A stretch of DNA of 39,734 nucleotides from Verrucomicrobiota bacterium. Lineage in GTDB: Bacteria; Verrucomicrobiota; Verrucomicrobiia; Limisphaerales; J093. Where the stretch lies: NCBI GenBank assembly GCA_012517065.1, contig JAAYVR010000156.1:1-39734 (forward strand), given 5' to 3'. Position numbers and translations under genes: made by a program. The notes below the pieces were generated by a model. It worked only from the letters and a program-made list of their open reading frames with translations, was not told where the DNA came from and ran no database searches. Shown in pieces: positions 1 to 39,734 of the stretch (the first letter of the stretch is position 1; each line of letters begins with the position of its first letter).

Positions 1-130
1 GTTTACGCGGAACACAGGCAGTTCAATGAACAGTGCTAATGCTCAGTTTCATGAAACTGTTCCGCCTAAAGGCGGGACTCTGGCAGCCGCGGGCGTGGCA
101 ACGCCACTCGGTTGGCAAACCCGCGGCCCG

Positions 131-240
131 GTTGAACGTTGTAAGTTGAACGTTGTGCGTTGAAAGTTTTCATAGGTTTATCAGCTTGGTCGTCTTGTTG
201 AGAACGTTCAACGTGCAACGCTCAACGTACAACGTTCAGA
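131..240. repeat. Type A element: two-armed CAACGT repeat
   Basis: The left arm (131-166) is built from GTTGAACGTTGT-like units. The right arm (202-239) is built from the complementary AACGTTCAACGTGCAACG units. The two arms could pair into a long imperfect hairpin with a loop of about 35 bases. A second full copy lies at 25369-25483, and right arms alone lie at 10831-10867 and 11610-11647. Each right arm is followed by the same phrase (TACTGCTCGATGA) and then a type B hairpin, so A and B travel as a composite. Confidence 0.8.
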
Positions 241-272
241 GGTGATACTGCTCGATGAATGCTCGTTTCAAA

Positions 273-288
273 CCCGCCTAAAGGCGGG
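273..288. repeat. Type B hairpin (CCCGCCT..AGGCGGG)
   Basis: CCCGCCT and AGGCGGG are perfect inverted arms around a two-base AA loop. The same short palindrome with similar flanks occurs at 62-75, 10901-10914, 11681-11694, 25302-25315 and 25519-25532, and in reverse orientation at 4871-4886. There is no T-run after it, so it does not look like an intrinsic terminator. Confidence 0.75.
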
Positions 289-528
289 ACTCTGACAGCC
301 GCGGGCGGGGCAACGCCCAATGCGCGGAACAACCCATCGTTGCCAGAGCCCCGCGTTTACGCGGAACGTAGGCAGTTCACTGTACGGTGCTAATGGTCAG
401 GTTCACGAAACTGTTCCGGCTACGCCGGGCTGGGAATAGTATGAGGATTTGATATGGTTGCGCGACCTCTTCGATGCGGGTGTGCAGACAGCAGGCAGAG
501 GGTACGGATTGGCGGACTGAATCCGAAT

Positions 529-1311
529 TCACAGATCGAGAATCACCGTTGCTTCATAACCGCCATCGATTTGTTGCAGTTTAAGGCCGTGTCTGGTCAC
601 CGCTTTGATTTCTGTGTGGATGGTGTGACGCAGCGGGTCAATCTGTTCACCGTGCACTTGTGCAGTCAGAACGCCATTCCCAACCTCTCTTACGTCAAAA
701 CGAGAATAGAGTTTGTGATGCACAACATGCCGATAATTCAACTCCGAAAGCCACGCCACCAGCAGTGTCTCGAGGTCGTCCGCACACACTTCGACCGACT
801 CTGACTGTGCTGGAACCACGGAGGAAATGTCGGTCAGAATGGTAAACAGGCCGATTGCTGCACGCTCGAACAGCACAGGCAGGGTGCTTGCTTTCACAAG
901 CAATCCAACGTCTGCAGTGTGATCGATCAATTCTACACCTTCGCAAATCTGTTTTCCTGAGTGCTCGGCTGGTTCTTCGGATTGCTGGTGCAGTTGTTCC
1001 GCCTCGGGCGAAACTTTCTCACGCACTGTGATTCTCGGATCGGCGATCCATGTGCTCATGCAGGCCGGACAGCGAGAGGGTTTCCTTAGATCGTTTTCGC
1101 TGAAAGTGAACCCGCACTTCCTGCATCGGCCTGGTGTAATCTCCACTTCGCAGCCGGTGTGCCGGAGTGAAAGCAACACATGCCGCAGTTCCTCATGGAC
1201 TTCGCGCCGTTTCACGCCCAGAAGCCTCGCAATTGCTGAAAGCGGTAGCGACTTGCCGACCATGAATTGTATCAGGTCCTTTCGCGAAATGCGGTCTTCC
1301 GGGCGTGGCAT
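529..1311 (-). CDS. HTH/zinc-ribbon domain fused to archease
   Basis: The 260-residue protein has two unrelated parts. Residues 1-95 resemble the archaeal-type predicted regulators that join a helix-turn-helix to a zinc ribbon (COG3357-like). The HTH lies around residues 10-50, followed by a C63-x2-C66 ... C81-x2-C84 ribbon. A polar linker (about 96-125) leads to an archease domain at 127-260, recognised by the DHTADVG start, the KAVTRHGL segment and the typical VILDL end with its terminal acidic residue. Archease activates the RNA ligase RtcB in tRNA splicing and RNA repair; stand-alone archeases are about 140 residues. No rtcB is present in the window. The gene is last in a minus-strand run, 87 bases after the NDUFA9-like gene. 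The ATG has only a weak ribosome site. The domain calls are firm, but what the N-terminal part does here is not known. Confidence 0.85.
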   Translation of the reverse strand: MPRPEDRISRKDLIQFMVGKSLPLSAIARLLGVKRREVHEELRHVLLSLRHTGCEVEITPGRCRKCGFTFSENDLRKPSRCPACMSTWIADPRITVREKVSPEAEQLHQQSEEPAEHSGKQICEGVELIDHTADVGLLVKASTLPVLFERAAIGLFTILTDISSVVPAQSESVEVCADDLETLLVAWLSELNYRHVVHHKLYSRFDVREVGNGVLTAQVHGEQIDPLRHTIHTEIKAVTRHGLKLQQIDGGYEATVILDL

Positions 1312-1398
1312 ACAAGTTCTGCAGTCTGTTGGGTAAACACCGTGTTACCGGGGTTGCTCGGTTTCGACGGCTCGCGCCTTGCAAGCCGTTTTGGTGCC

Positions 1399-2340
1399 TC
1401 AGGTGTTTCCGGTTCTTTGGATATACTTCTTGATCGCGGTGGTGAAATCTTCAGGGCCCAAACCGAAAGTTTCCCGCGCCGGCCGCGGGTCGCCGACGTT
1501 GTCTTCCTGCAGCATCAGTATCTGATCACGAGCAAGAGGCGGGGCGCGGTTGAACAGGCGGGGCCAAACGAACTCCATTGCAGAAGCCATTGTCATTGCC
1601 AGCTTGACCGGCAGGTGCAGCTTTGGCCGTCGGCGACCAGCAGCGGCAAGGATCGCGTCAAGCACCTGCACGAAAGTCAATTGTTCGTCGCCGCAGAGAT
1701 CATATACATGGCCGATTGCACGCGGATTGGAAAGCGCTGCCACAAAGCAGTGCGCAACGGTCTGCACTGATACGGGCTGTAACTTGTATGTACCGGGACC
1801 AATGACCGGCATGAAAGGCGCCCATGCACTCATCTGGGCGAACCTGTTTACAAACTGGTCGCCCGGTCCGTGAATCAGCGAGGGCCGAAAAATCGTCCAG
1901 TCAAGGCCGCTTGACCTGACGATTTCTTCGGCAGCCCATTTGGTGCGGTGGTACGCGGAAGGCGCATTCGGGCGCGTGCCCATTGCACTCATGTGAATGT
2001 ACCGTCTCACGCCTGCAGTCACAGCGGCATAAACAATCCGACGTGTCGCCTCGACGTGCACCCGTTCGAATGTGTTCCGACCTGCCTCGGCGATAATCCC
2101 AACCAGATGAATTACGCCGTCGCACCCGGCAACACTCGGAGCAAGATCACGCTCTTGAAGCAGGTCGCCTTTGATCAATTCCGCATTGCCAATGGAACGC
2201 AGCCACTGCGCCGACGCCGCTTCTGGATGCCTGACAAGACACCTTGCAACATGGCCTTGCCGGGCCATCTCATTCACTATCGCGCGCCCGACAAACCCTG
2301 TCGCGCCTGTGACAAACACTATCATCCGCTGAACAGCCAT
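1399..2340 (-). CDS. NDUFA9-like NAD(P)-binding atypical SDR
   Basis: The 313-residue protein is an extended/atypical short-chain dehydrogenase of the kind annotated as complex I NDUFA9-family or NmrA-like. A Rossmann glycine motif (VTGATGFVG) begins at about residue 10. The Y-x3-K pair is present (YHRTK), preceded by the conserved serine region IHMSAMG. The substrate half after residue 170 carries IFRPSLIHGPGD, typical of this group. In bacteria such proteins are usually soluble NAD(P)H-binding oxidoreductases of unknown substrate. The gene sits 86 bases after the cupin gene and shares its strand with the Rrf2 regulator upstream. A second ATG five codons in (MIVFVTG) is an equally good start. 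Confidence 0.85.
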   Translation of the reverse strand: MAVQRMIVFVTGATGFVGRAIVNEMARQGHVARCLVRHPEAASAQWLRSIGNAELIKGDLLQERDLAPSVAGCDGVIHLVGIIAEAGRNTFERVHVEATRRIVYAAVTAGVRRYIHMSAMGTRPNAPSAYHRTKWAAEEIVRSSGLDWTIFRPSLIHGPGDQFVNRFAQMSAWAPFMPVIGPGTYKLQPVSVQTVAHCFVAALSNPRAIGHVYDLCGDEQLTFVQVLDAILAAAGRRRPKLHLPVKLAMTMASAMEFVWPRLFNRAPPLARDQILMLQEDNVGDPRPARETFGLGPEDFTTAIKKYIQRTGNT

Positions 2341-2426
2341 TCTTCATACCGTAACAGGGATTTAACTACAACCGCAGAAATCCTGCCTTGTCGGTTGGTT
2401 AGGTTTCCGGGACTGACTTCACAAAT

Positions 2427-2828
2427 CTACTTCAGCCAGGATGGCTTTGTGGTTGCGGAGATGAACCCATCTGTCTGCGTGAACTGCAGCAGGCTCTTCG
2501 CTTCGGTCTGAATGCAAATGTAGCGAATCGAGCTGTCAGTAGCAGCGGCGATACAACGCTGACCGGCGGGATCAACTCGAACCACACTGCCTTCCGCCAC
2601 TTCAAACTCGTCCCCGTCCACATAAAACCGGCCTTTGCCGTTTATCACAATGTACACCTCCTCATTCCGCTTGTGCGAATGGACAAAGGGCACGCTGAAC
2701 CCCGGGGGCAATTCATTGATGGAGATTTCCGAGCCTGTAAGGCCAAGTTCGTTGTGGAGCTCGACGCGTCCTTTGGCCCGAACATCCCCAACCGCCGTCG
2801 CTTTGTAATTCTTGCCTGTCTTGTTCAT
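2427..2828 (-). CDS. Small cupin-domain protein
   Basis: This is a 133-residue single-domain cupin. The first cupin motif is clear: H50-x-H52 with E56/E57, then the G-x5 turn and a second motif around residues 80-92. The position that usually supplies the fourth metal ligand (His) is R91. From memory this substitution is normal for a widespread subgroup whose core reads HSHK-x-NEE-x-YI. The start at 2828 is chosen over a longer frame because AGGAG lies about 8 bases upstream of this ATG and the extra N-terminal codons are not cupin-like. It is second in the run behind the Rrf2 regulator (71-base gap). Substrate is unknown; a redox or small-molecule dioxygenase or isomerase role is only a guess. 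Confidence 0.87.
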   Translation of the reverse strand: MNKTGKNYKATAVGDVRAKGRVELHNELGLTGSEISINELPPGFSVPFVHSHKRNEEVYIVINGKGRFYVDGDEFEVAEGSVVRVDPAGQRCIAAATDSSIRYICIQTEAKSLLQFTQTDGFISATTKPSWLK

Positions 2829-2899
2829 ATTCTTGCTCCTGTTGTTGGTTGTTGCAATGTAAGTTCTATTGTTACGATATTGGTGAGGAACGAAAAGCT

Positions 2900-3322
2900 T
2901 CATGTGGACGTTTCCAACACGTCCTCGAGCACGTCTGCGATTGTTATGCGATCCAGTTCCGCTTCCATGGCGGCTTGAGCTTTCTGAAAATGCAATCGAA
3001 GTCCTCGTTGGATGTTCCGGCCCACGGGACAGAGCACATTCGGCTGCTGGCTGTGCATGGCGAACACTGTGCCAGGACGAACAATCTGGTAAAGCGCGCC
3101 CAGTGTTATACTTTCAGGTTTGGCCACCAGTCCCCAGCCGCCGCTCACCCCCGGCTGTGATCTTACCAGGCCCGCCTTGCGAAGCACACCGAGAATCCGC
3201 CGAATGACAACCGGGTTCGTGTTCACGCTGCCGGCAATGAACTCGGACGTCAAAGTTCGCGGATGTTGTGCCGCCAGCAGGCACAACACGTGGATGGCCA
3301 CTGTGAACCGACAATTTACCAT
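2900..3322 (-). CDS. Rrf2-family transcriptional regulator (YwnA-like)
   Basis: The 140-residue protein has the typical Rrf2 winged helix. Its N-terminus (RFTVAIHVLCLLA) matches the YwnA-type start, and the recognition helix and wing lie around residues 28-68 (VVIRRILGVLRKAGLV, then GVSGGWGLV). Fe-S-binding members such as IscR and NsrR carry three cysteines in the dimerisation region. Here only C98 (NVLCPVG) lies there, with C4 and C14 near the N-terminus, so an Fe-S cluster is unlikely and a thiol-based response is more plausible. It is the first gene of a minus-strand run. A perfect inverted repeat at 3322-3336 touches its start codon, which suggests autoregulation. No Shine-Dalgarno site precedes the ATG, so the mRNA may be leaderless or nearly so. 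Confidence 0.92.
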   Translation of the reverse strand: MVNCRFTVAIHVLCLLAAQHPRTLTSEFIAGSVNTNPVVIRRILGVLRKAGLVRSQPGVSGGWGLVAKPESITLGALYQIVRPGTVFAMHSQQPNVLCPVGRNIQRGLRLHFQKAQAAMEAELDRITIADVLEDVLETST

Positions 3323-3336
3323 ACTGTAAAACAGTA
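3322..3336. promoter_or_regulatory. Likely Rrf2 operator, TACTGT-AAA-ACAGTA
   Basis: This is a perfect inverted repeat with 6-base arms and a 3-base spacer. Its edge base pair is the A of the Rrf2 start codon. A protein bound here would block transcription start or early elongation. A dyad at its own promoter is the usual arrangement for Rrf2 autoregulators. That this protein binds it is inference from position and symmetry. Confidence 0.6.
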
Positions 3337-3661
3337 ATAGTGTCTGTTACGCATTCTGGTTTGTCAAGGCTGCTGTGTGAGGTTGTCTGCAGACTGCACC
3401 TCCAAAATCGCCCTGCCTGCAAACCCGCAAGCGGCCAGTCAACGGTGTTGACGGCTGGCGATTGCGTTGACTATGGTTCGGAGGCGGTGGGCAAGTTGAG
3501 AGTTCTGTGGAAGAGTTTGCCCGCGGACGGAAGCGGCGGTCCAAATGAAACAACTGATGCTATTGGCTGATCCGTGTGTCCGAAACATCACTTTGCCCTG
3601 AAGACTATGCGATGTAAACTGTGCGCCTGATCCAAAACAACGACACAAGGAAACCTGTCCG
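3323..3661. other. Divergent intergenic region
   Basis: This 339-base region separates the minus-strand rrf2 gene from the plus-strand deacetylase gene. Apart from the operator and the possible -35 box close to rrf2, no hairpin, repeat of the A-F types or small gene was found. Promoters for both directions must lie here, but the deacetylase promoter could not be picked out. Confidence 0.5.
3362..3367 (-). promoter_or_regulatory. Possible -35 box of the rrf2-led operon
   Basis: On the minus strand this reads TTGACA, a perfect sigma-70 -35 hexamer, 40 bases before the ATG. No good -10 box is seen at ideal spacing; CACTAT at about 19 bases is the closest, just upstream of the operator dyad. The assignment is therefore tentative. 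Confidence 0.35.
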
Positions 3662-4795
3662 ATGAAAAAGACGATCCCCCTCTCCGAAGCAACATCGGTT
3701 CACGTCCGACTCCTGATGGCTGGGTGGTTGGCCACTGCCTGTTTCGCTGGTATCGCCGATGATTGTCGAGTGCCGGCCGGGTCGGGGTCTGGCACACCGA
3801 CCGTGCTTGCCATCACTCATTGCGAGTGCGGAGGAGGCTGCGTCACGATCGATTTCGAGACCCCAGAACCTTTGAAGCGGCATGGACTCGAAGAGAGCCA
3901 TGATTTGCGCAACTGGCATCCGGTGCCGATCGCCACTTTTGAGCAACGCCAAGCCACCGTCTTGCGCACTGTGCTCGCAGGTGTCACTGCCCAGACTGCC
4001 TTCTATCGGGTGGTCCTTCAGGAGGCTGTCGCCACCAATCCGCCAGTCTATGTGAATCTGCAGGTGGACGCCGAATTGGACGACACGGCTGGATTGCGCA
4101 CTGTGATATCCGAGCTCCAACGCCGCCAGATCACCGCCACGGTATTTGTTTCGGCAGACTACGCAAACCGAAATGCCCTGTTTGTCAACGAACTCTTCCG
4201 ATCCGGCTTCGAGATTGCATTGCATGGCTATTACACAGGCGAGCAACTTGCTTCGATGACCTACGCCGAGCAGAAAGACCTGCTGTCGCGCGCCAAGCTC
4301 GCGCTCGAGGGTTGCCGCCCGTGTGGCACCTACAAGCCCATTATCGGTTTCCGGCCGCAGTACTTTAGCCAGAACGAAGACACATTCCGCGTTTTGGATG
4401 AGCTTGGACTGACTTACAATAGCGGCTTCAAAGTTGGCCAGTTGTATCTCGAAGGCCACACTTGGGATGCCATGCCGTACCCCGTGCCCGGGCACAACTT
4501 CCGCGTGCTCCCGATCAGTACCGTGCCGGACGGCTGCAAACGAGTGTACCTTTGCGATCTTGCTTGCGGGCAGGTCGAGAATTGGACCCCGGCCCAATGG
4601 CGTGCGGGGTTGTTGCGGGCTCTGGCCGACGCGGTCGAAACCCGGCAACCGCTCGTTGTGCTCCTGCACGGGTACTATGCGGGCGACGAAGCGAAGTACG
4701 GCTATTGGCAGCCCGTGCTCGATTTCCTCGACGCAGCTCAAGGCAAGGTGACATTCGTTCAGTCCAAGGATTTGATCGCTCTCACAACGCCATGA
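3662..4795 (+). CDS. Secreted polysaccharide-deacetylase-like protein
   Basis: The 377-residue protein starts with a signal-peptide-like segment (hydrophobic about 16-32). Residues 55-120 form a small beta module (SHDLRNW ... TAFYRVV) like the one found at the C-terminus of several other secreted proteins in this window. Residues 128-377 follow the NodB/polysaccharide deacetylase fold: VYVNLQVDAELDD for motif 1, H188 in IALHGYY for motif 2, a GFRPQYF segment for motif 3, and LLHGYY near the end. The usual second metal histidine of motif 2 (H-x3-H) is absent, because H188 is followed by GYYTGEQ. Metal-dependent deacetylation is therefore uncertain. An AAGGAAA box lies about 13 bases before the ATG. 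It converges on the LptF/G gene. Confidence 0.82.
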   Translation: MKKTIPLSEATSVHVRLLMAGWLATACFAGIADDCRVPAGSGSGTPTVLAITHCECGGGCVTIDFETPEPLKRHGLEESHDLRNWHPVPIATFEQRQATVLRTVLAGVTAQTAFYRVVLQEAVATNPPVYVNLQVDAELDDTAGLRTVISELQRRQITATVFVSADYANRNALFVNELFRSGFEIALHGYYTGEQLASMTYAEQKDLLSRAKLALEGCRPCGTYKPIIGFRPQYFSQNEDTFRVLDELGLTYNSGFKVGQLYLEGHTWDAMPYPVPGHNFRVLPISTVPDGCKRVYLCDLACGQVENWTPAQWRAGLLRALADAVETRQPLVVLLHGYYAGDEAKYGYWQPVLDFLDAAQGKVTFVQSKDLIALTTP

Positions 4796-4870
4796 CCACC
4801 GAGGCGAAACTTTGAGGCGCTGCGGACGCGGCATCTTCTTGTGCGCCAGGTAACCGATCGCTTTTGCAGT

Positions 4871-4917
4871 CCCGCCTTGAGGCGGAACAGTTTCGTGAAG
4901 CTGAGCATCAGATTCGG
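4871..4917 (-). repeat. Type B hairpin with flank, reverse orientation
   Basis: CCCGCCT-TG-AGGCGGA is the type B palindrome. Read on the minus strand, the flank is the same as at 36-70 (GCTCAG..TTCA.GAAACTGTTCCGCC). It lies in the gap between two converging genes (deacetylase and LptF/G). It could help end both transcripts, but no T-run follows. Confidence 0.7.
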
Positions 4918-4950
4918 TGAGATTTCCGGGCTCGGTGGGCGCCGCTGAGC

Positions 4951-6093
4951 TCAGCCGCGTCTGTTGGCGCGCCAGAGGAGCAATGCGCCAACGGCCTGAA
5001 ATAGCATGTTCGGCAGCCACGGCAAAAGTTCCGGGTGCCGATTGGGATATGTTTCCCATGCTTGTGCGAGGACAATGAAACCGTAGTACACAAGCAGAAG
5101 AACAATTGCAATGCCCATGCCGGCCGTTGTCTCGCGTCTGTGTGCGCGTACCCCGAGCGGTATGCCGATCAAGGTGAACGAAATCGACGCAAATGAAAAG
5201 GCGACCTGCTGATGCATCTGGACAGCGACAGGCGTTGGATCAACTCCCCGGCGGCGCCAGTCGTAGTACTCGGTCAGCAACTGAAAGAATGTCATTTCGC
5301 TGATTTTAAGTCTTTTGCGGCTTGGTTGCTGTATGCGTGCTGGTAACTCGATGATCTGATCTTCTGCGCCGCCGGGTTGCCAAGAATCGAGAAACACACC
5401 TTCAACCTTGGGCATCACCAGCGTCAACGACTGGTTGGTCGGATTCGGAACAATACGGGCTTCCGGCGCCCAAAGAATCATGCTGACCCGTGCTGCTGCA
5501 GGCTCGGTGTTGGCGCCCTCCGGTCCCGGAACGGATTCCGGAGAAGCATTCGTGTCCATCTTGTACACGAGCACGTTACGGAGCGCATTTGTCCCGATAA
5601 CCTTGCCCACGTAAAAGACGTAACCGGGGAAATCTCTCACGAATTGGTTTTCGGAAAGGATCGCTGCTGGCTGCTCCATCCCAAGGCCGTAGATGAGTTC
5701 CTTGTAGGCCACGCGAGACGTGGGCGCGACGTACATGCTGAACCACGCGCTCACTGCTGACACGCCAATGCTCAGCACCAGAATCGGACTGACAAGCGAC
5801 AGCAAGCTTATGCCGCTTGCCCGGGTCGCAGTAAGCTCTTGGTCGGCGCTGAATCTGCCAAACACAAGCAAGGTTGCCGTCAGCATTCCCATCGGCAAGG
5901 CAAACACCATCACAAACGGCACGAGCAGGAGAACCGCTTGCACAACCGCAATGAGGCTGATCTTGTGAACCACCAGCAAGACGAGAATCTCCCGCAACAG
6001 GTTGCCCAAGAGAAGGACCGACGTGAACACCGCAACCGTAAGCAGCATGCTAACCAGCACCTGTCGCAGCAAGTATAAGTGCAACGTCTTCAT
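4951..6093 (-). CDS. LptF/LptG (YjgP/YjgQ) family permease
   Basis: The protein has about 380 residues and the standard layout of lipopolysaccharide-export permeases. There is an N-terminal membrane helix (VLVSMLLTVAVFTSVLLLG), a further helical block (about 50-115), a large periplasmic beta-jellyroll region, and three C-terminal helices after the conserved VQMHQQVAFSFASISFTLIGIPLGV segment. LptF and LptG pair with the LptB ATPase to extract LPS from the inner membrane. Only one of the pair is here. The start at 6093 (MKTLHLYLLRQ) is typical for the family; the frame continues upstream into the preceding gene with non-homologous residues. It begins only 7 bases after the hydrolase stop codon, so it is translated from the same message as three metabolic genes. 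Confidence 0.92.
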   Translation of the reverse strand: MKTLHLYLLRQVLVSMLLTVAVFTSVLLLGNLLREILVLLVVHKISLIAVVQAVLLLVPFVMVFALPMGMLTATLLVFGRFSADQELTATRASGISLLSLVSPILVLSIGVSAVSAWFSMYVAPTSRVAYKELIYGLGMEQPAAILSENQFVRDFPGYVFYVGKVIGTNALRNVLVYKMDTNASPESVPGPEGANTEPAAARVSMILWAPEARIVPNPTNQSLTLVMPKVEGVFLDSWQPGGAEDQIIELPARIQQPSRKRLKISEMTFFQLLTEYYDWRRRGVDPTPVAVQMHQQVAFSFASISFTLIGIPLGVRAHRRETTAGMGIAIVLLLVYYGFIVLAQAWETYPNRHPELLPWLPNMLFQAVGALLLWRANRRG

Positions 6094-6100
6094 TCTCGCA

Positions 6101-8167
6101 TCAGGCGCTTTTCCACTGGCGGAGATCGCGCAACAGTTGAAACCTGTCTGCGCCGCCCAAACCCGAATAAAGGTCCTTGGCCCAGTTGTAGGAATCGGGA
6201 ACATCGCCGCCCAACACAACGCGCGTCGGAAAAAGAAGCCCAACTACAATTGGCAGGTCGGTCACGCGCAAACAGTAAAGCATTTCGATTGCCGGCCCGC
6301 GTCCGTCCTTCTGGCTCGGTGCGTTCTGTGTGGCTGGCGGCGATTGAAGAAACAGGTTCTGTATTTGCCCGTCCAACAGAGCCGCATAAGCAACATAAGC
6401 AGCGGCATCTTCACGCGCGGCAAGTGAAATCGGCTCTTGCCCCGCCTCCCGAATCGTCCGTATCGCTGCAAGAGCCCGCAGCGTGTCCCACACCCGCATC
6501 GAAGCAACAGTCCGCCCTGTCCACGCGGCAGCGCGCCGGATGTGCCAATTCAGTTCGTCGCCCCATGCGGTTTCGCCTGTGCCCCGCGGCTCGAACTCGA
6601 CCCGAGCACACTCGAACGGGATCGAGTTAAGAAACGATCGCGTGTCTGTTCGGCCTTCACCGGCCATGCGCGGAGCCATAAGGATTGGCATTGGCGAGGA
6701 GAGGTTTTTGGGGCGCCACAGTTTTCCGTGCAGACGCCACCCATCCTCGGAAGTGAAAGCGAATCTGAACCCGCACTCGTTGCCGTCTTCGTATTCGAAT
6801 TCGATCTGGACATCGAGCGGCGGCGCTTTTTGCGGAAAAGCGCGGAATGTCTTTTCCCGAAGCTCGGAAACGACGTGGTGTCGTTCCTTTTCGAGGTCTG
6901 CTCTTGATTGAATTCGCGGGGGAGCTGGCAATGGCACGAACGTTTGGTGAATTGTGGCGACACGGTTATCTGCAGGCGGACCACTGACATAGACACGCAA
7001 AGTGTCGGCCGATTCACTCTTTTCCGGTGAATCATCAATGTCGCCAATTTGATCCGGCGGGACATCGCGGTTTTGAAGATGTCGTGCGAACCACGAGAAA
7101 ATTGCCGTGCGTGAAATCTGATGATACGAATGGCCGCCTGGTGTAATCACCAACTTCAAGTTCTGTGGCGCTCCCAATTTCCGGTAAAACTTTCCCAGTT
7201 GGGCATGCACCATTCGTATCGATTCCAAAGTAAAAATGCCGTCTCGATCTGCGGACGCAATGAGAAGTGGCCGTGGCGCAACCAAAGCGCCCACATCCGC
7301 AAGGTCCCACCCGTACGTGTTCACCCACCACATGCAGTCGCAGTGACCATCGATTGTTCGGTCGTGAATGTGCGAGTACAGCGTTGCCGTGCCGCACACA
7401 GGCGCTGCGACTTTCACTCGAGAGTCTGCTGCTGCAAGCCACCACGAAGTTGCGCCTCCGCCAGATATGCCCGTGACCCCTAGCCTGTCCGGGTCAACCT
7501 CCGGCCTTTGAGCCAGCAAATCCAGCCCACGTATCCCATTTAGCAGTTCGACCCCGGCCGGAGTATAGCCAAGGCTGTACCAGTGAAACCAACCCTCCCG
7601 ATAGCACCCGTGATGGTAGCCTGCCACCTCGCCAAGCTGGATTGTCTCCACTATCAGACAAACAAATCCCAGTTGAGCAAAACGACGCGGGTGCGCCTGA
7701 TAATGAACTTTCTGATTGCTCGCGTGTCCGCAAACGTACAGTACGCCAGGAGCAGGCCCGCCAATGTTCGACGGCACATACAGATTAGCCGTGACATGCA
7801 GCCCTGGAAGACTCTCGTAATGCAGTTTCTCGATTCTGTACCCGGGCCTTTCAATGACGCCCGTGACGGTGACCTTCACGGGCGGGTGTTGTTGCAGCCC
7901 GGGCAAATGCGCCAACCCCATCATTTCCAGAAACTGCGTTCGCCGGATGCGTTCGATCTGCTTCCATTCGCTTGCAGATGGCGGGTTGGCAAGCGCGTTC
8001 CGCGTTATCCGCAGCGCTTCGCGCGACAGGTAATCGCGAATGTTCGTAGTCGGCACAAACCGGCTTGTGACCTTGCTTGTTTCCGCGGTGCCCGCAATCA
8101 GGGTTGGCTGTGCCATTGCAAGCAGTGCAGGTGCACCTGCGGTTTTCAAAAAATCTCGACGGTTCAT
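6101..8167 (-). CDS. Tat-exported two-domain alpha/beta hydrolase
   Basis: The 688-residue protein opens with a Tat signal (MNRRDFLKTAG). Residues 95-370 form an alpha/beta hydrolase domain related to the acetyl xylan esterase/Abhydrolase_7 group. The nucleophile elbow is G-I-S235-G-G-G, the acid is probably D307 or D309 (ASADRDGIF), and H346 is in GGHSYH. Residues from about 440 look like a second, degenerate hydrolase-like domain with no clear nucleophile. A likely role is removing esters from plant or algal polysaccharide in the periplasm; the exact substrate is unknown. An AAGGA box lies 5-6 bases before the ATG. It follows the DapA-like gene by 10 bases and precedes the LptF/G gene by 7. 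Confidence 0.85.
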   Translation of the reverse strand: MNRRDFLKTAGAPALLAMAQPTLIAGTAETSKVTSRFVPTTNIRDYLSREALRITRNALANPPSASEWKQIERIRRTQFLEMMGLAHLPGLQQHPPVKVTVTGVIERPGYRIEKLHYESLPGLHVTANLYVPSNIGGPAPGVLYVCGHASNQKVHYQAHPRRFAQLGFVCLIVETIQLGEVAGYHHGCYREGWFHWYSLGYTPAGVELLNGIRGLDLLAQRPEVDPDRLGVTGISGGGATSWWLAAADSRVKVAAPVCGTATLYSHIHDRTIDGHCDCMWWVNTYGWDLADVGALVAPRPLLIASADRDGIFTLESIRMVHAQLGKFYRKLGAPQNLKLVITPGGHSYHQISRTAIFSWFARHLQNRDVPPDQIGDIDDSPEKSESADTLRVYVSGPPADNRVATIHQTFVPLPAPPRIQSRADLEKERHHVVSELREKTFRAFPQKAPPLDVQIEFEYEDGNECGFRFAFTSEDGWRLHGKLWRPKNLSSPMPILMAPRMAGEGRTDTRSFLNSIPFECARVEFEPRGTGETAWGDELNWHIRRAAAWTGRTVASMRVWDTLRALAAIRTIREAGQEPISLAAREDAAAYVAYAALLDGQIQNLFLQSPPATQNAPSQKDGRGPAIEMLYCLRVTDLPIVVGLLFPTRVVLGGDVPDSYNWAKDLYSGLGGADRFQLLRDLRQWKSA

Positions 8168-8177
8168 GAGTCCTTCA

Positions 8178-9230
8178 TCATTTCAACCATTCATCCAAAT
8201 GCGCTTCAACAAAATCATCGTCGCGCAACATCGGATACGCGCTCGTAACCCGGTCGATCTCCGCTGCCTGGCCGGCGCTGAGCGTCTCATTTGGATTCAA
8301 ACACCAATTACCGGCCATCAAGCCTTGGCGGCGAAGGACCTCGTGAATCCCTGGTATGCAACCGGCATAACCGTTCGCAGCATCAAAAATAGCGGCGTTG
8401 GCATCGGTGACTGCGTTGGCCAGCGCCATCATTCGAAGTGGCACTGGCAACCCGCCCGTAACAAGCTTCCGGCATCGCGCATGAAGCGCCACCGCTTTTC
8501 TGGTCCAAATTGCCCAGTGACCAAGCAAGCCCCCGACGATGTGTCGGCGCACAGTCTTTCCATTTCGCACAAAACAAAACGGTGTTAGCAGATCGAGCAC
8601 GATGTGGTCGTCGTTGCCCGTGTAGAATGCAACGTCGTCGCGGCCAGCCTCCGTTACGGCGCGGATCACGTCGATGGTCTGGTAGCGATTGAACGGCGCA
8701 ATTTTCACCGCCACCAACTCCGGCAGTTCCGCCAGGCGCCGCCAAAATGTGACCGGCAGATGCCGTCCGCCAACAGCCGGCTGCAAGTAAAAGCCGAACA
8801 ACGGTATCACTCGACCCAGTTCACGGCAGTGCATGACAAGCTCGTCCTCGGTGGCTGTTCGGAGTGCGCCGAGGCTCACCAGACCTGCATCATATCCCAG
8901 CTCGCGCAACGTCTCAGCTTCGCTGACTGCTTGACGGGTTTGTCCGCAAATTCCTCCCACCAACACAACCTCGCCCTTCGATCTGCACTTTGATTCTTCC
9001 GCGGCAATTTCGAGTACAGGCCTGAACAGGCCAACTTTCGGGTCGCGGATAGCAAACTGCGTTGTGTGCACTCCAACGGCCAGGCCGCCCGCGCCCGCAG
9101 CAATGTAATAACGAAACAAAGCGCGTTGCCGACGCTCATCCAATCGGCGTGATTCCGTCAAAGCCAGTGGACAGGCCGGGATGACAACGCCTTTGGGCAA
9201 TCGGTGTCGGGTATCGCTAATACTGGCCAT
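8178..9230 (-). CDS. DapA/NAL-family class I aldolase-like protein
   Basis: The protein has about 350 residues and belongs to the dihydrodipicolinate synthase/N-acetylneuraminate lyase family, a TIM barrel that makes a Schiff base with its substrate. The catalytic lysine is in LVAVKIAPF, and a tyrosine-containing strand (LFGFYLQPAVGG) precedes it. It is longer than DapA (about 290) and sits among sugar-type catabolic genes rather than lysine genes, so it probably acts on a 2-keto sugar acid or similar. The start at 9230 (MASISDT) overlaps the end of the epimerase gene by 14 bases; an ATG at 9239 is an alternative. Both imply translational coupling. The longer frame upstream lies wholly inside the epimerase gene. 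Confidence 0.85.
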   Translation of the reverse strand: MASISDTRHRLPKGVVIPACPLALTESRRLDERRQRALFRYYIAAGAGGLAVGVHTTQFAIRDPKVGLFRPVLEIAAEESKCRSKGEVVLVGGICGQTRQAVSEAETLRELGYDAGLVSLGALRTATEDELVMHCRELGRVIPLFGFYLQPAVGGRHLPVTFWRRLAELPELVAVKIAPFNRYQTIDVIRAVTEAGRDDVAFYTGNDDHIVLDLLTPFCFVRNGKTVRRHIVGGLLGHWAIWTRKAVALHARCRKLVTGGLPVPLRMMALANAVTDANAAIFDAANGYAGCIPGIHEVLRRQGLMAGNWCLNPNETLSAGQAAEIDRVTSAYPMLRDDDFVEAHLDEWLK

Positions 9231-10308
9231 CTCGAACATCAAAGTGGGTTGGTTTGCTAAGCGTGCGGCCGCCGATCGACACCCAATGCGCTGTCCAGCG
9301 CGCGATTGTTTCAATTCCTGTGGGCGGCGGCCCGAGTTCCGCACAAAGTTTTCGGGCGTTGCCCAGCAATGCTGTGCCCGATTCGCTCCCCGAAAACCTT
9401 GGCGTTACGCGAAGTTGATGTCCTACCAGCTCCGCAACAGCCCGCACGCTGAATACCTCTGGGCGGCAAAGATTCCAAACCGACAGTGGCGCGGTGGTCA
9501 ACTCCATGGCGCGAAGAATCATATTGTTCGCGTCCCCCTGCCATATGCAATTGAACCAGCCGTTGGCCAGTGGCACACGTTCTCCCTTGTAAACCCAATC
9601 TGCGATGTCGCGCACCACACCGTATCGAAGCTCGGTAGCGTAAAAAAGACGGAGCAACGCCACGCGGACCCCGTAACGTTCCGCGCAATACTCGAATATC
9701 CGTTCGCGGCCAACCGCTGCATTCGAGTATTCCCCCAACGGGGTCAGCGGGTCGGTTTCAACCGAACCGCCAGAATCGATCGGCACCAAAGGATAAACGT
9801 TGCCCGTGGACAAGGCCACAATCCGCGATCCTGCATACTTCTCACACACGGCCGCGGGCACCAATGTGTTAACTGCCCACGTTGCCGGCGGATTTGCCCT
9901 GGTACCGAATTTCAGTCCGACGAGGTAAACCAGGTTACCGGTGTCGGGCAGCTTGGCCACCGAGTGCGGATCCAGCAGGTCGCAGGCTACAGTTTTCACA
10001 CCGTGCTGTTCGATCCAACGGCGAATCTGTCCATTCCCGAACCGGCTTACAGCCACAACGTCAATGCGCCGGCCCGAAGCATCGGCGGCGCGCTTTGCGA
10101 GTACCGCCAGAGTCGGTCCCATCTTGCCTCCTGCACCCACGATAACCAACGGGCTTTCAATTTGCCGGACGGTCTTTGTTAGCAAAGCACACGGGCGGGT
10201 AAGAACCTCGTCGAGCTGTTCTTCGGTGGTTATCAAATCTGGCGAACCACGACCGGATGTGTCATCGCGTGTTGCGCCAGACTGTCCACAACTGCCTTCG
10301 GACTGCAT
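9217..10308 (-). CDS. NAD-dependent epimerase/dehydratase-like protein
   Basis: The protein has about 363 residues and an extended SDR fold. The nucleotide-binding motif is IVGAGGKMG, and strands leading to ALSTGNVYP and the RLFYATE segment fit sugar epimerases. The active-site tyrosine is in GEYSNAAVG, but the lysine expected four residues later (Y-x3-K) is alanine, so normal SDR chemistry is doubtful. It is first of four packed minus-strand genes (epimerase, DapA-like, hydrolase, LptF/G). The start at 10308 (MQSEGS) is uncertain; a TTG at 10359 would add 17 residues, and neither has a clear ribosome site. Substrate is unknown. Confidence 0.82.
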   Translation of the reverse strand: MQSEGSCGQSGATRDDTSGRGSPDLITTEEQLDEVLTRPCALLTKTVRQIESPLVIVGAGGKMGPTLAVLAKRAADASGRRIDVVAVSRFGNGQIRRWIEQHGVKTVACDLLDPHSVAKLPDTGNLVYLVGLKFGTRANPPATWAVNTLVPAAVCEKYAGSRIVALSTGNVYPLVPIDSGGSVETDPLTPLGEYSNAAVGRERIFEYCAERYGVRVALLRLFYATELRYGVVRDIADWVYKGERVPLANGWFNCIWQGDANNMILRAMELTTAPLSVWNLCRPEVFSVRAVAELVGHQLRVTPRFSGSESGTALLGNARKLCAELGPPPTGIETIARWTAHWVSIGGRTLSKPTHFDVRDGQY

Positions 10309-10379
10309 TTGGTTTAGCGATACACGAACCCGCCGCCAAACGCAATCAATCCCGGCCAACAGAATCTGGACACCTCATC

Positions 10380-10918
10380 GCCTGACCAGACCACGGCACC
10401 TAAAGATTCATTCCGATGAAAAGTCAGGGCGAATTGGCTTGCATGGGCATTGTCCCAACCACGAAATACACCAAATACACGAAAACGTTGCTCTGATAGT
10501 ACGGGCTTTCAGCCCTTGGATTGTGGAAAGTGATGCCGGAATGGCCCTTGTCGTGGGGCTTCGCCCCACGCTGGTATGGACCGCGCCGTTGGCGCTTCGA
10601 TGACCGACCGAGACGACCTCGTTGTCCATGCCAGCGCAGTTACTCTTTTCAGTCATGAGCGCCCCTGACTGTGTTCCAGACCGTTGGTGTTCGTGGAGGA
10701 GTGACTCGAGGGCCGAAGGCCCGGACCCATACCAGCCTGGGCCAGCGGCCCAGGTGACAGGCCCAAGAGCAGTATCACTAAGGGCTGAAGGCCCGCATCA
10801 TGCACGTTTCCAGACGGTTAAGTATTTGGGAACGTTCAACGTGCAACGCTCAACGCGCAACGTTCAGGGGTGATACTGCTCGATGAGTGCTTATTTGAAG
10901 CCGCCTAAAGGCGGGACT
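10380..10918. repeat. Type C-A-B composite repeat, copy 1
   Basis: Copy 1 of a tandem duplication (copy 2 begins at 11160, offset 780). The C part carries six short hairpins with 3-base loops: 10503-10515 (GGGCT-TTC-AGCCC), 10552-10570 (CGTGGGGC-TTC-GCCCCACG), 10583-10595 (GCGCC-GTT-GGCGC), 10710-10722 (GGGCC-GAA-GGCCC), 10736-10754 (CCTGGGCC-AGC-GGCCCAGG) and 10782-10794 (GGGCT-GAA-GGCCC). CTGGTATGG at 10571-10579 is the exact complement of CCATACCAG at 10727-10735, so an outer helix can enclose several of them. A type A right arm (10831-10867) and type B hairpin (10901-10914) follow. Confidence 0.85.
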
Positions 10919-11159
10919 CTAGCGGCCCGCGGGCGTCACACCGCCCGATGCACGGAACAACCCATCGCCGTTAGAGCTCCGCGTTTACGCGAAACACCGC
11001 TTTACATTCGACAACACAAGGACCAAAAGCCCCGCTTGTTCAAAACCCTTTCGCGTACTTCGCGTTCTTAGTGGTTGAAACCAATCGAACCATCTGTTGC
11101 TCCTTCCCAAATCCGCCTGGTTGCATAACACTATTCCGGCCAGCCGTCAAATCTCGCCG

Positions 11160-11698
11160 CCTGACCAGACCACGGCACCCGACGATTCATTCGGATGACA
11201 AGTCAGGGCGAGTGGGCTTGGATGGAGATTGTCCCAACCACGAAACACGCGAAACACGCGGAAACATTGCTGTGATAGTCCGGGCTTTCAGCCCTTCAAT
11301 TGTGGAAAGTGATGTCGCGATGGCCCTTGTCGTGGGGCTTCGCCCGACGCTGGTATGGACCGCGCCGTTGGCGCTTCGGTGACCGACCAGGACAACCGCA
11401 TTGTCCATGCCAGTGCAGTTGATTGTTTCAGGCATGAACGCCCGTCAGGGTGTTCCAGACCGTTGGTGTTCGTGGGCCAGTAACTCGAGGGCCGAAGGCC
11501 CGGCGCCATACCAGCCTGGGCCAGCGGCTCAGGTGACAGGCGCAAGATCAGTATCAATAAGGGCTGAAAGCCCGGATCATGCACGTTTACCGGCGGTTAA
11601 GTGTTTGAGAACGTTCAACGTACAACGCTCGACGTGCAACGTTCAGAGGTATTACTGCTCGATGAATGCACGTTTCAGAGCCGCCTAAAGGCGGGACT
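11160..11698. repeat. Type C-A-B composite repeat, copy 2
   Basis: This copy keeps the order of all six hairpins and the outer helix (11350-11358 with 11506-11514). Several stems carry single mismatches (for example CGTGGGGC against GCCCGACG), while GGGCT-GAA-AGCCC is better paired than in copy 1. It is followed by the type A right arm at 11610-11647 and the type B hairpin at 11681-11694. The bases between the copies (about 10926-11159) recur as a fragment at 25661-25806. Confidence 0.85.
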
Positions 11699-12056
11699 CT
11701 GGCAGCCGCGGGCGTGGCAACGCCTAATGCGCGGGACAACCGATGGCCGTTAGATCTCCGCGTTTATGCGTTAGCAAGAAAACTGTCTGTCGCAGCTCCG
11801 GCGCGGTTAGAACGGCGGGGCCTTCCGTTCGGGAAATGTTGCGTAGGGCAGGGCGATCGCCCCGCGCACAGCACAAACAACATGCCTGTCCTTTCGGCTT
11901 GGAACCTGCTGCGCTGGTGTAATCATCGGGGCTGAAGGCATGCTAACGGCAGGAAAACGTTTTTGTCTCGGGGCGAAAGGCCGGGCGGGGTGGATTCATA
12001 TCCGCAAACGCATATTCGGACTTTTGTGCTTACTATCCTTGCCACAGTTGGTCTCT

Positions 12057-15000
12057 ATGCAACGTGTGGGTTGTGGTAGGCGCGTGGCAAGATTCTTGAG
12101 TGGCGGCTGGGGTTGGGTTTGGATGTGCACCGTGCTATTGTTGGGGGTGGTCCCGGCTGCGGTGGGCGAGAGCGATCTGATCATCAACGAGATTCACCAT
12201 TCTCCCGATGTGAAGACAGAGAAGGTGGAGTTTGTCGAGTTGTATAATCGTTCGACGAACGCGGTTGATTTGTCGGGTTGGCGGTTGAGTGATGGCGTCG
12301 AGTTTGTGTTTGCGCAGGGCGTTGTTGCGGGGCCGGGCGGATATGTTGTTGTGGCGCAAGACCCGGTTGCGTTGAAACAGAAATTCGGCGTTACAGCGTA
12401 TGGGCCGTGGACGGGCAGGCTCGACAACCATGGGGAGACGGTCGAGCTGCGGGATGCTTCTGGAGCGTTACGCGACAAGGTGACATATAAACTTGGTTTC
12501 CCGTGGCCTGTGGTTGGGGACCCGCCGGGGTACTCGATTGAACTTATCAATCCCGTGGCGGACAACGATCTTGGCGGGCATTGGCGGGCGTCGGTGGCCG
12601 GCAACGTGCAACAATCAAAGCGGTTGGTTGTGAACAATGGGGCGGTTTGGCGTTACATGAAAGGCACAGCAGCACCGCCTGTGGGGTGGAGGGAAACTGG
12701 CTTTGACGATTCGGGATGGGCGGCTGGTGCGGCTCCGATAGGGTACGACCCTAATGTGCGGATGGGAACGGCATTGGATGACATGCGTGGGAACTATCTA
12801 TCGGTGTTCATGCGAACCACGTTTGATCTTACGAATGCAGCGAGCATAACGGGCCTGGAACTTACAGCGTTGTACGACGACGGCTTCAAGCTTTGGATAA
12901 ACGGCACACACATTACGGATGTGTTTATGGACTCTGGCGAAGTGCCCTACGATCGCCCGGCAAGGACAACCCGTGAGAGCGACAACTTCGAGCAGATAAT
13001 CGTGAATCTGCCGGCGGGGGTATTGCGAGATGGACGGAACGTTTTGGCCGTGCATTTGGCGAACGGCAACCTCAGCTCGAGTTCGGACTGTTTTTTTGAT
13101 TGCAAGCTGAGTGTTGTTGCAGGGCCTTCGGCGAGGGGGCCGACGCCCGGGCGGTTGAACGCGGCGTTTTCTGCGCATGTTCCACCTGCCTTGAGGCAGG
13201 TGTCGCACTTGCCGCGACAACCGCGGTCGGGCGAACCTGTCAAGGTCACAATCAAAGCGACTTCTGAGACCGGTATAGTATCGGTTAACTTGCAGTATCA
13301 GATTGTTGATCCTGGGCGGTACATTGAACTGTCCGATCCCGCATACGCGTCGGAATGGATTACGCTGGCGATGAACGACGTTGGTGAGGACGGCGACGAA
13401 CTGGCTGGCGACAATGTTTTTACTGTCACGGTCCCGGCGACTGTTCAACAACATCGGAGGCTTGTGCGGTATCGGATCGTTGCCACTGACTCGGCGGGCG
13501 CAAGCGCGCAAGCGCCTGCCAGCGACGACCCGGAACCGAACTTTGCGTTTTTCTGTTACGACGGCGTTCCGGCATGGACGGGCGCGGTGCGACCGGGTGT
13601 GACAGCGCGGTTCACGGTTTCAGCGGAGGAGATGAATCGCCTGCCGGTGTACCATTTGATTGCCAAGAAAAAGGCTGTCGAGGATTGCACGTGGTATGAC
13701 AGGTCGCACGGGGACGAGTATTTCTGGCAGGGCACGCTTGTGTATGACGGCGAGGTGTACGATCACATCCGATTCCGCCCGCGCGGCGGTGTTTGGCGCT
13801 ACGCGATGGGGAAGAACATGTGGAAATTCGATTTCAACCGCGGGCATGATTTTCAGGGGCGGGACAATTGGGGGCGGAAGTTCGATGTCACTTGGACCAA
13901 GCTCAATCTCGGCGCGAACATTCAACAGGGCGATTACCTGCATCGCGGGGAACAGGGGATGTTCGAGAGTGTTGGTTTTCGGCTTTTTCAACTTGCAGGT
14001 GTTCCTGCGATGGACACGGCATTCGTGCAGTTCCGAATAATCGATGAACAGATCGAAACAGACCCGGCGGATCAGTATCACAGTGATTTCTGGGGGTTAT
14101 ACCTGGCCGTTGAGCAGCCTGACGGCAGGTTTCTGGATGCGCACGGCCTGCCTGATGGGAACCTTTACAAGATGGAAGGTGGAACAGGTGAGCCAAACAA
14201 CCTTGGTCCTGACGGGCCTGCAGACGGGTCTGACCTTCGGACCTTCATGAACACGTACAACTCGACGCCTGCGGAAGCGTGGTGGCGGGCGAACCTCTGT
14301 TTGCCGAGTTACTACGGATATCAGGCGATCGTGCAGGCGATCCATCACTATGACATTGCTGACGGGAAAAACTATTTTTACTACCGCAATCCGGCGGACG
14401 GGCTGTGGTGGGTCATCCCATGGGATTTGGATTTGACGTGGGCTGACAACATGTACCGGGCAGGCCAGCAGGGTGGCGATGAACCGTTCAAGAGCCGAGT
14501 TCTGTCGAACTTCTCGGCGAGCCCGCGCTATCCGAGCATTGTCCGCGAATTCCGGAACCGTGTGCGTGAGATTCGAGATTTGCTTTGGAACTCGGATCAG
14601 GCGTTTGCGCTTATCGATGAGTATGCGTTGCTTGTTAAGGGCACAAACAATCCGTCGATAATCGACGCCGATCGTGCGCAATGGGATTACAACCCGATCA
14701 TGACAAACAGCAGCATTGTTCAGCTTTCGAAGGCGGGCGTGGGGCGGTTCTATCAGCAGGGTCATGGCACAAAAGATTTCAATGGCATGGTGCAGCTCAT
14801 GAAAGACTATGTGGGTTACCGCGCCACAAACACAACGTTTTCACTGGACACCATTGCTGCTGAACCCGGCATTCCGGGGACACCTGTGGCGACTTATTCA
14901 GGACCGACTGGTTATCCTGCGAACGGGCTGTCTTTCTCCGCGTCGCCTTTTAGCGGAACCGGGTTTGCATCTGTGAAATGGCGCATTGCTGAGGTTAGAT

Positions 15001-17141
15001 GGCCGGGAATTCCCGGCTATGAACCGTCGAAACCATGCTTATATGAAATCACACCCGTTTGGGAAAGCGCCGAGCTGGGCCAGGAATCAATCCAGTTCAC
15101 TTTTCCACCCGGCGTCGCACAGGCCGGCCATGTTTATCGGGTCGGTGTTCGATACATGGACGTCACAGGCCGGGCGAGTCATTGGTCGGCGCCGATCCAG
15201 TTTGTTGCCGGGTCACCCGACAACGCGGCTCTTCTGGTTGAGCATCTGCAGATAACGGAACTGATGTTTCATCCGGCTGACGACGAGACATACGAGTTCG
15301 TTGAGTTGCACAACTCGAGTTTGACCGACACGCTCGATCTGGGCGGTGTATGTTTCACTGAAGGCATTGACTACACGTTCCCGGCCGGAACGGTAATGGG
15401 ACCCGGGGCTTATCTGTTGGTTGTGCGGTCTGATCCTGCGAACGAATTCGAGTCGTTTCGGGCGCATTACCGGCTTGGCGTTCAGGTTCACATTGTGGGG
15501 CCTTATTCAGGCTCGCTTCGCAATGAGGGGGAAAGAATCACGCTGCGCGTCTGCGGCAGCGGAGAGACGATATTGTCATTTGCATACGACAACAGCCGGT
15601 TTTGGCCGATCGCGGCGCAAGGAGCCGGTCATTCGATGGTGCCCGTTCCTGAAGCTCTTGCTGTTGGTGGTGGCCGTTTGTTGGAGTACAGCGGGAACTG
15701 GCGAGCCAGCGCGTACATTGGCGGGTCACCCGGTGGTCCTGATTTGGGGCCTGAGCGGAGTCTTTTGATAAACGAGTTTATGGCGGCTGCGGAGGAGGGC
15801 AGTGGGACGGGCTCGGGGCACCTATCAGACGACTGGCTCGAACTCTACAATGCTGGCAGCGAACCATTAGAACTGGCTGGGTGGTATCTGAGCGATGATC
15901 CGGCGCGGTTGGACAAATGGCAGCTTGCTCACGTTGTGCTTCCGGCGGGTTCGTATTTGTCGGTTGATCGGGCAAATGGTTTGTTGGATTCGTTGGTGAT
16001 TCCGTTTGCATTGAACGGGGAAGGCGGCGAGCTGTATCTTTCGCATCTTCCGGAAACGGGCGTGGGCATGGTTGCAGATGCTGTGAGGTATAAGGGGCAG
16101 GAACCGGGCTATTCATATGGGCGGGTGCGTGAGTTGTCGGGGTGTTGGGCCCGGACGTTACCGACCCGCGATGGGCCAAATGTTTCTGCGGCGGTAGGTT
16201 TGTACATCAGCGAGGTGATGTATCACCCGTATGACACTGTGCGTGGTGGGAGCCGACTTGATAACACGGCTGATGAGTACGTCGAGATTTACAATTCGAA
16301 TCCTTTTCCTGTCTCGTTGGCTGAGGGTGCGCACTCATGGCGTTTGAGTGGAGGTGTGGATTTTGCCTTTCCTGCGGGTGTGAGCATTCCCGCCAACGGC
16401 TATTTCTTGGTCGTGAGCTTCGATCCGGGCATCGAGTCGGATCTTTCGCTGTTCAAGCGGAAATACGGGATTGCGGATTCTGGCGTGGTGGTTGTGGGCC
16501 CTTACGCGGGAAAGCTGGCGAACAGCAGTGACACGGTTGTTTTGGAGAAACCTGTGATTTTGGAGACAAACGGCGAGGTGGTTGCGTGGGCTGTTGTAGA
16601 TGAAGTTAACTACGCTGATTGCTGGCCGTGGCCTGAGGGTTTGGCGGATGGGGGCGGGTCTTCATTGCAACGAGTCGCCGTGCCCGGCTGTGGTGCGGCT
16701 GGCTGGGTTGCGCTCATGCCGACGCCCGGGATGGCGTGGACTGCCGAGTCGAGGGCGGACAATGATCTCGATGGCTTGCCGGATTATTGGGAGATTGACA
16801 ACGAGCTAAGTCCAACCGACGCGGAAGGCGAGAACGGCGGGCATGGAGACCCGGACGGGGATGGGCTCGACAATCGCACTGAATGGATGCTTGGCACTCG
16901 GCCTCGAACGGTGACACTCAGGTTCAATGGGATAGAATCGAAAGAAAACAGCATGGTGATAAGGCACAACGTGCCTGCGGGGTTTGCTGTTCGGGTCGAG
17001 GCATCCGAGAGCCTGACGGGCGATTGGGTCGAGGTTGTTTCTTGGGGAGCTGAACCGGCGCCAAGGTTTGTGGAGGCAATTATCCCGCTCTGGCAGACAA
17101 GGACTGGCTGGCGATTCTATCGTTTGGTCGGGGGTCAATGA
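12057..17141 (+). CDS. Giant secreted CotH-kinase/lamin-tail-domain protein
   Basis: From the chosen start the protein has about 1694 residues; numbers below count from an earlier ATG at 11940. Domains in order: signal peptide (hydrophobic core 60-75, cleavage near AVG-ES), lamin-tail domain (LTD) 77-220, a jelly-roll domain 225-397, an Ig-like domain 410-535, a CotH spore-coat-kinase domain 555-960, a fibronectin-like domain about 975-1090, LTDs at 1100-1255, 1272-1410 and 1418-1600, a DxDxDG calcium repeat 1605-1650, and a small beta module ending GWRFYRL. In the CotH domain the D805..N811 and IPWDLD (829-831) segments match the catalytic region, so it may be active. The start at 12057 puts the signal peptide at the N-terminus; the ATG at 11940 would leave a 60-residue basic tail before it. 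Probably a surface or biofilm protein. The next giant gene starts 35 bases later. Confidence 0.9.
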   Translation: MQRVGCGRRVARFLSGGWGWVWMCTVLLLGVVPAAVGESDLIINEIHHSPDVKTEKVEFVELYNRSTNAVDLSGWRLSDGVEFVFAQGVVAGPGGYVVVAQDPVALKQKFGVTAYGPWTGRLDNHGETVELRDASGALRDKVTYKLGFPWPVVGDPPGYSIELINPVADNDLGGHWRASVAGNVQQSKRLVVNNGAVWRYMKGTAAPPVGWRETGFDDSGWAAGAAPIGYDPNVRMGTALDDMRGNYLSVFMRTTFDLTNAASITGLELTALYDDGFKLWINGTHITDVFMDSGEVPYDRPARTTRESDNFEQIIVNLPAGVLRDGRNVLAVHLANGNLSSSSDCFFDCKLSVVAGPSARGPTPGRLNAAFSAHVPPALRQVSHLPRQPRSGEPVKVTIKATSETGIVSVNLQYQIVDPGRYIELSDPAYASEWITLAMNDVGEDGDELAGDNVFTVTVPATVQQHRRLVRYRIVATDSAGASAQAPASDDPEPNFAFFCYDGVPAWTGAVRPGVTARFTVSAEEMNRLPVYHLIAKKKAVEDCTWYDRSHGDEYFWQGTLVYDGEVYDHIRFRPRGGVWRYAMGKNMWKFDFNRGHDFQGRDNWGRKFDVTWTKLNLGANIQQGDYLHRGEQGMFESVGFRLFQLAGVPAMDTAFVQFRIIDEQIETDPADQYHSDFWGLYLAVEQPDGRFLDAHGLPDGNLYKMEGGTGEPNNLGPDGPADGSDLRTFMNTYNSTPAEAWWRANLCLPSYYGYQAIVQAIHHYDIADGKNYFYYRNPADGLWWVIPWDLDLTWADNMYRAGQQGGDEPFKSRVLSNFSASPRYPSIVREFRNRVREIRDLLWNSDQAFALIDEYALLVKGTNNPSIIDADRAQWDYNPIMTNSSIVQLSKAGVGRFYQQGHGTKDFNGMVQLMKDYVGYRATNTTFSLDTIAAEPGIPGTPVATYSGPTGYPANGLSFSASPFSGTGFASVKWRIAEVRWPGIPGYEPSKPCLYEITPVWESAELGQESIQFTFPPGVAQAGHVYRVGVRYMDVTGRASHWSAPIQFVAGSPDNAALLVEHLQITELMFHPADDETYEFVELHNSSLTDTLDLGGVCFTEGIDYTFPAGTVMGPGAYLLVVRSDPANEFESFRAHYRLGVQVHIVGPYSGSLRNEGERITLRVCGSGETILSFAYDNSRFWPIAAQGAGHSMVPVPEALAVGGGRLLEYSGNWRASAYIGGSPGGPDLGPERSLLINEFMAAAEEGSGTGSGHLSDDWLELYNAGSEPLELAGWYLSDDPARLDKWQLAHVVLPAGSYLSVDRANGLLDSLVIPFALNGEGGELYLSHLPETGVGMVADAVRYKGQEPGYSYGRVRELSGCWARTLPTRDGPNVSAAVGLYISEVMYHPYDTVRGGSRLDNTADEYVEIYNSNPFPVSLAEGAHSWRLSGGVDFAFPAGVSIPANGYFLVVSFDPGIESDLSLFKRKYGIADSGVVVVGPYAGKLANSSDTVVLEKPVILETNGEVVAWAVVDEVNYADCWPWPEGLADGGGSSLQRVAVPGCGAAGWVALMPTPGMAWTAESRADNDLDGLPDYWEIDNELSPTDAEGENGGHGDPDGDGLDNRTEWMLGTRPRTVTLRFNGIESKENSMVIRHNVPAGFAVRVEASESLTGDWVEVVSWGAEPAPRFVEAIIPLWQTRTGWRFYRLVGGQ
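13183..13202. repeat. Type B-like hairpin inside the giant gene
   Basis: CACCTGCCT-TG-AGGCAGGTG is a perfect 9-base-pair stem preceded by GTTC, just as intergenic type B hairpins are preceded by GTTC. It lies in frame in the linker between the jelly-roll and Ig-like domains. It could be an inserted copy, or chance. Confidence 0.5.
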
Positions 17142-17176
17142 ATTTCCGATGGACCGGTAAAAATCCCTCTTCTTGA

Positions 17177-20100
17177 ATGGAACACAAAGAACCAAAGGGC
17201 GGCGGATTGGCGGCGATGTGTCTTGTTTTGTTGCTGGGCGCTTGCCACGGATTGCAGTCGCAGTTGGCGGTGCCTGTGACATTTGATGATGGCGCGATGC
17301 GCGCAGCAGCGTCATCTGGGGAAGAGCCGGTCATTGTCGGTGTTTCTCCGGCACCTGGGCCGTTGACGCGGTTGACATCGGTAACCGTGGTTTTCAGTGA
17401 ACCGGTTACCGGGGTTGACGCAAAGGATTTGCGTGTGAACGACATTCCTGCGACCGGCCTTGTGGGTTCTGGCGATACCTACACCTTCATGTTCCCGCAG
17501 CCTGCGATGGGCATCATACAAATCTCATGGGACATGAACTGTGGAATAACTGATTTGGCGACGCCACCGAATCAGTTCAACCCGACCGGCGCGACAGCGC
17601 GATGGATGTATGAGTTGTACGATCCGACGCCGCCGGTCATTGCTATGCTGAACCCGCCAGCGGATCAGCATGTCTGGCAACTGCGGCAAATCGAGGTTGT
17701 GTTCAACAAAGCGGTCGCGGGTGTTGATGCTACGGACCTGATGATAAATGGGAGGCCGGCGAATTCGGTTTCAGGGGCGGCGGCGGGTCCGTACGTTTTT
17801 CTGTTCGACGCGCAGGCGGCCGGATTCGTCACGGTCACGTGGGCCACAAATCACGGGATAACCGATTGCACTCCGGCTGGGAGTCTGTTTGAGGGCGGTT
17901 CGTGGTCATATCAGGTTGACCCTGCGCAGCCCGTTCCGTTGATCATGATCAACGAGATCATGGCCGAGAACGCGACCGGGCTCAAAGACGAGGATGGAGA
18001 TGCTGAAGACTGGATCGAGCTTTACAATGCATGGACAAACGATGTGGCGCTGGCCGGGTGGTCACTGAGCGACGATGCTCAGAACCCGGGCAAATGGGTT
18101 TTCCCAAACGTCACTTTGGGCTCGGGAAAGTTCATGGTGGTGTTTGCGTCGGGCAAGGACCGCAAGCCGACGACAAGTGGCGGCAGATTGCACACAAACT
18201 TCAAGCTGGGGGTTAACGGCGAGTATCTGGGGCTTTTCATGCCGGAGTCGCCGCGTTTTGCGGTGAGCGAGCTGGCGCCGCAATTCCCGGAGCAGCGGAT
18301 TGATGTTTCTTACGGTAGAGACAGTGCTGGCGAATGGAAGTACTATGCACGCGGTTCGCCGGGGTTGGCCAATGGCACAAGTGTCATCAGCAATTCGGTT
18401 TCGCCGGTGCATTTCAGTGTCAGGCGAGGGTTTTTCGCAAAACCGTTCAAGCTGTCATTGGCGACCGAAACGCCCGGGTCGCAGATCATATATACCATGG
18501 ACGGCAGCATTCCGAGTCTTACCAACGGAGTTGTTTATACGAACCCGGTGACGATTGCGTCCACGCGGATTGTGCGTGCTGCTGCATTTAGGACAAACTG
18601 GCTGCCATCAAGAGTCGAGACGCACACTTACCTTTACGGTTTGCCACAGGCACGGCGAGCGTTGCCGGCACTTTCGATTGTCACGGCTTCGAACAATCTT
18701 TACGGTCCAAAGGGGATTATGGAGTACAATCCCAGGAACACGATCTATCACGGCATTGCTTGGGAACGGCCGGTGTCGGTGGAATGGATCAACCCTGTGG
18801 ACAACAGCGGCTTTCAATTGGACTGTGGCTTGAGGGTTCATGGTGGTGGTTACATAAGGAACCTTTACAACTACAGGTCCGGCGCGTTGCCGGAAAGCAA
18901 GTACTCATTCAGGCTCTATTTCAGGGGCGACTACGGCCCCGGCAGGTTGGAACAACCGATATTCCCCGAGGTGCCTGCAGAATCGTTCGATACAATCGTG
19001 CTGCGGGCCGGAATGAACGATCACACCAATCCGTTTTTGCGGGACGAATTTGCGCGGCGGCTCGAGGCAGATGTTGGCCAGGTGTCGGCAAGGGGGACAT
19101 TTGTCCACTTGTTTTTGAACGGCACATACAAGGGCTACTACAACCCAACCGAGCGGATTGGGGTTGATTTCTTGAGAACCTACCATGGCGGGGGTGACAA
19201 ATGGGACATTATTGCCGCGATGGGTGAGGTTGTTGAAGGCGACAACAGCGCCTGGCGCCAGCTTCTGACCTACGCCACGAGTTTCAATTTGAATCTTGCC
19301 GAGCGTTATCAGGAGATTGAACGGCGTCTTGATACGACGAACTTCGTCGAGTATCTGCTGCCTTTGATTTACGCGGACACGGATGACTGGCCGCATAACA
19401 ACTGGCGCGCGGCAAGGGAAAAGGTTGCAGGCGGTCTGTTTAGGTTTTACGCGTGGGATGCCGAATGGTCTTTCGGCTTTAACAGTAGTCCAAGCCACAA
19501 CACAATCGCAAACCAGTTGAGCAGTTTGAGTCCGCCGTGGGGCGGCACAGATATCCAGCGTTTGTTTCGCGCGCTGACGAACAGCTATGAGTTCAGGCTG
19601 CTGTTTGCTGATCGGGTTCACCGGCATTTTTTCAATGACGGGGCTTTGACGGACGCGCGGATTCGAGCGCGGTACGACTGGTTGAAATCGCAAATCGCTC
19701 CTGCCATATCCGGGTTCAATGACAGCATTGGGACGTCGTGGATTCCACAACGACGTCGTTATCTAACGAACCACTTTGCGCAAGCCGGTCTGTTGGCTTC
19801 CTCGAACGCGCCCGTGTTCAGTCTGCATGGCGGGCGAGTGCCGCGGGGGTATGCTCTGACCATGCGTGCGGGGCTTGGGGACATTTACTACACGGTGGAT
19901 GGCAGTGATCCGCGGACCAGATTCACAAGTGCGATTGCGCCTGGTGCAATGCTGTACAGCTCGGGGGCGCCTGTTGTTTTGGATGCTTCGGCAATTGTGC
20001 GGGCGCGAACGCGTTGGGGTACAAACTGGAGCGCTGTCACTGAGGCTGTGTTCCGTGTGCAAGACTTCGGCCTGCCGCTGCGGATTGTCGAGATCATGTA

Positions 20101-23100
20101 TCATCCGCCCGGAGACGAGCCTTACGAGTTCATCGAGCTTGAGAATGTCAGTGCTGTTCCGATCGACATCAGCAATGTCAGTTTGGAAGGGGTGACATTC
20201 AGGTTTCTGCAATCGACGGTTTTGCCTGGTGGGGGGAGGGTGCTGCTTGCTTCAGATGCCAACCCGGTGGCGTTTCACAACCGTTACCCGGGGGTGAGGG
20301 TTGATGGGTATTTCAAGGGTTCATTGTCGAACTCGGGTGAGCGGCTTTCCTTGTTGGACGGTGCGGGCCGGGTAATCGAGTCGGTGCACTACAGGGACGG
20401 TGATGGTTGGCCGACTGAGGCTGATGGGGGAGGGTACTCACTCGAGATTATCAATCCGCATGGGGATCCCAGTGATCCAGCCAATTGGCGTGCGAGCGTG
20501 AGTCAGGGTGGATCACCTGGCGCGCAGAATCCTGTTGTGCCGACGCCTGAGGTGCGATTGAACGAAGTTTATGTCTGCGGCGATGGTTCTGCCGGGGGTG
20601 GAAGCTTGTCAGAAGGCTGGATAGAAATCTTCAATTCCAGCGACGCGCCGCAAGGTGTAGGTGGATGGAGATTGCGGAACGCGGATGGCACAAAACAGTA
20701 TGTTTTTCCGCCTATCACGATTGGGTCGAAAGAATATGTTCTGGTATGGCTGGGTCTGGATCAGGTCACGAACAAGTTGAATGCCGGATTCAGTTGTGAT
20801 TGTTCGGGCGAGAGTCTCTTCCTTGAGGGGCCGCAGGGGAAACGAATTGATGCAGTGTCCTTTGGCCAGCAGGCAAGGGGTTATTCGATCGGCCGGATTG
20901 GAGAGGGAGCTGAATGGGGACTTGCAAAGCCGACGCCTGGGGCTGCCAACGAAGCTGCGCTGCTGGCTTCTCAGACGAATCTGGTGATTAACGAGCTGCT
21001 CGCGAACGCAGTGCATGGGGGCACGGATTGGATCGAGCTGTTCAATCGTGACGATCATGCGCCCGTGGCGTTGCGTGGACTTTCGCTTGCGACGAGCAAT
21101 GCACTGTTTCAGGTGACATCGCTTTCGTTTTGCGATCCGCGCGGTCATGTTCTTTTGATTGCTGACGAACAACCCGGCCCGGCGCACGTCAATTTCAAGC
21201 TGCCCGCCGCGCGGGGGTTTGTCGTGCTGTATGATCCGTTGGGGAATCAGCTCGACAGGATAGCATACACGAACGCTGTGGAAGGAGTGTCATTGGGCAG
21301 ATTGCCGGACGGGTCCGCGACTATTCTTGCGTTTCCCGGCACGCCGAGTCCGGCCGCGCCGAACTATGTTCTGCCAGTGGGCGGGCTGCGGATCAACGAG
21401 ATCATGGCAATCAACAGACGCTCGATAACGAATGCCCACGGCCGTTGTGCTGATTGGATCGAATTGTTTAATCCGGAAGAAACTGAAGTGGATTTGTCAG
21501 GAATGAGCTTGAGCACAGATGTTAAGGGCGGGGACGGATACCGTTTGCCGGTGGGGACCAAAGTAGCGCCCAATGGTTACCTTGTTGTGTGGTGCGATGA
21601 TGAGGCGCCGGTTTCGGTCGAACCCGGCACATTGTTAAACTGCGGTTTAGGTCTGCGGGGCGAGGGCGGCTCTGTGTTCTTGAAGGACACGAGCGGGCAA
21701 CTGATTGATGCAGTGACGTATGGTTTCCAACATCCTGACATGTCGATTGGGCGGACAGGATCAGATTGGGCGTTGCTGGCTGTCCCGACGCCGGGAGGGC
21801 CGAATTCGAGTGTTGCCGAACTCGGCGATCCTGGTGTTGTTCGGATTAACGAATGGATGGCGAGTGCAAGGGGTGCCGACTGGCTGGAGTTGTACAATCC
21901 GGGGCCGTTGCCGGTTAACATTGGCGGCCTTGTTCTCACGGATGATCCGTCACTTTCGGGCCAGACAAATCATGTTATTGCGCCGCTGACGATCATTCCT
22001 GGACCGGGCTGGATTGCGTACAAAGCTGACGGGGATGCGTCGCAAGGGCCGGATCATCTACCGTTCAAGCTCGATGCGTTGGGCGAGACGATTCGGTTGT
22101 ATTCGAAGAATTACAGCATTATTGACGAAGTGAACCTGCTGGTGCAGGAGCGCGGGGTGTCGGAAGGGCGTTTTCCTGACGGAAGCACAAACATCGCAAG
22201 GTTGTGTTTGTGCAGTTCGCCGGCGGGCCCGAATTCCCTTGTTAATGACACGGTCGTCATCAACGAGATTATGTACCATCCGATTTCCTATTCTGACAGT
22301 GGCGCGTTTGAGAATGTCGCCGAGGAATACATCGAGCTGTACAACATGTCAGACGTTGATGTGCCGTTGTTCGACCTCGAACATCCGGCGAATACATGGA
22401 GAGTCACTGGCGGCATTGAATTTAGTTTTCCCACGAACATGTGGTTTGGCCCGGGATCGTTTCTAGTTGTTGTTCCGTTCGACCCATCGACGGACAAGGC
22501 CGCCAGAACATCGTTTGTGAACAAATACCAAATCAATGGCCAAACAAGATTGGTTGGTCCGTGGCGTGGCAAACTGGCAAATGAGGGTGAGACAGTGGAA
22601 TTGGTGAAGCCCGCCCAGCTCCAAGTGTCAGGGAATTCTGGTCCGACTTACGTTTCTTGGGTTCCTGTGGATTGGGTAAGTTATTCCGGTGATGCACCGT
22701 GGCCGAGTGCTGCGAATGGGACGGGCTTTTCTTTGCAGCGCGTAATGCCGTCGGCATATGGCAACGCACCAGGACATTGGTGTGCCATCGCCCCAACTCC
22801 CGGCGCGGTGAACATTCCTGACTCGCTCGATTCAGACGGCGACGGTCTCCCAGACGTATGGGAGATTCTCCATGGGCTGAACCCATTTGTGGGTGCCGAC
22901 CAAGACGGTCCTGATGGCGACCCTGACGGCGACGGCCTGACAAACATGCAGGAATATGGGGCTCACACCGAGCCTCAGTCGGCGACTTTGCTCATTCTGG
23001 ACTTTGCCGTGGGCGAGAATGAAATGCGGTTCACTTGCAACGTCATGGCGGGGATTGGTTGTGCTGTTGAAGCTTGCGAGAGTCTGCAAACCCCTGTTTG

Positions 23101-23224
23101 GGATATTCTCATGGAACTTCCAGCCCCGGAGAAGACTGGCCTTAGTACGTTTTCAGTTCCGCTTGATGCGCGGAGTGACGCGCGCTTTTTGAGGCTCAGA
23201 CTTCGCGATTCCGGTGCGCGCTGA
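17177..23224 (+). CDS. Giant CotH-kinase protein with seven lamin-tail domains
   Basis: The protein has 2015 residues. A short N-terminus leads to a signal segment with a lipobox-like LGAC (C23), so it may be a lipoprotein. Then come two SbsA-type Ig-like domains (53-145, 150-247), LTD1 254-400, a chitobiase/FN3-associated domain 410-487 (IIYTMDGSIP), a CotH kinase domain 495-860, a second chitobiase-type domain 878-962 (IYYTVDGSDP), and six more LTDs (965-1115, 1125-1260, 1268-1395, 1401-1545, 1552-1690, 1693-1878). Calcium-type DSDGDGLPD repeats (1884-1925) and a final beta module follow. Candidate CotH active-site residues are D737, N742 and D761; the D-to-N spacing of five matches my recollection of Bacillus CotH. 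It follows a related giant gene by 35 bases, probably co-transcribed. Function is unknown beyond a secreted or surface role. Confidence 0.92.
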   Translation: MEHKEPKGGGLAAMCLVLLLGACHGLQSQLAVPVTFDDGAMRAAASSGEEPVIVGVSPAPGPLTRLTSVTVVFSEPVTGVDAKDLRVNDIPATGLVGSGDTYTFMFPQPAMGIIQISWDMNCGITDLATPPNQFNPTGATARWMYELYDPTPPVIAMLNPPADQHVWQLRQIEVVFNKAVAGVDATDLMINGRPANSVSGAAAGPYVFLFDAQAAGFVTVTWATNHGITDCTPAGSLFEGGSWSYQVDPAQPVPLIMINEIMAENATGLKDEDGDAEDWIELYNAWTNDVALAGWSLSDDAQNPGKWVFPNVTLGSGKFMVVFASGKDRKPTTSGGRLHTNFKLGVNGEYLGLFMPESPRFAVSELAPQFPEQRIDVSYGRDSAGEWKYYARGSPGLANGTSVISNSVSPVHFSVRRGFFAKPFKLSLATETPGSQIIYTMDGSIPSLTNGVVYTNPVTIASTRIVRAAAFRTNWLPSRVETHTYLYGLPQARRALPALSIVTASNNLYGPKGIMEYNPRNTIYHGIAWERPVSVEWINPVDNSGFQLDCGLRVHGGGYIRNLYNYRSGALPESKYSFRLYFRGDYGPGRLEQPIFPEVPAESFDTIVLRAGMNDHTNPFLRDEFARRLEADVGQVSARGTFVHLFLNGTYKGYYNPTERIGVDFLRTYHGGGDKWDIIAAMGEVVEGDNSAWRQLLTYATSFNLNLAERYQEIERRLDTTNFVEYLLPLIYADTDDWPHNNWRAAREKVAGGLFRFYAWDAEWSFGFNSSPSHNTIANQLSSLSPPWGGTDIQRLFRALTNSYEFRLLFADRVHRHFFNDGALTDARIRARYDWLKSQIAPAISGFNDSIGTSWIPQRRRYLTNHFAQAGLLASSNAPVFSLHGGRVPRGYALTMRAGLGDIYYTVDGSDPRTRFTSAIAPGAMLYSSGAPVVLDASAIVRARTRWGTNWSAVTEAVFRVQDFGLPLRIVEIMYHPPGDEPYEFIELENVSAVPIDISNVSLEGVTFRFLQSTVLPGGGRVLLASDANPVAFHNRYPGVRVDGYFKGSLSNSGERLSLLDGAGRVIESVHYRDGDGWPTEADGGGYSLEIINPHGDPSDPANWRASVSQGGSPGAQNPVVPTPEVRLNEVYVCGDGSAGGGSLSEGWIEIFNSSDAPQGVGGWRLRNADGTKQYVFPPITIGSKEYVLVWLGLDQVTNKLNAGFSCDCSGESLFLEGPQGKRIDAVSFGQQARGYSIGRIGEGAEWGLAKPTPGAANEAALLASQTNLVINELLANAVHGGTDWIELFNRDDHAPVALRGLSLATSNALFQVTSLSFCDPRGHVLLIADEQPGPAHVNFKLPAARGFVVLYDPLGNQLDRIAYTNAVEGVSLGRLPDGSATILAFPGTPSPAAPNYVLPVGGLRINEIMAINRRSITNAHGRCADWIELFNPEETEVDLSGMSLSTDVKGGDGYRLPVGTKVAPNGYLVVWCDDEAPVSVEPGTLLNCGLGLRGEGGSVFLKDTSGQLIDAVTYGFQHPDMSIGRTGSDWALLAVPTPGGPNSSVAELGDPGVVRINEWMASARGADWLELYNPGPLPVNIGGLVLTDDPSLSGQTNHVIAPLTIIPGPGWIAYKADGDASQGPDHLPFKLDALGETIRLYSKNYSIIDEVNLLVQERGVSEGRFPDGSTNIARLCLCSSPAGPNSLVNDTVVINEIMYHPISYSDSGAFENVAEEYIELYNMSDVDVPLFDLEHPANTWRVTGGIEFSFPTNMWFGPGSFLVVVPFDPSTDKAARTSFVNKYQINGQTRLVGPWRGKLANEGETVELVKPAQLQVSGNSGPTYVSWVPVDWVSYSGDAPWPSAANGTGFSLQRVMPSAYGNAPGHWCAIAPTPGAVNIPDSLDSDGDGLPDVWEILHGLNPFVGADQDGPDGDPDGDGLTNMQEYGAHTEPQSATLLILDFAVGENEMRFTCNVMAGIGCAVEACESLQTPVWDILMELPAPEKTGLSTFSVPLDARSDARFLRLRLRDSGAR

Positions 23225-23296
23225 ATGCAACCGGTTTCTGTCTTGACTGCGGCTCGAGGTGGTCTTTGCCGCCGTAGGTCTTTGGCTCACTTTCGT

Positions 23297-23551
23297 TTAT
23301 CGGTAATGTTCCAACCGCATGCCAGTGTCAACGAGGAGCACCAGGAACAGAAGGATCATTAGGCCGCCGGTGAGCCGTAACCACAGCTCGTAGTTGGCTG
23401 AAGTGAGGCGTAGTCGGAGCCTCGAGGCTTTGCTTGTGCGCTTGAGCGCCTCATGGTGCACATTAATCTTGAGCTGGATACGTTCTGCGTAAAACAGCAA
23501 CCAGCTCCCACCGAACAACAAAAGCGCGCACAATGTTATCCTGGAAAGCAT
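23297..23551 (-). CDS. Small protein with two membrane segments
   Basis: This 84-residue frame has a hydrophobic N-terminal stretch (about 4-22), a basic middle (about 26-56), and a second hydrophobic stretch (about 60-77). Such a two-helix layout is unlikely by chance, but no family was recognised and there is no strong ribosome site. It lies opposite in strand between two plus-strand surface-protein genes. A competing 86-residue frame on the same strand (23463-23723) is basic and featureless, and was left out. Confidence 0.5.
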   Translation of the reverse strand: MLSRITLCALLLFGGSWLLFYAERIQLKINVHHEALKRTSKASRLRLRLTSANYELWLRLTGGLMILLFLVLLVDTGMRLEHYR

Positions 23552-23703
23552 GTTCGGGCCAAGATCTGCGTGGTAGCTTACGTAATGTCAAAACTTTGTC
23601 CAGAACTCTCGCAATCACTCTTTGCCAGCGGGCTTCGGATTTAACCTTGACGGCTTTCTTGGGTTTTTGTAGTCGTCTAAATGAATCGTAATCAACATGA
23701 TGT

Positions 23704-25104
23704 ATGAAAACTCCAAAATGCATTACCAGTCCGGAGAACGCATTAAGGTGGTATCACAGACATGGACTATCGGGTTGGTTGGCCCTGCTTGGTTTGTTGG
23801 TGTCTGCACAGGCGGTCGAGGCGGGCGGCGGGCAGGTTGTGGGGTGGGGTTCGGGGTACCCAATAACGAACATGCCTGGTGATTTGACGAATGTGATTGC
23901 AATTGCAGCGGGGTATGAGCACGCAGTTGCTTTGAGGGAGGACGGTACTGTTGTTGCATGGGGCTACGGGTCCGGCAAGGACGTGCCGGTTGGTCTCAGC
24001 AATGTTGTGGCGGTTTCAGCGGGTTACTATCATACCGTGGCGCTAAAGCGGGATGGTACTTTGACTGTGTGGGGAGTGAATCCTGTGAAGACTTACCTGC
24101 CTGCGGACCTGCGTGAGGTGGCGGCTGTTTCCACAGGTTACAAGCATTGTTTGGCCCTAAAGAGCGACGGCTCGGTAGTTGCATGGGGTGAGAACTCATA
24201 TGGGTGCTGCGATGTTCCGGCTGACCTGACCAATGCAGTGGCGGTTGCGGCCGGACATTCGCAGAGTCTTGCGCTCAGGTCAGATGGAACTGTCGTGTTT
24301 TGGGGGTATGGAAAGACCACCATGACACCGCCGGCAGGATTGACGAATGTGACAGCGATTGCGATTGGGACCGTCACTGGAGGAAGCGTGGATACTACGC
24401 ATTGCCTTGCTTTGTTGAAAGATGGGAGTGTAGTTGCATGGGGCGACAACGACTGGCACAAAGCGGAAGTGCCTCGCGACCTGCCGAAAGCCGTGTCGAT
24501 TGCTGCAGGCCGTCATCACAGCCTGGCTTTGACGGAAGATTATCGGGTCATCGGCTGGGGGTATAACGGCGATGGCCAGTGCACACCGCCGCCCGGGCTT
24601 TCAGCGGTGTCGGCAATTGCGGCTGCTGCCAGCTACTCGTTGGCGATCGTCGAGATTCTTCCGCCAGTAATAAGCGGGCAGCCACAGAGTCGCTTGGCGA
24701 ACACGGGCGACACGGTCACATTTGTTGCATCAGGGAACGGTACGCCACCTTTGACATGGCAATGGTACTTCAATGGCGAGCCGATCCCGTGGGGGACAGG
24801 TCCTTCGTTGACGATTACCAATCTGACGCTCAGCAACTGCGGGGCGTATCATGTAGTTTTGAGCAATCCTTACGGGCAGGCTGCAAGTGTGGTGGCGACC
24901 CTTGCGCTTCGCGCTTTGAATCTTCAGATGGTAGCGGGCCTTACCGTTGAGAATCCACCTGGCACAAGCATTACGGTGGAATGGTCGGAAGACTTGCAGA
25001 ATTGGCAGACGCTCACGAATTTTGTCTTGCCCTATTCGCCATATCGGTTTGTGGACTGGGAGTCCGCGGAGCGCCCGCACCGATATTACAGGATAAAACC
25101 TTAG
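23704..25104 (+). CDS. Secreted RCC1-type propeller with Ig-like domain
   Basis: The 466-residue protein has a signal peptide (hydrophobic about 24-40, ending AVEA). Seven RCC1/BNR-type blades occupy about 43-315, each with the pattern AIAAGxxHxxALxxDGxVVxWG. The first GWG strand near residue 45 probably closes the ring with the last, incomplete blade. An Ig-like domain follows (about 318-405; QWYFNGEPI ... YHVVLSNPYG), then a small beta module (410-466) ending HRYYRIKP, like those on the giant proteins. Such propellers bind proteins or glycans; the partner is unknown. A type D repeat begins 8 bases after the stop. Confidence 0.9.
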   Translation: MKTPKCITSPENALRWYHRHGLSGWLALLGLLVSAQAVEAGGGQVVGWGSGYPITNMPGDLTNVIAIAAGYEHAVALREDGTVVAWGYGSGKDVPVGLSNVVAVSAGYYHTVALKRDGTLTVWGVNPVKTYLPADLREVAAVSTGYKHCLALKSDGSVVAWGENSYGCCDVPADLTNAVAVAAGHSQSLALRSDGTVVFWGYGKTTMTPPAGLTNVTAIAIGTVTGGSVDTTHCLALLKDGSVVAWGDNDWHKAEVPRDLPKAVSIAAGRHHSLALTEDYRVIGWGYNGDGQCTPPPGLSAVSAIAAAASYSLAIVEILPPVISGQPQSRLANTGDTVTFVASGNGTPPLTWQWYFNGEPIPWGTGPSLTITNLTLSNCGAYHVVLSNPYGQAASVVATLALRALNLQMVAGLTVENPPGTSITVEWSEDLQNWQTLTNFVLPYSPYRFVDWESAERPHRYYRIKP

Positions 25105-25112
25105 TCCGCATC

Positions 25113-25208
25113 TTTCCCAGCCCGGCGCAGCCGGAACCAAAGTCGCCTGAGGGGCAATGCCCCCGGCTCTTGCACCACCCGGACCTTCAGTCACGCCGGA
25201 CTGGAAAA
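25113..25208 (+). repeat. Type D element with terminal inverted repeats
   Basis: The element is about 96 bases long. It starts TTTCCCAGCCCGGC and ends GCCGGACTGGAAAA, which are inverted ends with two mismatches. An internal hairpin GGGGC-AAT-GCCCC is intact. It is the reverse complement of the element at 28813-28909, with which it shares most of its length, and the similarity continues about 45 bases beyond its right end. Confidence 0.8.
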
Positions 25209-25368
25209 TATGCGCTGCCACTCTGTCGCCGGGAAAAGCACCTTGTCCATCCCCTTTGGACCCGCCGCTGCCAGAGAAACTTCCAACCACATCAACCTCT
25301 TCCGCCTGAAGGCGGCACTCTAGCGGCCGCGGGGGACAACGCCGCTCGGTTAGCAAAACCGCGGCCCA

Positions 25369-25483
25369 GTTGAACGTTGTAAGTTGAACGTTGTACGTTG
25401 GACGTTGAAAGTCTCGATAGCTTGATCAGCTCGGTCTTCTGTTTGAGAACGTTCAACGTACAACGCTCAACGTGCAACGTTCA
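25369..25483. repeat. Type A element, full two-armed copy
   Basis: The left arm is at 25369-25411 and the complementary right arm at 25447-25483, as at 131-240. Here too the flank is a reddish GC phrase (GCGGCCC) on the left, and the TACTGCTCGATGA phrase plus a type B hairpin (25519-25532) on the right. Another B hairpin (25302-25315) precedes it. Confidence 0.75.
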
Positions 25484-25549
25484 GAGGTACTACTGCTCGA
25501 TGAAAGCTCGTTTCAAAGCCGCCTAAAGGCGGGACTCTAACGGCCGCGG

Positions 25550-25642
25550 ATGCAGTGGGCATTGGTAGGCGCGAAGCGTTTGGAGTGCGGCAGCTTGCTG
25601 CCGCTTTGTTTTCACGCACAAAAAACGTGTCTGTCCCCATAT
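25550..25642 (-). repeat. Type F element plus GGGGACA motif, reverse orientation
   Basis: CGGCAGC-TT-GCTGCCG at 25588-25603 is a perfect hairpin inside a conserved phrase. On the minus strand the stretch ends in the ATATGGGGACAGACACGTT motif (25625-25642). The same block in forward orientation is at 28655-28755, and a variant is at about 39335-39372. Confidence 0.75.
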
Positions 25643-25660
25643 CGCGTCATCTGCAAAACC

Positions 25661-25806
25661 CTTTCGCGTATTTCGCGCTTTTCGCAGTTGAAACCAATCA
25701 AACCATCGGTTGCTCTTTCCCAAATCCGCTCGCTTGTGTGACACTATTCCGCCCAGCCTGCAAATCTCGCCGCTAGACCAGACCGAGACACCCAAAGCTT
25801 CATTCC
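25661..25806 (+). repeat. Fragment of the type C spacer
   Basis: This stretch is clearly similar over its length to 11047-11190, the sequence between the two large tandem copies (shared phrases include CCCTTTCGCGTA, TTGAAACCAATC, TTCCCAAATCCG and ACACTATTCCG). It ends just before the DUF5069 gene and carries none of the six C hairpins. Confidence 0.75.
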
Positions 25807-25850
25807 TGCGAGCTTTCCGGGCTGGCAGACCTGATGGTGAGCATCACCGA

Positions 25851-26276
25851 CTATATTCTCCCTTCGTCTGCGTCGATGTAATCGACGAACGTTCTTATGT
25901 CGTCGCGGTGTTCCAAGCCGGACTCGCGTTTGCGGCGCTTGAGCAATTCCTGGCCATTGACGTCGTCTGGGGCCGGGTAGGAGAGCATCCGCTCGCGGTG
26001 GGCTTGTTTCTCGGCTTCTGACTTGCGCACGTGTTTACGGACCCAATCGCAAACCTCGCCGTCGGTGATCGAATTCTTGACCACTTCGATCATTTGCTCG
26101 TGGGTGAGGCCGGCTGCGGCGAGCCATGCGGCGTCAAAGCCCTTTCCGAGATTGGGTTGATAATCGGGAGCGAGCTTCCCGGCCAAATGCAGTCTGACCT
26201 TGTCGATATACCGCGGCAGGTGCATCCACCCATCCATTGTTTCGCGCGGGCTGCGCGGATAAATGATATCAGCCAT
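25851..26276 (-). CDS. DUF5069 domain protein
   Basis: From the chosen start the protein is 141 residues. It opens with the family's typical start, a PRSPRE motif followed by LPRYIDKVRLHLAGKL, and contains the acidic SITDGEVCDWVRKH segment. DUF5069 proteins are small soluble proteins of unknown function, common in Verrucomicrobiota and Planctomycetota. The start at 26276 (MADIIYPRS) is preferred; 18 further upstream codons are in frame but do not look conserved. The C-terminal third is highly charged. It is divergent from tlyA, with 227 bases between the two starts. Confidence 0.85.
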   Translation of the reverse strand: MADIIYPRSPRETMDGWMHLPRYIDKVRLHLAGKLAPDYQPNLGKGFDAAWLAAAGLTHEQMIEVVKNSITDGEVCDWVRKHVRKSEAEKQAHRERMLSYPAPDDVNGQELLKRRKRESGLEHRDDIRTFVDYIDADEGRI

Positions 26277-26503
26277 GGCCGGATGATTGATTGGAGGATG
26301 AATCAATGTCAAATCTTGGTGAGGCTCCACCTCAGACCGACCAGCGCGGAAACCTCACCGGGATGACGGTCTGGGTGTAAATGGCCCGTAGGCTTGTGCG
26401 ATTTCAGTGCTGAAGAGCATTGTGTCTGGTTATTCTGCGCTTGTGCATTATTGGCGGGAGTCTATGGTGGTTTGCCTGCGAGCCATTAAACAGCTTTCAC
26501 AAA

Positions 26504-27268
26504 ATGAGGAACGACTCGACATCTGTCCGGCGGCTTGATGAGGCGCTGGTGGAGCGCGGGCTTTGTGAAAGTCGCGAGCGCGCGAAACGCGCGGTGTTGG
26601 CGGGCATGGTCAGTGTCAATGGCGAACGAAGATGCAAACCCGGCGACCGTGTTCACCTCGAGGACGAAATCTCAATGATTGCCGCGGAACGGTACGTGAG
26701 CCGCGGCGGGTACAAGCTGGAACATGCACTGAGAGCATTCGGCATTGATGTTCGTGGAATGGTCGCGCTTGACCTTGGCGCATCGACGGGTGGGTTTACC
26801 GATTGTTTGCTTCAACACGGGGCTGCGAAAGTGTACGCGGTGGATGTTGGTCACGGTTTGCTGGCATGGAAACTCCGCAACGACAAACGCGTGGTGGTCA
26901 TGGAGGGTGTGAACGGGCGTTATCTAGGGGCGGCTGATTTTCCCGAACCGTTCGACGGAGTTGACGTGGCCACAATCGACTGCTCGTTCATATCGCTTCG
27001 CCACCTGCTGGCGCCGGTCGCGCGCATTGTCAAAGCGGGCGGTTTCATCGTGCCGCTGGTGAAACCGCAGTTCGAGGCTGGCAAAGCCGAAGCCGATCGT
27101 GGACAGGGTGTGATCAGGGATGCAGCGGTGCGCGAGCGTGTTTTGGCTGAATTGAAGCAGTTTGTTGGTGGTTTTGCAGATTTGCGCTGGCGAGCGGAGA
27201 CTGAATCGCCAATTCTTGGCCCCGCGGGCAACCGCGAATATTTGGTATTGCTTGAAAAAGCTCGATAA
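26504..27268 (+). CDS. tlyA: TlyA-family rRNA 2'-O-ribose methyltransferase
   Basis: The 254-residue protein has an S4 RNA-binding domain (about 8-65) and an FtsJ/RrmJ-type methyltransferase domain. The SAM-binding loop is DLGASTGGFTD. The K-D-K-E set expected for 2'-O-methylation is visible: K in SRGGYKLE, D in DCSFIS, K in LVKPQFE and E in ESPILGP. In other bacteria TlyA methylates 16S and 23S rRNA; the name hemolysin is historical. The start at 26504 (MRNDST) fits family length; a longer frame from 26420 adds a hydrophobic, non-homologous tail. Its stop lies within the start region of the NAD kinase gene. Confidence 0.93.
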   Translation: MRNDSTSVRRLDEALVERGLCESRERAKRAVLAGMVSVNGERRCKPGDRVHLEDEISMIAAERYVSRGGYKLEHALRAFGIDVRGMVALDLGASTGGFTDCLLQHGAAKVYAVDVGHGLLAWKLRNDKRVVVMEGVNGRYLGAADFPEPFDGVDVATIDCSFISLRHLLAPVARIVKAGGFIVPLVKPQFEAGKAEADRGQGVIRDAAVRERVLAELKQFVGGFADLRWRAETESPILGPAGNREYLVLLEKAR

Positions 27269-28136
27269 ACACATTCAGTGCGTCGGAATCATTGCGAACC
27301 CGGATAAACCGTCGAGCCGGGCGGTTTTGGCAAAGGCGGTTCGGTTGATCGAAAAATCTGGTCGCAAAGTCTGTTGTGACGCTTTGACTGCCGAGCTCGC
27401 CGGGCTTGAAATCCAACGCTTTCAAGACGCGAGATCTGTGGCCCGTGCAAGCCAACTGCTGCTGGCGCTTGGAGGCGATGGCACGGTGCTGCGGGTGGCT
27501 CGTGAAACGGCGGGTACACCTGTTCCATTGCTTGGGGTCAACCTCGGAACTCTGGGGTTTCTCACAGCGAGTTCGGCGCAGGACTTGGAAGAAACGCTGA
27601 ATGCCGTCTGGAGCGGTCGATGTCTTGTGGAAGCCAGAACGCTGATCCAAGCCGAGTATGAGTGCGATGGGAAGCGGAACAGGGAACTGGCTCTGAACGA
27701 TTTTGTTATCAGCCACGGGGCGGTGCCACGGTTGATCGAGCTGGAAGTGCGGGTCGATAATGAGCTGCTGACGCGGTACAGGGGTGACGGGCTGATTGTG
27801 AGTTCGCCGACGGGATCGACAGCGTACTCGCTGGCTGCCGGTGGCGCGGTGGTGAGCCCCAACGCTGAGGTTTTCGCTCTGACACCGATCTGCGCGCACA
27901 CGTTGTCGAGCCGGTCGGTCATTCTGAGCCTGAGCTCGACGGTCACGGTCAGGCCTCTTACCGAACGGGTTGAAGCATCTCTTGCGGGTGATGGCCGGGC
28001 TCTGGCACGACTTCAAGCCGGCGACGTGGTCCGGTTCAGGCGAAGCCGTCATGCAGCGCACTTGGTTCGTCTTCCTGAAGCGTCGTTTTTCGACACCTTG
28101 CGCCGGAAACTTAACTGGAGCGGCTCATCGGTTTGA
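27252..28136 (+). CDS. nadK: NAD kinase
   Basis: The 294-residue protein phosphorylates NAD to NADP. The family motifs are clear: GGDGT (LALGGDGTVLR), NLGTLGFLT, LNDFVISHG and DGLIVSSPTGSTAYSLAAGG. The aspartate of GGDG is the catalytic base. No ATG lies before the first conserved strand (VGIIANPDKP). The best start is a TTG at 27252, giving MKKLDKHIQC and overlapping the end of tlyA by 17 bases; the two genes are probably translationally coupled. Pairing of tlyA with nadK is also common in other bacteria. Confidence 0.93.
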   Translation: MKKLDKHIQCVGIIANPDKPSSRAVLAKAVRLIEKSGRKVCCDALTAELAGLEIQRFQDARSVARASQLLLALGGDGTVLRVARETAGTPVPLLGVNLGTLGFLTASSAQDLEETLNAVWSGRCLVEARTLIQAEYECDGKRNRELALNDFVISHGAVPRLIELEVRVDNELLTRYRGDGLIVSSPTGSTAYSLAAGGAVVSPNAEVFALTPICAHTLSSRSVILSLSSTVTVRPLTERVEASLAGDGRALARLQAGDVVRFRRSRHAAHLVRLPEASFFDTLRRKLNWSGSSV

Positions 28137-28469
28137 TGCGGGCCATGCCAAGCCGGTGATTCTCCAACGGCTCCCCCAGAGAGACCCGTGCGAGCGGTTT
28201 TCCCCTGCCAACCGGCAGGCAGGCGCTCACGGTTCTTCCGGTTATGGCTTCGTGCTGCCATTGCTGACAACTACGCAAAACTCGATTACGGCTGGTGGTT
28301 AGGCTTTGCCGGGTGGGATTGGTTACCCACAGAGTTCCGTTTGAGAGTTTTGTGCCTCTTAAGCACGCCCCTCTCACCGGGCTTTTCATGATGCGATATG
28401 GGGACAAACACGTTGTTTGTGCATCCCCGGCCGGTGAATGTTCGGACACCGCATTTGCCTGATCCAAAC

Positions 28470-28650
28470 GGGTCGTAGGGTCGGTCGTCACGTTGATGCG
28501 GCCGAGGACGGCCGCGCTCCCGACCGTCGGTGTTTTTTCTAACGCGCCGGCAGGAGCGCGGCGATTCTTCGCCGCACCCAACCAGTGTATGTTCGGTGGC
28601 CCGATTTGCGGGATCGAAACGGGTCGCATGACCGGTCATCGGGCTGATGG
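28470..28650 (+). repeat. Type E element with two GC hairpins
   Basis: The hairpins are GCGGCC-GAGGAC-GGCCGC (28498-28515) and GCGGCG-ATTCTT-CGCCGC (28558-28575). The block matches two tandem copies at the right edge of the window. There the second hairpin reads GCGGCC-ATTCTT-GGCCGC, so the loop-closing pair is swapped but pairing is kept. The flanking phrases (GGTCGTC, ATCGAAACGGGT) also recur there. Confidence 0.8.
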
Positions 28651-28654
28651 GGAA

Positions 28655-28755
28655 CATGGGGACAGACACGTTGTTTGGGCATAGAAACAAAGCGGCAGCA
28701 AGCTGCCGCACTCCAAACGCTTCGCGCCTGCCAACGCCCACTGCATCCGCGGCAG
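28655..28755 (+). repeat. GGGGACA motif plus type F element
   Basis: This is the reverse complement of the block at 25550-25642. The hairpin CGGCAGC-AA-GCTGCCG is at 28693-28708. GGGGACAGACACGTTGTTT is close to phrases I recall from REP-type repeats near RAYT transposases in other bacteria; no such gene is in this window. Confidence 0.75.
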
Positions 28756-28812
28756 CGCGTGAGATACCATCGGGATTAGGCGCCCTTCCTTGCGACGGAG
28801 TCGCAGGGCATG

Positions 28813-28909
28813 TTTCCCAGCCCGGCGTGACTGAAGGTCCGGGTGGTGCAAGAGCCGGGGGGCGTTACCCGTCAGGCGACTTTGGTTCCGGCTATGCCGG
28901 GCTGGGAAA
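28813..28909 (-). repeat. Type D element with perfect 14-base terminal inverted repeats
   Basis: The element is 97 bases, bounded by TTTCCCAGCCCGGC (28813-28826) and GCCGGGCTGGGAAA (28896-28909), exact complements. It contains no reading frame for a transposase. Its sister copy in opposite orientation follows the RCC1 gene, and a partial right end lies near 411-440. It ends 8 bases before the stop codon of the GH172 gene, so it abuts a gene end just as the sister does. Confidence 0.85.
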
Positions 28910-28917
28910 TATGCGGG

Positions 28918-30471
28918 CTAATTGGCCTGGGGTTTCCCCGCGACGTTGCGCAGGTCGAATCCGGGCGGTCTGGTGTAAACCGGGATTCTGATGTTCAACG
29001 TGTCGAAGCCAAGGAAGAATCCTTTGGACTCCTTGTTTTTCCCGGTGCATTCGAACCGCAGGACATGTTCACCCGCTCCGAGTCTGTGCTGTCCAAGGCG
29101 ATGAGTTTGAGGGGCGATTGCGGAGCCGTAGAGATCGAGTTTGGCTGCTTCGCGGCCGTCAACCAGCACACGATACGTCCCATAATCCCACGAGTGGAGC
29201 ATGCGGACTGACAGGTCGCCATTGGTTTCCTTGTCGAGATTGAACTTGATTTCAACCCATGCATTTTCGGTGTCGGGCTTGAACCAGAGCTGTTTATCGT
29301 CGGTCAAACCGCCGATGGTTTGCACTTCCACGGGGTGATCGGCCGAATGCGAAGCGGTTTGGACGGATTTCCAGCCAACAATCAAAGTTCGTTCTGAGAA
29401 CGGGAGGCGTTCTGGGCCTGGTGGCAAAGGCGGCCATGGCTTGTGAGGTTCGGTTTGGTACCAGAGAGCGACCGAAGACATGAGGTCATCGCGTTCTATG
29501 AACCCGCTGACTTTGCCGTCCGGGAAAGTCTGGCTTCCTTTGTGTTCGATTTCAGCGCGGAGCGATTTGCGGAACGTCACCGGATCAGCGAGGTGAAACC
29601 TGTACGCAGTGCATCTGGAACCTGCTTGAAAGCCTTCCCAGAGGGGTGTGCCGTAGAATGGGCATGCTTGCTGGCGGAACCCCCATGCGTCACAGAAGTA
29701 GTCTTCGGTGCCTGTTCCGCGGAGCTGGGGTTCGGTGGCGCCGTCGATGAAGAAGAAATCGTCGCCTTCGCCATACCAACCATCTGACATTGCGTACACG
29801 CTCTGGATGGTTCCGACGTAATGGCCGCGTCCGACAATGTCAGCAAGGAGGTAGTTTCTGCCCATGACACACGGGAATTCCTGGCGGTACATTGCATGGA
29901 AGTAGGCGGCGTCATCGGGCAGAGTTTTGTGCTTCTGCCAGTCAATGTAGTAATAGAATGAATTGCATCGTTTGTCGCTCTCGTTGCTGACGACGACCTT
30001 TGCTGATTTGCGGAATGGCATGGGCCAGTAACAGTTTCTGGCTCTGCCTTCGGATGTAACCGTTATCGGAATGGAACTGAAAGGCTTGTCAACGCCATGG
30101 CCAATGCCGAAAAAGTCGCCGATTGGGCACTCGACGCTTGGATGCTCTTCGCCGTCCCAATAAATGCGGAGCGTGAGCAATCTCGAATAGAACTGAGCTG
30201 GATGGCTTATGGTGAACCAGATATGCGTGATGATCCCAGGCCCTTCGAGTTCGGCAAGGGTGAGCGTGCCGCCGGGAGGGATCGGCCGGGCGTCTCCATT
30301 CCCGTTTCGCCAGTCCGGGTCTGATGATGAAGCGCGGCGGGCTTCGAACTCTTTGAGTCTTTCGAGTCCCGCCATGGGATTGCCGAGGCTGTCTTGTGTG
30401 AGGCTGGTTGCTGCGAAGACCGTGAGAGCAACAAGGATGTTTGCGAGTTTTCGAGTTTGCATATTTGCCAT
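28918..30471 (-). CDS. Secreted GH172 (DUF2961) glycoside hydrolase
   Basis: The 517-residue protein has a signal peptide (hydrophobic about 9-24). The DUF2961/GH172 core spans about 33-370 and a further beta domain about 380-510. GH172 enzymes are exo-acting on D-fructofuranosyl or D-arabinofuranosyl linkages. E235 (YGEGDD) and E256 (GTGTEDYF) are 21 residues apart, the same spacing as the two catalytic glutamates (E270 and E291) I recall from the founding Bifidobacterium enzyme. This supports an active enzyme on D-arabinan-, fructan- or related furanoside substrates. Start codons at residues 1 and 4 are both possible. It lies 112 bases after the SGNH/TPR gene on the same strand. Confidence 0.9.
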   Translation of the reverse strand: MANMQTRKLANILVALTVFAATSLTQDSLGNPMAGLERLKEFEARRASSSDPDWRNGNGDARPIPPGGTLTLAELEGPGIITHIWFTISHPAQFYSRLLTLRIYWDGEEHPSVECPIGDFFGIGHGVDKPFSSIPITVTSEGRARNCYWPMPFRKSAKVVVSNESDKRCNSFYYYIDWQKHKTLPDDAAYFHAMYRQEFPCVMGRNYLLADIVGRGHYVGTIQSVYAMSDGWYGEGDDFFFIDGATEPQLRGTGTEDYFCDAWGFRQQACPFYGTPLWEGFQAGSRCTAYRFHLADPVTFRKSLRAEIEHKGSQTFPDGKVSGFIERDDLMSSVALWYQTEPHKPWPPLPPGPERLPFSERTLIVGWKSVQTASHSADHPVEVQTIGGLTDDKQLWFKPDTENAWVEIKFNLDKETNGDLSVRMLHSWDYGTYRVLVDGREAAKLDLYGSAIAPQTHRLGQHRLGAGEHVLRFECTGKNKESKGFFLGFDTLNIRIPVYTRPPGFDLRNVAGKPQAN

Positions 30472-30583
30472 GACGATTTCAGATGCGTTTATGCAAGTGT
30501 ACTGTCATATGGACCGTTTCTAACAAGTGCCAAAAACCGTACTGAGATTCTGGTTTCAGAGCAAGCAAGCTTCTGTGGCCCTA

Positions 30584-32728
30584 TTAGTTGAGCATATTTG
30601 CCGTGTTTGATTGTGTGTTTGGGGACGACATGTAGCGTCGTGCGGTTTCGTTGTTTGGGTCGATGCGCAGCACTTCGGAGAAGTGGTTGGCGGATTTTTG
30701 GGTTTGGTTCTGGCTGGTGTAGAACAAGGCGAGCCGGAGATGAGCTTGCAGACTGTTGGTGTTGAACGCCAGCAATGTTTCCAACTGCCGGCATGCGTCG
30801 TTGGCAAGGCCGCGATTCAGTAGAGACTCGGCCCATGCGATTCTGGCGTGTTCGCTGGCGGGGTCGAGAGCGATGGCGATCTTGAAATGGCGATCTGCGT
30901 CTGCTGGTTTTCCGATGTGGGTGAATGCAGTTCCGATTGCGGCGTGGACTTCCGGCGAGGCTGGTCGGAGGCGTTCTGCCTTCAACAGATGAGTGAGGGC
31001 GTCATTGGCGGTTTCGGGCTGGTTGAGGAGGAGGCCGAGCTTGTAACGTGGCGTGAAAGCGTGTGGCGCAATTTGGACTGCGTTGCTCCACGCGGCTGCT
31101 GCTCCGCGGCGGTCCGCATGTGCGAGGAGGTAATTTCCGAGTTGGTCTTGGAGGACCCAGTCGTTTGGCATTGCGGCGATGGCCTTGCGGTATATCGAAA
31201 GCTGCTGTGGCATTGCGTCAGGTCTATTGGCGCTGAGCAGGCTTTGGATTTCGTTCTGGAGTAGGGCGTCCTGTTCGCGGTGATTGAATTGGCGCCTGAA
31301 GAGGTTGCCGGACAATTGGCGGCGGAGCGCAATTGCGAATCTGTATCGGTTCCAGTCGGTGAACCCGAGCTGGCGGGCGCAGGCTTCTTCATCCAGCCAT
31401 TCGGCCTTTGATTGTGCATTGGGTGGGATGAATCTGGAAATGGCGATGGCTTGGAGACGGGCGAGCAGGTAATTACCCGAGAACCTGAAATGAACATGGT
31501 CGCACATGAATTCGGCGCCTGTGATGCCGAGCGGGCTTGACGTGTTGAAAGCGGATTCCGCGTCCATGAGGATGAGTCTTTCGTGGGGATATCGTTGTGC
31601 GACGCGTTTGATGATTCCATTGATTTTGCTGTCGGCTCGGGCTCTAAACGCGTCCATGTCACGAGCAGCTTGGAAGTGACTCATGGCGGCATTGGTATCG
31701 CCTGCAGCCAGAGAGGCGCGGCCCAAAAGGAATTGCAGGCCTGCGTGGTTTGTTGCAAGCGCGGAGGCCTGTTTGAACCGAGCCAAGGCGATTTGGGTGT
31801 TGCCTTCCTCGAGCGAACGCGTGCCTTCGGCAAGACACGCTCGCCAAACTGCGAGCTTGTCTGAGGGTAACGGCGGTGGCTCCCCTTCAATGAACGGCGC
31901 GCAGTCTTTCAGGTTTGAGACCATGGTGTTGAGGATTATGCGGGCGCGCGCATGCAGTCCAAGGCGAACAAGAGCGTGCAAATTGTCTTCGAAATTCGCG
32001 TGAATCCTTTGCAGGACAGGGTCGTCGTGAGTCACCGGGCGAGAAAGGAGAAGCTCGGTCATTTCGGCTGAATTTGCCGGCTGGCGCGAGCGCAATTCTC
32101 TGGCGAGACCGCCAAGACACTGCCCTATTCGGAATCGGCTCAGGAAGGATGCAGCTCTCACGACCTGGCTGGGTGGTGCGCTGGATCCGAAGGCTGGGGT
32201 TGCGCCGTAGGGGCCGATGACCTCGTTGTTGCCCATATACAAAATCCATGCGTCGGCGTTGCAACCCGCACAGTCGCGCGCTATTTCGCGGATCACGTGC
32301 GAGTTTATGGCAGGGAACGCGGTGTTGATGACCTCGAACCTGAGGCTTGGATACCTGGCTTGAAGAAGGATTTGGAGGATTCGCGAGAAGCCAAACGCAG
32401 GTTCGGGGTCGCCCATTGCTGCCGATTCACCAAACACGAATATTCTGAAGTGATTGGGAGGCTTGGGTTCAGGGAACTGGAAAGAGAGTGGCGCGCGCGC
32501 CGTTTGTTTTGGCATGAACCGCCATGCGAACCGGTTGTTTTCAATCAGCAGCTTTTGGTCGGCGTGTTCGGTGCGCAGGAAGAAACCGGCGGGATAACCG
32601 CAACCGGTCAACCGCAGAACAGTCTCTGTCACGGCGAGGACGAGAATGCACGGCAGAATTGCAATGACCACCTTGGCTGGCAACGGCAGCCGTCGGCGCG
32701 CGGTTCTCGATGTCGTGTTGATGTTCAC
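30584..32728 (-). CDS. Membrane-anchored SGNH hydrolase with TPR repeats
   Basis: The protein has about 714 residues from the chosen GTG start. A single N-terminal membrane segment (about 20-36) is followed by an SGNH/GDSL-type domain. Its nucleophile block is FGES (S102), the oxyanion block is GNNE (about 166-169), and the D-x2-H block is D410-H-V-H413. Helical TPR-like repeats (about 298-363) lie between the GNNE and D-x2-H blocks, that is, inside the SGNH fold, and a longer TPR array fills about 500-710. This suggests a lipid- or polysaccharide-modifying esterase or acyltransferase with a protein-docking tail. The longer frame starting at 32929 overlaps the neighbouring gene by 112 bases and adds low-complexity residues, so the GTG at 32728 is preferred. 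Confidence 0.82.
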   Translation of the reverse strand: MNINTTSRTARRRLPLPAKVVIAILPCILVLAVTETVLRLTGCGYPAGFFLRTEHADQKLLIENNRFAWRFMPKQTARAPLSFQFPEPKPPNHFRIFVFGESAAMGDPEPAFGFSRILQILLQARYPSLRFEVINTAFPAINSHVIREIARDCAGCNADAWILYMGNNEVIGPYGATPAFGSSAPPSQVVRAASFLSRFRIGQCLGGLARELRSRQPANSAEMTELLLSRPVTHDDPVLQRIHANFEDNLHALVRLGLHARARIILNTMVSNLKDCAPFIEGEPPPLPSDKLAVWRACLAEGTRSLEEGNTQIALARFKQASALATNHAGLQFLLGRASLAAGDTNAAMSHFQAARDMDAFRARADSKINGIIKRVAQRYPHERLILMDAESAFNTSSPLGITGAEFMCDHVHFRFSGNYLLARLQAIAISRFIPPNAQSKAEWLDEEACARQLGFTDWNRYRFAIALRRQLSGNLFRRQFNHREQDALLQNEIQSLLSANRPDAMPQQLSIYRKAIAAMPNDWVLQDQLGNYLLAHADRRGAAAAWSNAVQIAPHAFTPRYKLGLLLNQPETANDALTHLLKAERLRPASPEVHAAIGTAFTHIGKPADADRHFKIAIALDPASEHARIAWAESLLNRGLANDACRQLETLLAFNTNSLQAHLRLALFYTSQNQTQKSANHFSEVLRIDPNNETARRYMSSPNTQSNTANMLN

Positions 32729-32817
32729 TGTCGAGCAAGTCCGGAAAACTGACCTTTCTGGTTTCGAGTGACGATTATTTGGATGGAAAAAGAACGAATC
32801 TGGCCGATGCGGTGAAG

Positions 32818-33492
32818 TCACCGAAGCACGATAATGCGGTACAAGCGCCGTGGGGCGCCTTGCGGTATTTTGTCGCTGGTGCAAATCAATGTGCCGTTTC
32901 CGCGAATTGGGTCGCCGAGATTGGTCCATGAGTCCGTTTCGAAATCGGATCGGTACTGCACCTGGTATGTGCAGTTCGATGAAGAGGACCAGCAGATTTC
33001 GACCTCGCTGACCCTTATCGCCATCGCTGGCACTTCGGTTGCGACGACGTCAGTGTGAGCAAAGTAATACGGTATATCGCAACACACCACTGTGAATTCC
33101 CTTGCACCTTTGATGTGGAGTTCGTTGCCTGCCCGAGTAACGACGTAGTCCGCAGCGCCCCGCTCTTCAATGTCCGGGTAAGGATGAACCGCTTCATGTT
33201 TGAACTGGATTGTGCTCTCTGTGACGATCCCGTTGGAGAGAGCCAAAAAGACTGTGCGCCGGTCCTCGCCAAGGATCGTCAAGTCAGCTCGGTTTGCGGT
33301 TTGGTTGATTTTCAGGAGGACAAACGTTTGATCCGAGTTTGGCAGTCGGGCTTCAAGTTCGCCCCAGATTCCGCCCACCATTGTGTAAGCGCCGGAGGAT
33401 ATCTGATAGAGAATCTGTTGGTCGGGTTGGTCAAGGGCCAGGACATGGCATGTCCAGCCAACCAGCACGAGAATGCAAACGGACAGTTTCAT
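32818..33492 (-). CDS. Secreted protein with C-terminal beta module
   Basis: The protein has about 224 residues. It has a signal peptide (hydrophobic about 4-18) and a middle beta-rich region of no recognised family. The C-terminal section (about 160-224) reads EVEICWSSSSNCTYQVQY ... RRLYRIIVLR. That C-terminal module resembles those on the giant proteins and the RCC1 protein. An ATG seven codons upstream (33513) is an alternative start. It heads a same-strand run with the SGNH/TPR and GH172 genes and is divergent from parA. Confidence 0.75.
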   Translation of the reverse strand: MKLSVCILVLVGWTCHVLALDQPDQQILYQISSGAYTMVGGIWGELEARLPNSDQTFVLLKINQTANRADLTILGEDRRTVFLALSNGIVTESTIQFKHEAVHPYPDIEERGAADYVVTRAGNELHIKGAREFTVVCCDIPYYFAHTDVVATEVPAMAIRVSEVEICWSSSSNCTYQVQYRSDFETDSWTNLGDPIRGNGTLICTSDKIPQGAPRRLYRIIVLR

Positions 33493-33719
33493 AGCGGTTG
33501 TGACTGCAAACAATGTTTCCTGTTAATTCAATTGGCGCGTGCGACCGGACTCTTGCGGGCTGGCTCTACAAAGCTCAGCGTTCACTGAGCAATTTGTTTC
33601 AAGCGCCTGTGGCCTGTCAAATCATTCTCGCGCTCGCCAATGCAATCCGAGCATGTTTTGCTTTGCCTGGCGCAAGACAATCCCTTGCTTTGGGGCGGGT
33701 TGTTCCCTTAAATCGTGCG

Positions 33720-34547
33720 GTGCCAACAATCGTAATTGCGGTTGCAAACCAGAAGGGCGGCGTGGGCAAGACCACCACGGCTGTAAACCTTGCGGCGTGT
33801 CTTGCGCGCCTTGGGAAGCGGATTCTTTTGGTGGATATTGACCCCCAGGCAAACGCGACCAGCGGGTTGGGGCTCCCCAAGACGCCCGGCGCCAGCGCGT
33901 ACCGAGCTTTGCTGGGACAGGAGCCGCTGGATGCGCGCATCCTTGGCACGGGGCGGGAATGCCTCGAGATTGTTCCCGGCGAGTTCGACATGTGCGGGGC
34001 TGAAGTCGAGCTGTCGCGGCTCGAAAACCATTTGCTGCGATTACGCTTTGCTCTCGAGCCTGTCCGAGCGAGTGGGCGCGCAGAATTGGTTTTGGTGGAT
34101 TGTCCGCCGTCATTGGGGATTTTGACATTGAATGCGTTTGCGGCGGCGGACCGGCTGCTTGTCCCTATTCAGTGTGAATACTATGCGTTGGAGGGGATTT
34201 CGATGATCACGCGCATTGCCCAGCAATTGCGCGAGACTGGTGTCAACCCGGATTTGGGGCTCATGGGCGTGGTGATGACAATGTACGACGGCCGAACGCG
34301 GCTGTCGCCGCAGGTCGTTGCCGAGGTGCGGCAGCATTTTGGCGAGATTGTGTTTGATACTGTGATACCGAGAACAACGCGTCTGGCCGAGGCGCCGAGC
34401 TTCGGAAAAGCAATCATCGAGTATGACCCCTACAGTCCGGCTGCCTCCGCGTACGAAGTGCTCGCCCAGGAAGTGTTGGCAAGAATCGATTCCAGTCCGG
34501 ATCGTATGGCTGGCCCGCCAAGCACACCCGTGGTTTCAGACCGGTGA
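33720..34547 (+). CDS. parA: ParA/Soj-type partition ATPase
   Basis: The protein has 275 residues from the GTG at 33720. It is a deviant-Walker ATPase: KGGVGKTTT (Walker A, with the signature lysine), VDIDPQAN (switch I) and VLVDCPPS (Walker B), then the conserved IPIQCEYYALEG-type segment and TRLAEAPSFGK. Soj/ParA proteins move ParB-bound DNA along the nucleoid. The start is placed at the family's usual N-terminus (PTIVIAVANQKGG); the frame extends 69 codons upstream with no homology. No parB follows: the next gene converges with only 10 bases between stops, and the upstream gene is divergent. It is thus an orphan here, either a chromosomal ParA separated from ParB or one with another cargo. 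Confidence 0.93.
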   Translation: MPTIVIAVANQKGGVGKTTTAVNLAACLARLGKRILLVDIDPQANATSGLGLPKTPGASAYRALLGQEPLDARILGTGRECLEIVPGEFDMCGAEVELSRLENHLLRLRFALEPVRASGRAELVLVDCPPSLGILTLNAFAAADRLLVPIQCEYYALEGISMITRIAQQLRETGVNPDLGLMGVVMTMYDGRTRLSPQVVAEVRQHFGEIVFDTVIPRTTRLAEAPSFGKAIIEYDPYSPAASAYEVLAQEVLARIDSSPDRMAGPPSTPVVSDR

Positions 34548-34557
34548 GATTTCCGGG

Positions 34558-36384
34558 TTAAGGCGCATCGGCGAAGCGTTCCGCAAATTTCTCGGGAGTG
34601 AGGCCTGATTCATTGACAAGCGTGACTTTTGTCCATGGCAGGCCGGAAACGCCTTGGGCGAGCTTCAACCATTCTGCTGCGTAAGCTTTCCTTGATTCGG
34701 GGAGCGGCCAAGCAGCGCCCTGGCTATTGCATTCCTTTCGGAGTCTGTCCCAGAGAGACAGCCAGACGTAGCCGAGCCACATTCGGCCTCGTTGGACGCG
34801 GACGAGATAGTCGGGTTGGTTTGCGACTGCTTGTTCGGCCTGTTTCCACAAGCGTTCGGCGTCGGCGAGTGTTTGGAAATTGAAGAACGGGGTGTCGGTT
34901 TTCGAGAAGCAGGTGAGGTTCCATCCCGCAGATGCCTTGTGCATCATGTCCATGTACCCGCGAATGTGGAGGGCCGCGTCAGGCCCGTAGTAGCCTTTTA
35001 GGAATGTGTCGATGAGCTTCTGGTCGTCCTGATTTGGGTTCCAAAGGAGTTGCGCAAGGACCCATGCCCGCAGTTCTGAGAATTCGGAGCCGTAGCTCTG
35101 GTAAGCGCCCTGTTCGAACAGCCCCTTGACATTGTGTTCTGCGAAGAATCGGACGTTCGAGCCGAGAACGAACCAGTTGGGGTGCGGCTGGAGGTAATGA
35201 GCGAAATCGGTCGTGTAATCCCAGACGTAAAGCCGATTGCAGATTTTGGCCCAGCCACGGATGTCGTCGCCGAACTTTGCGTTCGCCGGGGACGAGAGCG
35301 GCTCCCGGAAATTGCATTCGATCGAGCAGAGGCGGACGATGACATTTGGCCGGGGCCGGATTGTTTTGGGTGGTTTGCGCGTGTACTGGTAAGCGAGCGT
35401 GTCAACGGCAACATTCGGGAACTCGGACTCGATTTGTTCCGCGACATAGTTCACGAAATCAAGCATTGTGCCAGCTTGACTGCCTTCGGCGTCGTCGATG
35501 GCTTTGCATTTGTCGCATTGACACGCGCCGTGCCAGTCGTTTTGGGAAACAGAGATAATTCGCGCCTCTGGCGATTCACGCAACCATTCCTTGACTCGTT
35601 GAACCACAAACTTGCGGAGGTCAGGGTTCGTCAGGCAGAGCTGTGCATGATCGGTGGTGCGCTTGCCGTTGATTAAGCTGTACCATTCCGGATGTTCAGC
35701 GAAATACTTTTCCGGAGGCACAAGAGGGTAGAACGTGTGGACGAATCCTTTGTATCGGATGCACCCGCCCATGTCTTCCGGGATGCGCGCTGATTGGCTG
35801 TTTGAGAAATTGCGGACTGCCCATGTGGGATCGAATGCGGGATACCAGAACGGGTCGCGGGACTCGAATGGCGGTTGATAGCGCACGTCGCACTGGCCAA
35901 TCTGAAGAGTTGGGTGTTTTGGAATGTGACTCGCCCATGGTGTCCACCAGCGAACGCCGCAGTTTTCCTGGAGGAACTGCGATACCGCGTAGAGCGTTCC
36001 ACGGGGCCGCCCACCGGCAAGCAGAAGCATGTCACCCTTTGTTTTTATGATGATCTCCTCCTGACCGAGCTTGTCGAACTCGACTTCTGGGAAGAGGCTC
36101 TTGGCGATTTGGCCCTGGCCGACAATAATTGCTTTTGCAGGAGCTTCTGACGGGGCGGTGACGACTGCAAAGTCGGCGCCGGTGATTTGGCTCAGCGTCG
36201 AGGCAAGCTCGCGCACGGCGTGTTTCTCGGGCGCGGTTGCTTCTGCTTGCTGGACGATGACACACTCGGGGCGGCCGTCGCGCGAGATCGTCAGTGCATA
36301 TGATTTTGTACTCAGGGAAATCAGGCAAAACACCAGGATGTGAAATTGCAGAAGCCGTGACGTAAGATAACAACCGGTTTTCAT
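34558..36384 (-). CDS. Secreted DUF4838 (glycosidase-like) protein
   Basis: The 608-residue protein has a signal peptide (about 10-30). The N-terminal region (about 31-145) resembles the alpha/beta domain that precedes GH20 and GH67-type barrels (AVRELASTLSQITGADF ... GTLYAVSQFLQE). A DUF4838 barrel-like region spans about 160-520, with a cysteine pair in ACQCDKC. DUF4838 proteins are thought to be glycoside hydrolases related to hexosaminidases or glucuronidases, but a catalytic residue cannot be named here. It is a single gene, converging with parA and followed upstream by a repeat-bearing gap. Confidence 0.85.
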   Translation of the reverse strand: MKTGCYLTSRLLQFHILVFCLISLSTKSYALTISRDGRPECVIVQQAEATAPEKHAVRELASTLSQITGADFAVVTAPSEAPAKAIIVGQGQIAKSLFPEVEFDKLGQEEIIIKTKGDMLLLAGGRPRGTLYAVSQFLQENCGVRWWTPWASHIPKHPTLQIGQCDVRYQPPFESRDPFWYPAFDPTWAVRNFSNSQSARIPEDMGGCIRYKGFVHTFYPLVPPEKYFAEHPEWYSLINGKRTTDHAQLCLTNPDLRKFVVQRVKEWLRESPEARIISVSQNDWHGACQCDKCKAIDDAEGSQAGTMLDFVNYVAEQIESEFPNVAVDTLAYQYTRKPPKTIRPRPNVIVRLCSIECNFREPLSSPANAKFGDDIRGWAKICNRLYVWDYTTDFAHYLQPHPNWFVLGSNVRFFAEHNVKGLFEQGAYQSYGSEFSELRAWVLAQLLWNPNQDDQKLIDTFLKGYYGPDAALHIRGYMDMMHKASAGWNLTCFSKTDTPFFNFQTLADAERLWKQAEQAVANQPDYLVRVQRGRMWLGYVWLSLWDRLRKECNSQGAAWPLPESRKAYAAEWLKLAQGVSGLPWTKVTLVNESGLTPEKFAERFADAP

Positions 36385-36434
36385 GGGGGTTCACATAACG
36401 AGTTTCTCGTCGCAAGTCCAGCCAAGAGAGCATT

Positions 36435-36519
36435 AACCACGAAACAGACAACACACGCGAAAACGTTGCTTTGATAGCTCGAACGCCCGAACTGACCGTC
36501 GGCCGCTCCCAGTTCGGGC
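36435..36519. repeat. Type C fragment and a 10-bp hairpin
   Basis: 36435-36480 resembles 10458-10500 in the large tandem unit (ACCACGAAA ... CGAAAACGTTGCT.TGATAG). Directly after it, GCCCGAACTG (36485-36494) and CAGTTCGGGC (36510-36519) form a perfect 10-base-pair stem around a 15-base loop, in the position where the first C hairpin would lie. No T-run follows. Confidence 0.65.
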
Positions 36520-36637
36520 AGGATGGAGCACGCCAAACACATTCAGCGATCCCTCGGTCTCGAACGGACAATCGGTGGGGCTGTTGGGTCCAGTGACATT
36601 GTTCCGGCTGTCACAATAACGCATCATTCCGACTGGG

Positions 36638-36929
36638 CTACGGAGGCGTCATTGTGATGTTATCCACGCTCGTATCATCAGCTCCGCTGTGCCAGTCCGT
36701 GTAAATGCAGAGCCCAACGAAGTTACTCAGAATAGCCTTGAAATCCGCTTCAGTCCCAGCCACGCAAGAGCCACTGACCTCCTCCACTCTCCGACAGCGG
36801 GACTGTCATGTGCTGCCACGTGTTCAAGGGCTGCGGCTCTTCGACGTAGATCACGGCACCGGTTGAAACGACAGGGAGCAACGCCGCCGTCGTGACGCTC
36901 ACCGTCAGAGCAATCAGATGCGCCTTCAT
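36638..36929 (-). pseudogene. Frameshifted small secreted protein
   Basis: From the ATG at 36929 the frame gives a clear signal peptide (MKAHLIALTVSVTTAALLPV) and continues ...LNTWQHMTVPLSES up to a stop at 36750-36752 (59 residues). In a neighbouring frame, reading on from the same place, TEADFKAILSNFVGLCIYTD ... ADDTSVDNITMTPP runs to a stop at 36638. That tail is typical of the end of small secreted beta-sandwich proteins often seen with PEP-CTERM-type tails (D-F-x-A-x-L-S/A-N ... G-A-D ... D-N). One base gained or lost near 36755 would join the two halves. It is either a recent pseudogene or a sequencing error. Confidence 0.65.
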
Positions 36930-36949
36930 AGTTTCGCCGAACGCAAAGG

Positions 36950-37330
36950 TCAGCGATCCAAGCCAGCCGCCTCTGACGTTCGATTTGTCTCAGCGCGAAT
37001 CGGCTGGCTCCGATTCGCTGTAGCGTCTGGTTCGGGTAATGCGTCATCTCCGACCAGGTTCGCTGGGTATCGGCCAGAATATGTCAGATCGCTCGTGTGC
37101 CAGAGAAATCGGTCTGCTTCCCATAGGGGAAGAAACAAGAGCATCGGACCTGTCCTCCAGCGCATTTCATGTACGAAGCCCCAAGGGGCCCACTGATACC
37201 ATTTGGGACCTCGAAGACCCCACACTGCGGGTTCATATCGACCGAACAGCGTTAAAACCAAATAGGACCCACAATAGGCCAAGACCAGCGCCAAAATTCC
37301 GCGAGTCACTTTGCGGCCGAGTGTGCTCAT
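36950..37330 (-). CDS. Small membrane protein, conserved type
   Basis: The 126-residue protein has an N-terminal membrane helix (about 9-29). It is followed by GRYEPAVWGLRGPKWYQWAPWGFV, then a second hydrophobic stretch (about 62-72) and DRFLWHTSDLTYSGRYP. I recall similar proteins with G-R-Y-E-P and K-W-Y-x-W-A-P motifs in soil bacteria, all without known function. The last 35 residues are polar and may not be conserved. It shares its upstream region (237 bases) with the divergent gene at 37568. Confidence 0.65.
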   Translation of the reverse strand: MSTLGRKVTRGILALVLAYCGSYLVLTLFGRYEPAVWGLRGPKWYQWAPWGFVHEMRWRTGPMLLFLPLWEADRFLWHTSDLTYSGRYPANLVGDDALPEPDATANRSQPIRAETNRTSEAAGLDR

Positions 37331-37567
37331 ACTTGACCCGAACAGTGCTAATAAACGACAACCTTGTCGGTTTATCAGGGAAGCGTTTTTGGCGTTCCAT
37401 TTGTCGCTTTCTCCCGTTCAATAAATCGGACCCGGTATGACAAGTCAAGCGCTGAGATTTCCGGGTTAGCCCGTGCTCAGAAAACGCCTGCCCTCGTTTG
37501 ACCTTGAATCGTCTCATTCAACCGGGCATCCTTTGCCCGCGCTTCGAAGGCAAATGGAGAACGATCC

Positions 37568-39079
37568 ATGCAAAAGAGTTGTCGGAGACTCGCCTTGTTA
37601 GCCGTTGTCACGGCTCTGGTCGCTTCACATTTGACGCCAACCGAGACCCAAGCCGCCGCGCCAGCGCAAGAGAGCAGGCAGGTCCGCTTCAGCGAGAAGG
37701 GGGCACTCGCTGATTGGGTGACCGTGGGCGAGGTGGTGGTCGATTTGAGCAAGGGCCGCGGGGGCCGCGCAGGCGCGCTCAGGGTGGGCCCAGGCTGTGT
37801 GGCTCGGCTCAACCTGCGCCATGTGGACGGCTCGGGCTGCGTCGAGTTCTGGGTCTATGACGACGGCAGCGTCCCCGCAGACCCGAAGGCGAATCGTGCC
37901 GGCCCGCGTTGGGGTTTGGTGCAAAGCGACGGCCGCGTGTTTGCTGTCGGCATCCTTTACGCGAGCTATCTTGGCGGTAGCGAGGGATACACGGCCACGG
38001 CATGCGACGGACGAGCGTGGTTCGACCAGTTGTTTTGGCTGGGGCTTCATCGCGCTCCCGCCGGCTGGCACAAGTGGACGATTGACCTTGATCCAGAAAC
38101 CGGCCTGCGCCTTTTCTGCGACGGCAAGCCACTCAACGTTAACCTCGACAAAGCCGGCTTGCAGGGTTTCAACGCGATCGCAATCTGGGGCGACGCCGGA
38201 GCGGGCCCTGGCCAGACGGTGTGGGTGAGCGACATCGCCATCACCTTGGGAGGCCCGGCGAACCTTGTTCAAACCATCGAAGCCGATCCTTACGATGCAA
38301 AGGCGCTCGCTGCCGATCCGAGCATTCATCGGGCGGTAACAATCCACACCAGTACCAACGCTCCGTTAGCACCGAACCTTGATGACCTGCCACTCAAGTC
38401 GAGCGTATCGCAACACGGCATTACCTGGACATTCGCCAAGCCGGCGCGCGTTGGTCAGTTTGTGAATGGCGATTGGTACGTGGTGGGGCCAGTTACGATT
38501 CAGGCCATTGACCCGCGTCCGCTTTACGGCGCCGAGATTCCGCGGCGCGAACTCGATCACATGGATTTGGAGCGGCCCGAAGCCCAACGGGTGCGCAACG
38601 GGTTCATGCTCAATCCGCCGGCGGCCATGAAGGTCGCCTACGACAGCGGGGTGCGGAATTGGTTCGATCCGGCGTTGATTCAGAAGTTGCCTGTGACGAT
38701 GAACCCTGGCGACTCGCTGGTCTCCACTGTCAGCATGCCCAAAGGCTTGGTCCTGCACGCGCAGTTGCGAAACAACATCGAGCGTGGCGTGGACGATTCG
38801 AGCCCCATCCGCACCGCTGCCGTATTAACCTGCGTATCAAAGCGGCGACCGGTCGGGACCATGACCACGACTGGTCGCGACAGGGGCAGGCCTGGGACGC
38901 ATTCGTCAACGAGATGTGGGCACGCTACCGCCCCACGCTTCCGGCTCCCACCAACGGTTGGCAACAATCGCACGAGGATAGCTACTACCGTGCGGCGCTT
39001 GAATCGCTCCGTTGAGCGGGACGGAGATGCCGGAGCATTGGCACACGCGCACATTTATGGTGCCGGTTCGACCAGTTGA
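37568..39079 (+). CDS. Secreted LamG-like protein, 3' end disrupted
   Basis: The 503-residue frame has a signal peptide (about 7-29, ending QAAA). A concanavalin/LamG-like domain spans about 40-230 (CVEFWVYDDG, GWHKWTIDLD, VWVSDIAI), then an unrecognised region 240-420. Up to about RTAAVLTC (near 38830) the sequence looks normal. After that this frame becomes arginine- and threonine-rich. In another frame, INLRIKAATG ... AFVNEMWARYRP ... YYRAALESLR reads as normal protein to a stop at 39015. A frameshift, deletion or recombination between about 38810 and 38890 is therefore likely, and the true product is truncated or chimeric. The signal peptide, the domain and the codon use before that point support a real gene. 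Confidence 0.7.
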   Translation: MQKSCRRLALLAVVTALVASHLTPTETQAAAPAQESRQVRFSEKGALADWVTVGEVVVDLSKGRGGRAGALRVGPGCVARLNLRHVDGSGCVEFWVYDDGSVPADPKANRAGPRWGLVQSDGRVFAVGILYASYLGGSEGYTATACDGRAWFDQLFWLGLHRAPAGWHKWTIDLDPETGLRLFCDGKPLNVNLDKAGLQGFNAIAIWGDAGAGPGQTVWVSDIAITLGGPANLVQTIEADPYDAKALAADPSIHRAVTIHTSTNAPLAPNLDDLPLKSSVSQHGITWTFAKPARVGQFVNGDWYVVGPVTIQAIDPRPLYGAEIPRRELDHMDLERPEAQRVRNGFMLNPPAAMKVAYDSGVRNWFDPALIQKLPVTMNPGDSLVSTVSMPKGLVLHAQLRNNIERGVDDSSPIRTAAVLTCVSKRRPVGTMTTTGRDRGRPGTHSSTRCGHATAPRFRLPPTVGNNRTRIATTVRRLNRSVERDGDAGALAHAHIYGAGSTS

Positions 39080-39334
39080 CATCCTGGCCAACCGCTGATC
39101 GGCGGAGGCAGTTGATCCGGGTTTTCCTTGAGAAAGTGCTACTGCCTGAAGCCGAAGGCGCACGATTCCAGCCTGCGGTCTGGGGTGCGGATGCCAAATA
39201 GATTGGCTGTGACGATCAATCCTGAATAGCAAAGACAAGCGCCCGCCGATGAGTAAGGATTCTCTAACCCTCCCGCGAGGCGCATTTGCGTCAACCCAAC
39301 ACAAACGAAGACGGTGTCTTGGGTGTTGCATGCA

Positions 39335-39372
39335 CAAAGCGCCGGCAAGCCGGACGCACTCCATGCGCTTCG
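39335..39372 (+). repeat. Type F element, variant with covarying stem
   Basis: CCGGC-AA-GCCGG (39342-39353), extended by GCG/CGC (39339-39341 with 39355-39357) around a bulged A, lies in the same phrase (ACAAAGCG ... CGCACTCCA ... CGCTTCGCG) as the element at 28690-28730. Two stem pairs differ from that copy but remain paired. Confidence 0.7.
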
Positions 39373-39460
39373 CGACCAACCCGCCCGCAGACCAGATCGG
39401 CGCGCCAGTCCCACCGCTGCGGCAGGAGTATCGCGCTTGACGTGCCGCCTTCTGGTTTTT

Positions 39461-39734
39461 CGCACCCGACCGGTGAACGTTCGGGCGACGGGTTTGCGTG
39501 ATTGAAGCGAGTGCACGATCGGTCGTCGGGTTGATGCGGCCGGGGACGGCCGCGCTCCCAGCGACGTTGCCTTTTCCACCGCGTGCAGGAGCGCGGCCAT
39601 TCTTGGCCGCCCCAAGCCGGTGAATAATCGGGCGCAGGATTTGCATAATCGAAACGGGTGTAAGATCGGTCATCGGGTTGATGCGGCCGGGGACGGCCGC
39701 GCTCCCAGCGCCGTTGCCTTTTCCACCGCGTGCA
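39461..39734 (+). repeat. Tandem type E units
   Basis: The phrase GTTGATGCGGCCGGGGAC starts at about 39530 and again at about 39677, a period of about 147 bases, and the second unit runs off the window. Each holds a GCGGCC-..-GGCCGC hairpin; the first also shows GCGGCC-ATTCTT-GGCCGC at 39593-39610. The single unit near 28490 has the same order. Confidence 0.8.

Follow-up and report, generated by a model that had tools for sequence, protein, structure and literature searches.

Six-hairpin tandem repeats of a Verrucomicrobiota genome as probable gene-less derivatives of a Y1 (HUH) transposase element

The six ordered hairpins of a tandem repeat in a Verrucomicrobiota genome are probably the two ends, paired and inverted, of a Y1 (HUH) transposase element with a short spacer in place of its gene. 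The repeat lies in a 39,734-nucleotide stretch of contig JAAYVR010000156.1 (the window), and its six-hairpin element is interpreted as a non-autonomous, REPIN-like derivative of a TnpA_Y1 subclass 1.2 element that TnpA would mobilise. The evidence comes from the anatomy of the element, its copy number and fixed inverted pairing, its linkage to tnpA in this genome and in other phyla, the compensation in its stems, a foot common to two of its hairpins, and derivatives that retain part of a deleted gene.

Results

Anatomy of the tandem unit

The genome to which the window belongs (G000) comprises 5.26 Mb in 298 contigs. A composite unit of 780 bp (10380..11159, plus strand), consisting of a six-hairpin core and other repeat modules, is followed by a second, truncated unit (11159..11770, plus strand). 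The preliminary description, made from the sequence of the window, had reported two copies at an offset of 780 bases with six short hairpins in the same order, and both points were confirmed. The offset is 779-780 bp, and the copies are 85% identical over their first 300 bp. In copy 1 every one of the six triloop hairpins occurs in order, and copy 2 keeps this order with one mismatch each in HP1 and HP1'. Unit 1 contains five triloop hairpins with stems of at least 5 bp, against 0.87 expected from shuffled sequences, and the fold energy lies well under that of shuffles (z -6.1 as DNA and -6.4 as RNA).

A single module, HP0–HP1–CTGGTATGG–HP2, accounts for all six hairpins: it occurs twice in inverted orientation, with the copies facing each other and a spacer of 114 bp between them. 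The stems of HP1 and HP2 are 8 and 5 bp long, with loops of 3 nt, and HP0, which lies outside HP1, has a stem of 5 bp. The left end carries the stems CGTGGGGC and GCGCC, and the right end CCTGGGCC and GGGCC. In copy 1 the left end, on the plus strand, is made up of HP0 (10503..10515; GGGCT TTC AGCCC, 97.8% paired across 27 genomic copies), HP1 (10552..10570; CGTGGGGC TTC GCCCCACG), the conserved linker CTGGTATGG with a CT dinucleotide and the foot of HP2 (10571..10579), and HP2 (10583..10595; GCGCC GTT GGCGC), and the covariance model R1 matches it at 10552-10595. The spacer (10596..10709, plus strand) takes the position that tnpA has in the related autonomous element. The right end, on the minus strand, is made up of HP2' (10710..10722; GGGCC GAA GGCCC), the linker read on the opposite strand (10727..10735; CCATACCAG), HP1' (10736..10754; CCTGGGCC AGC GGCCCAGG), with an R1 match at 10710-10754 minus, and HP0' (10782..10794; GGGCT GAA GGCCC, with G.T as closing pair). 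The corresponding parts of copy 2 are HP0 (11282..11294, plus), HP1-linker-HP2 (11331..11374, plus, one HP1 mismatch), HP2'-linker-HP1' (11489..11533, minus, one HP1' mismatch) and HP0' (11561..11573, minus).

Covariance-model modules were found in the window only at 10552, 10710, 11331 and 11489. The fragments reported earlier at 25661-25806 and 36435-36480 do not represent the hairpin core. They match positions 446-780 (71%) and 78-120 (84%) of the unit, in the repeat modules next to it.

The other modules of unit 1 are an inverted repeat starting at 10380, AACGTTC heptads at 10831-10866 and a second inverted hairpin family at 10901-10991. This second family (CCGCC-TAAA-GGCGG-GACTCTRGC and its mirror, which ends in CGCGTTTACGCG) was also observed at L102:480-580, and no transposase belonging to it was found. 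Heptad arrays (AACGTTC/GTTGAAC) were observed in the window at 131-238 and 25368-25483 as well, and several further families of the order have similar ones. A 242-bp difference between G000 and the congeneric genome G001 (L078:4344-4587 compared with L344) holds an inverted repeat, CCCGGAAATCTCACCG...CGGTGAGATTTCCGGG, which is related to the 40 bp that open the 780-bp unit.

The transposase gene of the genome and its deleted derivatives

A Y1_Tnp search of the genome returned one strong match, on contig C124. This tnpA is an intact, single-copy gene of 150 aa (L102:4592-5044, minus strand), with a right-end module on its start-codon side (5058-5101) and a truncated left-end module on the other side (L102:4500-4537), from which HP0 and the 5' arm of HP1 are missing. 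The two ends of this element have the stem identities GCGCC and GGGCC, left and right, as in the pair in the window. No tnpB was seen beside the gene. The protein scored 89.6 bits against PF01797 and 71.1 bits against NF033573 (cut-off 55), so that NCBIfam assigns it to IS200/IS605 and not to REP_Tyr_transpos; the closest solved structures by sequence are TnpAs of the IS608 type, 2a6m (E 3.7e-05) and 2vhg. The motifs DHVH and YIDKQ are present in this TnpA and in homologous ones. The other Y1 genes of the genome, located at contig ends (L012, L013, L015-L018), were rejected as partners, with none of the modules nearby.

Four gene-less pairs contain the 3' end of tnpA at 81-84% identity (L102:795-943, L098:12084-12234, L059:95-238 and L065:5267-5412). 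Since the last codons of tnpA are joined to the tnpA leader inside these pairs, they are internal deletions of the tnpA element. The 114-bp spacer of the abundant form, as in the window core, gave no match to tnpA; an origin of the spacer as a remnant of the gene was therefore rejected for the abundant form, and clear remnants are confined to the minor form. With the same inverted ends beside a Y1 transposase gene and deleted copies that keep part of it, the earlier suggestion of a non-autonomous mobile element gained support.

Homologous tnpA loci in other lineages

The association between modules and tnpA was examined at 62 loci, namely 61 homologous loci from a genome scan and the gene described above, counting only strict double hairpins with stems free of mismatches within 250 bp of the gene. 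Modules were present on 34/62 upstream and 30/60 downstream sides and on at least one side in 45/62 loci. In total, 64/122 flank sides carried a module, against 4/102 distal control sides and 31/2440 shuffled ones (Fisher p about 1e-16), and a second, more distant set gave 12/37 sides versus 3/31 (p 0.04). Flanking modules were found in Verrucomicrobiota, Acidobacteriota (Granulicella), Kiritimatiellota, Sumerlaeota and Bacteroidota (Algoriphagus). The signature Y---Q--HH was present in 54/57 homologues. Modules stand around tnpA in both orders, with either HP2 or HP0 on the inside, and genome G016 has one tnpA-bearing element and five gene-less pairs with a common layout.

Stem sequences vary widely between these phyla with pairing kept; in 11 of the 13 pairs both partners change, and compensation was counted in 68 cells against 16 in shuffled data. 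Because the cross-species modules were recruited by their pairing, part of this compensation signal is built in, and the independent evidence is the association test. Within a locus, the 8 nt preceding HP0 resemble those preceding HP2, and between lineages they differ (3.94 of 7 versus 3.28; 0/2000 permutations); since related loci are not independent, the exact value of this figure is soft. No such likeness within a locus was found for the 8 nt before HP1. The feet read GATGGG-C or are TTCTTTC-like.

Several of the subclass 1.2 tnpA elements (L128, L130, L132, L133, L135, L137, L138, L141 and, on contig C138 of G016, L299) lie beside or between segments that resemble the HsdS C-terminus (PLPPLxEQRRIVAEIE...). 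Pfam Methylase_S is matched at 1e-07 by one upstream segment and by none of the shorter ones. A tandem repeat of the unit HsdS-C / SANGAPPSQPGATPQ / tnpA is present in L137, and the tnpA element may carry a replacement HsdS end.

Copy number, pairing and spread

The covariance model found at least 108 modules in the window genome, 62 in G001, 98 in G049 and 75 in G043, and none in 24/58 genomes of the order. A right-end pattern occurred 49 times against 0 for a control pattern. Among contigs sampled in the order of their numbers, 278 kb held about 8 strong matches, which scales to an estimated genome-wide total of roughly 150 modules. Modules are mostly intergenic, with 4/80 inside ORFs of at least 250 aa, which cover 68% of the sampled bases. 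Among neighbouring modules less than 400 bp apart, 22 of 26 pairs are arranged left(+)/right(-), and 19 of these 22 have a linker spacing of 162-164 bp. Across the 58 genomes, module presence was weakly tied to tnpA presence (p 0.10); no tnpA was found in G001, which has 62 modules in a fragmented assembly that is 89% complete.

The copies could have spread solely as mosaic repeats that recombine and undergo segmental duplication, so that the hairpins would be relics and the pair would no longer be moved. This is consistent with the copies that lie inside the 780-bp composite, in tandem and often with the same neighbours, and with the window array, whose left and right flanking genes are on different contigs of G001 (C20 and C601). 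As the flanking genes are on separate contigs, no empty site can be read at the array. No covariation excess was found among the in-genome copies taken together, which also agrees with spread by recombination. Against it, homology among copies repeatedly begins or ends near unit positions 101-103 and 612-620, with cores that have differing neighbours, and in 27 full in-genome copies collected by BLAST the hairpins remain 96-99% paired at a divergence of about 13%. Spread by recombination only is therefore considered unlikely. Between G000 and G001, the two genomes of the genus, no empty site carrying the hairpin module was found, and for this reason we infer, and do not observe, mobility in the species of the window. 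Many repeat copies stop at contig ends, and most of the compared genomes are fragmented metagenome assemblies.

Elements with terminal inverted repeats in G049

In G049 (L249-L277), a six-hairpin element of 226 bp is present in 29 copies that share 90-99% identity, with HP0 on the inside and HP2 on the outside. The copies are delimited by terminal inverted repeats of 11 bp (TIRs; GTATSTGTTTA/TAAACASATAC) and by 8-bp duplications. The duplications were identical at 133/216 positions against 65.6 expected (0/500 shuffles), and the insertions frequently hit hairpins that belong to other repeat families, e.g. CCCGGCT-GA-AGCCGGG. The same TIRs were found in three copies of G016 and, with a 7/8 duplication, round unrelated content in L383. 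An autonomous partner for these TIRs was searched for and not found. Another element, in L386 and L375, starts with GTATCTGTTTAGCCGTACCSATTCAGTCG, has its first 12 bp in common with the G049 TIR and may represent one end of the mobilising transposon. Y1 enzymes are not known to produce 8-bp duplications, and thus the hairpin ends in G049 probably ride on another transposon.

These elements, together with L383 and the G016 copies, are the basis for regarding the pairs in general as passengers of a conventional TIR/TSD (DDE-type) MITE, with the Y1 gene merely a historical relative of the ends. However, no such TIRs and no target-site duplication (TSD) of fixed length were found in the window genome copies with visible ends, and the TIRs are likewise absent from the flanks of the tnpA elements inspected, that of G016 included. 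The linkage to tnpA in several phyla and the co-varying feet would also be left unexplained, making a MITE origin of the pairs decidedly improbable.

Regulatory sites and the enclosing helix

The intergenic position of the modules would also suit bidirectional terminators or protein-binding sites that are kept between genes for regulation, whatever their origin, and REPs elsewhere have such roles (PMC6006769, PMC3733652). The mosaic arrays with their varied neighbours and the missing T run directly after the window-copy hairpins argue against it, and the linkage to tnpA is not explained by it, so regulation is very unlikely as the main reason for the repeats and could be a secondary role.

The preliminary description had also pointed to a distant 9-base complement, said to enclose three hairpins, and to a structured RNA among its possible readings. 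The complement encloses two (HP2 and HP2'). The linker at 10571..10579 forms the left half of this supposed helix, and since the second half on the other strand equals the first, the complement is simply the conserved linker in both orientations. In the 27 copies it is the worst-paired helix (92%), with no compensatory, double-sided change and with its two most variable pairs broken in 7-8 copies, and an RNA helix was rejected on these grounds; the minimum-energy fold of the window copy pairs the linker with a different partner. The covariation looked for was found in the hairpins across species, and within the genome it was missing from the enclosing helix. A structured RNA with that helix at its centre, for which the low folding energy and the 9-bp complement had spoken, is hardly credible, given 0 Rfam matches in the window, a DNA fold about equally far below shuffles, a linker and HP0/HP2 feet that track the transposase, and modules in both orders around tnpA, across which one RNA fold would not survive. 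The alternative of a DNA-folding element holds only so far as the hairpins are probably recognised as DNA single strands.

Discussion

Comparison with known systems

A close parallel to the proposed Y1 element and its gene-less pairs is REPIN/RAYT (TnpA_REP; Bertels and Rainey 2011, PMC3116915; Quentin et al. 2018, PMC6006769), with which it shares high-copy intergenic inverted doublets flanking one low-copy Y1 gene, a foot motif 5' of the hairpin, and tandem clusters that include flanks. The REPIN/RAYT transposase is of class 2 (Y---NP), whereas that described here is of class 1 (Y---Q--HH); REPIN/RAYT has one hairpin per end with a GTAG/GTGG foot, whereas the ends here have three hairpins, no such foot and a conserved HP1-CT-linker-HP2 block.

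The genome also contains a RAYT-type system of the classical kind, as indicated by a 147-bp repeat (GCGGCCGGGGACGGCCGCGCTCC / GGAGCGCGG..TTCTTGCCCGC; window 39470-39734 and L105:6200-8150) that surrounds a REP_Tyr_transpos gene on C169 (L105:6940-7665). The C169 protein was rejected as the partner of the six-hairpin modules because it is tied to this third repeat family. A 283-bp insertion in G000 relative to G001 (L106:3643-3927 compared with L117) holds a C169-type repeat and is direct evidence of the gain or loss of that repeat within the genus.

With IS200/IS605 (IS608, ISDra2) the system has in common a TnpA with Y1_Tnp domain, HUH motif and catalytic Tyr, and subterminal hairpins. Those elements have one hairpin per end on the same strand and no inverted repeats, in contrast to the inverted three-hairpin ends, the single-copy gene and the very many gene-less copies described here. 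They also make no target-site duplication; here there is no clean empty site, and the G049 relatives with extra TIRs show 8-bp duplications.

The motifs Y---Q--HH, DH[VI]H and WQ, a length of about 150 aa and a low copy number agree with TnpA_Y1 subclass 1.2 (Quentin et al. 2018), a membership based on motif and length. In that survey (PMC6006769), subclass 1.2 is given as REP 'no', as 'generally without' IS200 terminal structures and as occurring mostly in Cyanobacteria and Bacteroidetes, whereas most members examined here have flanking hairpins and the taxonomic range is wider. Class 3 of the same survey, from Planctomycetes/Acidobacteria, differs in the Y motif (YV[VI][AENY]EQ), the HuH motif (NHVH) and the CnGA foot. 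In the literature on subclass 1.2 with hairpins only the 2018 survey was found, and an earlier description in work on domesticated Y1 transposases (10.1093/gbe/evx146) is possible.

Proposed mechanism

For TnpA_REP, a foot beside the hairpin is required and single strands are cut at CT (PMC8266576), and in the REPIN model the mobile unit is the inverted doublet (PMC3116915). Each end of the present element reads HP0-spacer-HP1-CT-foot-HP2, with the two ends facing each other. By analogy, TnpA supplied in trans would most likely recognise foot-HP0 and foot-HP2 as single-stranded DNA, for which the lagging strand would be most accessible, and may cut at a nearby dinucleotide, for instance the CT after HP1, which is invariant across 26 aligned modules. 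The pair would then be the unit that is copied or moved in trans, as proposed for RAYT and REPINs, and the 780-bp tandem unit would be a later composite, in which a pair fused to other repeat modules was duplicated with its surroundings.

Implications

Taking the lineages together, we lean towards regarding the whole of TnpA_Y1 subclass 1.2 as a second, independent REP-type system, with its own three-hairpin ends for each gene, a co-evolving, guide-like foot, gene-less amplification in several lineages, and ends that can be captured by TIR/TSD transposons. For the uncultured organisms concerned, many of the repeats where the genome assemblies break are explained as well. A DNA partner is supplied for a transposase subclass that was described in 2018 as having none, and substrate recognition thereby becomes directly testable. 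If the proposal is true, REP-like amplification is not confined to class 2 but also arose among the IS200-type Y1 enzymes of class 1, where the ends are designed differently.
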